Shown: piece after piece, positions 1-64,000 of the stretch
Layout: every line of letters begins with the position of its first letter
How positions within the stretch are numbered: the stretch's first letter is position 1
Assembly (NCBI GenBank): GCA_013299045.1
Contig: JAAFJX010000001.1
Span: forward strand, 124,001-188,000
Origin: Cytophagales bacterium
GTDB taxonomy: Bacteria > Bacteroidota > Bacteroidia > Cytophagales > Bernardetiaceae
Direction of reading: 5' to 3'
DNA length: 64,000 nucleotides
The notes under the pieces: generated by a model
Told to the model about the DNA's origin: nothing
Seen by the model: the letters and a program-made list of their open reading frames with translations, nothing else
Database searches by the model: none
Program-made: the position numbers and the translations under genes

Positions 1-294
1 ACATTGGCCTGGATATTTTTTAGAGCAGAAAGCATCAGTCATGCCATCAGCTACATAGCCTCTATCTTTTCCAGCTCTCTGCTTTTGCCACCCCAAATAA
101 TGCCCTGCACAACCTTGATTCTTATTGCTTTATTTTTGCTCATTGAATGGGCAGGGCGTGAAAAACAATATGCTATTCAAACTTTGGGCTTGAGTTGGAA
201 AAGCCCGTTCAGATATATGTTTTACTATGCCATTGTTTTTGCTATCATTTGGTTTGGTGGCAAAGAACAGCAGTTTATTTATTTCCAGTTTTAG
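1..294 (+). CDS. MBOAT family O-acyltransferase, C-terminal fragment
   Basis: The window opens inside this gene; 97 codons of the C-terminus remain, read from base 1, and no start is present. The fragment begins with a WIFFRAES motif, typical of the last part of bacterial MBOAT proteins of the AlgI/DltB type, and continues with two hydrophobic segments before the stop. Family members are polytopic inner-membrane enzymes that pass acyl (usually acetyl) groups to extracellular polysaccharides. The end matches that of the complete MBOAT at 17.2 kb (both finish in QxFIYFxF), so the two are probably paralogues. The SGNH-like partner gene starts 5 bases after the stop, as expected for such pairs. 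The substrate cannot be inferred. Confidence 0.85.
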   Translation, partial: TLAWIFFRAESISHAISYIASIFSSSLLLPPQIMPCTTLILIALFLLIEWAGREKQYAIQTLGLSWKSPFRYMFYYAIVFAIIWFGGKEQQFIYFQF

Positions 295-299
295 CCGAA

Positions 300-1301
300 A
301 TGAAAAAATTTATCCTAAAAGTATCTTGGCTGGGCCTGCCGCTCATTGCCCCTTTTGTTTTTTTTGTAATAACAGACCCATTCATGTTGTTTTTTGGCAA
401 CCAAGGCAACATCAATACGCATAACAGCTACAACATAGCTTTTAACAGAGATTTCCAAGCCACAGAGCTATTCTTAAAAAACCACAAAACTCAAAACTAC
501 AATTCATTCATATTTGGCAACTCACGCGCCTCCTTCTACAAGGTCAAAGATTGGAAGAAACACATCCATGGAAACTGCTTTCATTTTAACAGCAATCTAG
601 AAAGTTTGTTTGGCATAGAACGTAAAATAGCATTTCTAGATAAAAAAGAGGTGCATATCAAAAATGCTTTGATTGTATTAGATGCGAGCCTATTAAAGAA
701 AATAGACAATAGCAAAGGGCATTTGTTCATAAAGCACCCTGCCATATCCGGTGAGTCTGTTCTAGATTTTTATACAGAAATGTTCTACGGCTACTTTCCC
801 GAACCCATCTACGCCTATATGCACTTATTCTTGACGGGTAAGAGAAAAAATTATATGTCTGCCTATGGCATCACGGACAATATCTGGAAGATAGACCTTG
901 TTACGAATGAACTAAACTATTTTAAATATGATTCAATATTGTCTAAAAACTCAGATTCCTATTATAAAAGCAGAAAAAAGCTATTCAAAACAAGAACAAG
1001 TATTCAGCAATATTCGCCTGCTACCATAGGCGCAAAGCAAAAAGAGTTACTCACTCATATCAAACGCACTTTGAACAGCCACCAAACAAACTGCAAGATA
1101 GTTATCAGTCCGCTTTATAACCAGTTAAAAATCAACAACAAAGATGTTAATTATTTAAATGAACTATTTGGAGCAGAAAACGTTTTTGATTTTTCGGGTA
1201 TCAATGAATTGACTAGCGACTATAAAAATTACTATGAAACCTCTCATTATCGCCCGCATATTGCCAAAGAGATTCTGTTACTTGTTTATGCAAAGCCATG
1301 A
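300..1301 (+). CDS. SGNH-hydrolase-like membrane-anchored partner of MBOAT
   Basis: A 333-residue protein with one N-terminal membrane anchor (about residues 4-24) followed by an extracytoplasmic domain. A GNSR motif (residues 73-76) is the usual place of the nucleophile serine in DltD/AlgX/AlgJ-like SGNH proteins, and an ETSHY motif near residue 313 sits where the family has its Asp/Glu-x-x-His element. The frame is open further upstream, but the ATG at 300 directly precedes the membrane anchor and follows the MBOAT stop by 5 bases, so I chose it. The pair probably transfers acyl groups to a surface polymer: the MBOAT exports the acyl group and this protein places it. Motif-based inference; overall sequence is divergent. 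Confidence 0.65.
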   Translation: MKKFILKVSWLGLPLIAPFVFFVITDPFMLFFGNQGNINTHNSYNIAFNRDFQATELFLKNHKTQNYNSFIFGNSRASFYKVKDWKKHIHGNCFHFNSNLESLFGIERKIAFLDKKEVHIKNALIVLDASLLKKIDNSKGHLFIKHPAISGESVLDFYTEMFYGYFPEPIYAYMHLFLTGKRKNYMSAYGITDNIWKIDLVTNELNYFKYDSILSKNSDSYYKSRKKLFKTRTSIQQYSPATIGAKQKELLTHIKRTLNSHQTNCKIVISPLYNQLKINNKDVNYLNELFGAENVFDFSGINELTSDYKNYYETSHYRPHIAKEILLLVYAKP

Positions 1302-1411
1302 CGCGCTTTCAGTTTGTTTTATCTTCTCCGTAACTCTTGGGAGGTTCTGTAGTTTTGTGCATACTTTTTGGAGTATTCGCCTATCTCTTTAAAATATTTC
1401 TGAGCAAAGTG

Positions 1412-1441
1412 TTTGATATTCAAAAAAATAACTTACATTTG
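1412..1441 (+). promoter_or_regulatory. Bacteroidota-type promoter for infA and the ribosomal operon
   Basis: TTTG at 1412-1415, an 18-base spacer, then TACATTTG at 1434-1441, matching the Bacteroidota -33 TTTG and -7 TAnnTTTG consensus. It lies about 66 bases before the infA ATG and downstream of alternative in-frame starts, supporting the short IF-1. A second -7-like TAGTTTTG at 1350-1357 lacks a well-placed -33 element. Confidence 0.6.
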
Positions 1442-1507
1442 CTGCTCAATTGGGTAAGCACGCATTGTGTGTGCCTGCCTTTGTGTTTAATAATCAAAAC
1501 GTTACGT

Positions 1508-1726
1508 ATGTCCAAACAGACCAATATTGAGCTAGACGGCACAGTTACAGAAGCACTTTCAAATGCAATGTTTCGCGTGGTGCTAGAAAACGGTCATGAA
1601 GTGATTGCTCACATCTCCGGTAAAATGCGCATGAATTACATCAAAATTTTGCCGGGCGACAAAGTCAAACTCGCCATGTCCCCTTATGATTTGGCCAAAG
1701 GGCGGATTGTGTATCGTTACAAGTAA
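1508..1726 (+). CDS. infA: translation initiation factor IF-1
   Basis: The 72-residue protein has the full length and sequence pattern of IF-1, a single S1/OB-fold domain: it starts [11 protein letters not shown] and contains [20 protein letters not shown] and the [13 protein letters not shown] strand. IF-1 binds the A site of the 30S subunit during initiation with IF-2 and IF-3. The open frame extends back to 1337, but the ATG at 1508 gives the exact family length and lies after the promoter. It is the first gene of the infA-rpmJ-rpsM-rpsK-rpsD-rpoA-rplQ cluster. In many Bacteroidota secY and map precede it; here an acyltransferase locus does, so the cluster is broken on this side. Confidence 0.97.
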
Positions 1727-1754
1727 ATGTTCAGTCTTATAAACAAAGTTTGCA

Positions 1755-1871
1755 ATGAAAGTAAGAGCCTCCGTAAAGAAAAGAAGCGTGGACTGTAAGG
1801 TGGTACGCAGAAAGGGTCGTCTTTACATCATTAACAAGAAAAACCCTAAGTTCAAACAAAGACAAGGCTAA
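1755..1871 (+). CDS. rpmJ: 50S ribosomal protein L36
   Basis: A 38-codon frame starting [10 protein letters not shown] and ending KFKQRQG, the standard length and sequence of bacterial L36. The usual zinc ligands are only partly present: one cysteine is visible (SVDCKVV) and the others are replaced by arginine and lysine-rich sequence, the zinc-independent (C-minus) form of this protein. L36 binds 23S rRNA in the large subunit. It begins 28 bases after infA and belongs to the same transcript. Confidence 0.96.
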
Positions 1872-1962
1872 ATTATTTGGCTTGATGTGAATTAAGCCGC
1901 TTAAAGTGTTGTTAAAAGTATTCTAGTTCAAATTTCTTTCATTTAACCCATTCATTAGCACT

Positions 1963-2331
1963 ATGCCAAGGATACAAGGTGTAGATATTCCAGACAAAAA
2001 ACGTGGTCTTATTAGCCTCACGTATGTTTTCGGAATCGGTAAAGCTAGCTCAATGGACATTCTCACGAAAGCAGGCGTAAACCCTGACAAAAAAGCGGGA
2101 GAATGGACAGACGAAGAGGCTCGCAAAATTCGCGACGTTATTGCACGCGAATACAAAACAGAAGGTGAACTTAAATCGGAAGTTCAGCTCAACATTAAAC
2201 GCTTGATGGATATCGCTTGTTTTAGAGGTCTGCGCCACCGCCGTGGTCTGCCTGTAAGAGGCCAGCGCACACGTACCAACGCACGTACCCGAAAAGGTAA
2301 ACGTAAGACTGTTGCCAACAAGAAGAAATAA
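1963..2331 (+). CDS. rpsM: 30S ribosomal protein S13
   Basis: 122 residues, the normal length of S13. It begins [14 protein letters not shown], has the helix-hairpin-helix-like [10 protein letters not shown] segment, and ends with the basic tail [15 protein letters not shown] that contacts 16S rRNA and the P-site tRNA. S13 sits in the head of the small subunit and forms intersubunit bridges. The start ATG lies 91 bases after rpmJ. Confidence 0.98.
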
Positions 2332-2373
2332 GCACCTTCACTAACGTTATTCTAACATTAAGTTAAAAGCAAA

Positions 2374-2781
2374 ATGAGTTCACAGTCAGCAAGTTCAAAA
2401 CGCAAGGACAAAGCGAAAAAACGCGTAGTGAAGATTGAAGCGCAAGGCCAAGTACACATCAAGGCTTCTTTCAACAATCTTATCGTGTGTGTTACCAACA
2501 TGGCAGGCGAAGTTATCACTTGGTCTTCGGCAGGCAAAATGCAGTTCAAAGGCTCTAAGAAAAACACGCCTTATGCTGCCCAAGTTGCTGCCAAAGATGC
2601 AGGCCAACGCGCCTATGACTTAGGTGTACGCAAAGCAGAAGTGTTTGTAAAAGGCCCTGGTGCAGGTCGTGAGTCGGCTATTCGTACTATACACGGTTTG
2701 GGTATCGAGGTTTCGTCTATCGTGGACGTTACGCCTCTCCCACACAACGGATGCCGCCCACCAAAACGCCGCCGCGTATAA
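2374..2781 (+). CDS. rpsK: 30S ribosomal protein S11
   Basis: 135 residues; the conserved core [18 protein letters not shown] and the C-terminal [15 protein letters not shown] signature identify S11. It binds the 690 region of 16S rRNA in the platform of the small subunit, near the E-site and mRNA exit. It is 42 bases behind rpsM. The Ser/Lys-rich N-terminus (about 20 residues) is a usual variable extension. The next gene, rpsD, follows only after 230 bases, an unusually long gap in this cluster. Confidence 0.98.
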
Positions 2782-3011
2782 TAAGTGAAGGTTGCATACA
2801 AAGAGCAGCCCGCCTATGAGCAGTGTTCTGTAAGGAGCATTCTCTAAAACCACTTGGTTTGGAATAGCATTTATTCAGTGAATTTGCCGCTCGTTATAGG
2901 ACTTAAAGAGCAGTAGAATGCCACCCAGAATAGGCCGTTCATGTCAAGTCAATAATATTTCATGGTTTGTAACCATAAACAATGTTTAATTCAATTATTT
3001 AGTTAAAGAAT
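2782..3011 (+). promoter_or_regulatory. long untranslated gap before rpsD, possible S4 leader
   Basis: This 230-base gap is 2.5 to 5 times longer than the other gaps in the cluster (28, 91, 42, 65, 60 bases). It has no open frame that looks coding and no TAnnTTTG promoter that I can see. A hairpin with arms ATGGTT (2962-2967) and AACCAT (2971-2976) lies 36 bases before the rpsD start. S4 is the autoregulator of this operon in enteric bacteria, so a leader role is conceivable, but that is inference. Confidence 0.3.
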
Positions 3012-3653
3012 ATGGCACGTTTTATAGGTCCAAAGGCCAGAATTTCCAGAAAATTCAATGAGCACATTTTTGGACATTGCAAGCAGCTTACCCCAGCCCG
3101 CGTAGAAGCAGACGGCAAAGTAAAGCACAAGCAAAAAAATTATCAGCCCGGCCAGCATGGTAAGGGGCGTAAGAAAAAAGTATCGGCTTATGCAGAACAA
3201 CTCAAAGAAAAGCAAAAAGCTAAGTACATTTATGGCGTTTTAGAGCGTCAGTTCCACAACACATTTGAAAGAGCCGCTCGTAAAAAAGGGGTTACAGGCG
3301 AAAACCTGTTGCAATTCCTTGAAGCACGTTTAGACAACACGGTTTATCGTCTTGGCATTGCGCCTACTCGTCGTGCTGCGCGCCAGCTCGTCAATCACCG
3401 TCATATATGCGTAAATGGAGAATTGGTAAACATTCCATCTTACTCTTTAAAACCAGGCGATGTGATTGAAGTACGCGAAAAGTCAAAGTCTTTGGAGGTT
3501 ATTTCGGATTGTCTTGGCGCTAAAAACAGAAAATATTCTTGGTTAGAGTGGGATACCAACTTGCTTACTGGCAAGTTCTTGAACTATCCGTCCCGCGACG
3601 AAGTGCCTGAGAATATCAAAGAACAGTTCATCGTCGAATTATACTCTAAGTAA
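3012..3653 (+). CDS. rpsD: 30S ribosomal protein S4
   Basis: 213 residues, slightly longer than the usual 200-206. It has the N-terminal [15 protein letters not shown] segment, the middle [17 protein letters not shown] motif, and the S4 RNA-binding fold ([19 protein letters not shown], then the strand containing PGDVIEVR). S4 nucleates assembly of the 16S 5' domain and in several phyla represses its own operon. The N-terminal zinc cysteines of some S4 forms are absent. The start ATG is preceded by an A-rich stretch rather than a Shine-Dalgarno sequence. Confidence 0.97.
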
Positions 3654-3718
3654 TCGTTTGGTTTTGCAGAGTTGTTTGTAAAGTTTTTAAATAAAATCTT
3701 TCTCAGAAACAAAAAAAT

Positions 3719-4702
3719 ATGGCACTCTTAGCATTCCAAATGCCCGATAAAGTAATCATGGAAAAAGGCGACGATTTCCGTGGATTATTTGAGTTTAAAC
3801 CCTTAGAACGCGGCTATGGCGTTACGGTAGGCAATGCCCTGCGCCGTGTGTTATTGTCTTCGCTAGAAGGCCATGCCGTCATTGGCATACGCATTCCGGG
3901 TGTATTACACGAGTTTTCTACCATAGAAGGTGTAGTTGAAGATGTTACAGACATCATTCTGAATATCAAACAAATATGCTTCAAGAAACTCGCTGATGAA
4001 CCTGAAAATAAGATTACTGTATCCGTAAGCGGACAAACAGTTCTGAAAGCAGGGGACATCAACACCGTTGATTATAAAGTTCTGAATCCTGACCATATCA
4101 TTTGTCATTTGGATAAGTCTGCAAAGTTTGAACTCGAGCTTTACTTAGACAAGGGCAGAGGTTATGTGCCAGCTGAAGAAAATAAGCCCGCAGACCAAGT
4201 TTTGGGGTATATCCCAATTGATGCTATCTTTACGCCTATCAAAAACGTGCGCTATACTGTTGAAAATACACGTGTAGAGCAAAAAACGGACTATGAAAAG
4301 CTCTTGATTGAGATTCAAACAAATGGTGCAATACACCCAGAAGAAGCACTCAAAGGTGCTGCTGGTATTCTTATCAAGCACTTCTTGCTGATTTCCGACC
4401 AAAATATTTCTTTGGATATGGGTGAGTCGGAAGAAGAAGAGGCCGTAGATGAAGAAATGTTGCACATGCGCAAAATGCTCAAGACCTCGCTTGCAGAGTT
4501 GGATTTGTCTGTAAGGGCATATAACTGCTTGAAAGCTGCCAATATTCGCACATTAGGCGACTTGGTAAGTCTTGAGATTTCCGATATGCTCAAGTTCAGA
4601 AACTTTGGTAAAAAGTCTTTGACCGAACTAGAGCAACTTGTGGCTGACAAAAACTTAGTTTTTGGCATGGACGTAAGCAAATACAGACTGGACGAAGACT
4701 AA
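3719..4702 (+). CDS. rpoA: DNA-directed RNA polymerase subunit alpha
   Basis: 327 residues. The N-terminal dimerisation domain shows EPLERGYG-like [20 protein letters not shown] and the GYVPAEENK segment; an acidic linker (about residues 230-245) leads to the C-terminal domain with [15 protein letters not shown] and [12 protein letters not shown], the helix-hairpin-helix that binds UP-element DNA and regulators. The subunit nucleates assembly of core polymerase. Length and domain order are normal. It follows rpsD by 65 bases and precedes rplQ by 60. Confidence 0.98.
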
Positions 4703-4762
4703 GCCTTACAGCTAGTTGAGAGCCTAATAGTTTTCTAAAAACAAATTAATGTTTCTACTGAA

Positions 4763-5269
4763 ATGAGACACGGAAATAAAGTTAATCACTTGGGCAGAAC
4801 TTACACTCACCGTAAGTCTATGCTCTCAAACATGGCTTGTTCGTTGATTTATTACAAAAGCATCAACACAACATTGGCCAAAGCGAAAGAATTAAAGCGT
4901 TTTGTAGAGCCTTTGCTCACAAAGTCCAAGAGCGATACTACGCACTCACGCCGTATCGTTTATGCTAGCCTCGGCGAAAAAGTAGCAACGCAAATTCTTT
5001 TTGATGAAATTGCACAGAAAATAGCTGACCGTCCGGGAGGCTACCTGCGTATCCTCAAAACAGGCAACCGCAAAGGCGATAATGCGCCTACGGCTCTCGT
5101 TGAGTTGGTGGACTTTAGCTTAACCGCTAGTGCCGATAACACAGAAGCTGGTGCTGCTACACGTCGTGTGCGTCGTGGTCGTGGTGGGAAAAGTGCTGAA
5201 AACACCGCAACTACCACACCCGTAGTAGAAGAAAGCAATCCTAAGACAGACGAAGCCCCTGAAGCCTAG
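4763..5269 (+). CDS. rplQ: 50S ribosomal protein L17 with C-terminal extension
   Basis: 168 residues. The first 120 or so are canonical L17: MRHGNKVNHLGRTYTHRKSM, then ELKRFVEPLLT and the RPGGYLRILKTGNRKGDNA signature. The last 40-50 residues are a low-complexity tail rich in Ala, Thr, Arg and Glu (TRRVRRGRGGKS, then an acidic end), common in Bacteroidota L17 proteins but absent from the enteric form. L17 lies near the polypeptide exit tunnel. It is the last gene of the operon and is followed by a strong hairpin terminator 23 bases after the stop. Confidence 0.97.
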   Translation: MRHGNKVNHLGRTYTHRKSMLSNMACSLIYYKSINTTLAKAKELKRFVEPLLTKSKSDTTHSRRIVYASLGEKVATQILFDEIAQKIADRPGGYLRILKTGNRKGDNAPTALVELVDFSLTASADNTEAGAATRRVRRGRGGKSAENTATTTPVVEESNPKTDEAPEA

Positions 5270-5291
5270 TTTTTCTGGACAATCTCCTAGT

Positions 5292-5320
5292 AAAAAAACC
5301 TCTCAGTCGGGAGGTTTTTT
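5292..5320 (+). terminator. intrinsic terminator of the ribosomal operon
   Basis: The A-rich arm AAAAAACCTCTC ends at 5304; the loop AGTC and arm GGGAGGTTTTTT (5309-5320) follow, giving about 12 base pairs with one G-U pair and running straight into a T tract. It lies 23 bases after the rplQ stop. Confidence 0.85.
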
Positions 5321-5403
5321 TTGTTTGAGGAGCTCTTTCCTACATTTGGCTTTGCTAAAAAAAAAATCCATATTTGCACTATCAAAACGAGCCACTTCTA
5401 CCC

Positions 5404-6243
5404 ATGCAAACAATTCGCAAGATACTTGTCCCTACTGACTTTTCGGTACGCGCCAATGCTGCTTTTACAACCGCCAGCCAGCTTGCAAGGAACTTTAAAG
5501 CGGAGGTGCACCTGCTACACGTTCTAGAAGTACCACAGCTAGAAGTTAAATCCAAAGAAGGGCTACTGAGCCAAGACGGCCTTATGCACTTTTTGGAGAA
5601 GGCAGTGGAAGAGGTCAAGCTGAAAACGGCAGAGCTGAAAACCTTATTTCCAAGCGTGAAAGTACATGAGCACGTATTTGTAGACCGCGTTCACAATCAG
5701 ATTTTTAGTTTGATTGAAACCTTGCAAATAGATTTGGTGGTTATGGGTTCTAGCGGTGCGGAAGGCTGGGAGGAGCTTCTGGTGGGGTCTAACTCACAAA
5801 AAGTCATTCGTAATGCTTCTTGCCCTGTTTTGGTTATCAAGAACAGCAAGCCTCTGGAGTTGAAAAACGTTATTTATGCCTCTGATTTTGAGAATTATAC
5901 GCCAAGTTCTATAGAATTTGTTAAGCTCCTCCAAGCGCATTATAAGTCCCGCTTACATTTGCTAACTGTTATTACGCCCAAAACGTTTGAGGCTTCACGC
6001 ACCACAGTCAGACGTTTATCTAATTTTGCAGTTCAGCATGGCCTTGAGCATTATGAAACACACGCCTACAATAATTTTTCGGAGGAGGAGGGCATAGTGG
6101 CTTATGCCGAAGATTGTAAGGCAGACTTGATTGTGATGTGTACGCATGGTCGTACGGGCCTAGCCCGTATGCTGGCTGGTAGCATAGCCGAAAATGTTGC
6201 TAATCACTCTTCGGTGAGTGTTACGACATTCAGATTAATATAA
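5404..6243 (+). CDS. tandem-domain universal stress protein (UspA family)
   Basis: 279 residues holding two Usp domains (about 1-145 and 150-279). The first opens IRKILVPTDFS and carries the nucleotide-loop motif GSSGAEGWEELLVGSNSQ; the second has IYASDFENYTPSS and CTHGRTGLARMLAGSIAEN. Both contain a G-x2-G-x9-G-[ST]-like loop, suggesting ATP binding. Such cytoplasmic proteins respond to starvation and other stress; the precise role is unknown. The frame opens earlier (5374), but that codon overlaps a -7-like CATATTTG, so the ATG at 5404 before IRKILVPTDFS is the likely start. It sits alone between the ribosomal operon terminator and the dacB gene. Confidence 0.88.
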   Translation: MQTIRKILVPTDFSVRANAAFTTASQLARNFKAEVHLLHVLEVPQLEVKSKEGLLSQDGLMHFLEKAVEEVKLKTAELKTLFPSVKVHEHVFVDRVHNQIFSLIETLQIDLVVMGSSGAEGWEELLVGSNSQKVIRNASCPVLVIKNSKPLELKNVIYASDFENYTPSSIEFVKLLQAHYKSRLHLLTVITPKTFEASRTTVRRLSNFAVQHGLEHYETHAYNNFSEEEGIVAYAEDCKADLIVMCTHGRTGLARMLAGSIAENVANHSSVSVTTFRLI

Positions 6244-6282
6244 AAAAAATAAAGAGTTTAGCATCTTGACGTTTGGTGTGGT

Positions 6283-7647
6283 ATGTATTTGAGTTCTTTT
6301 AGTATAGTTAGAGGTTGTTTATCTTTTCTGTTGTTTCTGAGTGTCTTTTGGACGAGCGAAGTGGCTTGGGCGCAGAAAAAAAACAAGGAGGAGGCACTGG
6401 CAGTGGACGACGCTTACAAAGCCAAACTTAGAAATTATCTTGAAACAGGCAATTTTGAAAACAGTTTTCATGGGCTTTATATCTATGACTTAGATTCCCA
6501 AAAAAGTGTTTTTGAATACAATGCAGAACGCTATTTTACGCCAGCCTCCAATGCCAAACTCTTTACCTACTATGTGGGTGTAAAGATGTTAAAGGACTCT
6601 CTGCCCAATTTGCGCTATATAGAAAAAGGTGACTCTCTCATTTTTTGGGGAACAGGCGACCCTACTTTTTTGCACCCCGTCTTTAAGAATACAAAGGCGC
6701 TAGAATTCTTAAAGGGGAGTAATAAAAAGCTCTTTTTTTCAACCTCCAATTATTCTGATACGCGGCTTGGAGATGGCTGGGCATGGGACGATTACAATAC
6801 CGACCACTCTATGGAGAAGTCGCCACTCCCTATTTATGGGAATATGGTAGTCTTTGAGGCCAATGAATCTTGCCAAATTAAAGCGTATCCCTCTGTATTT
6901 GAGGAATTTGCTGCGATTGATGAAACACTAGAAACGCGCTCTTTTATGATAGACCGCGACTTAGACGGCAACTCATTTACTTATAACATCGGGAATTTGA
7001 GCAGTGAATCAAGCAAGAAAATCCCTTTTCGTGCCAGTGCAGAATTTACAGCGCGCTTACTTGCCGATACACTTGGGCTACCAATTTCGTTGATAAATTT
7101 CCCTCCACCCGCCAACACAAAAGTTTTGAGTGGCTTTCCTACACGCAAGCTCTTTCGTCAAATGATGCACACCAGCGACAACTTTTTGGCGGAACAAATC
7201 CTGTTGATGTGTAGCGAATCTGTATTTGGTTCTATGGAAACTTCTTCCATCATTGATTACGCCCAAAACCGTTACTTGAAGGATATGACCCAAGAACCGC
7301 GGTGGGTAGATGCCTCAGGGCTTTCGCGCTACAATCTGTTTACGCCTCGTTCCTTTGTAGAACTACTCATCAAACTACGCGCTACCGTAGGCGAAGAGGA
7401 ACTGAAATATGTTTTGCCAGAAGGCGGGAAAAGCGGCACATTGCGTAACCGCTTTGAGCGCATTCCGGGTATGGTTTTCGCCAAAACAGGTACTTTCAGT
7501 AACAACTTTTGCCTAAGCGGTTACCTCTACACCAAGAGTGGTAAAAAATTGGCCTTTTCATTTATGAATAACCACTACCGCGTTCCTGTAAGAGTTATTT
7601 TGCACGAAGTAGAGTCTATTCTCACAAACTTTTACAGGAGTTATTAG
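6283..7647 (+). CDS. dacB: D-alanyl-D-alanine carboxypeptidase/endopeptidase, PBP4 type
   Basis: 454 residues with a signal peptide (cleavage probably after VAWA, about residue 30). The penicillin-binding motifs are in order: SxxK as S89-N-A-K92 in TPASNAKL, SxN as SDN in HTSDNFLAEQ, and KTG in FAKTGTFSN. Class C low-molecular-weight PBPs of this type trim D-Ala from pentapeptides and cut DD cross-links in the periplasm. The length matches the Bacteroidota PBP4 subgroup, which has a shorter insertion than the E. coli enzyme. It starts 39 bases after the usp gene and is followed by a small lipoprotein gene after 23 bases, so these probably share a transcript. Confidence 0.9.
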   Translation: MYLSSFSIVRGCLSFLLFLSVFWTSEVAWAQKKNKEEALAVDDAYKAKLRNYLETGNFENSFHGLYIYDLDSQKSVFEYNAERYFTPASNAKLFTYYVGVKMLKDSLPNLRYIEKGDSLIFWGTGDPTFLHPVFKNTKALEFLKGSNKKLFFSTSNYSDTRLGDGWAWDDYNTDHSMEKSPLPIYGNMVVFEANESCQIKAYPSVFEEFAAIDETLETRSFMIDRDLDGNSFTYNIGNLSSESSKKIPFRASAEFTARLLADTLGLPISLINFPPPANTKVLSGFPTRKLFRQMMHTSDNFLAEQILLMCSESVFGSMETSSIIDYAQNRYLKDMTQEPRWVDASGLSRYNLFTPRSFVELLIKLRATVGEEELKYVLPEGGKSGTLRNRFERIPGMVFAKTGTFSNNFCLSGYLYTKSGKKLAFSFMNNHYRVPVRVILHEVESILTNFYRSY

Positions 7648-7670
7648 TTTTTGCCTAAAACCTTTTTATT

Positions 7671-8069
7671 ATGCCTGGAAGAATACATTTGCTTAGCTTG
7701 CTAGTCTTTTTTATAGCAAGCGCCTGTGCCGAAAAACCAATTTTGAATGTAGAAGACTTGAACACTGCCACTTGGAAAGAAGATGAGCAAGGCTGTAAAG
7801 GGCTGCGTTTGTTGCAATTAGACGCATTCAAACGCTGCAAACATAAGCTGGAGGGTGTGGACGAGAACAGAATTATTAAATTACTTGGCAAACCCGATGA
7901 GTTTAGATTGCATAACAGAGGACAAAAAATTTACACTTATTTTACGGAAGCGGGTAAAAAATGTGGAGATGCAGGAAACCTAAAACCCACACGACAAGCC
8001 GTTCAGGTGCGTTTTAATGCTATTTATAAGGTCAATGAGATAACGATTCTCTTAAAAGCAAACCACTAG
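7671..8069 (+). CDS. small putative lipoprotein, function unknown
   Basis: 132 residues. A short hydrophobic leader ends in IASAC, a lipobox that would put the lipidated cysteine near residue 19, so the product is likely exported and anchored. The mature part has several more cysteines (GCKGLR, KRCKHK, KKCGDAG). A segment ENRIIKLLGKPDEF followed by KIYTYFTEAG resembles the helix-strand part of BamE/SmpA-like folds, but I cannot confirm that. It follows dacB by 23 bases. I do not recognise the gene. Confidence 0.6.
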   Translation: MPGRIHLLSLLVFFIASACAEKPILNVEDLNTATWKEDEQGCKGLRLLQLDAFKRCKHKLEGVDENRIIKLLGKPDEFRLHNRGQKIYTYFTEAGKKCGDAGNLKPTRQAVQVRFNAIYKVNEITILLKANH

Positions 8070-8138
8070 TTCTTTTGTTATTGGAGGCAGAAGCACGCAC
8101 ATTGAAACTTAAATGTTACACTATTTCAGAAAAATAAC

Positions 8139-8146
8139 TACCTTTG
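8139..8146 (+). promoter_or_regulatory. -7 promoter element before methyltransferase gene
   Basis: TACCTTTG at 8139-8146, followed by TGCC, a perfect TAnnTTTG match 49 bases before the chosen ATG at 8195. No clear TTTG lies at the expected -33 position. Its place argues against the earlier in-frame start at 8144. Confidence 0.4.
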
Positions 8147-8194
8147 TGCCGCATTAACACGTGGCAGTATTCACCTAAGCCTCACTTTAGTAAA

Positions 8195-9034
8195 ATGATT
8201 GATTTTCAGACTATTGCGGACAATATAGAACAACGCGACGGCGTTTGGTATGCTAAAACTGCTGCACAAGTTTCTTACCCCAGCGAAGCAACTTCTATCT
8301 ATTTTGATATAGAAGATAATAGCTTTTGGTTCAAGCACCGCAACGCCTGTATAACGGCTTTAGTCAAAAATTTCAGTGCCAAGAGTCTTTTTTTTGATAT
8401 AGGTGGTGGCAATGGCTTTGTGTCTAAAGGTTTGCAAGATGCTGGTATTCAGACTGCACTCATAGAACCCTCCCCTGTTGGTGTACAAAATGCGTATCAA
8501 AAACGGCATATCCAGAATGTTGTCTGCAGCACGCTAGACGACGCGCACTTCCGAACCAGTACCATTCCATCGGCTGGCCTTTTTGATGTTGTAGAGCATA
8601 TTCAAGATGACGTAGCCTTTCTCAAAAATTTGCATCGCTACATACAGCCTAACGGTTATGTATATGCCACTGTGCCTACCTATAGCTGGCTTTGGTCTGA
8701 GTTTGATGTAGAAGCTGGTCATTATCGCCGTTATACCAAAAGTAGTTTCGACAAACTTTTGGCAGCTTCTGGATTTAAGCTGGTCTTTGGCACTTATATT
8801 TTCCGTATGTTGCCCTTGCCTATTCTGCTAACGCGCACCATGCCCTCTAAGCTCGGTATGCAGAAGTTATTTATGAGCAGCGAAGTTCAAAAAGAACAAC
8901 ATGGCGCTAAAAAAGGCTTTATGACCCGTTTAGCAGAGCCACTCTGGGAGCAGGAGCTCAAAAATATTAAAAATCTAAAGTCTATGGGCTTTGGTGGCAG
9001 CTACTTGGTGGTGGCTCAAAAAGTAGGCGTTTAG
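8195..9034 (+). CDS. class I SAM-dependent methyltransferase
   Basis: 279 residues. Motif I reads FFDIGGGNGF (about residues 67-75), the SAM-binding loop; an acidic residue follows at strand 2 (ALIEPSP), and GLFDVVEHIQDD matches motif post-II/III of the type 11/12 (Methyltransf_11/23) group. The second half has HYRRYTKSSFDKLLAASGF, common in enzymes modifying small molecules, lipids or quinones. The substrate is unknown. The start ATG at 8195 lies after the promoter element. The FAD dehydrogenase gene begins 15 bases after its stop, suggesting co-transcription. Confidence 0.82.
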   Translation: MIDFQTIADNIEQRDGVWYAKTAAQVSYPSEATSIYFDIEDNSFWFKHRNACITALVKNFSAKSLFFDIGGGNGFVSKGLQDAGIQTALIEPSPVGVQNAYQKRHIQNVVCSTLDDAHFRTSTIPSAGLFDVVEHIQDDVAFLKNLHRYIQPNGYVYATVPTYSWLWSEFDVEAGHYRRYTKSSFDKLLAASGFKLVFGTYIFRMLPLPILLTRTMPSKLGMQKLFMSSEVQKEQHGAKKGFMTRLAEPLWEQELKNIKNLKSMGFGGSYLVVAQKVGV

Positions 9035-9049
9035 CAATACGCAAAAAAC

Positions 9050-10627
9050 ATGGTGATAGAGCAAAATTTCACTGTTCCGCCCTCCATAGCCTATGAAAGC
9101 GTCCAATTAAGGGTTTATTTGATACAGGCTTTGGCTTTGCATAACACAGACTTTGAGTTTGTTCTGCTCAAGCACGCCGTCGATGCGCGTTCGCGTGAGG
9201 TGCGCGTTCATATCCGCGTAGCCATTTACATCAATGAAAGTCCGCCTGCTTCTGTTATCGTTTATAAAAAGAACTACCCCGACGTTCAAAAAAAACCAGT
9301 TGTTCTGGTAGTAGGCGCTGGCCCCGCGGGAATGTTTGCCGCTTTGCGTTTGATAGAACTTGGCCTCAAACCGATTGTTATTGAGCGAGGTAAAGATGTC
9401 AAAAGACGCACTTCAGACATTGCAGACATCAGCCGAAGACACATTGTACACCCAGATTCTAATTTCTGTTTCGGAGAGGGCGGGGCAGGCACTTTTTCGG
9501 ACGGAAAGCTCTATACTCGCTCTCAAAAACGTGGAGATTGGCGACGCATTTTAGAAATTTTTGTGGCTCATGGTGCATCTGAGGCTATACTGACCGACAA
9601 TCACCCACATATAGGTACAAACAAACTGCCGCGAATTTTGGCGGATATGCGCCAGAGTATTCTCAATGCGGGTGGAGAGGTGCTTTTTGATGCCAAAGTA
9701 AATGATTTTATCCTCAAGGAGCAGAGCCTAAAGGGGGTGGTGCTCGCTGATGGTCGCCAATTTGAAGGTATAGCGCTTATCTTAGCCACAGGACACTCCG
9801 CACGAGATATTTTTGAGTTACTGTACCACAAAAATATACATATTGAAGCCAAGCCTTTTGCTTTAGGCGTACGCGCCGAGCATAGTCAAAACTTCATAGA
9901 CCAATCGCGCTACCATTGCCCTGAACGTGGCCCTTATCTACCAGCAGCCTCCTACAGCCTAGTTACGCAAGTGCCTTTTCAAAAGGTAGAGCGCGGTGTA
10001 TTTTCATTTTGTATGTGTCCGGGTGGCTTTATTGTACCGGCTGCTACTTCTGCGGGTGAGGTGGTGGTAAATGGTATGTCGCCCTCCAAGCGCAATTCCA
10101 AGTATGCTAATTCGGGGATTGTGGTGGCTATTGAGCCAGAAGACTGGCAGCAAAGTGGTCTCTCATCACCGCTTGCTGCTATGTATTATCAGCAGGAAAT
10201 AGAGCGTGCGGCTTGTGTTGCGGCAGGAGGCACCCAAGCAGCACCCGCCCAGCTTATTTCGGACTTTCTTCAAAAAAGAGTTTCTGCACAGCTTTTAGAC
10301 ACGTCCTATCAACCTGGCCTGAGCGCAACAGACCTAAATGCCGTTTTACCGTCCTCTATTGCCGTGCGCTTGAGAGAGGGTTTCAAGGTTTTTGATAAAA
10401 AAATTAAGGGCTTTGCATCGCAAGGTCAGATTTTAGGCGTTGAAAGCAGAACCTCTTCGCCTGTACGTATTCCGCGCCGTAACGATACACTAGAACACGT
10501 ACAGATAAAGGGGTTATTCCCTTGTGGTGAGGGTGCTGGTTATGCAGGCGGCATTGCGTCAGCTGCTATGGATGGCGAGCGGGTAGCAGAAAGAGTAGCA
10601 GCACTTTTTGATAATGCTTGTTCCTGA
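9050..10627 (+). CDS. FAD-dependent dehydrogenase, COG2509-like
   Basis: 525 residues. After an N-terminal domain of about 80 residues, the dinucleotide-binding loop GAGPAG (89-94) in VLVVGAGPAGMFAAL marks the FAD fold. FCFGEGGAGTFSDGKLYTR, and the C-terminal GLFPCGEGAGYAGGI, are signatures of the uncharacterised FAD-dependent dehydrogenases (COG2509) related to the HI0933/electron-transfer flavoproteins. Length is normal for the group. The reaction is not known; the proteins are presumed cytosolic. It follows the methyltransferase by 15 bases. A mobile repeat lies 10 bases after the stop. Confidence 0.85.
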   Translation: MVIEQNFTVPPSIAYESVQLRVYLIQALALHNTDFEFVLLKHAVDARSREVRVHIRVAIYINESPPASVIVYKKNYPDVQKKPVVLVVGAGPAGMFAALRLIELGLKPIVIERGKDVKRRTSDIADISRRHIVHPDSNFCFGEGGAGTFSDGKLYTRSQKRGDWRRILEIFVAHGASEAILTDNHPHIGTNKLPRILADMRQSILNAGGEVLFDAKVNDFILKEQSLKGVVLADGRQFEGIALILATGHSARDIFELLYHKNIHIEAKPFALGVRAEHSQNFIDQSRYHCPERGPYLPAASYSLVTQVPFQKVERGVFSFCMCPGGFIVPAATSAGEVVVNGMSPSKRNSKYANSGIVVAIEPEDWQQSGLSSPLAAMYYQQEIERAACVAAGGTQAAPAQLISDFLQKRVSAQLLDTSYQPGLSATDLNAVLPSSIAVRLREGFKVFDKKIKGFASQGQILGVESRTSSPVRIPRRNDTLEHVQIKGLFPCGEGAGYAGGIASAAMDGERVAERVAALFDNACS

Positions 10628-10637
10628 AAAGTATCTG

Positions 10638-10961
10638 GTTGCCCCTTAGAATATATCTAAAATGTTTATTGTCAGTAAGTTAAGTAAGTATTTCGTCTTC
10701 AAAATGTCTTAGTTTTTAGCCTATTTTGTCAAATAACTGGCAAAGTCTCAAGAGCTTCTTACGGCCTGCACTACCGCGCATCAGACAAAAGCGAATGGCT
10801 CAAATGTCAGAGGGTGAGATTTTCTGTGCAATCATGTTTTATAAAAGCACCCAATCAAAGAAAAAGCCAAAAAAAAAAATCATGAGGGTGTTCCTAAAGC
10901 AGATAAATCATATCAATCAATTGATGCACTTGTTCTTATGCAGATTTTTTAAAGGGAAGGC
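10638..10961 (+). mobile_element. degenerate MITE-like element, copy 1 (324 bp)
   Basis: This stretch is homologous, in opposite orientation, to the element at 14207-14670. The left end GTTGCCCCTTAGAATA and the right end TTAAAGGGAAGGC are degenerate forms of the terminal repeat GTCGTCCCTTAAAA seen there. Shared internal blocks include GACAAAAGCGAATGGCTCAA, GAGGGTGAGATTTTCTGTGC and AGCAGATAAATCAT. The central part is about 140 bases shorter. Flanks TATCTG and TATTTA agree at 3 of 6 positions, so a target duplication, if any, has decayed. No transposase is encoded; a shared short frame (MRVFLKQINHINQ) is too short to be convincing. The element fills most of the 384-base gap after the FAD dehydrogenase gene. 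Confidence 0.75.
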
Positions 10962-11011
10962 TATTTAATTTTTTACAGTTACTTGCAGAATATTCTTTGT
11001 TAGGTATTGAA

Positions 11012-12199
11012 TCATTTAGAGGCAAATGCTAAATCGCTGACCTCGCCCAAGATTGATTTACCAAAATGAGCAAGGAGGTGGTCTGCATTGTCGTGTTTAG
11101 CATAAAAAGAAAAATCTCTATATATCTTTTCTATTGGGCTTGGTCTTATCAAGGAACGTGAGCCACATATATCCAGAGCGGCAAGAAGATTTTGAAAGCC
11201 TAGTTTTTCTACTTGGTATCGGAAAGCTGCCCCCGCCATTTTGGCTTCTTGGATATGTTGTAAATCCCAGAGATTTGCTACGTGTTGTAGCCAGATTAGG
11301 CAAGTTTGGAGATTAAGCTCAATTCGTCCAATGTGCTGCTGCACATAAGGGTCTTTACTTTTCTCTTGCTTCTTAATATACAGGATAACTTGCTCACTAA
11401 TAGCCTCCATGCCGCCTAATAGATTTGAGGCGTAATGCGGCAGTAGATACGTGGCCATTTCTTCCTTCATGAATTGTCCGGAGTAGCCTATTAAATTTGA
11501 TTTAGGAATAAATGTGTTGTTGAATAGTACTTTAAAGCTCACGGAGGCAGTCATACCAATAGGCTGCCACCAGGCATCATCTAACTGGATACTTTTGTCG
11601 GCCATCTTGCAAGCCAGCATAATAACTGATTGTGGGCTGCTACTATGCCTAGCGCCGCCCATGCCAAGTGTATTGACAAAGAGAATTGCCATATCTGCGC
11701 CCGATGCCCCTGAACAAAACACCTTGCTACCATTTAAGATAAAACCATCTTGAGTTTCCTTAACCAGCGTTCCTACAGGACTTCCCTCAAAAGGAGTTAC
11801 TTGTAAAGGTTCGCCACTCCAACACCCCCATAAAGTCCCTTTTTCTTGTATATCATTAAACCAAAGCTTTTTTTGGCTATTGGTTGCAGCAAGTTCAAGA
11901 ATGATTTGTGCGTTAATATGTCCTTCCCAGCATCTAGCCATAGCCATATCTGCTTTAGCAATAGATTTAGTCATTGCCCAAAGTGCAAAAGATTTTTGCA
12001 AGTGTGAGCCAAAACCTAGCCCTCCAAATGAAACACTAGCAGCAGGGCATAGCAAACCAGCTCTATGTAAGTCATCAAAATTTTCTTTTGGAAAGCTCTT
12101 GTTCAACTCATAGAAGCGTGCACGACCCGCAAAGTGAGGACTAAGTTCTGAAAGAATGTTTAAGACTTGCTCAAGCGTTTTAGGGGTAATATTTTTCAT
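11012..12199 (-). CDS. acyl-CoA dehydrogenase family protein
   Basis: 395 residues with the three-part layout of acyl-CoA dehydrogenases: an N-terminal helical domain, a middle beta domain (WSGEPLQVTPFEGS, GFILNGSKVFCSGASGADMAI; the second is the typical GxxLNGxKxFxSGA signature) and a C-terminal helical domain (AALDICGSRSLIRPSPIEKIYRDF). These flavoproteins oxidise acyl-CoA thioesters or related substrates. I cannot place the catalytic Glu with certainty, so a non-fatty-acid substrate is possible. It lies 32 bases downstream of the SDR gene on the same strand, presumably one operon, and the pair is enclosed with pheS between inverted copies of a mobile repeat. Confidence 0.8.
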   Translation of the reverse strand: MKNITPKTLEQVLNILSELSPHFAGRARFYELNKSFPKENFDDLHRAGLLCPAASVSFGGLGFGSHLQKSFALWAMTKSIAKADMAMARCWEGHINAQIILELAATNSQKKLWFNDIQEKGTLWGCWSGEPLQVTPFEGSPVGTLVKETQDGFILNGSKVFCSGASGADMAILFVNTLGMGGARHSSSPQSVIMLACKMADKSIQLDDAWWQPIGMTASVSFKVLFNNTFIPKSNLIGYSGQFMKEEMATYLLPHYASNLLGGMEAISEQVILYIKKQEKSKDPYVQQHIGRIELNLQTCLIWLQHVANLWDLQHIQEAKMAGAAFRYQVEKLGFQNLLAALDICGSRSLIRPSPIEKIYRDFSFYAKHDNADHLLAHFGKSILGEVSDLAFASK

Positions 12200-12231
12200 T
12201 ATTTAAAACCTTTTATGCTGACTAAAATTAT

Positions 12232-12924
12232 CTAAAACTTATCATTCATGCAAGACAAAAAATTAACTTCCTCCTGCTCTTCGTATAAGGCATTTGCTAG
12301 TAATAAAGCAAAGACATCTGCTGTTAAATACGCTTTTCGGTGCATCATACCATTTTGTTTTTGGTGGAATGAATCAAATAGTTTTGTTTTGACTGCGGGT
12401 GGAATGATATTGAATACTTTGATGCGCTTTGCTTTTAATTCATCACGTATGGCAGCTGAAAAAAAACTTAATCCTCTTTTTGATACACTATAAGTAATAA
12501 AGTTTGCTACTGGTTCTAAACTTGCTTTAGAGGAGATATTGACAATAGCGTTTTCTTTATCTAAATTTGCTTGCCCGACAAAAAAACGCGATAAAAGTAC
12601 AGGCGCAGTTAAGTTAAGGTAAATTTCTGCCTCAATGTCTTCTTCAGATGCTAAATTCCAATCAGTTAATGTTGCTGCGTTGTTTATCAACAGATTCACG
12701 GATATATTTCTTTCTATAAGATACTTTTTAAGATTTTCAACTCCTTCTCTATGGCTTAAATCGCAGCAAAAACCCGTCGTATTCCTTGGAAGATTCTGTA
12801 ACTTTTCTTCTGTCTTCCCACAGATAACGACTTTATTGTTGTTGTGTGCAAACAAATTTGCGAGTGCTTTACCTATCCCTGAAGTCCCCCCAGTTATAAG
12901 AACAGTGTTATCGTTTAAATTCAT
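12232..12924 (-). CDS. short-chain dehydrogenase/reductase
   Basis: 230 residues with the classical SDR pattern: cofactor loop TGGTSGIG near the N-terminus, NNA as INNAA, a catalytic serine in VNISSKAS, and the active-site YxxxK as YSVSK. The FNIIPPAVKTKLFD segment resembles the DltE branch of SDRs. It would use NAD(P)H for a carbonyl/alcohol interconversion; the substrate is unknown. It starts on the minus strand 250 bases from pheS and is the first gene of a two-gene unit with the acyl-CoA dehydrogenase. Both genes look somewhat more AT-rich than the neighbouring housekeeping genes, by eye. Confidence 0.88.
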   Translation of the reverse strand: MNLNDNTVLITGGTSGIGKALANLFAHNNNKVVICGKTEEKLQNLPRNTTGFCCDLSHREGVENLKKYLIERNISVNLLINNAATLTDWNLASEEDIEAEIYLNLTAPVLLSRFFVGQANLDKENAIVNISSKASLEPVANFITYSVSKRGLSFFSAAIRDELKAKRIKVFNIIPPAVKTKLFDSFHQKQNGMMHRKAYLTADVFALLLANALYEEQEEVNFLSCMNDKF

Positions 12925-13080
12925 GTGCTAAACTTGTGTGGTTTATTAAGGAGTGTTAAAAAAATAGGAATTCGCACACCATATAGAGTAGACATACAAA
13001 AAGAACTCTACCGCCCAATTTATTCTATCAATATCAAGCAGCATATAGTTGATTTTGCAGAACTCACAATATCTACTATT

Positions 13081-13112
13081 TTTGGACTAAAAACAAAAAA
13101 AGTGTAGCTTTG
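13081..13112 (+). promoter_or_regulatory. strong Bacteroidota-type promoter of pheS
   Basis: TTTG at 13081-13084, a 20-base spacer and TAGCTTTG at 13105-13112: both elements match the consensus exactly. The pheS ATG is 63 bases downstream. Confidence 0.75.
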
Positions 13113-13174
13113 CAGCCAAAATATTCAACGCCACCTAACAAAAAGAATCTCCGATTGGTTCTTGTCATTATAAA

Positions 13175-14203
13175 ATGAGTATCGAACAACAAATAACTCG
13201 TCAGTTAGAAGAGGTCAATCACTTTGCAATTACAGATGCGGCTTCTTTAGAGGATTTTAGGCTGCGCTTTATCAGCAAGAAGGGAGATTTGAGCGATTTG
13301 TTTGACCTATTCAAACAAGTGCCTAACGAGCAGAAGAAGCAGGTAGGACAGTTGCTCAATGCGCTTAAAGCTGCCGCTGAAAACAAATTCCGAGCTTCCA
13401 AAGAGCAAATAGAAGCCCATGCAGAGAACAATGAAATTTCTGATTTTGACGTGTCCTTGCCTACTGTTCCAAACCAGTTTGGGGCCTTACACCCACTCAC
13501 TATAGTAGGGCAAGAAGTTATGGATATTTTTACAAAAATGGGCTTTACACTCTCTGAAGGTCCTGAAATAGAGACTGATTGGAACAATTTTTCGGCACTC
13601 AATTTTGCGGACAATCACCCCGCCCGCGATATGCAGGATACCTTTTTTGTAGATAAGAACCCTGATATTTTGCTTCGCACGCACACCTCTTCTGTTCAAA
13701 TTAGAACAATGACCGAACAGAAACCGCCCATCAGAATTCTCTCGGTAGGGCGTGTGTTTAGGAATGAAACCATATCAGCGCGTGCGCATTGTATGTTTCA
13801 TCAGATTGAGGGGCTTTACGTCAATACTAAAGTGAGTTTTGCAGAACTTAAACAAACGCTTTTGCACTTTGCTAAAGAACTTTTTGGGCATAAAGTACAA
13901 ATTCGTATGCGGCCTTCTTATTTTCCTTTCACAGAGCCGAGTGCGGAGGTTGATGTATCCTGTAGTTTATGCCATAGCAAGGGCTGTAACGTTTGCAAAT
14001 ATACTGGTTGGTTAGAAATTTGTGGTGCTGGTATGGTTCACCCAAACGTTCTCAAGAACTGTGGCATTGACCCTATGCAATACACAGGTTTTGCCTTTGG
14101 CATGGGCATTGAACGTATTGTGATGCTCAAATACAACATCAAAGACCTACGCCTTTATACCGAAAATGACATTCGCTTTTTGCGGCAATTCAAGATTTCG
14201 TAG
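13175..14203 (+). CDS. pheS: phenylalanine--tRNA ligase subunit alpha
   Basis: 342 residues, normal for PheS. An N-terminal coiled-coil (about residues 1-90) that binds tRNA is followed by the class II catalytic core: motif 2 in VGRVFRNETISARAHCMFHQIEGLYV, and motif 3 in GFAFGMGIERIVMLKY. FPFTEPSAEVDVSC and a cysteine-bearing CHSKGCNVCKYTGWLEICGAGMVHP segment are typical. With PheT (not in the window) it charges tRNA-Phe in the cytoplasm. A mobile element inserted exactly at its end: the stop TAG (14201-14203) is part of the 6-base target duplication, so the insertion kept the reading frame and its stop. Confidence 0.97.
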   Translation: MSIEQQITRQLEEVNHFAITDAASLEDFRLRFISKKGDLSDLFDLFKQVPNEQKKQVGQLLNALKAAAENKFRASKEQIEAHAENNEISDFDVSLPTVPNQFGALHPLTIVGQEVMDIFTKMGFTLSEGPEIETDWNNFSALNFADNHPARDMQDTFFVDKNPDILLRTHTSSVQIRTMTEQKPPIRILSVGRVFRNETISARAHCMFHQIEGLYVNTKVSFAELKQTLLHFAKELFGHKVQIRMRPSYFPFTEPSAEVDVSCSLCHSKGCNVCKYTGWLEICGAGMVHPNVLKNCGIDPMQYTGFAFGMGIERIVMLKYNIKDLRLYTENDIRFLRQFKIS

Positions 14204-14206
14204 TTA

Positions 14207-14670
14207 GTCGTCCCTTAAAAAGTTTGCATAAGAACAAGCACGTCATTTGATTTATATGATTTATCTGCTTTAGAAACACCCTCATGATTCTTGGGTGGTT
14301 TTTTCTCTCTACTTTTTGCCTTGATGCAGAATAGAAGCGCGAGCTGAAAGTTCCGACCCTAGGGCATAGCAAAAAAATCAAGCCTCGCAAAAGGCCAATT
14401 TAGGTGAAAAAAGAACCTTTTTTCATCTAAACCAGCGAATGGCTTTTTCGCCGATTCAATCTCTTGCAAAACAGAGTTGCACAGAAAATCTCACCCTCTG
14501 ACCTTTGAGCCATTCGCTTTTGTCTGATGCGAGGCAGTGCAGGCCGCAAGAAGCCCTTTAGATTTTGCCAGTTATTCGACAAAATAGGCTAAAAACGAAG
14601 ATATTTTAAAGATGAAATACTTGTTTAATTTACTGATAGTAAACATCTTAGATGTATTTTAAGGGACGAC
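14207..14670. mobile_element. MITE-like element, copy 2 (464 bp), with target duplication
   Basis: Perfect 14-base terminal inverted repeats GTCGTCCCTTAAAA (14207-14220) and TTTTAAGGGACGAC (14657-14670) bound this element, and TAGTTA occurs directly before it (14201-14206) and directly after it (14671-14676), the signature of insertion with a 6-base target duplication. There is no transposase frame, so mobilisation would need an enzyme supplied in trans. A hairpin around AGGTGAAAAAAGAACCTTTTTTCATCT-like sequence lies near 14400-14430. The element is inverted relative to copy 1 at 10638-10961 and shares its ends and several internal blocks. It occupies nearly all of the gap between pheS and the sensor gene. 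Confidence 0.88.
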
Positions 14671-14694
14671 TAGTTAAACGGCATAGAGATAAAC

Positions 14695-16884
14695 TTAACC
14701 TAAGCGCATCAGTAAGTCGTTTATTTGTTCTTGCAGACTCGTGTTTTGCTGCTCTAATTCTCCTATTTGAGCCTTTAGGGCTTGTTTTTCGGCTTCTAGT
14801 TGTATTTGGAGGCCTTGTAAGGTATCCAAATCTGCCATCATGGCAGTATGATTGGTTTTGTTGCGCTCTTCAGTTTGTACTTTTATAATTTTTTTGAGGT
14901 CATCAATGTCGTGCTGATGTTGGTGCAAAAGCGCATCGGTTTCTAGCAAGCGCTTTTTAAGGGTTTTGTTTTCGGTAACGTCAAAAGCAATGTGTATAAC
15001 TTTTTCAAGACGTGCTCCTTCCATGACTGGGGCAAAATAACCGCGTACATACACCACGTTACCGTCTTTTCTGACCCGTTCAAAATCGCCTTCTATGGGG
15101 TTACCCCGTGAAAGCTCGTCCCAGGCATCAATGTATGCTTTAGCGCCTTCATAACCACGCCGCAATATGGTAGTAATGGGTTGGTTAAGAAGCTCGGACG
15201 CTTTATAACCTAAAATATTGAGATAGTTGTTGTTAATCTGCTTGAGCGCACCCACATTGTCCATTTCAATCAAGAGCACTACCTCGTTGAGTGCATTCAA
15301 AAGAGCAGAGGTGTTTTTGCTATGCCTTTCGCTGCCTTCCTGCGAAATTTGCATCTCCTCTATGGTTTGGCGCATTTCCTCTTCCTGCGCCCGCATTTGT
15401 TCGGCAAGCTGGCGCGAGTCCGTTAGGAGGCGCTGCGTTCGCTGATTGCTGCGCACAGCAGAAAGCGCTGAAGCAAAACTTTCGGCCACGCGCTCCAGAA
15501 ACTCACGCTTATAGGGTTCTACGTTTTCAAAAAAAGCCAACTCAAACAGCCCCAGTACTTCACTTTTGAGCAAAAGCGGTACTATAAGCAGGGTGGTAGG
15601 TTTGGCATCGCCAAGCCCAGAGCCAATTTTGATGTACTCATCAGGCAGTTCGGTAAAGTAGTAGCTACAGCGCTCTGCCCATGCCTGCCCTAAAAGCCCC
15701 TCGCCAAGATGAACTGTTTTGGTCAGAGATTGAGATTTATTCCAGCCATAAAAACCACTCAGAATAATATGTTGTGTATTTTCTTCGTCATCTTGCAGAA
15801 AAACAGCCCCCTGATTCGCCCCCATGTAATCTACGAGTTGCTTAATGACCGTATCTGAAAAAAGACGTATGTCTGTAAAATTTTGACTAAAAATAGCAGA
15901 AAAGGCAGCCACACCTTCGCTTGTCCAGCGTCTTTTGAGGCCATCTTGCGCCATCTTGGTGAGGTTAGAGCGCATCTCTAAAAGCGCATTTCCGAGTGCA
16001 TCTTGCTCACTAAGCAACTCAAAATGAGTAGAATAATCTCCTTTTCCTATACTTTGTGCAAAATCTGCTGTGGATTTCAGTCCGTCCACAAGGCGTTTCA
16101 AGGCATTGTAGGCCATGCCAATTTCGTCAGAAGACTGATGCGCATTGAGCGTTTTGGGTACTTGCCCCTTAGAGAGCGACAAAATAATTTCACCAAAGTA
16201 TTTCAGATGCCTAGTAACGTAGTTAGATACAAAGTAGGCAGACAACACACTACCAAGTACGACGATTAAAATCCCAATTAAAACCAGAACATTTAGTTTA
16301 GCGTATGCGGTTGATAAACTTGTTTTGGCTATTTGGTTATCCTGCCGCATTTCAAACTCTAACTCGGCGAGTCTTTTTGAGGTATTCTGAGTGAGCTGCC
16401 TAACGACCAAGTTATAGTAAGTGCTTGCTTCCGCGAAGCGAGTGGTGTCTGTATAGTCTGTTTTTTTATTCAACAGAATATCAATTTTGTCGCAAAACAC
16501 GAAACTTTGGTCTATTTGCAGAATCAGAGAATCCAGTTCTGTTTGTAGTTTGGCCTGTCGCCAGTCGTATTTTTTTAGCGCAATTTCTTTGGAAATAGTC
16601 AAAAAATGTTTCTTTTGAGTTTCTTTTGTGGAAGCAAACTCTTCTATACCTTCGCCTTGGCAATGCAATCTTTGTTCGGCTGTTTGGTCTATCTGAACAA
16701 CAAGAATTTGCAAATCGCTGATGTGTCCGAGTGAATACTCAAGAACATTTGAGGAATAATGGCTTTCGGCTTGGCCTATTTCTAAATAATACAAGCAACC
16801 AGAGCCTACACCTAGCAGTGCTAACATGAAGCCTATATTGGCCAGGAGAGCCTTTACGCCTATAGTGAGTTGTATCTTTTTCAT
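14695..16884 (-). CDS. membrane sensor: extracytoplasmic domain, HAMP, GAF, PAS, no output domain
   Basis: 729 residues. Two membrane segments (about 12-34 and 196-218) flank an extracytoplasmic, mostly helical sensor domain. HAMP follows (about 222-275), a linker or second HAMP-like part, a GAF domain (about 330-478), a coiled coil (480-525), a PAS domain (about 525-640; ALNEVVLLIEMD, NILGYKASELLNQP, RVRKDGNVVYVRGYF), and a C-terminal coiled coil of about 85 residues rich in Glu, Gln and Lys. I find no histidine-kinase, GGDEF, cyclase or methyl-accepting domain, so its output must be a partner protein or the coiled coil. The two adjacent loci give no obvious partner. Similar architectures exist in Cytophagales, function unknown to me. 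Confidence 0.8.
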   Translation of the reverse strand: MKKIQLTIGVKALLANIGFMLALLGVGSGCLYYLEIGQAESHYSSNVLEYSLGHISDLQILVVQIDQTAEQRLHCQGEGIEEFASTKETQKKHFLTISKEIALKKYDWRQAKLQTELDSLILQIDQSFVFCDKIDILLNKKTDYTDTTRFAEASTYYNLVVRQLTQNTSKRLAELEFEMRQDNQIAKTSLSTAYAKLNVLVLIGILIVVLGSVLSAYFVSNYVTRHLKYFGEIILSLSKGQVPKTLNAHQSSDEIGMAYNALKRLVDGLKSTADFAQSIGKGDYSTHFELLSEQDALGNALLEMRSNLTKMAQDGLKRRWTSEGVAAFSAIFSQNFTDIRLFSDTVIKQLVDYMGANQGAVFLQDDEENTQHIILSGFYGWNKSQSLTKTVHLGEGLLGQAWAERCSYYFTELPDEYIKIGSGLGDAKPTTLLIVPLLLKSEVLGLFELAFFENVEPYKREFLERVAESFASALSAVRSNQRTQRLLTDSRQLAEQMRAQEEEMRQTIEEMQISQEGSERHSKNTSALLNALNEVVLLIEMDNVGALKQINNNYLNILGYKASELLNQPITTILRRGYEGAKAYIDAWDELSRGNPIEGDFERVRKDGNVVYVRGYFAPVMEGARLEKVIHIAFDVTENKTLKKRLLETDALLHQHQHDIDDLKKIIKVQTEERNKTNHTAMMADLDTLQGLQIQLEAEKQALKAQIGELEQQNTSLQEQINDLLMRLG

Positions 16885-17166
16885 TGTTAGTGCTTAAAGT
16901 CATTGGCTTGATAGCAAATGATTTAGCAAATAGAATTCAGAGATGATGCAAAAGAATATATTTATGATTCACAAACTTATAAAAAAAATAAATCAAATTG
17001 TATTTCGTATAAGAGCTTCTGTCCTAAAATGATGGTTTTTTTTCTTATTTTTGAAAAAAAAAGGAATAAGTGCTAAGCGACCATAACTTAATGTATCTTT
17101 AAGGAATGCAAAGAATTGGTTTTTGCAGAAATATACTCTTGCGTTCAAAACACTTGTCCAATTCCA

Positions 17167-18561
17167 ATGTCATTTCAGTCCTTTTATTTTCTCGGTTTTT
17201 GGAGCGTTATGAGCGTTCTGATGCGTTATTTGCAGGGGCAGTCTAAAATTTGGACTTTGCTTTTGGGTGGTGCGTTTTTGTATGGCAGTTTTAGGCCAGC
17301 TTATTTATTAGTTTTGCTGACGCTAGTACTTTGGGACTACTCTTGGGCGATATTGATGGCCAAACAGCATGGTAGAAGGCGGCGCTTTTGTTTTTGGGTT
17401 GGTCTGCTTGCAAACTTGCTTCTTTTGATGAGTTTTAAGTATATGCCTTTTCTGACAGCTCAAATCAACGTGCTTCTTGATACAAATTTTTTCTGGCCGA
17501 AGTGGGTGTTGCCAGTTGGTTTATCTTTTCATACCTTTCAAGGAATAGCTTATCTAACAGACGTTTATAAGGGGCGATTTGTACCCGAAAAAGGCTTTCA
17601 GTATTATGCCCTTTATATTTTGTTTTATCCACAGCTCATGGCAGGGCCAGTTGAAAGACCGCAAAACTTATTGCCGCAGTTACATCAACTAGGGCTACAC
17701 AAACCCTCTCATCAGCAATTTGAGCGCGGCCTTTTGTTAATGACTTGGGGTTTTTTTAAAAAATTAGCCATAGCGGATTTGTTAGGCCGTTTGGCAGAAC
17801 CTGTTTTTGAAAATCCACAGGCGGCAGTGGGTTTTCCATTGCTATTGGCTTTGTTGTGCTTTACAGTTCAAATTTATGCAGACTTTTCGGGCTACACCCA
17901 CATCGCGCGAGGCACAGCTCATACATTAGGCGTTAGACTTTCACAAAATTTTTTGTTTCCATATAGCGCTCTGTCTCTGACGGATTTCTGGCAACGCTGG
18001 CACACGAGCTTGTCCTCTTGGTTTCGCATTTATGTCTATCTGCCGCTTGGCGGAAATCATAAGGGGCAGGCAAGGCGAGCTTTAAATGTATTGCTGACTT
18101 TTGCCCTGAGCGGCTTTTGGCATGGTGCAAATTGGAATTTTTTGCTCTGGGGGCTGTGGCATGGCGCATGGCTGATTCTGGAAAAACATATACCTCTTAA
18201 CTCAGTACCGCTCTTTTTGAGGCGAATTTATGTTGGCTTTGTGGTATTCTACGGTTGGATTTTCTTTAGAATAACGGACTTTGAGGCTATATGGCATTGC
18301 AGTACGCATTGGTTCAGAGGTTTACGCCACTCTACGCCGCTCTTTTTGGCTACTCTAGAAGGTGTTTTAGCTTATCAGTGGGCTGTTGCCATGCTCCTAA
18401 CTTCTTTGTTATTTGCTTTAGAAAGCAGTGCTTTCAGAAAACGTTTGGGTTACACAATTCTTAAAAAGCCTTTTTGGTGGATTTTTTCGCTGCTTTTGTT
18501 ACTCGCGCTATTTGGCCAACTTTCACAAACACAACAAAATTTTATTTATTTTGAGTTCTAA
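17167..18561 (+). CDS. MBOAT family O-acyltransferase
   Basis: 464 residues, many hydrophobic segments, in the AlgI/DltB-like MBOAT family. Markers are LPVGLSFHTFQGIAYLTDVYKG, FYPQLMAGPVERPQNLLPQL, FADFSGYT-like YADFSGYTHIARG, and the catalytic histidine segment SGFWHGANWNFLLWGLWHG. It would transfer acyl groups across the inner membrane to a cell-surface polymer. The frame opens at 17116, but the ATG at 17167 directly precedes the first membrane segment. The next gene begins within the last codons of this one, which suggests translational coupling. The C-terminus ends in QNFIYFEF, as in the fragment at the window start. Confidence 0.93.
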   Translation: MSFQSFYFLGFWSVMSVLMRYLQGQSKIWTLLLGGAFLYGSFRPAYLLVLLTLVLWDYSWAILMAKQHGRRRRFCFWVGLLANLLLLMSFKYMPFLTAQINVLLDTNFFWPKWVLPVGLSFHTFQGIAYLTDVYKGRFVPEKGFQYYALYILFYPQLMAGPVERPQNLLPQLHQLGLHKPSHQQFERGLLLMTWGFFKKLAIADLLGRLAEPVFENPQAAVGFPLLLALLCFTVQIYADFSGYTHIARGTAHTLGVRLSQNFLFPYSALSLTDFWQRWHTSLSSWFRIYVYLPLGGNHKGQARRALNVLLTFALSGFWHGANWNFLLWGLWHGAWLILEKHIPLNSVPLFLRRIYVGFVVFYGWIFFRITDFEAIWHCSTHWFRGLRHSTPLFLATLEGVLAYQWAVAMLLTSLLFALESSAFRKRLGYTILKKPFWWIFSLLLLLALFGQLSQTQQNFIYFEF

Positions 18562-19465
18562 ACAACTGTTCCGTTATAGCTTTGCAGTACTTTTGCTTTA
18601 CGCTTTGCTATACGCTTTGCCTATGCTGATGGGGTCATGGGCTGTTTTTGATAAGGATTATCTGTTGGCTTCAGTCCAAAAGCAAGAACGCTTAAAGCAT
18701 CTCAAATCGCCTCGTTTGATTCTGGTAGGTTGCTCAAACTTGGCGTTTGGAGTTGATAGCAAACTTTTACAACAAAAAACGGGCTATCAGGTAGTTAATA
18801 TGGGTTTGCATCAGGAACTAGGCCATGCTTATATGTTGGCTGAAGTACAAAGCCAGCTCAAAAAAGGCGATGTGGTTATTATTTCCTGGGCATACGCACT
18901 TGGCGAAGGACAACAGGGCACGCGGACTCAACTAGCCTTAGCCAATGTTACTGCTGCTGATTTTCTCTACTCTCGAGGTATAGACCGCCTTACTTTTCCT
19001 ATTCAAAAAGCGCAAAGGGCTTTAGAGATTGCCTTTATAAATGCTTTTTTGCGACCTAAGCCGTCTAAAATTTATGGCCTACACGCTTTTGATACCATGG
19101 GTGATGTATGCGTACACGAACACCTTGCGCCCGTTACTTTTGCTCCTATCGCTTTAGATACCCCCCCGCAAGCTCTTTTGGAAGCTGAAAGGCGCTCTCT
19201 AGAAGCATTTTGCAAACAAGCACATGAGCTTGAGGCGCGCGTGTACATCTTGCCGCCTGTATTAGCCCAAAGCAGCTACCAGCATAATTTTGCCGTTATC
19301 AATACGATTTGGGGAAATTATGCGGATATTCCTTACTTAGAGCAAAAAACAACTCCTCAAAGCTACGTTTTGCCAGACAGCGCCTTTTTTGACACACCCT
19401 ATCATCTGAAGTTTACGCAACGAGCATGGCGTAGCAAAAAAATCATCGATGATGTAGCATTCTGA
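18551..19465 (+). CDS. SGNH-hydrolase-like membrane protein, partner of MBOAT
   Basis: About 304 residues with an N-terminal membrane anchor (residues 8-30) and an extracytoplasmic domain. GCSN (60-63) occupies the position of the GDS/GNS nucleophile motif, and DTPYHL near the C-terminus could give the Asp and His. No ATG lies before the membrane segment in a suitable place; I use the TTG at 18551, giving an 11-base overlap with the MBOAT gene, so the start is uncertain. The domain plan matches the protein at 300-1301, though the sequences are divergent (GNSR there, GCSN here). Likely role: acyl transfer or polymer binding outside the membrane together with the MBOAT. Confidence 0.6.
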   Translation: MSSKQLFRYSFAVLLLYALLYALPMLMGSWAVFDKDYLLASVQKQERLKHLKSPRLILVGCSNLAFGVDSKLLQQKTGYQVVNMGLHQELGHAYMLAEVQSQLKKGDVVIISWAYALGEGQQGTRTQLALANVTAADFLYSRGIDRLTFPIQKAQRALEIAFINAFLRPKPSKIYGLHAFDTMGDVCVHEHLAPVTFAPIALDTPPQALLEAERRSLEAFCKQAHELEARVYILPPVLAQSSYQHNFAVINTIWGNYADIPYLEQKTTPQSYVLPDSAFFDTPYHLKFTQRAWRSKKIIDDVAF

Positions 19466-19579
19466 ATTGTCATCGTTGAAAAACATAGCTTAGCGTATGA
19501 TAAAATAAATTAACTGTTTGAAAAGTGCATAAGTCCAAACACAGCCGAATTCAAATTGCAATTTTTTAGAGACGAACGC

Positions 19580-20560
19580 TTAAAAATCATTTCCAAAAAG
19601 TTGCGCATTAATAGGAGATTTACCCAAATTGAAAGACAGACCGCCACACGCATAAATACCCACAAAACCTACTTTGGCGGGCGCATCGTCTTGGTTGGGT
19701 ACTGCATTTCTGAAATTAGCATTCCGATAAGGCGCATAGCCCACTTCAGAGAAAAAGGCCACTCTGGAACTCAACTTGGCATCTAGCTGCCAGTTGATTT
19801 GCACTTGTGAATATTGAAACGTAGGCTGCTGTAAAATGTTTGAACTTGCAGCATTCTGCCCCAAACCCGCCCTAAAACTGGTTAAATTAACTGCATAAGT
19901 GCTTTTAACACGCCTAGCAATCTTGTGCGATACCTGCGCACTGGCTGGTAGCAATATAGCCACAGACCAATTTTTTGAAAGAGGTCTGTTCCAGCCAATC
20001 AAAGGAATCGGTAGTGGGATTCCACCCCATTGATACGCAAGCGCTAAACCGTAGATGTTTTGTTTGCGTAAACCTTTGATTTTGAGCTTACCCACTGCAC
20101 CCATGAAGTAAGGGTGCAAGTCGCTCAAAGCCTCTGGTTTTTGCACAAAACCCACATTGACTGTATAAAAAACAACTCCTTTTTTGAGAGAGGCGCGCAC
20201 ACCAGTAATGCCCACAGCAGCATTCATAACGCGCATATCACCCGCCAAATTTCCAGAAAGTTGCCGCATACCGGCATTAAGGGTCAAGAAACTCTGGCGC
20301 AATTTGAGGTCTGCCTTACGGAGTTCAGAGAGCTTAAAATCAGCATCTACTTTGGTTTTTAGTGGAATAATGGTATTGATGAACAGGCGCTGCATTCCAA
20401 AAGTACTGCTGTCGGCCAAAGTGCCTTCTGGAATCCAAACTGCGCCTACTTTTACGCCTGGCCTAAAAATGCTGTTTAGGCCTAAAATTTGTGCATGGCT
20501 AGGCAAAACCCAAAGGCTCAAAAAAGCCACAAAAAGTAAAAAACGTTTGTTGTAAGTCAT
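19580..20560 (-). CDS. putative outer-membrane beta-barrel protein
   Basis: 326 residues. The signal peptide MTYNKRFLLFVAFLSLW ends in PSHAQ (about residue 24). The mature part is full of alternating polar and aromatic strands and ends in aromatic-rich GGLSFNLGKSPINAQLFGNDF-like sequence, as in outer-membrane barrels, and resembles the DUF6268 group of Bacteroidota. The upstream frame extends to 20632 but the ATG at 20560 gives a good signal peptide. It converges on the SGNH gene (114 bases apart). No specific role can be inferred. Confidence 0.65.
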   Translation of the reverse strand: MTYNKRFLLFVAFLSLWVLPSHAQILGLNSIFRPGVKVGAVWIPEGTLADSSTFGMQRLFINTIIPLKTKVDADFKLSELRKADLKLRQSFLTLNAGMRQLSGNLAGDMRVMNAAVGITGVRASLKKGVVFYTVNVGFVQKPEALSDLHPYFMGAVGKLKIKGLRKQNIYGLALAYQWGGIPLPIPLIGWNRPLSKNWSVAILLPASAQVSHKIARRVKSTYAVNLTSFRAGLGQNAASSNILQQPTFQYSQVQINWQLDAKLSSRVAFFSEVGYAPYRNANFRNAVPNQDDAPAKVGFVGIYACGGLSFNLGKSPINAQLFGNDF

Positions 20561-20695
20561 AAAAACAAAGAGAGAGAGGGTTGAGAAGTTTGCAGCAAAG
20601 ACAAACATAAAACAAAGAAGTTGCTTAGGCAAACAAAGAGAAGGCCATAGCTTGACTCTGCTCTTTACGTGTAAAGTTGCTGAATAGCTATGAAG

Positions 20696-20730
20696 AACCC
20701 TTGTGAGTCTTTGGCAGGCTTACAAGGGTT
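20696..20730. terminator. hairpin downstream of lgt
   Basis: AACCCTTGT (20696-20704) pairs with ACAAGGGTT (20722-20730), 9 base pairs with a 17-base loop. T residues follow on the plus strand; on the minus strand the tail is TTCTTCAT, a weaker T tract. It lies 48 bases after the lgt stop and is probably its terminator. Confidence 0.5.
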
Positions 20731-20777
20731 TTTAGCCCCTCATCATTTTATTATGTGCGTTGGATACAGCAACAAGG

Positions 20778-21596
20778 CTATGAGCTTAACTTTCTATGGC
20801 GCATGGCATTATAAACGAGATAAATACCAGCTAAAACCAATGGAATACTTAGGAGCTGCCCCATATTCATTCCCATAACCACAAGCATTTCTTCTTCAAA
20901 GTCCACTTGATTCTCCTTGAGAGTTTCCCACAGAAAGCGTAAGCCAAACACCCAAATCATAAAAAGACCTAAGTAGAGTCCTTTGGCTGTGTTCTCTCTC
21001 GTTTTGTTGTAGGCAAAAAAGAGAATAACAAATAAGAGAAAACAACTGAGCGCTTCATAAAGCTGTGCGGGGTGGCGCGGAGCAGAGCCACAATCACTGC
21101 AATTTGAAAACACAAAACCCCAAGGCAAATCGGTGGGCAAGCCCACAATTTCAGAATTCATTAGGTTGCCTAAACGTATAAAAAAGCCACCAAGCGCAAT
21201 GACGATGACGAGTCTATCCAAAACCCATAGATACGACTGGTCTGGCTTTTTGCGTGAGTATAAAAAAACCGAAAACAAAATACCGGCTGCACCACCATGA
21301 CTGGCCAAACCGCCTTCCCATACCTTGAAAATGTCTAAAGGATTGGCTAAATAATATTGCGGGTCATAAAAAAGGCAGTGCCCTAAGCGTGCACCAACGA
21401 CGACTGCCAAAATCATATAAACAAGAAGGGTCTCAAGGTCTGATTCGGGCTTGTTCTCTAGGCGATAGGCTCGCATCATAATCAAATTGCCAACAAAGAA
21501 AGACAGGGCAAAGAAGATGCCGTACCAGCGCACTGTAAGCGGCCCTAAAGAAAATATAACGGGGTCGGCCTCCCAAAGAATACTCAGAATAGTCAT
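20778..21596 (-). CDS. lgt: prolipoprotein diacylglyceryl transferase
   Basis: 272 residues, polytopic, with the Lgt signature GGLASHGGAAG and the catalytic-site segment RLGNLMNSEIVG, plus HPAQLYEAL near residue 185. Lgt transfers a diacylglyceryl group from phosphatidylglycerol to the lipobox cysteine of prolipoproteins at the inner membrane; many lipoproteins in this window (LVIVD proteins, GldJ, serine hydrolase) would be substrates. Start ATG is preceded on the minus strand by a -7 match (reads CAAACATA on the plus strand at 21618-21625). Length is normal. Confidence 0.95.
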   Translation of the reverse strand: MTILSILWEADPVIFSLGPLTVRWYGIFFALSFFVGNLIMMRAYRLENKPESDLETLLVYMILAVVVGARLGHCLFYDPQYYLANPLDIFKVWEGGLASHGGAAGILFSVFLYSRKKPDQSYLWVLDRLVIVIALGGFFIRLGNLMNSEIVGLPTDLPWGFVFSNCSDCGSAPRHPAQLYEALSCFLLFVILFFAYNKTRENTAKGLYLGLFMIWVFGLRFLWETLKENQVDFEEEMLVVMGMNMGQLLSIPLVLAGIYLVYNAMRHRKLSS

Positions 21597-21774
21597 GTTC
21601 GGATAGTTTTATTGGCACAAACATAAGATTTTGTGCGTAAATAATGCCTTTTGTGTACAAAATTTAACATTTTTTTGGTAAAAAAGACAAAATTAGACGC
21701 ACTAGCCCTTGCTTATGAACAGAGCTTGTAAGAGTGATTTGCTCTCTTTTGAACATTTATACCTGACAATTTTG

Positions 21775-21782
21775 TACATTTG
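21775..21782 (+). promoter_or_regulatory. -7 element deciding the NUDIX start
   Basis: TACATTTG at 21775-21782 with a TTTG 23 bases upstream (21748-21751), somewhat long spacing. It lies 28 bases before the ATG at 21811 and inside the longer open frame that starts at 21709, so the shorter protein is the likely one. Confidence 0.45.
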
Positions 21783-21810
21783 TGGCCTTATATTTTTACA
21801 TCAAACTGCC

Positions 21811-22377
21811 ATGCTGCCGAAGCCGCCAAAGAACCCTTGGACTCTGCTCAAAAGCAAGCCCATTTATGACAACACCTGGATAAGCCTACGCCACGACGAG
21901 GTACTTACACCTAAGAAAACAGAGGGAATTTATGGTGTAGTGCATTTTAAAAATTACGCCATCGGCATTATTCCTCTTGATAGTCAAGGGTTTACTTATT
22001 TGGTAGGGCAATATCGCTATTCATTGGAAGAGTTTTCTTGGGAAATACCGATGGGAGGCGGGCCTATTCCAAATCCACCATTAGAAACTGCTCAGCGCGA
22101 ACTGGCAGAAGAGACTGGCCTGAGGGCGCAGAAATGGACTATGCTTTGCAAACTACATACCTCCAACTCTGTAACGGACGAGGTTGGCTTTGTTTTCTTG
22201 GCCGAAGACCTCACACAAGGCGAAAGCCACACCGAAGACACTGAGGAGCTTTATCTAGAAAAAGTACCTTTTAAGCAAGTTTTTGAGTGGTGTATGCAAG
22301 GGCAAATTACTGATGCTATTTCTGTGGCCGGAGTGCTGCATTTGGCACATTTACGCCCCGAACTGCTCATGCCTTGA
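21811..22377 (+). CDS. NUDIX hydrolase, ADP-ribose pyrophosphatase-like
   Basis: 188 residues. The Nudix box reads G-x5-N-x7-RELAEETGL (about residues 80-103), with the catalytic RE-L-x-EE-x-G part intact but Asn in place of the first Glu, which normally makes a structural contact. The surroundings (IPLDSQGFTYLVGQYRYSLEE, then SWEIPMGGG) fit the ADP-ribose/nucleotide-sugar pyrophosphatase branch. These enzymes cut nucleoside diphosphate derivatives in the cytoplasm. The start is the ATG after a TACATTTG promoter element. It precedes smpB by 115 bases. Confidence 0.88.
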   Translation: MLPKPPKNPWTLLKSKPIYDNTWISLRHDEVLTPKKTEGIYGVVHFKNYAIGIIPLDSQGFTYLVGQYRYSLEEFSWEIPMGGGPIPNPPLETAQRELAEETGLRAQKWTMLCKLHTSNSVTDEVGFVFLAEDLTQGESHTEDTEELYLEKVPFKQVFEWCMQGQITDAISVAGVLHLAHLRPELLMP

Positions 22378-22492
22378 AGCATAGTTTTTCTTTTGTTTGG
22401 GTATTTAAGCACAATATAACACAAAAAGACGCAACGCATTGCTTACATTTGGCGTTTGATAAGGCTCTATCAATTTCTAAAAGAACAAAAAA

Positions 22493-22960
22493 ATGAGTAC
22501 GCCCAAAAAGTTAGATATACAAAAAACCGTCAATATACAGAACCGAAAAGCGGCACATGAGTTTCATTTTATAGATAAATACACGGCAGGCGTGGTTCTG
22601 AAAGGAACTGAAATCAAGTCTATTAGGCAGGGCAAAGTCAATATGCAGGACGCATTCTGTATGTTTCTGAACAATGAGCTTGTAGTGCGTAACCTACATA
22701 TTTCTGAATATGAACGCGGCAATATCCATAATCATAACCCCAAAGGCGACCGCAAATTACTTTTGAACAGACGCGAACTGAACAAACTTGAAAAAGCACT
22801 TGACCAGAACGGTATGACGATAGTGCCGAGCCGCGTGTTTATCAATGAAAAAGGATGGGCAAAAATAGAAATTGCTTTGGCCAGAGGCAAGAGGCTTTAT
22901 GACAAACGCGAAACGCTCAAAGAGAAAGACGCACAACGCGAACTAGAAAGAGATTTGTAG
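22493..22960 (+). CDS. smpB: SsrA (tmRNA)-binding protein
   Basis: 155 residues with SmpB markers: NIQNRKAAHEFHFID at the N-terminus, GVVLKGTEIKSIRQGKVN, EYERGNIHNHNPKGDRKLL and the C-terminal KRLYDKRETLKEKDAQRE tail that enters the mRNA channel. SmpB carries tmRNA to stalled ribosomes. Length is normal. A TACATTTG element at 22444-22451 precedes it. No ssrA gene is in the window. Confidence 0.96.
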   Translation: MSTPKKLDIQKTVNIQNRKAAHEFHFIDKYTAGVVLKGTEIKSIRQGKVNMQDAFCMFLNNELVVRNLHISEYERGNIHNHNPKGDRKLLLNRRELNKLEKALDQNGMTIVPSRVFINEKGWAKIEIALARGKRLYDKRETLKEKDAQRELERDL

Positions 22961-23097
22961 GCGACACCGCTTTTTTGTAGCGCATGCAACCACCCTTCTG
23001 AAAAAGTTGTCTATCTTTATGACTGCGAATGGCTAAGCGCACCTCACCAGTGCGCTTCATGCTTTTGCCTAAATTGCATTCAATAATCCTAAACAGT

Positions 23098-23646
23098 ATG
23101 ACAATGAAGCATTATCTTGTTATTGGGGTCGGTTTTGTCGCTTTGTTGTGGCTGACGGCCTGCTCGTCTAATCCAAACGGAGACCGCGACCCAGTTATAT
23201 TGGGCACTTACAGCCCTGTATATTGCGAAACAAAAGAAGTAAAAAATATTCGTGTGATGGGGCCGCAAGTACTCAATAAAACAGGTAAAATTTATTATAA
23301 GGACAACTTTTTATTCATTGGTGAGCAAAGCAAAGGCGTACACATCATTGATAACAAAGACCCTAAGAATCCTAAAAAAATAGCTTTTTTGAGTATTCCT
23401 GGCGCACAAGATGTAGCCATAAAAGGCAACTATCTTTACGTAGATAACTATACGGATTTAGTAACATTGAATGTGGCAGACCCAAACAACGTTAAAGTAG
23501 TGAGCAGACAGGAAAATGTTTTCCCTGCTATGACGATTTACCCGCCTTATACCAATATTCGTTTCATTTGCCCAGACCCCAAAAAAGGGGTTATCGTTGG
23601 CTGGGAGAGCATTGAAGACACCGAAGAGGCGCGTTGTTTTAGATAG
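23098..23646 (+). CDS. LVIVD-repeat lipoprotein, N-terminal half of a split propeller
   Basis: 182 residues. The leader ends in the lipobox LTAC (cysteine at residue 22). The mature part has LVIVD-type beta-propeller repeats: KIYYKDNFLFIGEQSKGVHIID and DVAIKGNYLYVDNYTDLVTL. It ends at KKGVIVGWESIEDTEEARC, which in single-gene homologues I recall is the middle of a protein of about 420 residues. The second half is the next gene, 49 bases on. The start at 23098 (or 23104) is chosen because it begins the signal peptide; the frame opens at 23029. Surface lipoproteins of this type have no established role that I know. Confidence 0.8.
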   Translation: MTMKHYLVIGVGFVALLWLTACSSNPNGDRDPVILGTYSPVYCETKEVKNIRVMGPQVLNKTGKIYYKDNFLFIGEQSKGVHIIDNKDPKNPKKIAFLSIPGAQDVAIKGNYLYVDNYTDLVTLNVADPNNVKVVSRQENVFPAMTIYPPYTNIRFICPDPKKGVIVGWESIEDTEEARCFR

Positions 23647-23695
23647 GCTTCGCTGATATTTTCTGGACGCTAAAACTCATAAAAATCTAAAAAAT

Positions 23696-24490
23696 ATGAA
23701 ATCATTTGTTAAAAACATCAAAAATTTGGCCTTCCTTGCCCTTCTGACAATGACTATGGGCGCTTGTGAAATGAGTAGCACTGACATGAGAGAGGCCAGC
23801 CCAATGGATAATTCTGCAAATACAGGAAAGGCTGGTTCTATGGCGCGTTTTGCTATTTCGGGCAACCGTCTCTATGTAGTAGATGATGATGAGATTAGGC
23901 ATTTTTCTCTTCAAGACCCAGCTAAACCTACTTATGTTGATAAAATGAGCCTCCAAGATGGAGTAGAAACCATTTTCCCTTATGGCGACAAGCTCTTTCT
24001 GGGTACTACACGCGGTATGCTCATTTTTGATGTGAGTAACTTCGGTAATCCTACCTTCATCAGCAACTACGTGCACGTAACAGCCTGTGACCCAGTTGTG
24101 GTACAAGACAATTTTGCCTACGTAACCCTACGTAATGCGCAAAGCTGCCGCCAAAGCCCTAACCAACTGGATATAGTAAGCATAGACAATCTTTCTAACC
24201 CTCAGAATGTAAACAGAATGCCTATGCAGAACCCACATGGACTTGGGGTTGAAGGAGATTTCTTATTCATTTGTGAAGGAGATTTTGGACTAAAGGCTTT
24301 TCACATAAAAGAACGCAGCAGGCCAGTCCTCACCCAGGCAATAACAGGCTTCAACGCATACGACCTTATTCCCAATAACGGTATTTTGATGGTGGTGGGT
24401 AAAGACGGATTCCTGCAATACAGTTACGACATTAATAGTCCTGAAAATCCAGATTTACGTCTGCTCAGCAAAATCGTAAAAGGGTCTTAA
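23696..24490 (+). CDS. LVIVD-repeat lipoprotein, C-terminal half of a split propeller
   Basis: 264 residues, with its own signal peptide and lipobox MGAC (cysteine at residue 24). After a linker (residues 25-46), GSMARFAISGNRLYVVDDDE and following blades (VETIFPYGDKLFLGTTRGMLIFD, NPHGLGVEGDFLFICEGDFGLKAF, DLIPNNGILMVVGKDGFLQY) continue the LVIVD pattern of the preceding gene. In homologues as I remember them, these blades directly follow the N-terminal half in one polypeptide. Here the two halves are separate and each is exported. It lies 49 bases after the first half and 14 bases before the next gene, so one operon is likely. Confidence 0.8.
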   Translation: MKSFVKNIKNLAFLALLTMTMGACEMSSTDMREASPMDNSANTGKAGSMARFAISGNRLYVVDDDEIRHFSLQDPAKPTYVDKMSLQDGVETIFPYGDKLFLGTTRGMLIFDVSNFGNPTFISNYVHVTACDPVVVQDNFAYVTLRNAQSCRQSPNQLDIVSIDNLSNPQNVNRMPMQNPHGLGVEGDFLFICEGDFGLKAFHIKERSRPVLTQAITGFNAYDLIPNNGILMVVGKDGFLQYSYDINSPENPDLRLLSKIVKGS

Positions 24491-24504
24491 ATTTTATAGT
24501 TTTT

Positions 24505-25260
24505 ATGAAAAAATCTTTTTATAACAAACTAGCGGGCTTTTTGTGCTGTATTGCGCTAGGGCTCGCCTCCCATGCGCTCGCACAAAGAACAGAGGCCGCC
24601 GACTCACTGCCTACCAGACGGGCACTTGCAGACAGCTTCTTGCTTGCCAAAACAACACTCTACGTATCGCCACTTTCTATTATGAACCCTATTTTCCCCG
24701 GATTCCAATTAGCGTGGGAGAGGCAAGTCAATAACTATACCTCTCTTGTTGGCGAGGCTGCTTTTCTCTATGGCTACACGGCTATTCCTTATTCTGACAG
24801 TCGCAGTAGCATAGAAAACACCAATAATTTTTTGCAACATGGTGTGCGTTTGCGTTTAGCGGCACGTGCCTTTCTGAAACCGCTCACTACACAACACCAA
24901 GAAAATCGTTATCTGGGTGCAGAACTACTCTTCAAACACGCTCGATTACGCGACTATTGGACGCAAGTAGGTATTGACAGTGACCCCAGCAGACCAGGCT
25001 TTGAGTACACCGAGGAACAGCTAACAAAAGACCGCGAAACATTGGTGGCATTCAGCATCAAAGGTGGCTTTATTTATAAATTACCGACCGTATCTCCCTT
25101 TCTGAGTCGTTTGGTATTTAATGGTGAGCTTGGAGGAGGCTTTGTTACCTATATCAACAGCTTAGAAAGTGGTATTTATGGCAACTTGAGTTCCGAACGT
25201 CCAATTATTCCCTTTGGTTCTGTTGATTTCCGTATTGGATACATCATTGCGAAGCAATAA
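24505..25260 (+). CDS. putative outer-membrane/periplasmic protein, co-transcribed with LVIVD pair
   Basis: 251 residues with a signal peptide ending near SHALAQ (residue 27). The rest alternates short hydrophobic strands with loops (LYVSPLSIMNPIFPGFQLAWE, SFIKGG-like FSIKGGFIYKLP, and a final FGSVDFRIGYII strand) as in small outer-membrane barrels of the DUF3575 kind. The start lies 14 bases after the second LVIVD gene, so it is probably translated from the same message and may work with it at the outer membrane. I do not recognise a defined family. Confidence 0.65.
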   Translation: MKKSFYNKLAGFLCCIALGLASHALAQRTEAADSLPTRRALADSFLLAKTTLYVSPLSIMNPIFPGFQLAWERQVNNYTSLVGEAAFLYGYTAIPYSDSRSSIENTNNFLQHGVRLRLAARAFLKPLTTQHQENRYLGAELLFKHARLRDYWTQVGIDSDPSRPGFEYTEEQLTKDRETLVAFSIKGGFIYKLPTVSPFLSRLVFNGELGGGFVTYINSLESGIYGNLSSERPIIPFGSVDFRIGYIIAKQ

Positions 25261-25421
25261 AAAGTTATGCGATAGTTTGAAACAACAATGGGTTAGAAAC
25301 AACAAAAGGCTATATTTACGCGCTCAATATGCGTGGAAAATATGGCTTTTTGTTGTTTCGATGATTGACATAAGCTGTTTTTATCTTGCAATTGATGTTG
25401 TAGGACTCACCCAATAGCCCC

Positions 25422-26015
25422 ATGCCTAGTTTTGACAACACAACTGGCCTTGTGCCCGCCATTGTGCAAGATGCACAAACGCATAAAGTTCTTATGCTCG
25501 GCTACATGAATGCCGAAGCCCTCGCACTTACGCAGGAGAGTGGCCAAGTAACTTTCTGGAGCAGAAGCAAAAAACGCCTCTGGACAAAAGGCGAAACCTC
25601 TGGCCATTTCTTGAAGTTAGTCAGCATAGCCGAAGATTGCGACCAGGACGCGCTGCTCATTAAAGTTCTGCCGCAAGGCCCCACCTGCCACACCGGCACA
25701 GACACCTGCTGGCAGGAAGAAAATGATTTCAGTGCCGCTCAAATTCTTGAACTCATAGAAAAAACGGTTTGTCAGCGCATTGCAGAGAAGCCCGAAGGCT
25801 CTTATGTAGCACGACTCCTGGAAAAAGGCCATGCCAAAATAGCGCAAAAGGTAGGTGAAGAGGCTGTAGAAACGGTCATTGAGGCGATTAAAAAAGATAC
25901 CGCTAGGCTCAATGAAGAGGCTGCTGACCTCCTCTTTCACTTGCTTGTTTTGCTCAATACGCACAATTCATCACTTGCAACAGTTGTTGAAGTCCTGAAA
26001 GGGCGCATCAGATAG
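25422..26015 (+). CDS. hisIE: bifunctional phosphoribosyl-AMP cyclohydrolase / phosphoribosyl-ATP pyrophosphatase
   Basis: 197 residues. The HisI domain (about 1-105) has VLMLGYMNAEAL, FWSRSKKRLWTKGETSGH and the metal-binding segment DCDQDALL ... GPTCHTGTDTCW. The HisE domain (about 107-197) has GSYVARLLEKG, KIAQKVGEEAVE and NEEAADLLFHLL. Together they catalyse the second and third steps of histidine biosynthesis. The fusion and its length are normal. No other his gene is in the window, so it is separated from the rest of the pathway or is an orphan locus. Confidence 0.95.
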   Translation: MPSFDNTTGLVPAIVQDAQTHKVLMLGYMNAEALALTQESGQVTFWSRSKKRLWTKGETSGHFLKLVSIAEDCDQDALLIKVLPQGPTCHTGTDTCWQEENDFSAAQILELIEKTVCQRIAEKPEGSYVARLLEKGHAKIAQKVGEEAVETVIEAIKKDTARLNEEAADLLFHLLVLLNTHNSSLATVVEVLKGRIR

Positions 26016-26166
26016 AAGAATCAGTTTCTTCTAAATCTTTTATTCTTATTAGTTTTACGCCACAAAACAGCCTCAAAAAACGCTCTAACCCACATTTTGC
26101 AATACCATGCAGCAGATGAAGCTAAGAACTTTTTTAGGACTGACAATATTTAGTTTGAATGTACTC

Positions 26167-26198
26167 TGTGCAAATGACGCATAGATTTTATACCTTTG
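26167..26198 (+). promoter_or_regulatory. promoter of the saccharopine/alanine dehydrogenase-like gene
   Basis: TGTG at 26167-26170 (one mismatch to TTTG), 20 bases, then TACCTTTG at 26191-26198; the gene starts at 26262. Confidence 0.55.
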
Positions 26199-26261
26199 CA
26201 AAATTTTTTAATGAATTTGCTCAAAACGCTGTTACAAAATTTCTATTAAAGCACCAGTACT

Positions 26262-27467
26262 ATGCCTGTTATTGCCCTTATCCGTGAAGGAAAAAATCCA
26301 CCAGACAAACGTGTGGCACTTACGCCTGCCCAGTGCGTTCAGTTACAAAAGAGCTACAACAACGTGAAGGTTGTGGTGCAGTCTAGTACCATTCGCTGCT
26401 TTACAGACAACGAATATGCCGAAAACGGGATAGAGATAGTAGAAAATGTATTTGATGCAGACATTCTTTTGGGAGTCAAGGAAGTACCTGTTTCGCAACT
26501 GCTGCCACAAAAAACATATTTGTTTTTTTCGCATACCATAAAAAAGCAGCAACACAACAAAAAACTTTTGCAAGAAGTTATTGCAAAGAATATAGAACTA
26601 ATTGATTACGAAACGCTTACTAACGACCGAGGCGAGCGTGTTATTGCTTTCGGGCGCTATGCTGGTCTGGTGGGTGCATACAATGCCTTTCGTACATGGG
26701 GGCTTAAAACTGGCTATTTTGAACTAAAAGCAGCTAATTTATGTTTTGATTTGAACGAGATGTGGGAGCATTGTAAGCAAATAAAACTTCCTGCTATCAA
26801 AATTGCACTCACAGGCGGTGGGCGAGTGGGTGGTGGCGCATTAGAAACACTCCAGAAAATAGGCATCAGGCAGGTTTCTGCTCAAGATTATTTGACCCAA
26901 AATTATAGTGAGGCTGTTTTCGTTCAACTTAACTCCAAAGACTATCATTGCCCTAAAAATGGAGGTGAGTTTGACCGTCTAGAGTTCCATCAATCGCCTG
27001 AATTGTATCAAAGTACATTTATGGATTTTGCCAGAACAACAGATATGCTCATTGCGGCGGCTTTTTGGCATCCCCGCGCCCCGCGCCTTTTTAGCAAGTT
27101 GGATATAAAGCAGCCCGACTTTCGTATTAAAGTCATTGCAGACATTACCTGCGACATAGACGGCTCTATTCCTTCCACGCTACAAGCGAGCAGCATTGAA
27201 AAGCCATTCTATGACTATAATCCTGAAACAGCCTGCATAGAGCCGCCCTTTTCAGCTCCAAAAAATATTTCTGTTATGGCCATAGACAATTTGCCGTGCG
27301 AACTGCCACGCAATGCGTCCAATGATTTTGGAGTGCAACTTATTCAAAACGTCATTCCACATCTGCTGGCTGGCGCTTCTAACCCCATGATGCAACGCGC
27401 AACAATAGCGGCGTATGGCAAACTCACACAGAACTACAGTTATTTGCACGACTACGTTGGCTCATAA
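26262..27467 (+). CDS. saccharopine dehydrogenase / alanine dehydrogenase-like NAD(P)-dependent oxidoreductase
   Basis: 401 residues. The N-terminal part (IALIREGKNPPDKRVALTPAQC) matches the AlaDh/PNT N-terminal domain; YFFSH-like LFFSHTIKKQQHN and GRYAGLVGAYNAFRTWG are typical of lysine-forming saccharopine dehydrogenases. The Rossmann loop reads TGGGRVGGGALETL (about residues 186-199), and VIADITCDIDGSIPST follows. In Bacteroidota this type is often annotated as saccharopine dehydrogenase without proof; lysine is not expected to be made by that route here. Reaction: reversible NAD(P)-dependent amine/imine chemistry. It stands alone between hisIE and mscS. Confidence 0.75.
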   Translation: MPVIALIREGKNPPDKRVALTPAQCVQLQKSYNNVKVVVQSSTIRCFTDNEYAENGIEIVENVFDADILLGVKEVPVSQLLPQKTYLFFSHTIKKQQHNKKLLQEVIAKNIELIDYETLTNDRGERVIAFGRYAGLVGAYNAFRTWGLKTGYFELKAANLCFDLNEMWEHCKQIKLPAIKIALTGGGRVGGGALETLQKIGIRQVSAQDYLTQNYSEAVFVQLNSKDYHCPKNGGEFDRLEFHQSPELYQSTFMDFARTTDMLIAAAFWHPRAPRLFSKLDIKQPDFRIKVIADITCDIDGSIPSTLQASSIEKPFYDYNPETACIEPPFSAPKNISVMAIDNLPCELPRNASNDFGVQLIQNVIPHLLAGASNPMMQRATIAAYGKLTQNYSYLHDYVGS

Positions 27468-27581
27468 CCATAATTTTATAGTTTTGTAACACCCATAGCT
27501 TGCTAATTTGAATAAGATTTATTTTGTTGCGCTCGTTTCAGTTATCATATTCTAAAATTTATAACCCTAACACGTTTTTTT

Positions 27582-28400
27582 ATGTTTGATATTGATTTGA
27601 CAAAATTAGGCCAAGATGCTGCTGGTATGGCCATAGAGTTTGCGCCAAAGGTTTTGCTGGCTATTTTGATACTTCTGGTGGGTTTTCGGATTGTTAAATG
27701 GATTGGTAGCCTCCTGAAAGGTGTTTTTACCAAAAATAAAATTGATGCCAGTATACAGCCCTTTTTGGTCAGCTTAGTAGAGGCCTTTTTGAAAGTCATG
27801 GTGCTTTTGAGTGCGGCTTCTGTAGTGGGTATAGAAACAACCTCGTTCGTAGCAATTATTGGTGCGGCAGGCTTGGCCATTGGTTTGGCTTTGCAAGGTA
27901 GCTTGGCTAACTTTGCTGGTAGCGTATTGATTTTAGTTTTTAAACCCTACAAAGTAGGCGATACCATCAAAGTACAAGGCGAAGTAGGTGATGTGAAAGC
28001 CATTCAGACCTTTACGACAACTATCCTGACTCCTGACAACAAAGTGGTTATTATCCCGAATGGTGCTATTGCCAATGGTGTTATCACCAATCTTTCTGCC
28101 GAGCCTTTCCGCCGTTTAGATTTTAGCTATACAATTAATCATAAAGACGATTTATTGAAAGCCAAAGCTATTTTTAAGAAAGTAACGGACTCAGATGAGC
28201 GCGTGCTAGACAAACCCATTACAGAGATTTTTGTTGATGAAATTAATGCTGTTGGTATCCGTTTTGCGGTTCGTGTATTTGTCAAGCAAGCAGACTACTT
28301 CCCCGTTATGTTTGATTTGAATGAAAAAGTGCAATTAGCCCTTGCGCAGGAAGGCTTTGCCGTACCATACAACCAACTCGGTACACGCGCTTTGTCATAA
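27582..28400 (+). CDS. mechanosensitive ion channel, MscS family
   Basis: 272 residues. Three N-terminal membrane helices, the pore-lining third one being AAGLAIGLALQGSLANFAGSVLIL (about residues 88-111; alternate Gly and Ala as in MscS TM3), then the FKPYKVGDTIKVQGEVGDV beta domain and a C-terminal alpha/beta part. Such small channels open under membrane tension at hypo-osmotic shock. Length is typical of the short MscS type. A nested hairpin terminator begins 25 bases after the stop. Confidence 0.93.
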   Translation: MFDIDLTKLGQDAAGMAIEFAPKVLLAILILLVGFRIVKWIGSLLKGVFTKNKIDASIQPFLVSLVEAFLKVMVLLSAASVVGIETTSFVAIIGAAGLAIGLALQGSLANFAGSVLILVFKPYKVGDTIKVQGEVGDVKAIQTFTTTILTPDNKVVIIPNGAIANGVITNLSAEPFRRLDFSYTINHKDDLLKAKAIFKKVTDSDERVLDKPITEIFVDEINAVGIRFAVRVFVKQADYFPVMFDLNEKVQLALAQEGFAVPYNQLGTRALS

Positions 28401-28424
28401 GCAGATTTGTTGGTATAAAAACAA

Positions 28425-28486
28425 AAAAAACTCTGCATAAAGTATTGCTTTTGGAATTTTAAAAGCGCTTTAGGCAGAGTTTTTTT
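28425..28486 (+). terminator. intrinsic terminator of the mscS gene
   Basis: AAAAAACTCTGC pairs with GCAGAGTTTTTT at the outer arms (28425-28436 with 28474-28485); an inner hairpin GCTTTT/AAAAGC fills the loop, and a T tract follows. It also lies close to the end of the minus-strand gene 28492-28995, so it may serve both. Confidence 0.75.
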
Positions 28487-28491
28487 TTGTG

Positions 28492-28995
28492 CTAATTGAA
28501 AAGAAAAATATTAGCGTGTCTGGTCATTTTCGCCTTTCCGCACAGAATCTTCTTGCTCTTCTTGATAAACTTAGTGGTATCGCTCGCCGATGTTGGCTCT
28601 ACGCAAATTTCGCCAGCCGACTCTTTACCACCCAAAGCGCCTTCGCAACCAGAAAGCGTAAGCAGCCCACCAACCAAAAGCAACAACGCAAACCGCGAAG
28701 CTCTGTTAAAAAAGCCGTTTAACTCTTTTAATTGTATTTTTTGATAGAAATTCTGCCAGTAGGCGGCGCGTTCGCTGCGCTTATCCGCCTGTATGAGTTG
28801 CTCATTTCGGAAGCGCCCACAAGTGGCTTTGCCCGCGTTGCTCAAGAAATATTGCTTAATTTCTTCAGGTTCCATCTTAGAAAAATCAACAACTATTTGG
28901 GTGCAAGCGCCGCAATAACGTCCACTGCCTTTGAGCGGCATAGAGTCCCAATCTGCTTGACAGGGAGTAGGAATACTCACTTTAAAGTTTTCCAT
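28492..28995 (-). CDS. cysteine-motif membrane protein with internal lipobox-like site
   Basis: 167 residues. The first about 65 residues form a conserved Bacteroidota module: IPTPCQADWDSM (Cys12), YCGACTQIVVDFS (Cys28, Cys31) and CGRF (Cys59), which looks like a metal-binding or redox site. After a basic stretch comes a single membrane segment (about 101-116) that ends in LSGC (Cys117), a lipobox-like sequence in mid-protein, then a polar tail with two more cysteines. Function unknown. Whether the lipobox is processed is doubtful, since signal peptides normally sit at the N-terminus; a missed internal start would make a short lipoprotein. A good minus-strand promoter lies at 29195-29226. Confidence 0.65.
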   Translation of the reverse strand: MENFKVSIPTPCQADWDSMPLKGSGRYCGACTQIVVDFSKMEPEEIKQYFLSNAGKATCGRFRNEQLIQADKRSERAAYWQNFYQKIQLKELNGFFNRASRFALLLLVGGLLTLSGCEGALGGKESAGEICVEPTSASDTTKFIKKSKKILCGKAKMTRHANIFLFN

Positions 28996-29340
28996 GTATT
29001 TAGAAATTTTAAAATGTAATAATTGACATAAATAGCAGTATTTTAGTCAAACGAACGGCTCTATAACAAAAAAAATAGATTGTGGTGATGTATTCTTTAG
29101 AATCAATTAATCAAAATGAAACTTTTATCACACGTGATATAACATAAAAATACCTATTGTCGCAAGAGCAAAAGAGGCAATATTTAGCACGAGACAAAGG
29201 TACAGCATTGCGAAACTACGAGCAAAAAAACAAGAAGAATACTTGGTTAAATCTTCAGTATGGCTTACTGATTAAATTTAATAATATATTAGGTTAATCA
29301 AAAAAAATAATGCAGCTTTGTGTAAATAATAAATACAGTT
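28996..29340. other. 345-base divergent intergenic region with operator-like palindrome
   Basis: It separates the minus-strand cysteine-motif gene from the TonB receptor. A palindrome TATCAC-AC-GTGATA lies at 29126-29139 and may bind a dimeric regulator. A minus-strand promoter is at 29195-29226. Towards the receptor, GCAGCTTTG near 29315 is a one-mismatch -7 element. I see no gene in it. Confidence 0.45.
29195..29226 (-). promoter_or_regulatory. minus-strand Bacteroidota-type promoter
   Basis: On the plus strand CAAAGGTA (29195-29202), 20 bases, CAAA (29223-29226): on the minus strand TTTG-N20-TACCTTTG. It would produce a leader of roughly 190 bases before the gene at 28492-28995. Confidence 0.6.
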
Positions 29341-31590
29341 ATGAACAAATACTTTTTTATTTTATCCTGCTCCCTTATCTTTTTCTGTCAAGCTGCTTTT
29401 GCTCAGCATTTAATGCTTCGTATCTGTAATGAAGAACGACAAGGTATTCCATTATGCAACGTTTTGCTGCCAGACCTCAGCAGGGGTGGCCTAACAGATT
29501 CTTTAGGAATTTGTCAGTTCAGGACTCTACCGCGCCAACTGCTAAAAGTGCGCATTACTTGTTTGGGTTACGCACCCTATTCAGGTACTATTAATCTAAC
29601 AAAAGTTGCCGACACACTCGTCCAAGCTATTGTTTTGCAAGAACAAATTCAGATGGGCAATGAGGTGGTTGTTACAGGCAATTTGCGCAGTACGCTCAAA
29701 TCAGCTAGCATTGTGCCTGTTGAGTCTTATAGTATGCAATTTTTGCAAAAGAACCCTACCCAAAACCTGCTAGAGGCAGTACAGGGTATCAATGGTGTCC
29801 GTCCACAAATACAGTGTAATGTTTGCAGTACAGGGGATATACACATCAATGGCATGGAAGGCCCCTATACTATGGTGCTGATTGACGGTATGCCGATTGT
29901 GAGTGGCCTCTCCACAGTTTACGGCCTTAGTGGTATTCCTAATAGTGTTATTCAGCGCTTAGAGGTTGTTAGGGGGCCAGCGGCAGCGCTTTACGGCTCT
30001 GATGCTATGGGTGGCATTATCAACGTTCTGACGAAAGAGGCCAGCAAAATGCCACGCCTTTCGGTATCGGTGAGCGGGAATGGCTACGGCGAATATTTTG
30101 GAGATATAGCTCTTAGCACACGCCTTTCCTATCGCATATCACAGCTTTTAAGTGCTGATGTCTATCATTTTAACCAGCTAGTAGATGCCAACAAGGATAA
30201 CTTTACAGACTTGACGCTCAGCAAACGTCTTTCTATCTTTAACAAATGGTCGCTCAAACGAAAAAACAACCGTCTGGCAAGTGTGGCGCTTCGCTATGTA
30301 AACGAAAATCGCTGGGGAGGAGAGCTACAGTGGCAGCCGCTATTCAAGGGAGGCGACAGCGTTTATGGGGAAAGCATTGACACTGAGCGTTATGAACTGC
30401 TAGCCAGTTATCAGCTACCTATTAAAAATGAGCCACTTACTTTTAGTTTTTCGGCTAATCGGCACGTACAAGATAGTTATTACGGCACCATGAAATACTG
30501 GGCAGACCAAATTATTGTTTTTTCGCAACTCGTTTATAATCAAAAATTAAGCCCCAGTAGCGATATGCTGATTGGCTTGGCGCACCGCTATACCTATTAC
30601 GATGATAATACACCTCTTACTACTCAAGAAAACAAGAATAAGCCTTCTTTAAAGCATTTAACAGGCTTTTTTCTACAACAAGAGAACAGATTTGGTATAA
30701 AATTCAAGTCCCTTGTGGGCTTTCGCTATGACTACAGCAACATACACGGGCATATTACCTCGCCTCGCCTCGCACTCAAATATGATTTCAGCGAAAAAAA
30801 TACGCTCCGATTAAGCATTGGTAATGGTTTCAGGGTCGTTAATGTATTTTCGGAAGACCATGCAGCACTTACTGGCGGACGCATGGTGGAATTTACCGAA
30901 GCACTGCGTCCCGAACGCTCATGGAACAGCAATATGACTTACACACGCTTGAATCCGACCAACTGGGGAACTTTTTCGGCTGATGCGGGTCTGTTCTATA
31001 CTTACTACTTCAATAAGATTGTGGCAGATTATGTGAGCGACCCCGAAAAAATTATTTATGCTAACTTAGACGGCTTTGCCCAAAATTATGGCCTTTCGGG
31101 CAATTTTGAAGCGAACTTTGACATGGGGCTTGGTTTAAACGCTGGCCTAACACTCCTGCGTGCGCAAATCCACGAGCAAGGGCGCGTACAAGAACAACTG
31201 CTAACCCCAAACCTGACCGCCAACTATGCTGTTTCTTATCATTTTCAAAAAATGAAATTGTTTCTAGATTTTACTGGTAGCCTCACAAGCCCTATGCTGA
31301 TGCCAATTTTGCCTAAGGATTATAGACCAGCACGTTCGCCATTTTTTAATTTGAGTAATATTCAGGTCAGAAAAACATGGAATGAAGGGCTGGAAGTAAG
31401 CCTTGCCATCAAAAATTTATTCAACTTTGTGCCTAAAGATGCACCCATTATGCGCCCTTTTGACCCTTTTGACAAAAAAGCTGCCGACCCCGTTACCAAT
31501 CCAAATGCTTACACTTTTGACCCCAGCTACAACTATGCCTCTTTGCAAGGTATTAGACTACAACTAGGGCTTAAATGGCGATTGCGCTAA
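29341..31590 (+). CDS. TonB-dependent receptor with CarboxypepD-like N-terminal domain
   Basis: 749 residues: a signal peptide (to about residue 22, AAFAQ), a CarboxypepD_reg-like domain (about 24-95), a plug domain (about 110-215) and a 22-strand barrel. The plug carries QIQCNVCSTGDIHINGMEG with two cysteines two residues apart, then MVLIDGMPIV and the common EVVRGPAAALYGSDAMGGIINV. It imports a large or scarce nutrient across the outer membrane with TonB energy. The CNVC motif hints at metal or cofactor binding but the ligand is unknown; many relatives are annotated as BtuB-like. No SusD partner is adjacent. The C-terminus ends with aromatic-rich barrel strand LGLKWRLR. Confidence 0.9.
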   Translation: MNKYFFILSCSLIFFCQAAFAQHLMLRICNEERQGIPLCNVLLPDLSRGGLTDSLGICQFRTLPRQLLKVRITCLGYAPYSGTINLTKVADTLVQAIVLQEQIQMGNEVVVTGNLRSTLKSASIVPVESYSMQFLQKNPTQNLLEAVQGINGVRPQIQCNVCSTGDIHINGMEGPYTMVLIDGMPIVSGLSTVYGLSGIPNSVIQRLEVVRGPAAALYGSDAMGGIINVLTKEASKMPRLSVSVSGNGYGEYFGDIALSTRLSYRISQLLSADVYHFNQLVDANKDNFTDLTLSKRLSIFNKWSLKRKNNRLASVALRYVNENRWGGELQWQPLFKGGDSVYGESIDTERYELLASYQLPIKNEPLTFSFSANRHVQDSYYGTMKYWADQIIVFSQLVYNQKLSPSSDMLIGLAHRYTYYDDNTPLTTQENKNKPSLKHLTGFFLQQENRFGIKFKSLVGFRYDYSNIHGHITSPRLALKYDFSEKNTLRLSIGNGFRVVNVFSEDHAALTGGRMVEFTEALRPERSWNSNMTYTRLNPTNWGTFSADAGLFYTYYFNKIVADYVSDPEKIIYANLDGFAQNYGLSGNFEANFDMGLGLNAGLTLLRAQIHEQGRVQEQLLTPNLTANYAVSYHFQKMKLFLDFTGSLTSPMLMPILPKDYRPARSPFFNLSNIQVRKTWNEGLEVSLAIKNLFNFVPKDAPIMRPFDPFDKKAADPVTNPNAYTFDPSYNYASLQGIRLQLGLKWRLR

Positions 31591-31757
31591 ACAAATTTGC
31601 TTTCAATAGTGCATCTGGCTGCTTTTTTGTAATAGAAACGACTTCAGCGAGGTATTTTTTCAGTTTCAAAGCAATTTTATAACTATTATTGCGGGTCTTT
31701 TAAACAAGAAATTACCTAATTTTTTTTTAATCCTTTGAAAATCAAACAATCAAGTTA

Positions 31758-32468
31758 ATGTATTGCTGTAAGATAATTCTTGTGATAATTTTGAGCAACT
31801 TGTTGCTGTTTTTTAGCGCATATGCGCAAACTGAAATCAAGTTGAAACCTTATACAGTTCAAAAAGGCGATAATCTTTCAAAGATAGCCCAAAAGCATAA
31901 CACAAGTGCCAGCGAAATTAAAAAGAATAATAACCTTAAAAACGACAATATCGCAGTGGGGCAAGTTTTGCTCATAGCAGAAGGAAAAGCCAACATTACA
32001 AAGAGCACAGCACAGGTTTTTCATACGGTGCAGAACGGTGAATCTCTTTTTGGCTTAGCCAGACGCTACAAGGTTTCCGCGGATTCCATTAAAGCCTGGA
32101 ATAAAATGAGCAATGATATGGTAAAAGCAGGAACACGCCTTCTTGTGAATAAAGCGGGGTTTTATGGCAGCAGCATAACCACAAACCCTAGTTTGCAAAT
32201 GGTGAGCGAAAAAGGCATGGCTGCCATGGTAGGCACTAATAGCCCCAGTAAAAAGAAACTCGCTCTGCATCGAACAGCCGCAGTAGGCAGCCACATCACC
32301 GTTGTAAACCCCAGCAATGGCGAAAGTGTATTGGTAGAAGTGATTGGTAATGAGATAGATGACGAACGTGTAGTGGTCAAGCTATCTCGAGCAGCTTGTC
32401 AAGAATTAGGCGCACTCAGCGAAATTTTTAACGTGGTGGTGCATTATCCTAAACCAAAAAATCAGTAA
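31758..32468 (+). CDS. LysM-repeat periplasmic/cell-wall protein with RlpA-like C-terminus
   Basis: 236 residues: signal peptide (to about residue 24, SAYAQ), two LysM repeats (about 31-75, YTVQKGDNLSKIAQKHN; about 88-131, HTVQNGESLFGLARRYK), a linker, and a C-terminal domain GSHITVVNPSNGESVLVEVIG that resembles the double-psi barrel of RlpA-like proteins. LysM domains bind peptidoglycan, so it is presumably a wall-associated protein. It precedes scpB by 30 bases. The exact role is unknown. Confidence 0.82.
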   Translation: MYCCKIILVIILSNLLLFFSAYAQTEIKLKPYTVQKGDNLSKIAQKHNTSASEIKKNNNLKNDNIAVGQVLLIAEGKANITKSTAQVFHTVQNGESLFGLARRYKVSADSIKAWNKMSNDMVKAGTRLLVNKAGFYGSSITTNPSLQMVSEKGMAAMVGTNSPSKKKLALHRTAAVGSHITVVNPSNGESVLVEVIGNEIDDERVVVKLSRAACQELGALSEIFNVVVHYPKPKNQ

Positions 32469-32498
32469 TTTGCAGCCAATATCCGAACCTGCTTTGGC

Positions 32499-33146
32499 AT
32501 GAACTATCTACAACAGCAAATTGAAGCTCTTATTTTTTGCGCGCCTGCTCCTATCAGAGTGGAGGAAATACAACGCGCTCTTGAGGAATTGCTGAACGAG
32601 CCAGTCAAAAAAAGTGAGATAAGAAGCCAAGTAGCCGAACTGATTGAGAGATATGATGGGCAAGAAACAGTTTTTGGTATCTGCGAGATTGGTGGTGGAT
32701 ATCAATTTTTGAGCAAACCCGCTTATAATAAAGTTATTAGCATCTGGTTGAAGCAAAAGTCAAAGCGAAAGCTATCGCGTACTGCCCTAGAAACCCTTGC
32801 GCTTATTGCTTACAAACAGCCTGTTACGAAGTCTGATATTGAACGCATTAGAGGCGTAGGAGCAGATTATGCTTTTCAGCGTCTTTTAGAAAAAGAGTTA
32901 ATTTCTATCAAGGGCAAAGCCAAAAGTCCAGGACGACCCCTGCTTTATGGCACTTCCGAAAAGTTTATGCACTACTTTGGCATTAACAGCATTGAAGACC
33001 TACCGCTGCCAGAAGAACTAGACTTCCCAGCCGTGCAGCTAGACCTCAGCAATACCATAGACAGCGACCAGCCAACACTTTTTGAAACAGAGAACAGGCT
33101 TGGAGATGATGACGCGCCTGTGCCAGACAATGATACCAAAAGCTAA
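32499..33146 (+). CDS. scpB: SMC-associated segregation and condensation protein B
   Basis: 215 residues, with two winged-helix domains: LQQQIEALIFCAPAPIRVEEIQRAL (N-terminal) and RTALETLALIAYKQPVTKSDIERIRGVG (C-terminal), the latter typical of ScpB. With Smc and ScpA it forms the condensin-like complex for chromosome segregation. ScpB proteins vary around 180-220 residues. The last about 40 residues are acidic and presumably disordered. scpA is not in the window. The neighbouring minus-strand TPR gene converges on it (11 bases apart). Confidence 0.93.
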   Translation: MNYLQQQIEALIFCAPAPIRVEEIQRALEELLNEPVKKSEIRSQVAELIERYDGQETVFGICEIGGGYQFLSKPAYNKVISIWLKQKSKRKLSRTALETLALIAYKQPVTKSDIERIRGVGADYAFQRLLEKELISIKGKAKSPGRPLLYGTSEKFMHYFGINSIEDLPLPEELDFPAVQLDLSNTIDSDQPTLFETENRLGDDDAPVPDNDTKS

Positions 33147-33157
33147 TATACAACATA

Positions 33158-34669
33158 CTACGGGCTTTTCTTGTACTTATTGGCTTTTAGCCAAAGCATT
33201 TCCAAGGCACTTTCCGTAGCTTGGCGTTTTGTACTTAACATGGAAGAATGCGCACCCGCTTCAAAGGTATGCTGTTGTACTATCTCTGAGCAGTTTACAG
33301 CCAATTTTGCGCTTTCTAAGGCTACTTCCGCATCACGTTGAGAGCCAGAAATAAGATAAAGTTGCTCAAAAATCTTGCTTTTTAGAGCAAGCGCCTCAGC
33401 CAAAACAAGAAAGTCCACCACCGCAGGGTTTAGCGCATTTATATCAGGATTGATATAAGTATCTTCTTGATTATTAGCACATAATATTCGGATTGCTTGC
33501 TGTACTGACAAACTCGCTCGGGCTGGTGCGTTCAGCAATAAGTGGCTCTCGGCAATTTGCATAATACTGTATGCAAAGGTTGTACTGTATTGTCCCTCAG
33601 TTTTTCTAAAAACCGATGCGGCTTGGTCAAAATAGTAAATACTTTGCACATGGTCTTGAATATGTCTGTAAATCAGCCCAATACCTTGACAGGCCACCGC
33701 CACTCTTGCGTTATCCACACCCAGTTCGGCTGCTGTTCCACGCAGAGCAGCATTATGGTAGTAAAGTGCGGTGTCGGGTCGCCCTAAAAGTCTATAAGCT
33801 GTACCTATTTGATTATAAGTAGTAAATAAATTAAAATGTTTGTCGCCTAATAATTTAATCTGTATATCTTTAAAAAACAAAAGTACTGGCAAATATTTTC
33901 TTGTTAAACCCTTATTAGAGTAAATGGTATAAAAAATATGATTGATATTTGATAAATAAGTTAAATCAGAAATATTTTTATATTCTCTTGTTTTAAAATC
34001 ACTTTTTATAAATTTTTCTAACAAATAATATTGCTTTGTTAAAAGGAAAATATTTGCTTCAGAAAGATTAATTTCTTCACCTTTTTTAATTTTATTTGAG
34101 TTGGAGTATATTTTATATGCAGATATAATATTTTTTTCTTCTAGTAAAGTATTTAAGTATAAAGAATTAAATCTTGTTTTAAATATTTCATTATCTGATA
34201 AGTTCCTAACAAATTGATTGTATTCATTGAGGTATTCTAATGCTTCGCCTATTCTATTTTGCATTTTAAGTATAAGAATTTGATAATAGCCTAATTGCAG
34301 GGTCAGGCTATTGGTATTGCCCAAAAACTGAGTGGCAAACTGCTCGGAGGTTTTGATAAAATCAGCGTAACGCATTAAATCGTCTGCCCTAAAGGCCATT
34401 TCTGCTACCAAAACACGGCTTCTGGCGGCCTCTTCCCATGCGGCGTGCTGTTCGTAAACTTTCATGGCTTTTTGTGCATAAACAATCGCACTATCGTAGT
34501 TTTGTTTAGCTGCAAAAGCAAAAGCAGCCTGATACCAAGCAATGCCTTCAGGTGGCATTTCAGGTCTTGTTTGGGACTTTGCAGAAACAGAAACACCAAG
34601 CGCAAGACACAAAAGCCCAAAACGCAGGCGCTTGAGGGTAAAACAAAACAGATTCAAAGAGAGGGTCAT
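33158..34669 (-). CDS. TPR protein lacking a C-terminal effector domain, with AT-rich internal block
   Basis: 503 residues with a signal peptide (about 1-32, SVSAKSQ) and TPR-like helix pairs through most of its length (WYQAAFAFAAKQNYDSAIVYAQKAM; NQIGTAYRLLGRPDTALYYHNAAL; ACQGIGLIYRHIQDHVQSIYYFDQAAS). The layout resembles the N-terminal half of TPR-CHAT proteins, whose protease-like domain would start after the last helices; here the protein stops at ALEMLWLKANKYKKSP. The middle (about 33800-34300, residues about 120-290) is far more AT-rich than the rest and loses clear TPR patterns. It follows a small gene by 2 bases. Function unknown; calling it CHAT-derived is inference. Confidence 0.6.
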   Translation of the reverse strand: MTLSLNLFCFTLKRLRFGLLCLALGVSVSAKSQTRPEMPPEGIAWYQAAFAFAAKQNYDSAIVYAQKAMKVYEQHAAWEEAARSRVLVAEMAFRADDLMRYADFIKTSEQFATQFLGNTNSLTLQLGYYQILILKMQNRIGEALEYLNEYNQFVRNLSDNEIFKTRFNSLYLNTLLEEKNIISAYKIYSNSNKIKKGEEINLSEANIFLLTKQYYLLEKFIKSDFKTREYKNISDLTYLSNINHIFYTIYSNKGLTRKYLPVLLFFKDIQIKLLGDKHFNLFTTYNQIGTAYRLLGRPDTALYYHNAALRGTAAELGVDNARVAVACQGIGLIYRHIQDHVQSIYYFDQAASVFRKTEGQYSTTFAYSIMQIAESHLLLNAPARASLSVQQAIRILCANNQEDTYINPDINALNPAVVDFLVLAEALALKSKIFEQLYLISGSQRDAEVALESAKLAVNCSEIVQQHTFEAGAHSSMLSTKRQATESALEMLWLKANKYKKSP

Positions 34670-34671
34670 TT

Positions 34672-35121
34672 TTAATTCTTAATAAACGCAATCAACTGGC
34701 GTTCTACGCGCCATTGCCGCGCAAATTTGAGCATACCCATAGCCTCCATCTCAGATATGTAGCCTTTATGATTGTTTGCACTCCATACTTTTTTGAGAAG
34801 TTCTATCCGAATTTCTTCATTTTGGGTTGCCATCATGCTATTAAGCCATTCCGTAGCGCGGTCTAGTGCGGTCAGAATATCTTGGCTTGCGAAGTCGCGT
34901 ACCCATGTTAATTCGTTTTCTGCACCTATTTCATTAGCAGTACGCACCAGAATCATCTCTTCTTCCGCGTCAAGACCGTGGAAGTTAAAGATGACATATT
35001 TAAGCAAAAGCAAAGACTTTTTATAATCGCTATCCATACAAAGTGCAATATACTCCTGAGAAGGCTCGGAGAGGTTAGGACTACCGCTAGATGATGCCGT
35101 TGTGTTTTTATCAGACTGCAA
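34672..35121 (-). CDS. hypothetical helical protein, upstream of the TPR gene
   Basis: 149 residues, soluble and mostly helical, without signal peptide. The second half (WLNSMMATQNEEIRIELLKKVW, then ISEMEAMGMLKFARQWRVE) is reminiscent of TerB-like helical proteins, but this is weak. Its stop is 2 bases before the TPR gene start, so the two are surely co-transcribed and probably coupled. The N-terminus is Ser/Thr-rich and likely disordered. I do not recognise it. Confidence 0.6.
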   Translation of the reverse strand: MQSDKNTTASSSGSPNLSEPSQEYIALCMDSDYKKSLLLLKYVIFNFHGLDAEEEMILVRTANEIGAENELTWVRDFASQDILTALDRATEWLNSMMATQNEEIRIELLKKVWSANNHKGYISEMEAMGMLKFARQWRVERQLIAFIKN

Positions 35122-35242
35122 AAATAGTTATTTAAAGGAGAATACAAAAATTTGATATTAAAAAAAGAACGCGCGAATCTATTTTTTATTGCTAATAAGC
35201 TGATTTTTTGGCAATAAGCTCCTACAATAATGATATTGATAT

Positions 35243-35782
35243 TTAAAAGCGACTTTTTTCTACAAAAAGGCGCGCCTCTTTGTATGGTGCCACTTTGCGC
35301 CAGTGCCAAATGCGCAAAACCTGAGCGAGCGCTAAACTACTCACGCCTATAATGAGTTGGTCTTGAGGAATATACTGTAAATTTTCTTTTTTGTAAAAAA
35401 CCGAAGCAGCCGCACCAAACAAAAAGCCACAACCCACAAAAGTAAGCGCACCGCGGAATCTATAGGCTGCTCTACGCCTGAAATAGAGCGTTTTGATGCG
35501 GTTGTAGTTTAAATGAAGCTGCGCATTTTGCAAGACCACCGCACTATCTGTGAAGCCTAAGGCAATATCTTCGTAAATGAGCTTTGGGCTTTCCTTGAGC
35601 TTAAATCGCAGCACCGAACCTTGTTGAATACTTAGCCGCTTGCCCTTGAAGGTCGTTATTCGCAGAATGTCTTGCGCCCAAAGAATTGGCGTGTAATGAC
35701 TACCAAGCAGGCATACGAATAGCAACATTAGCCTGACTATAAGCCATTTAATTTTCAGGAAGTAGACTATTTTTTCTGACAT
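35243..35782 (-). CDS. hypothetical membrane protein
   Basis: 179 residues: an N-terminal hydrophobic segment (about 11-36, probably signal peptide ending near ILWAQ), a beta-rich domain (RITTFKGKRLSIQQGSVLRFKLK, DSAVVLQNAQLHLNYNRIKTLYF) and a second membrane segment (about 110-130, FVGCGFLFGAAASVFY). The beta part looks like proteins that describe a surface or a pathway of unknown function in Cytophagales. It is 121 bases upstream of the helical gene and divergent from the sensor kinase. No family recognised. Confidence 0.6.
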   Translation of the reverse strand: MSEKIVYFLKIKWLIVRLMLLFVCLLGSHYTPILWAQDILRITTFKGKRLSIQQGSVLRFKLKESPKLIYEDIALGFTDSAVVLQNAQLHLNYNRIKTLYFRRRAAYRFRGALTFVGCGFLFGAAASVFYKKENLQYIPQDQLIIGVSSLALAQVLRIWHWRKVAPYKEARLFVEKSRF

Positions 35783-35916
35783 AGTGGTTGCCTATTTTTG
35801 TGCCGTCAAAGATAAGTATTTCTTGTTTAGTTAAACAATTACTTTCTAGTTAAAGATGTGGAGTTTGAGTAGATGCTAGGTATGTATATTTATTGCGCCC
35901 TGCCTTACATCAAAGC

Positions 35917-35946
35917 ATTGTTTATGCCTTAATTTTCTTATCTTTG
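35917..35946 (+). promoter_or_regulatory. promoter of the sensor kinase gene
   Basis: ATTG at 35917-35920, 18 bases, TATCTTTG at 35939-35946. The longer open frame begins at the GTG inside this -7 element, so the ATG at 35967 is the likely start. Confidence 0.55.
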
Positions 35947-35966
35947 TGCTTGTTAATACAAAAGCA

Positions 35967-37247
35967 ATGGGACGACACGCCATCAGGATAGTTTTGGTTT
36001 TGGCTATTGTGTCTATTTTAGGCATTCTTTCAGCACAAATTTATTGGTTGAGCATACTTTTAGACATCAAAGAGAAGCAGTTTAACCAAAGTATGTACAT
36101 TGCGCTGCGTAATGTGGCGCTCCGTATTGCTTCCTTTAACAAAAGCTCCATGGCAAGCCCTAACCCTGTCAGCCAGCTTTCGTCAAACTATTTTGTGGTA
36201 AACACGGACAGCAAAATTGACGCAAATATCCTTGAGCATTATCTTAAAGGTGAGTTTGCTGAGCGTGAGCTTTTTGTGGACTTTGAGTACGGTATTTATA
36301 ATTGTGAAAGCGACCGCATGGTTTATGGCAACTATGTCAGCTACGATAATAGCAGTAAGGCCAATCGCATTAGTACTGATTTGCCTAAATGGAGCGAATA
36401 CAACTATTATTTTGGCGTTAGGATTCCGTCCAGAATGTCCTATATTTCCAATCAAGTTGGTATTTGGATATTTATGACTCTTATTTTGGCTGTTGTTATT
36501 GTGTTTTTTGGCTACACTATTTTTGTTATCCTAAAGCAAAGACGGCTCTCGGAAGTACAAAAGAGTTTTATTAACAACATGACGCATGAGTTCAAAACGC
36601 CAATTTCTACCATTGCTATTTCAGCAGAAGTGCTTTTGAACCCCAAGATAGGCGAACAACCACAGCGCTTGCAAAACTACGCAAACATTATAAAAAGCGA
36701 GAATATGCGCTTGAAGAACCAAGTAGAAAAAGTGTTGCAAATGGCTAAAATTGAAAAGGAAAAACTAACACTCAAAAAAGAGGATTTTGCGCTTAATGAA
36801 CTCTTAGAGGAGATTAGCCAAAACATGAATCCAAAAATCAAAGAGGTTGAGGGGCAGCTTATCTTGCATATTGAAGCATCTGAAGGGCTTTTTATTAATG
36901 CAGACCGCATTCACCTCACCAATGTTTATTATAATCTTATTGATAATGCTCTAAAATACACTGAAAATAAGCCAGAAATTGTTATACAAACCTCAAAAAC
37001 AGAAAAAAGCCTAGAGGTAACCGTCAAGGATAACGGTATAGGTATTGCCAAAGAATATCAGAAGAAGATATTTGAGCAATTCTACCGCGTACCTACTGGC
37101 GATGTACATGATGTAAAAGGCTTCGGCTTGGGCCTGAACTATGTTAGCTTAGTCATCAAAGCACACCGCTGGCGCTTACGTGTTGAGAGCGAGCTCAAAA
37201 GAGGCAGTACTTTTACAGTGGCTGTTCCTCTGTCATACATAAAATAG
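35967..37247 (+). CDS. two-component sensor histidine kinase, RprX-like
   Basis: 426 residues. Membrane segments at about 8-30 and 164-188 enclose a periplasmic sensor of about 130 residues. HisKA carries the phosphorylated histidine in NNMTHEFKTP (His207); the HATPase part shows N-box YYNLIDNALKY, G1 VKDNGIGI, F-box EQFYRVPTG, and G2 GFGLGLNYV. It would phosphorylate a response regulator in the cytoplasm. In many Bacteroidota such kinases sit next to an RprY-type regulator; here the next gene is an lptD-like gene and no regulator is near, so the kinase is an orphan. Its place next to an outer-membrane assembly gene makes envelope sensing a guess only. Confidence 0.92.
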   Translation: MGRHAIRIVLVLAIVSILGILSAQIYWLSILLDIKEKQFNQSMYIALRNVALRIASFNKSSMASPNPVSQLSSNYFVVNTDSKIDANILEHYLKGEFAERELFVDFEYGIYNCESDRMVYGNYVSYDNSSKANRISTDLPKWSEYNYYFGVRIPSRMSYISNQVGIWIFMTLILAVVIVFFGYTIFVILKQRRLSEVQKSFINNMTHEFKTPISTIAISAEVLLNPKIGEQPQRLQNYANIIKSENMRLKNQVEKVLQMAKIEKEKLTLKKEDFALNELLEEISQNMNPKIKEVEGQLILHIEASEGLFINADRIHLTNVYYNLIDNALKYTENKPEIVIQTSKTEKSLEVTVKDNGIGIAKEYQKKIFEQFYRVPTGDVHDVKGFGLGLNYVSLVIKAHRWRLRVESELKRGSTFTVAVPLSYIK

Positions 37248-37382
37248 GCAAATGCACTGCAAAAACACACGATGAAGGTTAAAATATAGCCACACCTATT
37301 CGCCGCTCTTTTCAGTTATAGCCACACAAAAGCGTGCTTAGCTGTTAAATTTTCATAAGAAAGTGGCATTTTGCTGGCCGCT

Positions 37383-37414
37383 TTTGAAAAATAATGAATA
37401 AGATTGTACTTTTG
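37383..37414 (+). promoter_or_regulatory. strong promoter of the LptD-like gene
   Basis: TTTG at 37383-37386, 20 bases, TACTTTTG at 37407-37414. The open frame starts at 37394, inside this promoter, which excludes that start and points to the ATG at 37481. Confidence 0.7.
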
Positions 37415-37480
37415 CGCTGTTCCTTTAGGTGCAACTCCTGCCCCTTGCGCTCAACAAAGACCTTCCCGACTTCTAAAACG

Positions 37481-40102
37481 ATGCCTATTTTGTTACGCTT
37501 TTTTTACGTCATTCTATTCGGTAGCCTCCTTGTAGGCTTGCTGACAACGGAAGTAACTCATGCACAAACAACAGTCCGCACGCTTAAAGATAGTACGAAC
37601 AAGTCATCTACCGACACACTCAACTTGGATTCGCTGGCTGCAAAGAGCGATTTCAAGACCACCATTAAATATTCTGCTCAAGATTCTATCATTTTTGATG
37701 TAGAGCGGAATACGGTCATGATGTATAATAGCAGTAAAATTGATTATGGAGACATAAACCTCACTGCCGAAAGAATAGACATCAACTGGGACAGGAAGCT
37801 CATTACTGCAAATGGTATAGAAGATACCACAACGGGCGAACAAAAAGGCCTCCCTGTTTTTAAACAAGGCGATTCGGAATACAATTCAACAGGCATTGCC
37901 TATAATTATCAAACGCGGCGGGCTATAGTAACGGGCTTCACGACCAAAGAAGGCGAAGGTTTCATTCACAGCGAAAAAGCCAAGCGTATAGACGATGATA
38001 CCTACTATGCCAAAGACAATGTTTATACTACTTGCGACCTCCCACACCCTCATTTTGGTATTCGTTCCAAAAAGATTAAGTATATCACTCAAAAACAGAT
38101 TATTTCAGGGCCTTTCAATCTTGAAGTAGCGAGTGTGCCTACCCCACTAGGCTTTCCTTTTGCCATTGTGCCTTTGCCCAAGCGCCGTGCAAGTGGTATC
38201 ATTATTCCTGCTTATGGCGAAGTACGCGACCGAGGCTTCTTCTTACGGAATGGCGGATTTTATTGGGCTATCAGCGATTACATGGATTTAACCCTGCTCG
38301 GAGAGGTTTACTCCAAAGGTGGTGTGGGTGGTTCGGTAGCCTATCGGTATAAAAAACGTTATTTTTATGATGGCAACTTCCTTTTTACACTCAATAGCCG
38401 CACACAGGGCGAGCGCGGTACGCCACAATTCGCCCGCGCCAACGACTTTCGCCTCACCTGGTCGCACACACCCGTTAGCCGTGGCAATAGCCGTTTTTCG
38501 GCAAACGTAAACTTAGGGACGAGCACTTTTAATCAGCGTTATTCCTTCAATACACAAAACTTCTTGTCCAACACGCTCAACTCTAGCATTAACTTTTCAC
38601 ACAATTTTGTTGGTACGCCATTTAATATGAGCGCTAGTTTAAGACACAATCAAAACGTTCAAACTGACATAACCAAAGTTGTTCCACAAGCCTCTTTGAA
38701 TATGAACCGCTTGCAACCATTTAAGCGTTTCGTCCGAAAGCAAAGTTCTTTGATAGGACAAATCAACTTTGCCTACAATTCTGATTTTCAAGGCGAAATT
38801 ACAAACCTATTAGGGGCAGGCTCTGGTGGTGGGAGTTTCCGACAGGCCGATGTACCCAAAAAAGATACGATTGGTTTCAATCTAACCAACATGAGCGAGC
38901 TTTTACAAACTTTTATGCCGGCAGCACGGCATAGCATACCTATTTCCACATCTGGAACAATAGCGCGCTACTTTACTTTTTCACCGTCATTCAACTACAA
39001 CGAAACTTGGTATTTTCAGCGCTATAATTACAGCTATCGGAACGCTGATACCGTGGACGTGGATACTGTGCGTGGCTTTAGCCGTTTTTATAATTACAGT
39101 AGCAGCGTATCCTTTACAACACAGGTCTATACGACTGCCCAGTTTAAAGGCAAAATACAAGCTGTTAGGCATTTAATGACCCCAACTATATCTTTCAACT
39201 ACACGCCTGACTTCGGCAAAGAGCAATACAAGTTTTTTCAGGAAACGCAAGTTAATGCAAGAGGCGACGTACAAAAACTACCTCGTTATAGCGGACTCTA
39301 TGGCTCACCGAGCCAAGGAGAAGTGGGTTCTATTAGTGTTGATTTGAACAACAGTATAGAAATGAAGATTAGAAACCGCGACCCAGACGAAAAACCCAAA
39401 AAAATAGCACTCTTGCAAGGCCTTAGCTTTAGTGGCAACTATAACTTCATTGCGGACTCTTTCAAATTATCTAATATCAACATGAATGCCCGTACCACTC
39501 TCTTTGGCAAATTAAGTGTAAACATGAACGCTAACATAGACCCTTACACCTACCTCTTTGTGAGCTTAGACACTGCCACAGGCCAGGCTAGGCAGAACCG
39601 CGTAAGTCAGTATGCGTGGCAAACTGGCAATGGTATAGGTAACTTAAAAGCAGCAGGTCTTGCATTTAGTTATAGTTTCAATAAAAAGGATACTAAAAAA
39701 ACATCAGAGAAAGGTTCGCCTGAGCAAGTGAACGAGATTAATAATAACTCAGCCCAATACGTGGACTTTACGCTGCCTTGGCAACTCAGTATCAGTACTA
39801 ACTTGAGTTACAGCAAAGAAGGATTCAGTAAAGCCAATGTAACCAATACAGTCAATTTTAACGGCGAGCTTTTGCTTACCCCCAAGTGGAAAGTTACCTT
39901 TAGCTCAGGTTATGACTTTAAGGCAAAAGACCTGTCATACACCACTTTTACTATTTTTCGCGACCTGCATTGCTGGCAGATGAACGTTACCTGGATACCT
40001 TTTGGGCCGCGTCAATCTTATACACTAGACCTGGGTGTCAAAGCAGCCGTTTTGCAAGACCTCAAGCTATCGCGCCGAAATAACTGGTACGATAACCGCT
40101 AA
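37481..40102 (+). CDS. LptD-like outer-membrane LPS-assembly protein
   Basis: 873 residues. The signal peptide ends around residue 27 (VTHAQ). An OstA/LptD-type jellyroll domain follows (about 50-230: DINWDRKLITANGIED, YQTRRAIVTGFTTKEGEGF, HFGIRSKKIKYI and TPLGFPFAIVPLPKRRASGIIIP), and then a large barrel of about 600 residues ending in aromatic strands. LptD inserts lipopolysaccharide in the outer membrane with LptE. The Bacteroidota form is long and divergent. It converges on dut with 14 bases between stops. Residues DTVDVDTVRGF near the middle and many Asn/Tyr loops are typical of surface loops. I call it LptD-like since only the jellyroll is clear. Confidence 0.85.
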   Translation: MPILLRFFYVILFGSLLVGLLTTEVTHAQTTVRTLKDSTNKSSTDTLNLDSLAAKSDFKTTIKYSAQDSIIFDVERNTVMMYNSSKIDYGDINLTAERIDINWDRKLITANGIEDTTTGEQKGLPVFKQGDSEYNSTGIAYNYQTRRAIVTGFTTKEGEGFIHSEKAKRIDDDTYYAKDNVYTTCDLPHPHFGIRSKKIKYITQKQIISGPFNLEVASVPTPLGFPFAIVPLPKRRASGIIIPAYGEVRDRGFFLRNGGFYWAISDYMDLTLLGEVYSKGGVGGSVAYRYKKRYFYDGNFLFTLNSRTQGERGTPQFARANDFRLTWSHTPVSRGNSRFSANVNLGTSTFNQRYSFNTQNFLSNTLNSSINFSHNFVGTPFNMSASLRHNQNVQTDITKVVPQASLNMNRLQPFKRFVRKQSSLIGQINFAYNSDFQGEITNLLGAGSGGGSFRQADVPKKDTIGFNLTNMSELLQTFMPAARHSIPISTSGTIARYFTFSPSFNYNETWYFQRYNYSYRNADTVDVDTVRGFSRFYNYSSSVSFTTQVYTTAQFKGKIQAVRHLMTPTISFNYTPDFGKEQYKFFQETQVNARGDVQKLPRYSGLYGSPSQGEVGSISVDLNNSIEMKIRNRDPDEKPKKIALLQGLSFSGNYNFIADSFKLSNINMNARTTLFGKLSVNMNANIDPYTYLFVSLDTATGQARQNRVSQYAWQTGNGIGNLKAAGLAFSYSFNKKDTKKTSEKGSPEQVNEINNNSAQYVDFTLPWQLSISTNLSYSKEGFSKANVTNTVNFNGELLLTPKWKVTFSSGYDFKAKDLSYTTFTIFRDLHCWQMNVTWIPFGPRQSYTLDLGVKAAVLQDLKLSRRNNWYDNR

Positions 40103-40116
40103 ACTAAAAGAGTCCT

Positions 40117-40551
40117 TCAGACACCAGTGCTGCCGTAGCCACCACTACCGCGTTCCGTCTCATTGAGTTGGCCAACACTCTGCCAGTTCACCCTAGCATG
40201 AGCCGCCACTACCATCTGAGCAATGCGCTCGCCAACTTCTATACGTTGCACTTCCTGTGAAAGATTAATGAGCAAAACCTTAATCTCACCCCGGTAATCT
40301 GCATCTATTGTGCCAGGAGAGTTTAAAACTGTTAGCCCTCTTTTGAGAGCCAAACCGCTGCGTGGTCGTACTTGAGCCTCATAGCCAAGCGGAAGTTCTA
40401 TAAATAAGCCAGTAGGCACTAGTACACGCTCCATGGGTGCAAGTAAAAGCGTTTCGGCTATGTTCGCACAAATATCCATGCCAGCCGAAGCCGCTGTATG
40501 ATACTCCGGATTGGGATAGGCCGAGCGGTTGATAATTTTAACTTCAAGCAT
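40117..40551 (-). CDS. dut: deoxyuridine 5'-triphosphate nucleotidohydrolase
   Basis: 144 residues with all five trimeric dUTPase motifs in order: SAGMDI (1), RPRSGLA (2), TIDADYRGE (3), GERIAQMV (4) and the glycine-rich [10 protein letters not shown] (5). It hydrolyses dUTP to dUMP and pyrophosphate, keeping uracil out of DNA and supplying dTMP synthesis. The upstream frame is longer (to 40809), but it would overlap the ppk gene; the ATG at 40551 gives the family length. It lies 13 bases after the ppk1 stop on the same strand, so the two form an operon. Confidence 0.95.
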
Positions 40552-40564
40552 ATTTTTTGGGCGG

Positions 40565-42655
40565 TCAGATAGCGTTTGCAGAACCTTTTTTAACTTTACT
40601 GGCGTTTTCTTCATTGCGTTTTTTGAGCCACTTATAAATATCCATTTGCGCACGTACAGGCGGCTCGTTGGGGCCTCGTTGTTTGCGTATGCAGGGGAGC
40701 TCTGGATTAACAATGTATGAAGATGTAGTATTGTCTTTGAGTTGTAGCTCAATAACCTTGAAGATATCAGCTTTGAGCTTGGGGTCAAGAAGGGGGAAGG
40801 CCACCTCAATACGCGACGATAAATTGCGGCGCATCCAATCCGCAGAGGCTAAATAAACATCATTTTTGCCATTGTTATGGAATATAAAAATACGGGCGTG
40901 TTCCAAATACTTGTCCACAATTCGCATGACTTCCATATTAGGGTGTATTTGAGGGTTCACACAACACACACTGCGCGCAATGATTTGTACTTTCACGCCA
41001 TTTTGAGCCGCTTCATAAAGCGCATCTATCATTTGGCGGTCTTCCAAATTATTCAATTTAATAAGAATATGCCCTTTGATACCGGCGCGGACATGGTCTA
41101 TCTCTCTTTGGATAAATTCCAAGAAAGTTTGCCGCATATTAAACTTAGAAACAAGCAGATTCCTGAAAACTGGCTGCTCGTCTTGGTTGTCCAAGAAGTC
41201 AAAAATACGTTCAAGCTCTGAAACCAAAGATTTATTGGAAGTTAAAAGGCCATAGTCGCAATAAATGCCTGCCGTAATTTCGTTGAAGTTGCCAGTACCG
41301 AAATAGCCATAAGTTTCTAGTCCACCTTTATCATTGAGGCGTTTTATGAGCGCTGTTTTTGCATGGACTTTCAGGCCAGGGAGGCTATAAATGATTTTTA
41401 CACCCGCAAGTTCTAGTTCCTTTGCCCACTTAATGTTATTAGCCTCATCAAAACGCGCTTTAACTTCTACAAAAACCGTTACCTTTTTTCCATTGCGCGT
41501 GGCGCTAATCAAAGCATTCGCTACAAAAGAATTAACAGCAATACGATACACCATAACACGAATCTCTCTCACGTCAGGGTCTATGGCGGCCTCGCTAAAA
41601 AGGCGCAAAACATAATCGTAGGAGTGATAAGGAAAATGCAATAAAAAGTCTTTGCGGCGTGCGCAATCCAGTAAGTAGTCAGACTTATCCAGCTCGGGGT
41701 GAGGCAAATATGGCAGACTAGGGCTTTCTAACTGTGGTTTGAGCGGGTTTGGCAGTTTCATTAAGTCAAAAAAACTGTGATATCGCGCTCCACGCACACA
41801 ATCTTCACCCTTTAGGCTAAATAGTTTCTGTAAGGTATCCAAAAAGGCGGGTGTAATCTTTCCGTCATAAATAAAGCGGGACGGCACACCCAGATTGCGC
41901 TTTTCAAGTTTTTTCTTGACCATGTTCACCACATCACTGCCATATTCATCTTCCAGGTTGAGGTCTGCATCGCGGTTCATTTTTATAGCCACACACTCTT
42001 CTATTTCATAGCCAGGAAAGACGACCTTCAGGTTCATTTTGATAAGATCGTCCAGAAAAATATAGAAGTAGTTTCCATTCAGTTGCGGTAGCTGCCAAAA
42101 TCTATCTAACTTGTCAGACGGAATGTTGAGTAAAGCCATGGCTTTCACGCCTTTACGGCTGATGCGAATAGCAAAATAGAGCGCTCGGTTTTGCAAAAAA
42201 GGGGCTTTTTTGTCCAAAGAAAGGTACACAGGCTGCAAATAGCCCAGTATCTTTGTTTTGAACAGATGCACCGCCATGACTTGGTGCTCTGGTTCAAGAT
42301 GAGAGTTTTTGTACAGCACAATGCCGTGTTTGGCAAGTTCTGGCAGAATGGTCTGTCTGTAAATCTGCCCCATCAAAGCACGATGCTTCTCTATCTCTGC
42401 ATGAATGCGGTCTAGTACAGACTGCGTAGGCGTTAGGCTTATCTCATTTTCATCATCGTAGCGGTCTTTTTCCTTTACTTTGAGCATACGGCGCAAGTAA
42501 GCCACTCGCACACGATAAAACTCGTCCAGATTAGAAGAGTATATAGCCAAAAACTTAATTCTTTCGTAAATAGGCAAGTTTTGGTCTTGGGCTTCTTGTA
42601 GAACTCTAAAATTAAAAGAAAGCCAAGATAAGTCGCGGTCGTAGTAATTGGGCAT
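40565..42655 (-). CDS. ppk1: polyphosphate kinase 1
   Basis: 696 residues. The N-terminal domain starts [16 protein letters not shown], the PPK1 hallmark; the head domain and the two catalytic C-terminal domains follow, with [14 protein letters not shown], the phosphorylated histidine in [10 protein letters not shown], and YFGTGNFNE, then [11 protein letters not shown] and [18 protein letters not shown]1 makes polyphosphate from ATP, reversibly, at the inner membrane. The longer frame starts at a TTG (42691); the ATG at 42655 begins the conserved part. A -7 element reads CAAAAATA on the plus strand at 42689-42696. It is followed by dut in the same operon. Confidence 0.96.
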
Positions 42656-42839
42656 GGTTTTTTTCTGTACGGCTTGAAATATTATGCTCAAAAATAGTTC
42701 TATTTAGACTGAAAGCCTATTTTAGAGGGAGGATTTATGAAAAATTAAAAAATTGTTCAAATTAGGTTCATAACGCAAGGCAATACAACACCAGGCCATA
42801 AGCCACGAAAGCTAAAAAGATTCGTAAGTACGATTAATG

Positions 42840-42869
42840 TTGCAAAGCCAAAAAAAGTATGTAGTTTTG
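42840..42869 (+). promoter_or_regulatory. promoter of the enoyl-CoA hydratase gene
   Basis: TTG at 42840-42842, 19 bases, TAGTTTTG at 42862-42869; the ATG at 42903 follows after 33 bases. It argues against the longer frame beginning at 42837. Confidence 0.6.
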
Positions 42870-42902
42870 CACTTCCATTTTATCAACAAGATTGAGAGGA
42901 TT

Positions 42903-43682
42903 ATGCAATTTGAAAACCTGCTTCTTAGCCTTCATGAGGGCGTACTGACCATTACCATTAATCGAGAAAAGAAACTCAACGCGCTGAATATTCAAACCAT
43001 AGAAGAACTCAGCCAAGCTTTTGATTACGTGTACGATACCGCCGAAGTGAAGGCCGTTATCCTGACAGGCGCTGGCGAAAAGGCTTTTGTTGCAGGCGCA
43101 GACATTGCAGAAATTGCAGCCCTGACCGACATCAACGCACGTAAGTTTGTAGAAAACGGCCAAAGTGTTTTTGCGCGCATAGAAAACTGCCCTAAGGTAG
43201 TCGTTGCTGCTATTAACGGCTTCGCACTTGGCGGCGGCTGCGAATTGGCCATGGCTTGTCATTTACGCGTAGCGGCAGATAATGCACGCTTTGGGCAACC
43301 TGAAGTCAATTTGGGCGTTATTCCTGGTTATGGTGGGACACAGCGCCTGCCTATACTTATCGGAAAAACCAAGGCTATGGAGTTGATTCTTACTGGCGAT
43401 ATTATTCAAGCGCCCGAAGCACTTGCTCTTGGCCTTGTCAATTATGCCGTCCCTGCTACTGAACTTCTAGCAAAATGCCATGAGATAATTGCCAAAATAC
43501 TCACCAAAGCCCCTCCTGCTATTGGCAATGCCATCAGCGCCATTAATGCAGTCTATCATTCAGGCGTAAATGGCTACCAAAGTGAGGCCAACGCATTCGC
43601 AAACTGCTGTAAAACTCTAGACTTTAAAGAAGGAACAGCGGCCTTTATGGAAAAACGCAAGCCTGTTTTTCAAGGAAAGTAG
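42903..43682 (+). CDS. enoyl-CoA hydratase/isomerase (crotonase family)
   Basis: 259 residues. Oxyanion-hole loops are AGEKAFVAGADIAEI and GFALGGGCELAMACH; the two catalytic glutamates of hydratases are present in GGGCELA and PEVNLGVIPGYGGTQRL. The C-terminal KTLDFKEGTAAFMEKRKPVFQGK is a normal crotonase tail. It should hydrate 2-enoyl-CoA in fatty acid oxidation or a related pathway. No other beta-oxidation gene is next to it. The start is the ATG after the promoter. Confidence 0.92.
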   Translation: MQFENLLLSLHEGVLTITINREKKLNALNIQTIEELSQAFDYVYDTAEVKAVILTGAGEKAFVAGADIAEIAALTDINARKFVENGQSVFARIENCPKVVVAAINGFALGGGCELAMACHLRVAADNARFGQPEVNLGVIPGYGGTQRLPILIGKTKAMELILTGDIIQAPEALALGLVNYAVPATELLAKCHEIIAKILTKAPPAIGNAISAINAVYHSGVNGYQSEANAFANCCKTLDFKEGTAAFMEKRKPVFQGK

Positions 43683-43708
43683 GCCAGCCACTATTCTAAT
43701 AACAACAA

Positions 43709-43742
43709 AAAAAGGGTGTCTTCTTTTGAAAGCACCCTTTTT
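43709..43742. terminator. bidirectional terminator between echA-type gene and rsfS
   Basis: Arms AAAGGGTG (43711-43718) and CACCCTTT (43733-43740) with flanking A and T tracts, lying between the convergent hydratase and rsfS genes; an inner CTTC/GAAG part closes the loop. Confidence 0.75.
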
Positions 43743-43767
43743 ACTTATTGAATTTTTGTCTTTTTTC

Positions 43768-44139
43768 TTACTCCGAAGGAACTCTTGTCATGGGAGCATC
43801 ACCCCAAAGCGTTTCTAACTCGTAGTATTCACGGCGACTTTTCTGAAAAACATGAACCACAACAGAAACGTAGTCCAGCAGTATCCACTCTTTGTTTTCG
43901 CGTCCTTCCAAATGCCACGGCAACTCGCCAGATGCTTTATGAATTTCTGCCTCAACGGATAGCGCCACAGTATCCACGTGATTGTTTGAAGTACCTGTAG
44001 CAATAATAAAATAATCTGCTACGGCTTTCTTAATGTTTCGGAGGTCTAGAACTACAATATCTTGGGCTTTCTTTTCTAATAAGCCTTTGATAGCGAGCAT
44101 ATTCAACTCGTTTGCACCTAAAGTTTGTGTTGCTGTCAT
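43768..44139 (-). CDS. rsfS: ribosome silencing factor (Iojap/RsfS)
   Basis: 123 residues, normal size. Markers are LEKKAQDIVVLDLRNIKKAVADYFIIATG-type sequence (in pieces: KKAQDIVVLDLR, ADYFIIATGTSNNHV), GELPWHLEGRENKEWILLDYVSVVVHVF, and REYYELETLWGDAP. RsfS binds L14 and blocks subunit joining in starvation. It lies 180 bases from the gldJ-like gene end and converges on the hydratase gene. Not co-transcribed with the usual nadD neighbour. Confidence 0.93.
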   Translation of the reverse strand: MTATQTLGANELNMLAIKGLLEKKAQDIVVLDLRNIKKAVADYFIIATGTSNNHVDTVALSVEAEIHKASGELPWHLEGRENKEWILLDYVSVVVHVFQKSRREYYELETLWGDAPMTRVPSE

Positions 44140-44256
44140 CTTTTTGGATTAGTGTGGACAATTATTTAACAAAACGCAACTTCTAAATTTATATACGCAA
44201 ATATATGGCAAAAGATTCATATTTGATGATAGCGAACAAGAAACTTGCAAAAAAAG

Positions 44257-44287
44257 CAGAAGCACAAGGACTATCCCCGTGCTTCTG
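44257..44287 (-). terminator. terminator of the gldJ-like gene
   Basis: CAGAAGCAC (44257-44265) pairs with GTGCTTCTG (44279-44287), 9 base pairs; on the minus strand the hairpin is followed by GCTTTTTTGC. It begins 32 bases after the gldJ stop. Confidence 0.75.
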
Positions 44288-44318
44288 TTATTTTTATAAG
44301 AGCCTAGAACAGCAAGTT

Positions 44319-45542
44319 CTAACGGTTAGAGCCAGCCTTAATCATAGCACAACGGAAACCAACCGTAGAGGTGCAAGAATCTTGGTCCATAAAACGGCGT
44401 GTACCCGGTGAGAGCCAATAGGCTACATCTCTCCAAGAACCACCCTTAAATACGCGTTGGCGGTCATCAATCAATGTTTCAAAACGCTCTTTGTCATACC
44501 AAGAGACAGGGTCTTTGTGGTCGTCGCGACGTATTGGGTTCAAATCATCTACATCTTCAAAGCTAGAAGGGCGATAAATATCCCATACCCATTCGTTCAC
44601 ATTGCCAGCCATGTTATAGAGGCCGTAGTCATTTGGCGGAAACTGATAAATCCAATCAGTAATCATGGCAGCATCGTTCAATTTGCCAGCTATACCTGCA
44701 TAATCACCACGTCCACGCTTGTAGTTAGCGAGCATAAAGCCCATTTCGCGGCCATACGGATTACGGAGTGAGTGGCCGTCCCAAGGATAGATACGTGAAT
44801 AGTCTTGCATTTCGTCGAGATATTGCGTACCTACAAGTGCTTTGGCTGCATATTCCCACTCTGCCTCTGTTGGCAGGCGGTAGTCAGGCAGAACAACGCC
44901 CGATTCAATAGGCAAACGCTCACCGTTTTTAGCTTGTTCACGTGTAGCTTTGTCAGAGGCTTTGTTGCCAAGGCCGTTATTTACCATATTAGTACGCCAT
45001 TTTGCGTAGTCAGTACATTGCTTCCAAGTAACACCAACTACAGGGAAGTAGCGGAAACCAGGGTAGCGCAAATATTGCTCCACGTAAGGGTCGTTGTAGG
45101 CCAAATCTTTTACCCAAACTGTGGTATCAGGGAGAGCCGCATCATGTACGTCCTGACCAGAGTCCGTATAGAGATAGTGCAAATATTCTAACCAGTGTAC
45201 GTTCGCAATTTCTGTTTCGTCCATAAAGAACGTAGCGACTGTAACCGTGCGCTCGATGTTATCGTGCGATACATTGATAACGTCCTCTTCAGACGTACCC
45301 ATAATCATACGACCACCCTCGATAAGCACTAGGTTAGGCCCTGCGGGTTGTCCCTTGAACTTTTTGAGTGCAAAACCACCATCGTCACCGTTTGGCTTCT
45401 TTTTTCCATAAGAAACGCCAGTAACTGTACTCTTTTTGCCAGGCTTAACGCTGGTTGGGCGTTTGTCGCGCTTGCAAGCTGAGAGGGCAAGCACACAAAC
45501 CATTACGAGTGCAACAATGTGCAAAAATCTGAATTTCATCAT
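44319..45542 (-). CDS. gldJ: gliding-motility lipoprotein GldJ-like, FGE-sulfatase domain
   Basis: 407 residues. The leader ends in ALSAC, giving a lipidated Cys23. The rest is a formylglycine-generating-enzyme-like domain: VLIEGGRMIMGTS, FFMDETEIANVHWLEYL, LPTEAEWEYAAKA, GLYNMAGNVNEWVWDIYRP and FKGGSWRDV. The ANYKRGRGDYAGIAGKLNDAAMIT block fits GldJ as I recall it, rather than GldK. GldJ is an outer-membrane lipoprotein needed for gliding and type IX secretion in Flavobacterium. F. johnsoniae GldJ is longer (about 560 residues); this one is shorter, so part of the N- or C-terminal region is missing. Promoter at 45609-45637, minus strand. Confidence 0.75.
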   Translation of the reverse strand: MMKFRFLHIVALVMVCVLALSACKRDKRPTSVKPGKKSTVTGVSYGKKKPNGDDGGFALKKFKGQPAGPNLVLIEGGRMIMGTSEEDVINVSHDNIERTVTVATFFMDETEIANVHWLEYLHYLYTDSGQDVHDAALPDTTVWVKDLAYNDPYVEQYLRYPGFRYFPVVGVTWKQCTDYAKWRTNMVNNGLGNKASDKATREQAKNGERLPIESGVVLPDYRLPTEAEWEYAAKALVGTQYLDEMQDYSRIYPWDGHSLRNPYGREMGFMLANYKRGRGDYAGIAGKLNDAAMITDWIYQFPPNDYGLYNMAGNVNEWVWDIYRPSSFEDVDDLNPIRRDDHKDPVSWYDKERFETLIDDRQRVFKGGSWRDVAYWLSPGTRRFMDQDSCTSTVGFRCAMIKAGSNR

Positions 45543-46276
45543 ACCTATAAAACCTGCTTATCAATATGCTTTAAACACTCAAGCAGAAATGCTTTTAATA
45601 CTTAAATGCAAAAATACGTGCTTTATTGTAATGGCAATGGATTTTTTTAAGTCTATTTTGCAAAAAATTCAAATAAAAAATTAAAATTGAACTATATCTT
45701 TAAAAAATTTAACTTTTTAAAGATATTGGTGTGCTTTAGATTCTTTTTTTAGATAAATCTTTGATAAAATTCGATAAACGCGATACTTTCTTAGACTAAA
45801 AAATAGCGTAGGCTTGTCAAGATGACGTGCCTAAGGACACAGAAAACCGCATTTTACGCCATTAAATACTGTATATTGATAACAAATAAAACCAGACGAT
45901 ATTTATTTTGTCTTTAAGGACTGCGTATCGGTAGAAAACTCGCGCAAAAACGGCTAGTGCAAACAAAAAGATTCAATCTGTTCTTAGAGTCAAGAGATAA
46001 ATGCAACCTTACAGATTATTAGCGTTTGCCTAGCTAGCTATTAATGATGGTAGTATAAAATGGCCGTTTTGTCCGTAAAACAGCCCCCTTAGGAAAGTAC
46101 AATTATTCAGCCGAGCACTTAGTAAAGGCCTGTTCTTGTAGAAAAACTTTGCATCTTCGTACCTTAGGCGAAACTCATTTGATGCAGAAGTCCAATATAT
46201 CGTTTTTGGCATTTGTAAAGCCAAGATAATTGCGCTTACTTTGCCAACTGATATAGCCTAATTGTATTCTTTTATC
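45543..46276. other. 734-base intergenic region between gldJ and pyrE
   Basis: The two genes are divergent. The gldJ promoter lies near 45609-45637. The rest (about 45640-46276) has no convincing open frame; a 64-codon minus frame (46030-46224, TTG start) looks like chance. A hairpin GGCCGTTTT/AAAACAGCC lies at 46062-46085. I looked for tRNA, RNase P, tmRNA and SRP RNA marks and found none, so a small RNA of unknown type cannot be excluded. Confidence 0.35.
45609..45637 (-). promoter_or_regulatory. promoter of the gldJ-like gene
   Basis: Plus-strand sequence CAAAAATA (45609-45616), 18 bases, CAA (45635-45637): on the minus strand TTG-N18-TATTTTTG. Transcription would start about 60 bases before the gldJ ATG. 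Confidence 0.6.
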
Positions 46277-46924
46277 ATGCAAACCCTAATTTCTGATACC
46301 TCTCTACGCATAGCGCGTATGCTCCTGAGTGCCCAAGCCGTGCGTTTGCGTCCGCAAGAACCCTTCAAGTGGGCAGCTGGCTGGTTCTCTCCTATTTATT
46401 GTGATAATCGCCTAACGCTCTCCTTCCCGCATATCCGCGAAGCAGTTTTGGTAGGGCTTGATAACCTCAAAAATGATTTTTTTCCACATACTGAGGTGGT
46501 GGCGGGCGTGGCAACAGCAGGCATTCCGCAAGCCACGCTTCTGGCCGATACCAATAGCCTGCCTCTAGTTTATGTACGCTCTAATTCCAAAGGGCACGGC
46601 CTCCAAAATCAAATAGAGGGGCGAATATTGCCTAATCAGAATGTTTTGGTAGTAGAAGACCTAGTTTCTACTGGCAAAAGTTCTTTGGCTGCTGTGGACG
46701 CGCTCCGCGCTGCTGGTGCAAACGTAGTTGGCATGGTGGCTATTTTTACTTATGGTTTTCCAGAAGCAGATGCAGCTTTTGCAAGTGCCAAAGTGCCGCT
46801 TCACACGCTCACCAACTACACGGATTTATTGACGGTGGCTGCCCAAGACCAACTCGTTGCTCAAGCTGATTTGGCTACTTTAGCCGAATGGCGCAAAAAT
46901 CCTGCTGTTTGGAAGCAAGGCTGA
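46277..46924 (+). CDS. pyrE: orotate phosphoribosyltransferase
   Basis: 215 residues. The PRPP loop is VLVVEDLVSTGKSS; VVAGVATAGIPQATLLAD and VYVRSNSKGHGLQNQIEG match PyrE, and YCDNRLTLSFPHIRE is typical of the Bacteroidota form. It makes OMP from orotate and PRPP in pyrimidine synthesis. The chosen ATG (46277) follows an upstream TTG of the same frame. Downstream genes are a methyltransferase-like gene (99 bases) and a KAS III gene. Confidence 0.94.
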   Translation: MQTLISDTSLRIARMLLSAQAVRLRPQEPFKWAAGWFSPIYCDNRLTLSFPHIREAVLVGLDNLKNDFFPHTEVVAGVATAGIPQATLLADTNSLPLVYVRSNSKGHGLQNQIEGRILPNQNVLVVEDLVSTGKSSLAAVDALRAAGANVVGMVAIFTYGFPEADAAFASAKVPLHTLTNYTDLLTVAAQDQLVAQADLATLAEWRKNPAVWKQG

Positions 46925-47023
46925 GCCGCTATCCTAAAAGTTTTGGGCTTTGCCTTTGGATATTCAAGTTTAAAATGAGTAATTTGTACTCTATAAAACA
47001 AGATTACAACACGCAAAAGCGTC

Positions 47024-47704
47024 ATGGAACATTACCAAAGTTACTATAACATAATGGCCGCTGCCATGGTACGTGGCAGTATGGAACAAGAAAAAAGTAC
47101 CTCTCATTTGTTTCAGAAAAAGTTAGAGGACTTAAATCCGGAAGAAATCAATGAATTGATTTTGATTGGGCTGCGTAAAGAAATGCGACTAGACGTACTC
47201 AAACGCCGTATAGACTCGCCCGAAGTAACCAAAGTCATGGGCTTCTTGCGCGGCATACAGCCCGATAATCTTTTAGATATTTGTGCGCCAGATGGCAGCT
47301 TTATATGGCGAATCATGGACGAGTTTCGTTTCCTACCCGCTACACTCATGGATATTAGCGATGCTTATACAGAAATGGCTAAGTTCATGCACAAAGGAGG
47401 GTTTGCCAATATAAAAGGCCAAAGTGCTGAAATTTTGGATATGTCTTGTTTTTCTAATGAACAATTTGATGTAGTTACGGCCTTAGATGTTCTTCAGCAT
47501 GTATCTGAAGGCGAAAAAGCAATTTTTGAAATTTGCCGCGTAGCCAAGCGCTTTATTATTTGTGTTGTCCCGCTCACAAAAGACGCGCAGCATAAGTCCC
47601 ACTACAGCGAGCAAATGATGCGAAATGCTTTCAAAAAACGCGATATTCATCAGTTCCGCGTAGAGGCCGTTCGCAACAGCCTAGTCATAGTGGCTAGGAA
47701 GTAA
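47024..47704 (+). CDS. divergent SAM methyltransferase-like protein
   Basis: 226 residues. LLDICAPDGSF (about residues 84-94) replaces the usual LDxGxGxG SAM loop, and FDVVTALDVLQHVSEGEKAIFEICRV and KRFIICVVPL match motifs II and III of class I methyltransferases. The N-terminal 80 residues are helical (DLNPEEINELILIGLRKEMRL). A weakened SAM loop could mean a non-catalytic role. Its stop is 19 bases before the KAS III gene, so they probably form an operon, though the joint function is unknown. Confidence 0.65.
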   Translation: MEHYQSYYNIMAAAMVRGSMEQEKSTSHLFQKKLEDLNPEEINELILIGLRKEMRLDVLKRRIDSPEVTKVMGFLRGIQPDNLLDICAPDGSFIWRIMDEFRFLPATLMDISDAYTEMAKFMHKGGFANIKGQSAEILDMSCFSNEQFDVVTALDVLQHVSEGEKAIFEICRVAKRFIICVVPLTKDAQHKSHYSEQMMRNAFKKRDIHQFRVEAVRNSLVIVARK

Positions 47705-47723
47705 ACTTTCAAATGATACAGCT

Positions 47724-48710
47724 ATGCTTCCTCTCAAACTCTTAGGTACGGGGCTTTACTTGCCTAAAAAAAAGGTATCTTATCTAGACCTAGCAGTTTT
47801 GACTGGTGTAGCGCCCGAGTGGATTCTGGAAAAATCAGGTGTTGAAACTCGCTATTTTGTAGAACATGAAACCATAGGCTCTATGGGGGCAATGGCTCTT
47901 GCAAACGCCCTAGATTCGGCAAACTTACACTACAGAGACATAGATTTAATTATCTGTGCTTCTGGTTCTTATGACCACCCTGTGCCTTCAAATGCTTGTT
48001 TGATTCCGCGTTTTTTGGGGCAGCCCGACTTGGGCATTCCATGCTGGGATATTGATGCCACTTGCCTGAGCTTTATAACTAGCCTCGAGGTAGTAGCAGC
48101 GCTCTTGGCAACCAAGCGCTACCGCACTATAGCGGTTGTAGCTTCCGAAATAGCCTCAAAGTCTTTGAATTTTAAAGAAAAAGAAAGTGCTACTCTGCTC
48201 GGTGACGGTGCGGCAGCAGCCATTTTTACCGGTGATGTGAGCGGGGAGTCTGCGCTGCTAGCCTATCGTATGGAAACATACAGCTCTGGCGCTTATTATA
48301 CCTATGTAAAAGGTGGCGGAAACGTACTGCACCCCCGCGACCCTGAAGCAGTTCCTGATGATTTCACTTTCCACATGGAAGGGCGTGAGGTATTGCGTAT
48401 GGCCACAGAGCGCCTATTGCCATTTTTTGAAGCCTTTTTTAAGGAAACACCTTTCCGAATGGCCGACATTGACTGGATTATCCCACATCAGGCGAGCCGC
48501 GTAGGTCTGGCTATGGCTCAAAAAGCGCTCAAAATTCCAGATGAGCGTTTTTGCAATATACTAGCTCAGTACGGCAACTGCATTGCGGCCTCTGTGCCGA
48601 TGGCTCTGCACCATGTAGTAAACAATGAAGCACTAAAAAGAGGGCAGATGCTCCTTTTGTGCGGCACAGGAGCTGGTTTTTCAATAGGTGCAACATTGTT
48701 GCGTTATTGA
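47724..48710 (+). CDS. 3-oxoacyl-ACP synthase III-like protein
   Basis: 328 residues in the thiolase/KAS III fold. The catalytic triad is visible: Cys114 in DATCLSF, His255 in IPHQASR and Asn285 in QYGNCIAASVP. GDGAAAAIF and AGFSIGATLLRY are typical. FabH joins acetyl-CoA to malonyl-ACP, but enzymes of this size and divergence also act in other condensations. The genome presumably has a main fabH elsewhere (with plsX), which I cannot see. The adjacent methyltransferase-like gene suggests a pathway other than housekeeping fatty acid synthesis; this is inference. Confidence 0.82.
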   Translation: MLPLKLLGTGLYLPKKKVSYLDLAVLTGVAPEWILEKSGVETRYFVEHETIGSMGAMALANALDSANLHYRDIDLIICASGSYDHPVPSNACLIPRFLGQPDLGIPCWDIDATCLSFITSLEVVAALLATKRYRTIAVVASEIASKSLNFKEKESATLLGDGAAAAIFTGDVSGESALLAYRMETYSSGAYYTYVKGGGNVLHPRDPEAVPDDFTFHMEGREVLRMATERLLPFFEAFFKETPFRMADIDWIIPHQASRVGLAMAQKALKIPDERFCNILAQYGNCIAASVPMALHHVVNNEALKRGQMLLLCGTGAGFSIGATLLRY

Positions 48711-48777
48711 TATTCTAATATTTTTTTGCATTATATACAAGCACTTTGTACTTTTTTTTAAAATAAAATAAATTTAA

Positions 48778-48808
48778 TTTGCTATTTCGTTGAACTTTAT
48801 TAAATTTG
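48778..48808 (+). promoter_or_regulatory. strong Bacteroidota-type promoter without an adjacent gene
   Basis: TTTG at 48778-48781, 19 bases, TAAATTTG at 48801-48808, close to a perfect match. The next gene (lepB) starts only at 49038 and has its own promoter nearer. Confidence 0.65.
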
Positions 48809-48834
48809 TGCTGTCATAATTTTAAGTGTTTGAC

Positions 48835-48903
48835 ATGAAAAAGAGTTACTCCTTTGGGGTAATTCTTTTTTTATTTTGCAGAGTTTTGAGCTTTATAGAA
48901 TAA
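48835..48903 (+). other. possible 22-codon leader peptide or chance frame
   Basis: ATG at 48835; it reads MKKSYSFGVILFLFCRVLSF and two more residues, then TAA. It begins with MKK and a hydrophobic stretch like a signal peptide. The terminator-like hairpin overlaps it. A leader peptide and a small-RNA transcript are both possible. Confidence 0.25.
48841..48873 (+). terminator. terminator-like hairpin 30-65 bases after a promoter
   Basis: AAGAGTTAC (48841-48849) pairs with GTAATTCTT (48859-48867), 9 base pairs with one G-U, and T residues follow. With the promoter at 48778-48808 it would end a transcript of about 55-60 bases. Confidence 0.55.
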
Positions 48904-48920
48904 AAATTTACTAAAAACAC

Positions 48921-48949
48921 TTGTTTTTAGTAATAAGCCATTATTTTTG
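48921..48949 (+). promoter_or_regulatory. promoter of lepB
   Basis: TTG at 48921-48923, 18 bases, TATTTTTG at 48942-48949; the lepB ATG follows 88 bases later. Confidence 0.55.
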
Positions 48950-49037
48950 CAAAAACAATCTCCCCGAACAAGTTCTTTGTACTCTTTAAATCCTTTATAT
49001 GTGTTGTGGTAAGCGCACATTTTTTTGAGTTTATATT

Positions 49038-50207
49038 ATGATAAAACCCGAAACGCTAGAGACCGTCTCATCTAATAAAAAACCGAAGAGCAAAATCAGA
49101 GAGTGGTCTGATGCCATTCTTTTTGCCGTAGTAGCCGCTACGCTTATTCGCTGGCTGTTCTTAGAAGCCTTCAAAATTCCTACTCCTTCTATGGAAAAGT
49201 CCCTTTTGGTAGGAGATTTTTTGTTTGTGAGCAAATTTCACTATGGGTCGCGTGTCCCTAAAACGATACTGCAACTACCACTTACGCACCAAACTATCTG
49301 GGGAACAAGCATTCCTTCTTATTTAGATTGGATTCAGCTTCCCGATATGCGTCTTCCTGGCCTATCCGAAGTCAAACGCAACGATGTGGTAGTTTTTAAT
49401 TACCCACCCGAAGACCAATATCCACCAGACCTTAAAACCAACTACATTAAGCGCTGTATAGCCGAAGCAGGCGACGTGCTGGAAATTAAAAGTGGCATTG
49501 TACATATTAACGGCAAGCTGGCCGATACGCCCGAAAAAATGCAGCATAGCTACATCATCGTTTCCAAAGAGCCTGTCTCGGAGAAGCTCCTGGCAGAAAA
49601 TAATATCAGTCAGGAAGATGTAGCCACGGTTCCATTTCAGTATTTGCGTTCCTCTGGGCGTTTTCCAGAACTCAATAAGTACGATTCAGTCGCTAATTAT
49701 TCGGTTTTAATGGCGCACACCTCTGCCGAAACAGCCAAAAAACTCAAAGACTACGATTTTGTTTTGGAGGTTTTGCGAGAGATAGCGCCCAAAGGCCAAT
49801 CTCAGAACCCCACTTACCCTGCTTTGGCTGGTCTTGACTGGTCTGCCGACCATTACGGCCCCATTACTGTTCCCAAGCAAGGTGGCAGAGTAGAGATAAA
49901 CCGCTTGAACGCTGCACTTTATGGCGAACTCATCAAAAAATATGAAGGCAATGAGAACGTGGAAGTAAACGTAGAAGCGGGAAGCATCAAAATTGATGGA
50001 AACCAAATCAAAGATTATACGTTCAAACAGAATTACTACTTTATGATGGGGGACAACAGACATAACTCACAGGACTCACGTTTTTGGGGCTTTGTTCCTC
50101 AAAATCATATCGTTGGAAAAGGTTTTATGATTTGGTGGTCAGTGGCTCCTCCTAGCGAAGACGGCGGCGGTATCCGTTGGAATCGTATCTTTAACTTTAT
50201 ACATTAA
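49038..50207 (+). CDS. lepB: signal peptidase I
   Basis: 389 residues. An N-terminal membrane segment (about 25-43) precedes the catalytic domain: nucleophile Ser51 in IPTPSMEKSLLVGD, general base Lys138 in NYIKRCIAEAGD, and a final MGDNRHNSQDSRFWG box. The stretch between the Lys box and the GDN box is about 190 residues, much longer than in the classical enzyme, as is common in Bacteroidota. It removes signal peptides at the inner membrane. The start is the only suitable ATG. Confidence 0.95.
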   Translation: MIKPETLETVSSNKKPKSKIREWSDAILFAVVAATLIRWLFLEAFKIPTPSMEKSLLVGDFLFVSKFHYGSRVPKTILQLPLTHQTIWGTSIPSYLDWIQLPDMRLPGLSEVKRNDVVVFNYPPEDQYPPDLKTNYIKRCIAEAGDVLEIKSGIVHINGKLADTPEKMQHSYIIVSKEPVSEKLLAENNISQEDVATVPFQYLRSSGRFPELNKYDSVANYSVLMAHTSAETAKKLKDYDFVLEVLREIAPKGQSQNPTYPALAGLDWSADHYGPITVPKQGGRVEINRLNAALYGELIKKYEGNENVEVNVEAGSIKIDGNQIKDYTFKQNYYFMMGDNRHNSQDSRFWGFVPQNHIVGKGFMIWWSVAPPSEDGGGIRWNRIFNFIH

Positions 50208-50277
50208 AAAAAATATCCCCCACAAAGGCAAACTATTTACTCCTCTTAAAAAAAATATTTGGCGCGCAAACCTCTGT

Positions 50278-51222
50278 ATGTCTAATTTGATATTACCAAG
50301 TACTCTCATTCAAGAATTACCTTATGCGGTTTCGGTGCAGTTGGCCGAAATGCCGTTGGAAGCACAGCGCGAGTTTCTGGACGAATATACCAGAAAGTCG
50401 CGCTCGGTGGCTGTATCCTATCTTTTACAGTTCTTTTTTGGGGCGCACTATTTATATCATAACCGCTGGTTTATGCAAGTTCTTTTTTGGATAACTGGTG
50501 GTGGAGGTGGAATATGGTGGTTTATTGACCTTTTTCGCGTACCTAAAATGACGCAGGAGTTTAATATGCAGTTGGCAGATGAAATCCTGCGTGGGATTGT
50601 TATACGCTACCGACTTACGAACCAAAATCCCAAGAATAGAATTCCTGAAAATAGACCAAGACAACTTGCTCTGCCTGACTTTAATCCGTTAGACTTGCAG
50701 CCCAAGAATCTTGCTTCAGGCTTTTTGTTTGATTTTAAACTCAAAACATGGAGCGTAGAGAACGAGGGCCAATATGACTGGGATACCCAAACTTCAGAGC
50801 GCGTTTTAACTGTTCTGAACACCCTGGACGGCCATAACGCATATCTTTACATGACCTATGCGGGTCAGGCTGAGCTTTTCTTCTGCTACGCGCTCAATCT
50901 GCATAGCGTTGACCCTACTCTTGAAAACGAAATTTTGGCAAATCAGCGCCCTTACAACATTATTACCTACAACGGCGTACCTTTCTATAGAGAGCGTCAA
51001 AAAGAAGGTATGTTTTTTGACTTAACAAGAGGTGCGCCAGGGCAACGCATGATATTGTGGGAGTTTTTTGACGGCCTCCGCGAAAACGTGTTGCGCATAG
51101 AGCAAATTGGTCGCAATCATTTCAGAACCAGTATTGGCCGCGTTATTCAGTCTTACGAAATAACCGATATTTTGCCGTCTGGTGAGGGTGGTGGCTACCA
51201 GTCTGCATCTAAGCCGCGCTGA
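50278..51222 (+). CDS. TM2 and DUF4178 domain protein
   Basis: 314 residues with two parts. The first (about 40-90) has two membrane segments separated by a short Gly-rich turn (QFFFGAHYLYHNRWFMQVLFWITGGGGG, in pieces: FGAHYLYHNRWFMQ, TGGGGGIWWFIDL), as in TM2 domains. The second (about 145-300) begins GFLFDFKLKTWSVENEGQYDW and resembles DUF4178, a soluble domain of unknown function. Both domain calls are tentative. It lies 70 bases after lepB. I know no function. Confidence 0.6.
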   Translation: MSNLILPSTLIQELPYAVSVQLAEMPLEAQREFLDEYTRKSRSVAVSYLLQFFFGAHYLYHNRWFMQVLFWITGGGGGIWWFIDLFRVPKMTQEFNMQLADEILRGIVIRYRLTNQNPKNRIPENRPRQLALPDFNPLDLQPKNLASGFLFDFKLKTWSVENEGQYDWDTQTSERVLTVLNTLDGHNAYLYMTYAGQAELFFCYALNLHSVDPTLENEILANQRPYNIITYNGVPFYRERQKEGMFFDLTRGAPGQRMILWEFFDGLRENVLRIEQIGRNHFRTSIGRVIQSYEITDILPSGEGGGYQSASKPR

Positions 51223-51323
51223 GCCTGTCTTTTCTGAAGTTTGAATAATTTAGCCAAATGTTTAAATGGTAGAAAGAATTTTTAGGATACGCATTGATAA
51301 TCTATTTGAGTAAATTTATTGTT

Positions 51324-51331
51324 TATCTTTG
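51324..51331 (+). promoter_or_regulatory. -7 element before comF
   Basis: TATCTTTG at 51324-51331. The best TTTG upstream (51305-51308) is only 15 bases away, shorter than usual. It overlaps the TTG of the longer frame, so the comF ATG at 51362 is favoured. Confidence 0.35.
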
Positions 51332-51361
51332 AACAAGCATTGCTATCAAAACTACTTTTCT

Positions 51362-52069
51362 ATGAGCCAGTTGAAAAGGATTCATGACTATGCCAATGAC
51401 TTTCTGCATTTGTTTTTTCCTGAATATTGTCTTGGCTGTAGTCAGGTGCTCTACAAGCACGAGCGGAATATTTGCCTGGCGTGTTATTTAGATATGCCAA
51501 AAGCCAACTATCACAACAACCCCGCCGACAATGCCCTCAATACAAAGTTTAGAGGGCGTACACCACTGCGTTTTGCCTTGGCTTATTTGCTTTACAGAAA
51601 AGGAAGTGCCGTACAAGCCATGATTCATAAGCTCAAATACGATGGTGAACGTGATATGGGCGTGTACTTTGGGCAGTTATACGGGCAAGATTTAAGAGAA
51701 AAAGGCTACCACTTTGACTTGATTGTGCCTGTACCGCTCCACCCACACAAAAAACAGAGCCGTGGTTACAACCAGGCAGCCGCGTTTGCCGAAGGCTTAG
51801 CGCAGGAGCTGAATATTCCTTTTGATGAAGATGTACTTGCGAAGCACATTTTTACGAAGTCTCAAACCAAAAAGTCGCGCTGGGAACGCTGGGCTGGTTT
51901 AGAGAGTAGTATTGGCATCAAAAAAGCTGACTTGGTGCAGGCCAAACACATTTTACTTGTAGATGATGTAGTTACAACAGGCTCAACCTTAGAGATGTGT
52001 GGCCAAGAACTGCTCAATGCGGGCTGTGCCTCCCTAAGTGTAGCGGCCATTGCGAATGCAGCAGACTAA
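51362..52069 (+). CDS. ComF family amidophosphoribosyltransferase-like protein
   Basis: 235 residues. An N-terminal zinc knuckle (YCLGC and CLACYLD, about residues 21-41) is followed by the phosphoribosyltransferase fold: VPVPLHPHKKQSRGYNQA and the PRPP loop ILLVDDVVTTGSTLEMCG. ComF relatives function in DNA uptake in competent bacteria; the phosphoribosyltransferase activity is not characterised. It converges on the M1 peptidase gene with 3 bases between stops. The start is after a promoter element at 51324. Confidence 0.88.
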   Translation: MSQLKRIHDYANDFLHLFFPEYCLGCSQVLYKHERNICLACYLDMPKANYHNNPADNALNTKFRGRTPLRFALAYLLYRKGSAVQAMIHKLKYDGERDMGVYFGQLYGQDLREKGYHFDLIVPVPLHPHKKQSRGYNQAAAFAEGLAQELNIPFDEDVLAKHIFTKSQTKKSRWERWAGLESSIGIKKADLVQAKHILLVDDVVTTGSTLEMCGQELLNAGCASLSVAAIANAAD

Positions 52070-52072
52070 GAC

Positions 52073-55000
52073 TCAAAAACTACGACCTATACCAATAACT
52101 GGGCGAAATGCAAAATTCTGGCCATCTGCGCGGTTGGTTGAGTTCCAAAAAGGGCAATCTATACGAATAACGAAAGGTTCATAACGTGTTTGAGGGAATT
52201 TTATACGCCATGCCAAACCTATACCGGCATTGGCAAAAATGCGCGCCTGATTATTGCTTTGCGTCGTGTAGGGTTGAATTTGCGCTATATCAAAAAACGC
52301 ATAATAGTCCAATTCTAAGCGTTTATGCCATTTTTTCTGCCAGAAAGGGCGCTTTGAACTTTTGCCATATTCAAGGCTGAAAGACGTACCCGACCTGCCA
52401 CGAAAATAGGGCGTGCTGATGGTGTTGCTGTCGGTATAAATAAGCGTTGCACCAGTATAGCCACGTGCATTAAGGCCGCCACCTTGCTGGAAGCTCACGT
52501 GCTCAAACTGCCCACTGTAAGGTTTCAAGATACCGTAAGTTTGTGTCCAGGTATTATCAGCTTGCTGTTCAGGGTTTGCAGAGGCCAAATAGACCAAGCT
52601 CTCGTTCGGTATCCTACTGTTGAGTATCTCAGCATGATAAAAACGCATTCTCAGGTCATTGCTTCTGTATCTTTTGTGCCATAGCCTCTCAAAGCTCAAA
52701 AAGCCATAATTAAACTCGCTTTGCATGGCTGGAGTGCGTAAAAGTAAGTGCCAGCTGTGTGTGTTATGGCGTTTTTTCCAAGTTTTATTCCATAAAAAAT
52801 TGACTGATGAGTTCGTGTTCCGCGACCAGTCGGCTACGTCTGCCAAATAAAAATAACCATTTGCGTCCAGCCGCATATATTTATGAAAGAGCGAAAGCGT
52901 ATTCCGCTTGCTATCATCAGGGTCGCGCTTTTGTAGTTCTTTTTTAAGGCCAATAACGCTCTTTGCGAGACCACCGCCCGCCCAAATATCTGCCCAATAA
53001 CTCCAGGTGGGTGCAGCCGCACTAAAGCGATTGCTGTATTGAAGGTGCAAGCCTGTAGGGCTGGGGAGCTTATTTTGTGCCCATTCTGGTTTGTATTGCA
53101 GCAAGGTGCTGTTAAACCAAAATTTGACCAATAGTTTTTCTACGTTTCTGTATTGAAGTCGTACCTGTACGCCTATACGCAAACCATCAAAACCACTATG
53201 AAAAAGATATGGTTGCCAAAGCCGCTGATAACCAAGTGTGTAATCTTCTAAATCTTGGCCAATATCTAAACGCAACCGCGAACGTGGGCTTTTGCCTCGG
53301 TAATTGTCGCGCATATCCACATCTGCAAGTGTATAGCTAGAATCTATCTCTATGCGTTTGATGCGTTTTGGTAATGTGAGTGTTGTTGTATAAGTTGGGT
53401 TTAAATTTTTGCCCCAGCCTGTCCATTGTGGCAGCACTTTGGTTTTGGTCATTTCTTTGAGAAACCATTTATTGGGGATATGATAATCATAGCGGTTTCC
53501 GCTTTTATCCCATAAGTGAAAGTCCAAAGGCATTTGCATAGAGCCTTTTCGTTCAAAGGTAATTTCATACGCAAAGTCGGGCTTTTTGAAGCGTCTGCGC
53601 ACTTTCTTAATACCATAATCAATGTACTTGTCGGTTTCTAGCCATTGGTCAAAAAACCACGCCAAGTCTGTTTGGGTATAGGCTGTTACGGCCGCACGGA
53701 AATCTTCAGGATAAGGGTGTTTGAATTTCCAGGTGTTCACATAATGGCGCATAGCCCCAAAGAAGAGCTTGTCGCCGAGGACGTAACGCAAATTTTCAAG
53801 CATGAGTCCGCCTTTTTGATACACCAAGCCATAGCCTCCCTCTTGACGCACCGCGCTACGAAAGTCGGAAGAGTGGGTGTTCAAAGGCATATCATGCCCA
53901 CTCCAAAAGTACTCCAAATAAGGGGAAAAAAGATGTGCGTAACGGTGTGAATAAGGATAGGCTTTGATACGGAGCGGCCCCAGCTCGTCTTTGTAGTTCA
54001 CTAAGTCGTGGCCATACAAAAAGTGCAAGGCCATAACAGTTGCGTACTCGGCAAAGCCCTCGTCCAAAAAAGCCCTGTAACGCTCATTACTGCCCACCAT
54101 ACCCTGAAACCACTGATGGGCTAGTTCGTGGGCAATCAGGCCAGCGTGGTTAGGATACAGCCCAGTAACTAAAGCCATTTGCGCACACTCCGTTCCTTCA
54201 GCGGCATCAGCAAAAATAATGCGTTCATAGGCATACTGACCGAAAACGCGGTTGTAAAACTGTATCAGATTGGCGCAAAGCACAGGAGTCTGTTGCCAAT
54301 ATTGAGCGTGCTGCTCTTGCACCAAAACGACCACTTTAGCGCCGTCGGCTTCGGTTTCGGCAATGCGATAAAGCGGTGAGGCAGTAAAGGCAAAATTATG
54401 CACGTTATCTGCTCTAAAACGCCAAATCTTACGTTTTAGAGATGTTTTAGGCATGAGTTCGGAGGGCTTGGACTCCCATGCTTTTGTAGCATAGTTGCTC
54501 AAATCCAAAGCGCGCCGTAAGTCATCGGGTAGGGTTTCTTGACGGTTGAGTGGTGTGCCGGTTGCGTCCAAGATGTAGTTGTCTGGTAAGTCTAAGTCCA
54601 CTTCAAAAGTGCCAAAATCGGCATAATATTCTTTGTCTAGTTCGGTTTCGGTTTCCCAAGCAAAGTGCTTGTCATAAACACAAACTATTGGATACCAATG
54701 AACTGCATTGTAGTTTTTATAGCCATGTGTCTGATAAACCTTCATGCGTTTGCGCAAATTTCCACCCACCGAAAAATAAGTTTTAAATTGCATAGATACC
54801 TTTACAGAATCGCCTGACAGGAGTGGCTCAGGCAGTTTGACACGCAAGATACTATTCGTGCTGGTGGTGTCTGCGCTTTGGCCGTTTACTAATACATTTT
54901 CTACACTGATGCCTAAGCCTTTCGCTTCGTGGTCGCCAAAAACAACCGTTTTATCGTTATTTTCTTGTAAGTTGTGGTAGGGTGAATTGGGCGTATAGGC

Positions 55001-55249
55001 ATTCCAAACCAGGTGAAAGTAGAGTTCTTTCAGCGTATGTGGGCTTTGGTTGTAATAAGTCAGTTCATAAAACTGGCCGTTCAGAATATTTTTTTGGTCA
55101 TCAAGACTAGCTTTTATGCGGTAATGGACTTTCTGTTGCCAATAGGCTTCTTGGGCTTGTGCTTTATACTGCCAAGCCGTGCATATCAGTAAGCAAACCA
55201 AGAGGCACAGCGCTTTAGCCCTACTCACCTGCATAAATTTCTTGCGCAT
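52073..55249 (-). CDS. M1 family metallopeptidase with large C-terminal barrel-like region
   Basis: 1058 residues. A signal peptide (to about residue 32, AQAQ) and an M1 N-terminal beta domain (about 35-320) precede the zinc site HELAH (374-378) with the third ligand Glu397 in DEGFAEY. The usual GAMEN exopeptidase motif is replaced by AAEGTECAQMALV. After the helical domain, the last about 400 residues (from about 650: SRLRLDIGQDLEDYTLGYQ) are rich in aromatic strands and resemble an outer-membrane barrel ending in RPVIGIGRSF. Such large M1 proteins are frequent in Bacteroidota. It would be an exported or outer-membrane-anchored peptidase. The substrate is unknown. Confidence 0.88.
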   Translation of the reverse strand: MRKKFMQVSRAKALCLLVCLLICTAWQYKAQAQEAYWQQKVHYRIKASLDDQKNILNGQFYELTYYNQSPHTLKELYFHLVWNAYTPNSPYHNLQENNDKTVVFGDHEAKGLGISVENVLVNGQSADTTSTNSILRVKLPEPLLSGDSVKVSMQFKTYFSVGGNLRKRMKVYQTHGYKNYNAVHWYPIVCVYDKHFAWETETELDKEYYADFGTFEVDLDLPDNYILDATGTPLNRQETLPDDLRRALDLSNYATKAWESKPSELMPKTSLKRKIWRFRADNVHNFAFTASPLYRIAETEADGAKVVVLVQEQHAQYWQQTPVLCANLIQFYNRVFGQYAYERIIFADAAEGTECAQMALVTGLYPNHAGLIAHELAHQWFQGMVGSNERYRAFLDEGFAEYATVMALHFLYGHDLVNYKDELGPLRIKAYPYSHRYAHLFSPYLEYFWSGHDMPLNTHSSDFRSAVRQEGGYGLVYQKGGLMLENLRYVLGDKLFFGAMRHYVNTWKFKHPYPEDFRAAVTAYTQTDLAWFFDQWLETDKYIDYGIKKVRRRFKKPDFAYEITFERKGSMQMPLDFHLWDKSGNRYDYHIPNKWFLKEMTKTKVLPQWTGWGKNLNPTYTTTLTLPKRIKRIEIDSSYTLADVDMRDNYRGKSPRSRLRLDIGQDLEDYTLGYQRLWQPYLFHSGFDGLRIGVQVRLQYRNVEKLLVKFWFNSTLLQYKPEWAQNKLPSPTGLHLQYSNRFSAAAPTWSYWADIWAGGGLAKSVIGLKKELQKRDPDDSKRNTLSLFHKYMRLDANGYFYLADVADWSRNTNSSVNFLWNKTWKKRHNTHSWHLLLRTPAMQSEFNYGFLSFERLWHKRYRSNDLRMRFYHAEILNSRIPNESLVYLASANPEQQADNTWTQTYGILKPYSGQFEHVSFQQGGGLNARGYTGATLIYTDSNTISTPYFRGRSGTSFSLEYGKSSKRPFWQKKWHKRLELDYYAFFDIAQIQPYTTQSNNQARIFANAGIGLAWRIKFPQTRYEPFVIRIDCPFWNSTNRADGQNFAFRPVIGIGRSF

Positions 55250-55289
55250 TGTTGTATCTTTTTGATTGATTTATGTGAAAGGCTTTGCA

Positions 55290-56054
55290 TTATGACGCAA
55301 AGAGTTCAATGGCATTCTGTGTGGTTTCGGCAGCGAGTTGTTCTAGGCTAATTCCTTTTAAATCAGACAGTTGTTCGGCCACGACGCGCATGAAAGCCGG
55401 TTCGTTGCGCTTGCCTCTATAGGCAGTTGGTGTGAGATAAGGGCTGTCTGTTTCTAGCACCAAATGCTTGAGCGGAATATGGTGCAGTGTTTCGGCCAAA
55501 CCACTTTTGGGGTAGGTAAGCACACCGCCAATGCCCAAATAAAATCCTAAGTCAATGATAGCTTCTGCTTCTTGGGCTGTGCCGCCAAAACAATGAAAAA
55601 CCCCCTTTAGACCGCTCAGGTTCATGCTTTTCAGCAAATCAATACAATACTGAGTGGCTTCGCGTGTATGCAACACTACAGGGAGTTTATACTTTTGGGC
55701 TAGCCCTATCTGGATTTTAAACGCCTCTGTTTGTTGGGGAAGTGTGGTTTTATCCCAGTATAAATCTATGCCCATTTCGCCCACAGCAGCCCATTTTCGT
55801 ACTTTTAGCCATTCTTCTATGGGGTAAAGTGCTTTGTCCACCTCTTTGGGCACATAGCAGGGGTGTAAGCCTATCATTGGGTTACAAAATTCAGGAAAAC
55901 GTTGTTCTACATCTAACATCGCATCAATGGTTGTAACATCAATGTTGGGCATATAAATTTGACTAAGGCCCTTTTCTGTAGCGCGCAGCAGTGTTTCATT
56001 TAAATCTTTTTTGAATTTGTCCAAATAAATATGGGCGTGGGTATCTGTTAGCAT
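55290..56054 (-). CDS. TatD family metal-dependent hydrolase
   Basis: 254 residues. The metal ligands are visible in order: DTHAHIYLDKF (HxH), VGEMGIDLYWD (Glu), VLHTREA (His), FHCFGGTA (His) and LETDSPYLTP (Asp). TatD hydrolases cleave DNA (3' to 5' exonuclease) or D-Tyr-tRNA-like substrates; in bacteria the role is in DNA quality control or repair. The frame goes on to 56129, but the ATG at 56054 begins the conserved core. It lies 114 bases downstream of prs on the minus strand and 40 bases upstream of the M1 gene. Confidence 0.9.
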   Translation of the reverse strand: MLTDTHAHIYLDKFKKDLNETLLRATEKGLSQIYMPNIDVTTIDAMLDVEQRFPEFCNPMIGLHPCYVPKEVDKALYPIEEWLKVRKWAAVGEMGIDLYWDKTTLPQQTEAFKIQIGLAQKYKLPVVLHTREATQYCIDLLKSMNLSGLKGVFHCFGGTAQEAEAIIDLGFYLGIGGVLTYPKSGLAETLHHIPLKHLVLETDSPYLTPTAYRGKRNEPAFMRVVAEQLSDLKGISLEQLAAETTQNAIELFAS

Positions 56055-56168
56055 AAATTGTATCTTGGCAATGGAATGATAGGTATCTTTTATATTTTGA
56101 TAAAAAAATGGCTTTAACAAAATACTCAATTTTTGCCAAAGCCAATCTGGGTGTTTTGATGCTAATTT

Positions 56169-57095
56169 CTAGATAAAAAGTGTGCTTATAGATTCGTGGT
56201 CGTGTATTTTGCGAATGGCCTTTGCAAAGAGGTCTGCCACCGAAAGTACAGTAATTTTTGGGTATTTTTCGGACATAGGAATAGAGTCAGTAACAACGAC
56301 TTCAGAAAGTGCTGAGTTGCTTATTCGTTCTATGGCTTGGCCAGAAAATACGGGGTGTGTGGCGATAGCACGAACAGAAACCGCGCCTTTTTCCATGAGG
56401 AGCTTGGCCGCATTGCAGATTGTACCAGCTGTGTCTATCATATCGTCGACCAAAACAACGTTTGCGCCTTCTACGTCTCCAATGACTTGCATGGCTGCAA
56501 TCTCGTTAGCGCGCTTTCTGTACTTGTCGCAAACGACCATACCGCAGCCAAAATGAGCCGCGTAGGCACGTGCACGCGACACACCGCCTACGTCTGGCGA
56601 AGCAAACACCAAGTTATCCAAACCTAGCTCGGTGATGTAGGGGATAAAAATGGCGCTTGCAAAGAGGTGGTCTACAGGAATATCGAAGAAACCTTGAATC
56701 TGTCCTGCGTGTAAGTCGCAAGTCATTAAACGATTAGCTCCTGCTGCCGAAAGTAAGTTGGCAACTAACTTGGCAGCAATGGCCACACGGGGCTTATCTT
56801 TGCGGTCTTGGCGGGCATAACCAAAGTAAGGTACCACAACAGTAATATAGCCAGCAGAGGCGCGTTTGGCAGCATCTATCAACAACAAAAGCTCCATTAA
56901 ATTGTCTGCGGGCGGAAAAGTGGATTGCACCAAAAAAACGTCGCAGCCCCGAATGGACTCGTCAAAACTAGGTGCCATTTCGCCATCGCCGAAGCGCTGT
57001 AGTGTAAGCGAACCAAGAGGCTTGCCATAGCAATGAGCAATTTTTTGCGCCAAATAGCGCGACTGTGAGCCAGAGAACAACTTAACGAGGGCCAT
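56169..57095 (-). CDS. prs: ribose-phosphate pyrophosphokinase
   Basis: 308 residues, family length. ATP/PRPP sites show ALVKLFSGSQSRYLAQKIA at the N-terminus, GDGEMAPSFDESIRGCDVFLVQST, VVPYFGYARQDRK, TCDLHAGQIQGFFDIPVDHLFAS and the PRPP-binding NVVLVDDMIDTAGTICNAA. The enzyme makes PRPP from ribose 5-phosphate and ATP, a substrate of PyrE, HisIE precursors and ComF-like proteins. It is preceded by a terminator of the DUF349 gene and followed by tatD. Confidence 0.97.
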   Translation of the reverse strand: MALVKLFSGSQSRYLAQKIAHCYGKPLGSLTLQRFGDGEMAPSFDESIRGCDVFLVQSTFPPADNLMELLLLIDAAKRASAGYITVVVPYFGYARQDRKDKPRVAIAAKLVANLLSAAGANRLMTCDLHAGQIQGFFDIPVDHLFASAIFIPYITELGLDNLVFASPDVGGVSRARAYAAHFGCGMVVCDKYRKRANEIAAMQVIGDVEGANVVLVDDMIDTAGTICNAAKLLMEKGAVSVRAIATHPVFSGQAIERISNSALSEVVVTDSIPMSEKYPKITVLSVADLFAKAIRKIHDHESISTLFI

Positions 57096-57191
57096 AAAAG
57101 AGCAAAGTTTTGTTTAACGGCGCAAATATCGTTCTTTTTTGAGAACTGTAAAAACGAAAGGCAAAGCATTTTTAGAAAAAAGTAAGAAATA

Positions 57192-57224
57192 AAAAAGGTG
57201 GCCCACAACGCAGACCACCTTTTT
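57192..57224 (-). terminator. terminator of the DUF349 gene
   Basis: AAAAAGGTGG (57192-57201) pairs with CCACCTTTTT (57215-57224); on the minus strand the T tract follows. It lies 29 bases after the DUF349 stop. Confidence 0.75.
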
Positions 57225-57253
57225 CTATTGAAATAAAATGAAAAAAAACAAAA

Positions 57254-59155
57254 TTATTTGCCAGCATCTGTGAGCATACGCAATTCTTTTTGCAAGATGC
57301 TCAGTTCCTTTTTGGCCTCTTTAATTTTATCGTTAAATTCTTGACGGAGCTTGTCAGCAGTTTTTGAGCTCGCAAAGAACTCAATATTGTTCTGCCACAA
57401 GTTGATGTCATTTTCTATGGCAGTTATGCGGCGCTTGATGTTGCCTTCGCGCTTACGAAACTTAAAGGCATACTTCGGATTGGCTTGTACCAAACGTTCT
57501 TGGAGTTCGGTACGTGCCTTAACGTACTCTTCGTCTGTGTTGGCAAATTTACGAAGCAGTGCCTCTGAAGCGTCCTCAAAACGGCCTGTTACAGCATCAA
57601 GAGAGCGTTTTGGCACTTGGCCGATTTCGTGCCACCGGACGTGGAAAGTTTCTATGGCTTCTAGCGAAACCATGTCTTTGCCCTTGGCCAAATCTTCCAT
57701 TTGCTTGCAGAGGGCTTCTTTTTGAGCCAAGTTGGTATCATAAGCCTTATCCTCTTCGTTGCGGCGGTTACGTTTGCGGTCGAAAAACTTGTCGCAGGCA
57801 GCCTTAAAGCGCTCGTAAATTGCGTCGCTTTGGTTGTCTGCCACTGGGCCAATACTGCGCCAGTCGTTTTGAAGACCTTTAATTACGTCGGTACTCTCCT
57901 CCCAGTTTAGGCTTTCGCGCAGGGCTTCTGCTTGCTCACAGAGAGCTATCTTCTTTTTCAGATTGTCGGAGCGCTCCGCCTCAAGGCTTTCAAAAAACTT
58001 GGTCTTGCCTTGGAAGAATGACTTAAAGTTTTTCCAAAACTGCTTGTTTAGGCTCTTAGAAACTTCCTTGGGAGCGGCTCCAATTTTGTCCCACTTTTCT
58101 TGGAGAGCCAACACCTCTTTGGTTTTGGCATTCCACTCTTTGATGCGGTCTGTATTGTAATCGGCATACTTTTCTATTTCCAAGCAAAGTTCTTGTTTGA
58201 GCTTCATGTTGTCTTCCAAAGACTTTTTGAAGTCGTCCGAGCTTACTTTCTTGCGGTCGTAGATTTGGTCTGAAGCATTTTTAAAACGACTCCAAATTTC
58301 CTCTTGCCTGTCTTTGGGTACAGGGCCATATTTTTTGAACTCTTGGTGCAAAATATTGAGCTGGCGCACGGCTTCGTTCATGTTTTCCATGTGTACGAGT
58401 TCTTCTGCCTTATCGCAAATTTTGAGTTTTGCTTCCAAGTTACGCTTGCGGTCATGCTCGCGGGCTTCGTTATCCAGTCTTTTACGGCTATAAAATTGGT
58501 CTGAGAGGGCACGGTAGCGTTTATTGATTTCTTCGCTGTTTTCTTGCGGCACTGGGCCAGTGCTTTTCCACTCTTGTTGGAGGGTTTTGAGGCGCTCCAT
58601 ATCTTTTTTATTGCTTTCGTCTGTTGCGTCGGCGCTGTCGAGCTTTTCGGTCAGGGCTTTTATTTCGTCCAGCATTTTCTCTTTTGCTTTGAGGTTTTGC
58701 TGTTTGTCGGCTTCTAGCTTTTTAACTAGCTTGGACTTACGGTCTTTGATGTCGTTAAAAATATCAAAGAAAGCACTTACTTCTTTGGCGCGTTCAAACT
58801 TGAAACCTTCGCTGTTGCCTTCGTTTTCTGCCTTAAATTTTTCAAGAGCTTCTTCACGTTCCTTGCGATTTATGGCATCAACGGCTTCTTTCTGCTTTTG
58901 GAGTTTGCGGTCAATCTTCTTAAATTCACCCACTTCTAAATCTTTGGCAAGTGTCTGAAGTTCAGTAGCTTTTGTCAAGATTTCATGAATCGTAAGGCCA
59001 GAATAATCTTCCTCTGGCTCTGCTACAACGGCAGTTTCGGTAGGGGTTTCGGCAGCGGTTTCGGCTACGATGGGGGTTTCGGCAGGTATTTCTGCTTTAG
59101 TGGCCTCTTCGGTGGGCTTGAGAGGAGCTTGGTCGAGTTCTTTTTCGTTTTCCAT
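57254..59155 (-). CDS. DUF349 repeat protein
   Basis: 633 residues, highly charged and mostly helical. At least five repeats can be seen, each with a W-x5-GPVP-like core: WKSTGPVPQE, FKKYGPVPKD, WDKIGAAPKE, WRSIGPVADN and WHEIGQVPKR, followed by F-x-FY-x-RK helices. The N-terminus (about 60 residues) is acidic and low-complexity (repeated PTE/ETA). Long helices with heptad patterns suggest coiled coils. The DUF349 proteins of Bacteroidota are soluble and of unknown function. No signal peptide. Start ATG at 59155. Confidence 0.9.
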   Translation of the reverse strand: MENEKELDQAPLKPTEEATKAEIPAETPIVAETAAETPTETAVVAEPEEDYSGLTIHEILTKATELQTLAKDLEVGEFKKIDRKLQKQKEAVDAINRKEREEALEKFKAENEGNSEGFKFERAKEVSAFFDIFNDIKDRKSKLVKKLEADKQQNLKAKEKMLDEIKALTEKLDSADATDESNKKDMERLKTLQQEWKSTGPVPQENSEEINKRYRALSDQFYSRKRLDNEAREHDRKRNLEAKLKICDKAEELVHMENMNEAVRQLNILHQEFKKYGPVPKDRQEEIWSRFKNASDQIYDRKKVSSDDFKKSLEDNMKLKQELCLEIEKYADYNTDRIKEWNAKTKEVLALQEKWDKIGAAPKEVSKSLNKQFWKNFKSFFQGKTKFFESLEAERSDNLKKKIALCEQAEALRESLNWEESTDVIKGLQNDWRSIGPVADNQSDAIYERFKAACDKFFDRKRNRRNEEDKAYDTNLAQKEALCKQMEDLAKGKDMVSLEAIETFHVRWHEIGQVPKRSLDAVTGRFEDASEALLRKFANTDEEYVKARTELQERLVQANPKYAFKFRKREGNIKRRITAIENDINLWQNNIEFFASSKTADKLRQEFNDKIKEAKKELSILQKELRMLTDAGK

Positions 59156-59448
59156 GGCGCAACAATGCGGGACAAGAGGTGGGTGGTTTTCTACAAATAA
59201 AATCGCTCATAATAGCTAAAGGCCTGTTTGAATGGCACTTGTGAATTATTTTGAGCGAAAACGTTAAAACACTTTAGAGCAACACGGCTAAACTGTTGGC
59301 TTAAACCGTCTCCAAAACGCTGCAATATACGAATTTTCGTTGCTTTTGTTTGTTAATGCCATAAAAAAAAATATCATGAATCAGTGGTCATGCAGCATAA
59401 GAACTGGCCGCCCTTTATAATGCCTCTATGCCGCAAAAATATGGGGTG

Positions 59449-59600
59449 TGCCCTGCAAGCGGGTCGTTTGGCTTTGGGCTTCGCTAGCGCTTCGGTGCTT
59501 TGCACTAAACCCGCTGCCTCCCTCACGCACATCGCTTGTGCAGACAGAGCTCAGGTTTCGCATCAAACAAGCCTCACAAAGTTTTTGAAGCTCTGTGAGG
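59449..59600. repeat. palindromic repeat cluster with UUCG-capped hairpin
   Basis: Two hairpins: the first has outer arms AGCGGGT (59458-59464) and ACCCGCT (59509-59515) and an inner stem AGCGC-TTCG-GTGCT (59486-59499) with a TTCG tetraloop; the second has CCTCACA (59572-59578) and TGTGAGG (59594-59600). Their GC content and form differ from the AT-rich surroundings and resemble dispersed palindromic repeats of Bacteroidota genomes. Confidence 0.6.
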
Positions 59601-59679
59601 GTCATTTTTGTCCGATAACTAAAACAGTCTTGTTCACCGCCAAACCCAGGTACTCTATTGGGTTACCGTTTTCTACATA

Positions 59680-59776
59680 GCCGTCCCTTAAAATATATCT
59701 AAGATATTATAAAGACGAAATTCTTATATAATTAACTGATAATAAGCAATTTATGTGTGTTTTAAAAAGAGAGGAC
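59680..59776. mobile_element. short relative of the MITE-like elements, copy 3 (97 bp)
   Basis: GCCGTCCCTTAAAA at the left end matches the terminal repeat of the element at 14207-14670 with one difference; the right end TTAAAAAGAGAGGAC is a degenerate terminal repeat. The right two thirds match the last about 85 bases of that element in the same orientation (AAGATATTATAAAGACGAAAT against AAGATATTTTAAAGATGAAAT and so on). The middle seems deleted. Target duplication is not clear. Confidence 0.7.
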
Positions 59777-59838
59777 TAAGCAGTTGTTTCCGTTGATTAA
59801 AATTTTATTCTTTGTTTGCTATGCTCATTCGCAAAAAA

Positions 59839-59872
59839 ACCGTACAAACGGCAGTATGGCCATTTGCACGGT
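59839..59872 (-). terminator. terminator of the folE operon
   Basis: ACCGT (59839-59843) and ACGGT (59868-59872) are the outer arms, with further pairing CAAA/TTTG and GGC/GCC inside; on the minus strand the hairpin is followed by seven T residues. It lies 50 bases after the folE stop. Confidence 0.8.
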
Positions 59873-59921
59873 CGTTGAGGTTGAATTCTTCAAAACGATG
59901 TACGCTTTAGGTAAATGCGAA

Positions 59922-60674
59922 TTACTTGCCTAAACGAATACAGTCCAGAAATTCTTTTTTGGTAGCCTCTTGCTGAAATTTTCCGCCATAAAAAGCGGTA
60001 ATGGTGGTGCTGCTGGTATCTTCTACACCACGCGACATAACGCACATATGGGCGGCATCCATAAGAACGGCTACGTTTTCGGTCTGCAGAATGCGCTGCA
60101 ACTCCGCACCAATTTGGTTTGTGAGGCGCTCCTGAACTTGCGGGCGGCGCGAGAAATATTTAACAATTCGGTTTATTTTAGAGAGGCCAATCACTTTGCC
60201 AGACGAAATATAAGCAATGTGAGCATGGCCAAAAATAGGTACGAAGTGGTGCTCACAGCATGAAAAAAACGATACATTTTTTTCAATCAGCATTTCATTG
60301 TAGCCAAACTTGTTATCAAACATTTTGGCTTCAGGCTTATTACCAGGGTTTAAGCCAGAAAATATTTCCTTAACATACATTTTTGCAACGCGGTTAGGCG
60401 TACCGCTAAGGCTGTCATCGGTGAGGTCTAGCCCCAGAATCTGCATGATTTCGCGAAAATGTGCTGAAATAAGGCTAATTTTTTCGTCCTCTGAGCGGTC
60501 AAATGCGTCAGGGCGCATAGGAGTCTCCAGGGAGGTAGCAAGGTGCATATCGCCTATTTGCTGGTGGTGCTCTTCGCAGTTGCATTCCTTGTGCGCATGA
60601 GTGCCATTACCATTTGCAGCAGGGGCGTGTTTGCCGTTAAGCAGGGTATTCAACGAAATTTCGTTCGGTTTCAT
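59922..60674 (-). CDS. folE: GTP cyclohydrolase I
   Basis: 250 residues. The core has GTPNRVAKMYVKEIFSGL, the zinc site SCCEHHFVPIFGHAHIAY, LSKINRIVKYFSRRPQVQERLT and MDAAHMCVMSRGVEDTSSTT. It converts GTP to dihydroneopterin triphosphate. The first about 50 residues are an extension rich in His, Cys, Asn and Gly (GNGTHAHKECNCEEHHQQ), not part of the catalytic core and perhaps metal-binding. The start overlaps the end of the PTPS-type gene by 38 bases, so the two are translationally coupled. The partner favours a pterin product over folate alone. Confidence 0.95.
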   Translation of the reverse strand: MKPNEISLNTLLNGKHAPAANGNGTHAHKECNCEEHHQQIGDMHLATSLETPMRPDAFDRSEDEKISLISAHFREIMQILGLDLTDDSLSGTPNRVAKMYVKEIFSGLNPGNKPEAKMFDNKFGYNEMLIEKNVSFFSCCEHHFVPIFGHAHIAYISSGKVIGLSKINRIVKYFSRRPQVQERLTNQIGAELQRILQTENVAVLMDAAHMCVMSRGVEDTSSTTITAFYGGKFQQEATKKEFLDCIRLGK

Positions 60675-61044
60675 AGAGAGTTACTTTAAGGTCGTATTTG
60701 GAATCGAGATGTTGCCTTAGAATATGCCAGATAACAGCGGCAATGTTTTCAGCAGTAGGGTTGAGGTTTTTAAATTCATGGGTGTCTAGATTTAAGTTTT
60801 TATGGTCAAATCTACTCGTTACGTGTTCTGAAATTAGGTCGCTCAGTATTTTGATGTCAATGAGATAGCCAGTTTCAGGGTCAATATCACCACTCACCTT
60901 GACAATGAGATTATAGTTATGACCATGATAATTAGGACTATTGCATTTACCAAAAACTTGCTTATTTTTTTCAGCGTCCCAGTTTGGGTTGTGGAGGCGG
61001 TGAGCAGCGTTAAAATGCTCTTTTCGGAATACGGCTACTTTCAA
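60637..61044 (-). CDS. 6-pyruvoyl-tetrahydropterin synthase-type protein
   Basis: 135 residues in the PTPS/QueD family. Zinc histidines are in HFNAAHRLH and YHGHNY; the cysteine spacing is CNSPNYHGHNY (Cys-x5-HGH), as in PTPS, rather than the Cys-x3-HGH of QueD. FDHKNLNLD and a final TLYETERNFVEY with the catalytic Glu complete it. PTPS makes 6-pyruvoyl-tetrahydropterin from the FolE product, towards tetrahydrobiopterin-like cofactors; QueD acts in queuosine synthesis. With folE next to it, a pterin cofactor or queuosine are both possible. The stop overlaps the folE start. Confidence 0.85.
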   Translation of the reverse strand: MKVAVFRKEHFNAAHRLHNPNWDAEKNKQVFGKCNSPNYHGHNYNLIVKVSGDIDPETGYLIDIKILSDLISEHVTSRFDHKNLNLDTHEFKNLNPTAENIAAVIWHILRQHLDSKYDLKVTLYETERNFVEYPA

Positions 61045-61150
61045 AACCTAAGGGTTCAAAGGGTGCGACAAGGGCGGCTTGCAGAGACGCTCTAAAATAC
61101 ACTCTGCTGCCACTTTTCTAATAAACGAAAAAAGGTAAAAAAAGTTTATA

Positions 61151-61213
61151 AAAAAAAGAGCCACAGATGGCGTTTTTCCCTAACCAAAGGAAAACCACTG
61201 TGGCACTCTTTTA
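61151..61213 (-). terminator. terminator of the DUF898 gene
   Basis: Outer arms AAAAAAGAG near 61151-61160 and CTCTTTT at 61207-61213 with CCACAG/CTGTGG in between (61161-61166 with 61198-61203), and a smaller TTTTCC/GGAAAA hairpin in the loop. It begins 22 bases after the stop on the minus strand. Confidence 0.65.
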
Positions 61214-61234
61214 TCAACACACTAGAAATACTTG

Positions 61235-62209
61235 CTACAAATTGGCATCATTGAAATAGTCTGCAAGCATATCGCCGCTAGCATCTTTATCAATCAATTC
61301 ACTTTGTTGAATCTGATTGAGATAAAGAGGCTCTTCCAATTTTATTTGACCCAATATGTATTTGTTATTGCGCACAAGTATCCAAGGGACTGCCATGCCT
61401 AGTGTTATATAAACAAGAACATAATTGACCATAAACAACTCAAAGATGTCCATCGCTTTGAATTTTGTCATAAAGCGCGCAGCCTTGCCGTCCTGAACGA
61501 TAGAAAGATGGCGGTAATGGTAGTTCAGCATATTGCGATAATAAGCATAGCTGTACAAGCCACCAGTAAGCGCCATTAACACGGTGCCTTTGAGCATGAT
61601 AGAAAAAAGTTCACGTCCATCTCCGTCATATTCAACGGTTAAAGTCCCGAGGCGCGCATGGCTGTACATATACTTGTTCAACTTGACTATCAGGAAAGGA
61701 GTATAAAGCCCCAGAGTAATAATACAATAGAAGAAACCAAGATAATAAATCTTTGAAAGTTCTTTGAGTTCGCCTCGGTAGCCCATGCGTATGCCGCGCC
61801 AGGTGGTACGTGATAGACGATAGCGCCATTTGCCATGCAAAGCCACCGGAACAAGAGCCAACAGCCCCAAATACATAACAGGCATACCAATTGCGATAAG
61901 ATAAACGTCCTTGGTAATGAGCCCCACTATCCATGGCGCGAGCAGAAGTAAGATAACCCCACGCGAAATTAGAAAGCCACGAAACATTTCTCGGCCTGTT
62001 CCATGAAACACAAAACGACTACCGCCAAGCTCTATCGAACCAATCATATAGCGCATGATGCTAGCGCGTAGCCAGGGCCAGCCTAAGCCCAAAGTGCCTA
62101 TGGTTATGAGTAGTTGCGAAAAAGTAGCCGAGAAAAGTTGTTTGCCATCGCCCCAAAAGAATACTCTTTCGGCGGTTTGCTCTTCCGAAACGTGAGAAAA
62201 ATTTTCCAT
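61235..62209 (-). CDS. DUF898 family membrane protein
   Basis: 324 residues with about seven hydrophobic segments. The repeated pattern (YYLGFFYCIITLGLYTPFLIVKLNKYMYSHARLGTLTVEYDG-type, in pieces: IITLGLYTPFLIVKLNKYMY, LGTLTVEYDGDGRELF) and the similar N-terminal part LLITIGTLGLGWPWLRASIMRYMIG match DUF898/YjgN, whose members are integral inner-membrane proteins without a known function. Length is normal. A possible -7 element was not found. It is followed by a terminator. Confidence 0.8.
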   Translation of the reverse strand: MENFSHVSEEQTAERVFFWGDGKQLFSATFSQLLITIGTLGLGWPWLRASIMRYMIGSIELGGSRFVFHGTGREMFRGFLISRGVILLLLAPWIVGLITKDVYLIAIGMPVMYLGLLALVPVALHGKWRYRLSRTTWRGIRMGYRGELKELSKIYYLGFFYCIITLGLYTPFLIVKLNKYMYSHARLGTLTVEYDGDGRELFSIMLKGTVLMALTGGLYSYAYYRNMLNYHYRHLSIVQDGKAARFMTKFKAMDIFELFMVNYVLVYITLGMAVPWILVRNNKYILGQIKLEEPLYLNQIQQSELIDKDASGDMLADYFNDANL

Positions 62210-62348
62210 TACTTTTAATTTTTTTGATGGTAAATATTATAAGCCTGCCATAAACACGGTCATTGCCCATGCAATAATAACACTTTAAAAAGAGATTACC
62301 TAAACGGATATCTACTTTTTTTTTAGCAAGACCAAAAAGTTGAACAAA

Positions 62349-62960
62349 CTAAAACCACCCGAACTTGAAGGTTACGTTCGCGGTAGGAGCATTAAAACGG
62401 CCAGACTCATACATATTGGTATCAAAACCATTCACAATGCGATAGCCGCCACCCGCACTGACTCTAAAAAAGCGCGTTACGTTAGCCTCAAGTTCAGCAT
62501 AAGGCGTTACCGCAAAAATAGACTCATTGTTTAAACCTGCCGTGCGGAGGCTGCCCCAACCTAACTGCGCATTGATATTGATATGAAAAGCACTTTTGGC
62601 ATTGATGGAATAACCCAAAAGCAGGCCGCTATGCCGTAGGTTTACGTCATATTCTAGTCCACCCAAATCAGTGTATGCTCCCTCGTTGGTTCTACCAGAC
62701 CCATACCCGCCTATAGTGAATTGTCTGTTGAGAATAACCGCAAAACAGCCACCCAAGGCCGCCGAGGCATCTTCCTGACCTAAATAAACGTTTATCATAG
62801 GGCCACCATAAATATCGAAGTGGTCTATGTCCTTAACTAAAGTAGAAGGGTCGTCGTCCTTTTTGTCTTGTGCTAAAACAACAGTATTGCTCAAGCACAA
62901 TGAAAATAAAGACAGAAACAAAGCGCCCCAAAAAGAATAAAATTTAGATGTGGAATACAT
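62349..62960 (-). CDS. putative outer-membrane beta-barrel protein
   Basis: 203 residues: a signal peptide (to about residue 31, VVLAQ) and a mature part of alternating strands (FDIYGGPMINVYLG, QFTIGGYGSGR, GLLLGYSINAKSAFHINI, RFFRVSAGGGYRIV, and a final VTFKFGWF) as in small porin-like barrels. The first about 20 mature residues are Asp/Lys-rich (DKKDDDPSTLVKD). Function unknown; start ATG 62960. Confidence 0.65.
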   Translation of the reverse strand: MYSTSKFYSFWGALFLSLFSLCLSNTVVLAQDKKDDDPSTLVKDIDHFDIYGGPMINVYLGQEDASAALGGCFAVILNRQFTIGGYGSGRTNEGAYTDLGGLEYDVNLRHSGLLLGYSINAKSAFHININAQLGWGSLRTAGLNNESIFAVTPYAELEANVTRFFRVSAGGGYRIVNGFDTNMYESGRFNAPTANVTFKFGWF

Positions 62961-63059
62961 AAAACTTGTTTTGTTAGTAATAAATATTGCTTCAAAGATG
63001 CAAAAAATAAATACAAGGTTGCTATGTATGGAATGCGATGCAAAAATATTTCTTTGGAC

Positions 63060-63089
63060 TTGTTTTCATTGGATTCTTATCTATCTTTG
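63060..63089 (+). promoter_or_regulatory. promoter of the serine hydrolase gene
   Basis: TTG at 63060-63062, 19 bases, TATCTTTG at 63082-63089; the ATG follows 29 bases later. Confidence 0.6.
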
Positions 63090-63117
63090 CTACTGAACTT
63101 AAACCAATTTTAGGCTT

Positions 63118-64000
63118 ATGAAGAACACAATTCTATTGGCACTATTGGGTCTTATCTTCGTCGGTTTGCTCTCTTGCAAAGAAGACAGCCCAAGCGCAAA
63201 TTCTAAAGAAGAACTTGAGGCAAAATTGAAAGAGGAAGTGTTGGACAACAAACTTATTTCAATTTCGTATTGCCTAGTAAAAAACGACAAGATACTGCAT
63301 AGTGGGGCAGTAGGTTTTGCAGATAAAGACATAAAAAAGCTAGCAACCGATAACACGCGTTACTTAGTTGCCTCTGTTTCCAAAACAATCACGGCAGTTG
63401 CTGCTATGAAGTTGGTAGAACAAAGTTTAGTCGGTTTAGACGATGACATTAATTTACATCTGCCCTTTACTGTACGGAATCCAAGCTTTCCTGACGACAA
63501 AATAACCCTTAGAATGCTCCTGAGCCATACATCTAGTATCTCGGACAAGTTTCAAGAGAGTTTGGTTTTAGACTGCTACGGAACAGATTGCTCAATGACT
63601 TTAGACCAATATTTCAAAGCTGTTTTTTTGAGCACGGGTGAGTATTTTTCGTCCGATAACTTCTCGAAAAAAGAGCCAGGCTCAGCCGAAGACTATAGTA
63701 ATTTGGGTTCAGCACTGGTGGGTTACTTAGTGGAGCGTATTACAAAAATGCCATTTGACGTTTATTGTAAAAATAACATCTTTACGCCCTTAGAAATGAG
63801 CAAAACGGAATGGCGACTTGCCAATACGCCTCTTTCAGAACTCGCTATACCTTACTCAGATGAAATTACAAGCCCAAATCCTCATTATACTTTCCCTGAC
63901 TATCCAAACGGAGGCCTGAGAACGACTGCCCTAGACCTCTCTAAGTTTTTAAGAATGGTCATTCTCAACGGAAAGCTCAACGACACACAAGTACTGTCTT
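63118..64000 (+). CDS. serine hydrolase (beta-lactamase class C type) lipoprotein, 3' truncated
   Basis: The window ends inside this gene after 294 codons. A leader ends in GLLSC (lipidated Cys20), so it is an outer- or periplasm-facing lipoprotein. The catalytic SxxK is S86-V-S-K89 (VASVSKTITAVA), the second motif is YxN in DYSNLGSALVGYL, and LRMLLSHTSSI and GGLRTTALDLSKFLRMV are typical of the class C/DD-peptidase-esterase group. The C-terminal KTG-like (HxG) motif has not yet appeared. Substrate unknown; it may be a peptidase, esterase or transferase. Confidence 0.85.
   Translation, partial: MKNTILLALLGLIFVGLLSCKEDSPSANSKEELEAKLKEEVLDNKLISISYCLVKNDKILHSGAVGFADKDIKKLATDNTRYLVASVSKTITAVAAMKLVEQSLVGLDDDINLHLPFTVRNPSFPDDKITLRMLLSHTSSISDKFQESLVLDCYGTDCSMTLDQYFKAVFLSTGEYFSSDNFSKKEPGSAEDYSNLGSALVGYLVERITKMPFDVYCKNNIFTPLEMSKTEWRLANTPLSELAIPYSDEITSPNPHYTFPDYPNGGLRTTALDLSKFLRMVILNGKLNDTQVLS

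Follow-up and report, generated by a model that had tools for sequence, protein, structure and literature searches.

Propeller lipoproteins that work with a β-barrel at the outer membrane are known from the BAM complexes. Two of them, E. coli BamB and, from the BAM complex of Bacteroidota, BamI, are propeller lipoproteins made of single chains, BamI having six blades and an extra N-terminal domain (PMC12578637). Propellers that are completed by a second chain are also known, as the eukaryotic proteins Sec13 and Seh1 are open propellers closed by a blade of a partner in COPII, the nuclear pore, and the SEA complex (PMC9646525). At the locus described here, as with Sec13 and Seh1, another chain would make the propeller whole. 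It differs in that Sec13 and Seh1 gain one seventh blade that belongs to a larger partner protein, and they are neither lipoproteins nor the result of cutting one propeller gene. The closest relatives are single-gene PF08309 lipoproteins of Bacteroidota (such as L101, L090, and L036), which have the same repeats, the same block order (GKIY...GIH..DN; GSMARF; CDPVVV; PHGLG; LLSKI), and, in 85 of 93 cases, a lipid signal at the N-terminus. Unlike the pair, they form one chain, mostly of ~420–460 amino acids, with a variable linker and a different barrel-like neighbour (60 of 92). A description of such a split pair was not found in the open-access literature, of which a part was surveyed. What sets this case apart is the cut within one bacterial propeller gene together with double lipidation; completion of a propeller in trans was already known.

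The pair lies in the window, the whole 64,000-nucleotide stretch of Cytophagales DNA that was analysed, where the following features were identified:

23098–23646, + strand: gene 1, a lipoprotein with LVIVD repeats (182 amino acids; predicted blades 1–2)
23152–23163, + strand: gene 1 lipobox, LTAC, with the lipid cysteine at 23161–23163 (sequence and pattern scan)
23284–23397, + strand: predicted blade 1 (GKIYYK...IAFLSI), aligned to L101 strands 56–93
23407–23508, + strand: predicted blade 2 (QDVAIKG...VKVVSR), aligned to L101 strands 100–132
23569–23637, + strand: C-terminal stretch of gene 1 bounded by two cysteines (C158, 23569–23571; C180, 23635–23637)
23647–23695, + strand: intergenic gap of 49 bases, across which the frames cannot be joined by a single indel
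23696–24490, + strand: gene 2, a lipoprotein with LVIVD repeats (264 amino acids; predicted blades 3–7)
23756–23767, + strand: gene 2 lipobox, MGAC, with the lipid cysteine at 23765–23767 (sequence and pattern scans)
23834–24487, + strand: propeller part of gene 2, from GSMARF to the C-terminus (alignment)
24505–25260, + strand: gene 3, a predicted 8-stranded outer-membrane β-barrel (251 amino acids; 14 bases past gene 2)

An earlier note on this DNA had described two complete LVIVD lipoprotein genes, in order and 49 bases apart. The coordinates confirm this, as do the PF08309 scores of 27.7 bits for gene 1 and 31.2 bits for gene 2 (Pfam cut-off 20.2). A search of NCBIfam returned nothing above any cut-off, and a sequence search of the PDB gave weak matches only (best E 0.011). 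The note's proposal that the halves correspond to the front and rear portions of single-gene homologues agrees with the alignment of gene 1 and gene 2 to these proteins; taken together, the halves are homologous to single-chain LVIVD members over the full length. Two details of the same note are corrected. Gene 1 was said to end at GVIVGWES, and its actual end lies 11 residues further (IEDTEEARCFR); GSMARF was said to follow directly in single-gene homologues, in which a linker intervenes that is variable, tens of residues long, and often rich in Ser, Asn, and Gly. The nearest relative of the window pair is only ~50% identical. Among 60 split loci of module B, to which the window's pair belongs, equivalents of both C158 and C180 are found in 36 and of neither in 23, and one locus (L151) has the last cysteine and a shifted first. 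The presence or absence of the two cysteines together, in rows that share ancestry, suggests a possible disulfide.

The predicted model of the single-gene homologue L101 is one well-packed chain (pLDDT 87.6, pTM 0.85) with seven four-strand runs at residues 56–93, 100–132, 218–251, 256–292, 300–342, 349–382, and 387–423. From residue 56 onward, the strands outside these runs are 160–174 and the short 211–213. The sole segment with pLDDT below 50 (184–205) falls within the linker where the splits occur. With VIA-align, the best matches to L101 were WD40-type propellers (Z 25–27 over ~260–290 residues, rmsd ~2–3 in most rows). Foldseek returned TM-scores of just 0.2–0.5 and mixed blade numbers, with the six- or eight-bladed propellers LRP6, BamB, and Tako8 among the best. 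These low scores and mixed blade numbers point to a common fold and not to a close relative, and the likeness of BamB to L101 lies in the fold match at ~10% identity. The model supports seven four-strand blades for L101, a number read from its strand list, and by alignment to it gene 1 should correspond to blades 1–2 and gene 2 to blades 3–7. In L101 the repeats keep their register and no strand is swapped between the parts on either side of the cut, so that seemingly no strand exchange forces the two chains to bind.

The distribution of the pair was then surveyed. Gene 2 was matched in 36 of 59 genomes, the window's own included, and 12 of these 36 had both a short (225–300 amino acids) and a long (at least 416 amino acids) open frame among the strong matches. 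The window genome is one of the 12, with frames of 277 and 445 amino acids. Its own single-gene LVIVD paralogue (L168; G000:C47:70000-78500, 3301–4638) is unlike most singles, having no recognisable lipobox, a leader that ends near AMAQQ, and neither barrel family next to it. A scan of named genomes contributed 80 loci, the best of the 579 stretches that were confirmed, mostly from Cytophagales and biased towards relatives near the query. Matches were also obtained in 122 of 392 genomes searched across the phylum, many of them weak matches to other repeat proteins, and in 30 of 61 Hymenobacter genomes. The 174 fetched loci, which include the best 80 of 579, were sorted into 101 single, 69 split, 2 gene-2-only, and 2 distant loci; the gene-2-only loci (L094 and L097) start near a contig end, and the distant ones (L170 and L171) are repeat proteins under the score limit. 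Removal of repeats left 158 distinct loci from the same set (best 80 of 579 included), 93 single and 65 split, numbers that count loci and not independent events. Splits of the window type occur in 16 families, three of them from other orders of the class and two placed to phylum only, and the cut falls at the same linker in splits across many Bacteroidota families. Judged by this spread over 16 families, other orders included, the split is old. Where the start of gene 2 was recognised (62 splits), the median spacing between the two genes is 3.5 bases; the gap is at most 60 bases in 52 and zero or overlapping in 22. A split private to the window genome is ruled out by the same arrangement in other families, and the split appears instead to be ancient, recurrent, and set within a conserved operon.

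Both genes encode a hydrophobic signal and a lipobox, and their products are predicted to be bacterial lipoproteins processed by signal peptidase II. A loose lipobox pattern, which in a few rows marks a cysteine inside the signal, identified a lipid cysteine in 62 first and 63 second halves, out of 65 each, upholding the claim that gene 2 has a lipoprotein signal of its own (MGAC). A strict pattern identified 47 of 65 for gene 1 and likewise 47 of 65 for gene 2. By this strict pattern, which catches 47 of the 65 true second-half signals, a mid-chain lipobox was found in none of the 93 singles. Among the two second halves missed by the loose pattern is that of L005, whose leader contains a lipobox-like cysteine but is read in a different frame. 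In this gene 2 (~1330–1555 of the reverse strand) the leader and the propeller part lie in different frames, for which a sequencing or assembly slip and a young lesion are candidates. Surface lipoproteins of Bacteroidota carry an export signal of acidic residues immediately after the lipid cysteine, such as K-(D/E)2 or SDDFE (PMC5080379). At least two acidic residues at positions +2 to +6 occur in 27 of 62 gene 1 products, 24 of 63 gene 2 products, and 50 of 85 singles, which is not convincing as a pointer to surface exposure.

Gene 3 follows in the same direction. Its AF2 model has eight strands (pLDDT 79.1, pTM 0.68), VIA matched it to the OprF barrel (4rlc; Z 15.1 over 133 residues, rmsd 2.4) and to OmpW (Z 14.6), and all four Foldseek matches at E ≤0.001 are outer-membrane proteins. 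Gene 3 is predicted to encode an 8-stranded outer-membrane barrel of the same type as the N-terminal domain of OprF, OmpW, OmpA, and DUF3575, with ~10% identity. In Pfam, the window's gene 3 had no match up to E 10, DUF3575 included, and the copies at L072 and L033 fall into no Pfam family either; the homologue at L032 matches DUF3575 (PF12099) with 31.5 bits (cut-off 21.1).

A profile of gene 3 was matched directly behind 43 of the 60 module-B splits, with 15 lacking it and 2 having no room (43 of 58), and directly behind none of 92 singles. When a fused Hymenobacter row was still included in the table, gene 3 was counted at 43 of 63 splits and at 1 of 93 singles (Fisher p 9e-22, a value that overstates independence because the loci share ancestry). 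Another barrel-like family stands directly behind 60 of the 92 singles and neither family behind the other 32; no open frame was matched by both neighbour profiles. The neighbour at L041 matches the PF13505 barrel with 23 bits, under the cut-off of 28.7, and three other members of its family had no relevant Pfam match. By clustering of flanks, this family was recovered in 38 of the 42 single loci longer than 9 kb (from the best 80 of 579), three of the 38 having it 0.8–2.5 kb downstream and four upstream on the other strand. Gene-3-like matches (E 1e-8) occur in 20 of the 59 genomes, several of them away from the pair. Gene 3 is absent beside six splits of the window's family (L007, L009, L012, L019, L165, and L172), several of whose genomes have a barrel-like match elsewhere, and beside nine splits from other orders (L142–L145, L147–L149, L153, and L154). 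As 15 of the 60 module-B splits are without gene 3, the barrel is not obligatory. Second copies of the gene-3 family were observed up- or downstream of some split operons (L032, 4385–5092; L039 and L042, 7479–8222; L043, 5050–5850; L066, 1882–2661).

The flanks of the loci from the best 80 of 579 contain further recurrent genes. A sigma-70-like gene, by eye of the ECF type, is present at 20 of 42 single and 6 of 27 split loci (for example, L036, 2648–4312), and a second recurrent gene at 18 of 42 single and 0 of 27 split loci. The one-gene module may be part of an envelope-response operon. Carboxylase-like and Clp-like genes, assigned by eye, recur near splits, mostly those of the related Spirosoma, Fibrisoma, and Larkinella.

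A tree of the joined parts was built from 77 rows with careful settings, and the split label changes three times on it, as it does across the 5th–95th bootstrap percentile; the changes concern the main split clade, the L006-type splits, and the fused Hymenobacter genes. The L006-type splits, Marinoscillum-like and others, sit among the singles beside L089 with 95–98% SH-aLRT, a placement from quick trees with four rows in one, one representative in the other, and L107 in none. All seven L006-type loci (five distinct) carry the singles' neighbour gene and not gene 3. A single clade of all splits and the fused Hymenobacter genes gave p 0.0485 in an AU test; in an earlier test with other rows, the fused Hymenobacter row being outside the clade, it was not rejected (p 0.076). 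Since the tree alone is borderline, the gene context decides, and the L006-type loci probably represent a second fission. That one fission gave rise to all splits, with the nesting of the L006 type among singles only apparent, draws on those borderline p values and runs against the SH-aLRT support, the three label changes, and the neighbour gene of the L006-type loci; we regard it as decidedly improbable.

In Hymenobacter, 26 loci were found (one being L022 again), 15 fused and 11 split, each adjoining a gene-3 match. Under a strict distance rule gene 3 stands behind all 11 splits and 14 of the 15 fused genes, and at the fifteenth (L185) it is part of a longer open frame. The tree contained seven of the fused and six of the split rows, and in it the seven fused genes form one clade (99/91) nested inside the splits. 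A topology holding them outside the splits was rejected by the AU test (lnL difference 161, p 2.6e-58). On this placement, the pair is re-fused in Hymenobacter beside the same barrel. Split and re-fused forms are both present in four of the genomes (G449, G463, G466, and G499). At one fused locus (L176, genome G450, 2895–3562), the barrel gene behind the propeller was matched in two frames that overlap, as would be expected of an interrupted gene. By the gene-fusion argument, re-fusion beside the same barrel speaks for the halves acting together, and it is the strongest evidence that they do so.

Several other explanations of the two genes were weighed. The earlier note had argued against a frameshift, and this holds: the frame of gene 1 is shut by a TAG at 23644 and that of gene 2 is open only from ~23657, so that no single-base correction gives one frame through the gap, and a frame step put into the gap left at least one stop in every case tried. 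Nothing at the window locus speaks for a frameshift, a sequencing error, or a decaying pseudogene, the discordant gene 2 of L005 being the one homologue of that kind. Against it stand the 65 distinct split loci in many families, the lipid signals on both halves, and the dN/dS values of relatives, which in 10 of 12 close pairs are 0.05–0.16 for gene 1 and 0.03–0.14 for gene 2 (dS was saturated in the remaining two). In these 10 pairs, purifying selection acts on each of the halves, and we reject this explanation, refuted by conservation, as having a negligible chance of being right. More serious is the idea that the two genes make independent proteins, gene 2 forming a closed five-bladed propeller and gene 1 a small two-blade protein that may associate with itself. 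Propellers of five blades are known, two-blade lectins self-associate, and the repeats of L101 run in register with no strand exchanged across the cut; gene 2 alone could in principle close as a five-bladed ring. The Hymenobacter re-fusion argues otherwise, as do the constant gene order and short gaps of 62 splits and the lack, in the set of 174 fetched loci, of any locus with upstream room that has gene 2 without gene 1. We consider independence possible and doubt it.

The direction of change in the window clade is a separate matter. The earlier note had proposed fission with gain of a signal peptide. For the L006-type lineage this is probably right, since it is nested in singles and has kept the singles' neighbour gene; for the window clade, rooting does not fix the direction, because the distant outgroups that would root the main splits against the singles moved with the rows used, and fission of one gene is favoured by an argument from the fold only. 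If the two-gene state were ancestral, the one-gene form would have arisen by fusion, in keeping with the separation of the main splits and singles in the unrooted tree and with a gene-2-only tree that distant outgroups root among long-branch splits. The instability of the outgroup position weakens this, the fetched distant relatives (L156, L157, L167, L170, and L171) are single chains, a two-blade fragment would be an odd ancestor for a propeller, and the L006-type lineage gives a hint of one gene undergoing fission. A two-gene ancestor is considered unlikely.

The reading that we prefer, at a probability of roughly 65%, is that genes 1 and 2 encode two chains of one seven-bladed LVIVD propeller lipoprotein, cut in a linker and working with the gene-3 barrel. 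It is supported by gene structure, conservation, linkage, purifying selection in relatives, and the Hymenobacter re-fusion. Genes 1, 2, and 3 form an operon-like row and would be co-expressed. Gene 1 would supply blades 1–2 and gene 2 blades 3–7, the cut falling in a disordered inter-blade linker. Each chain would be exported and lipidated separately, and both would meet at the outer membrane, where blades 1–2 and 3–7 would have to join at two blade-to-blade interfaces and close the ring. The lipid anchors would hold both chains at the same membrane and so replace the lost linker, and the presence of second anchors in both split lineages suggests that a second anchor is needed. Tandem duplication followed by complementary loss could have supplied the new signal at once. 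The most likely place for the propeller is on the gene-3 barrel or next to it, a contact to which the gene linkage points.

A fuller account, for and against which we see the odds as even, is of an outer-membrane propeller of 2 + 5 blades built from two lipidated chains with a dedicated barrel, its gene cut at least twice at the same linker with gain of an anchor and the cut undone once, the second anchor apparently being selected. If true, nature ran a split-and-fuse experiment on one propeller several times. The existence of single, split, and re-fused forms of one propeller makes it testable how far such a ring tolerates a cut between blades, whether membrane anchors can replace a covalent link, and whether selection for the two-chain form comes from a partner barrel. 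The same findings suggest that a set of otherwise anonymous LVIVD proteins and barrels probably belongs to one envelope complex.
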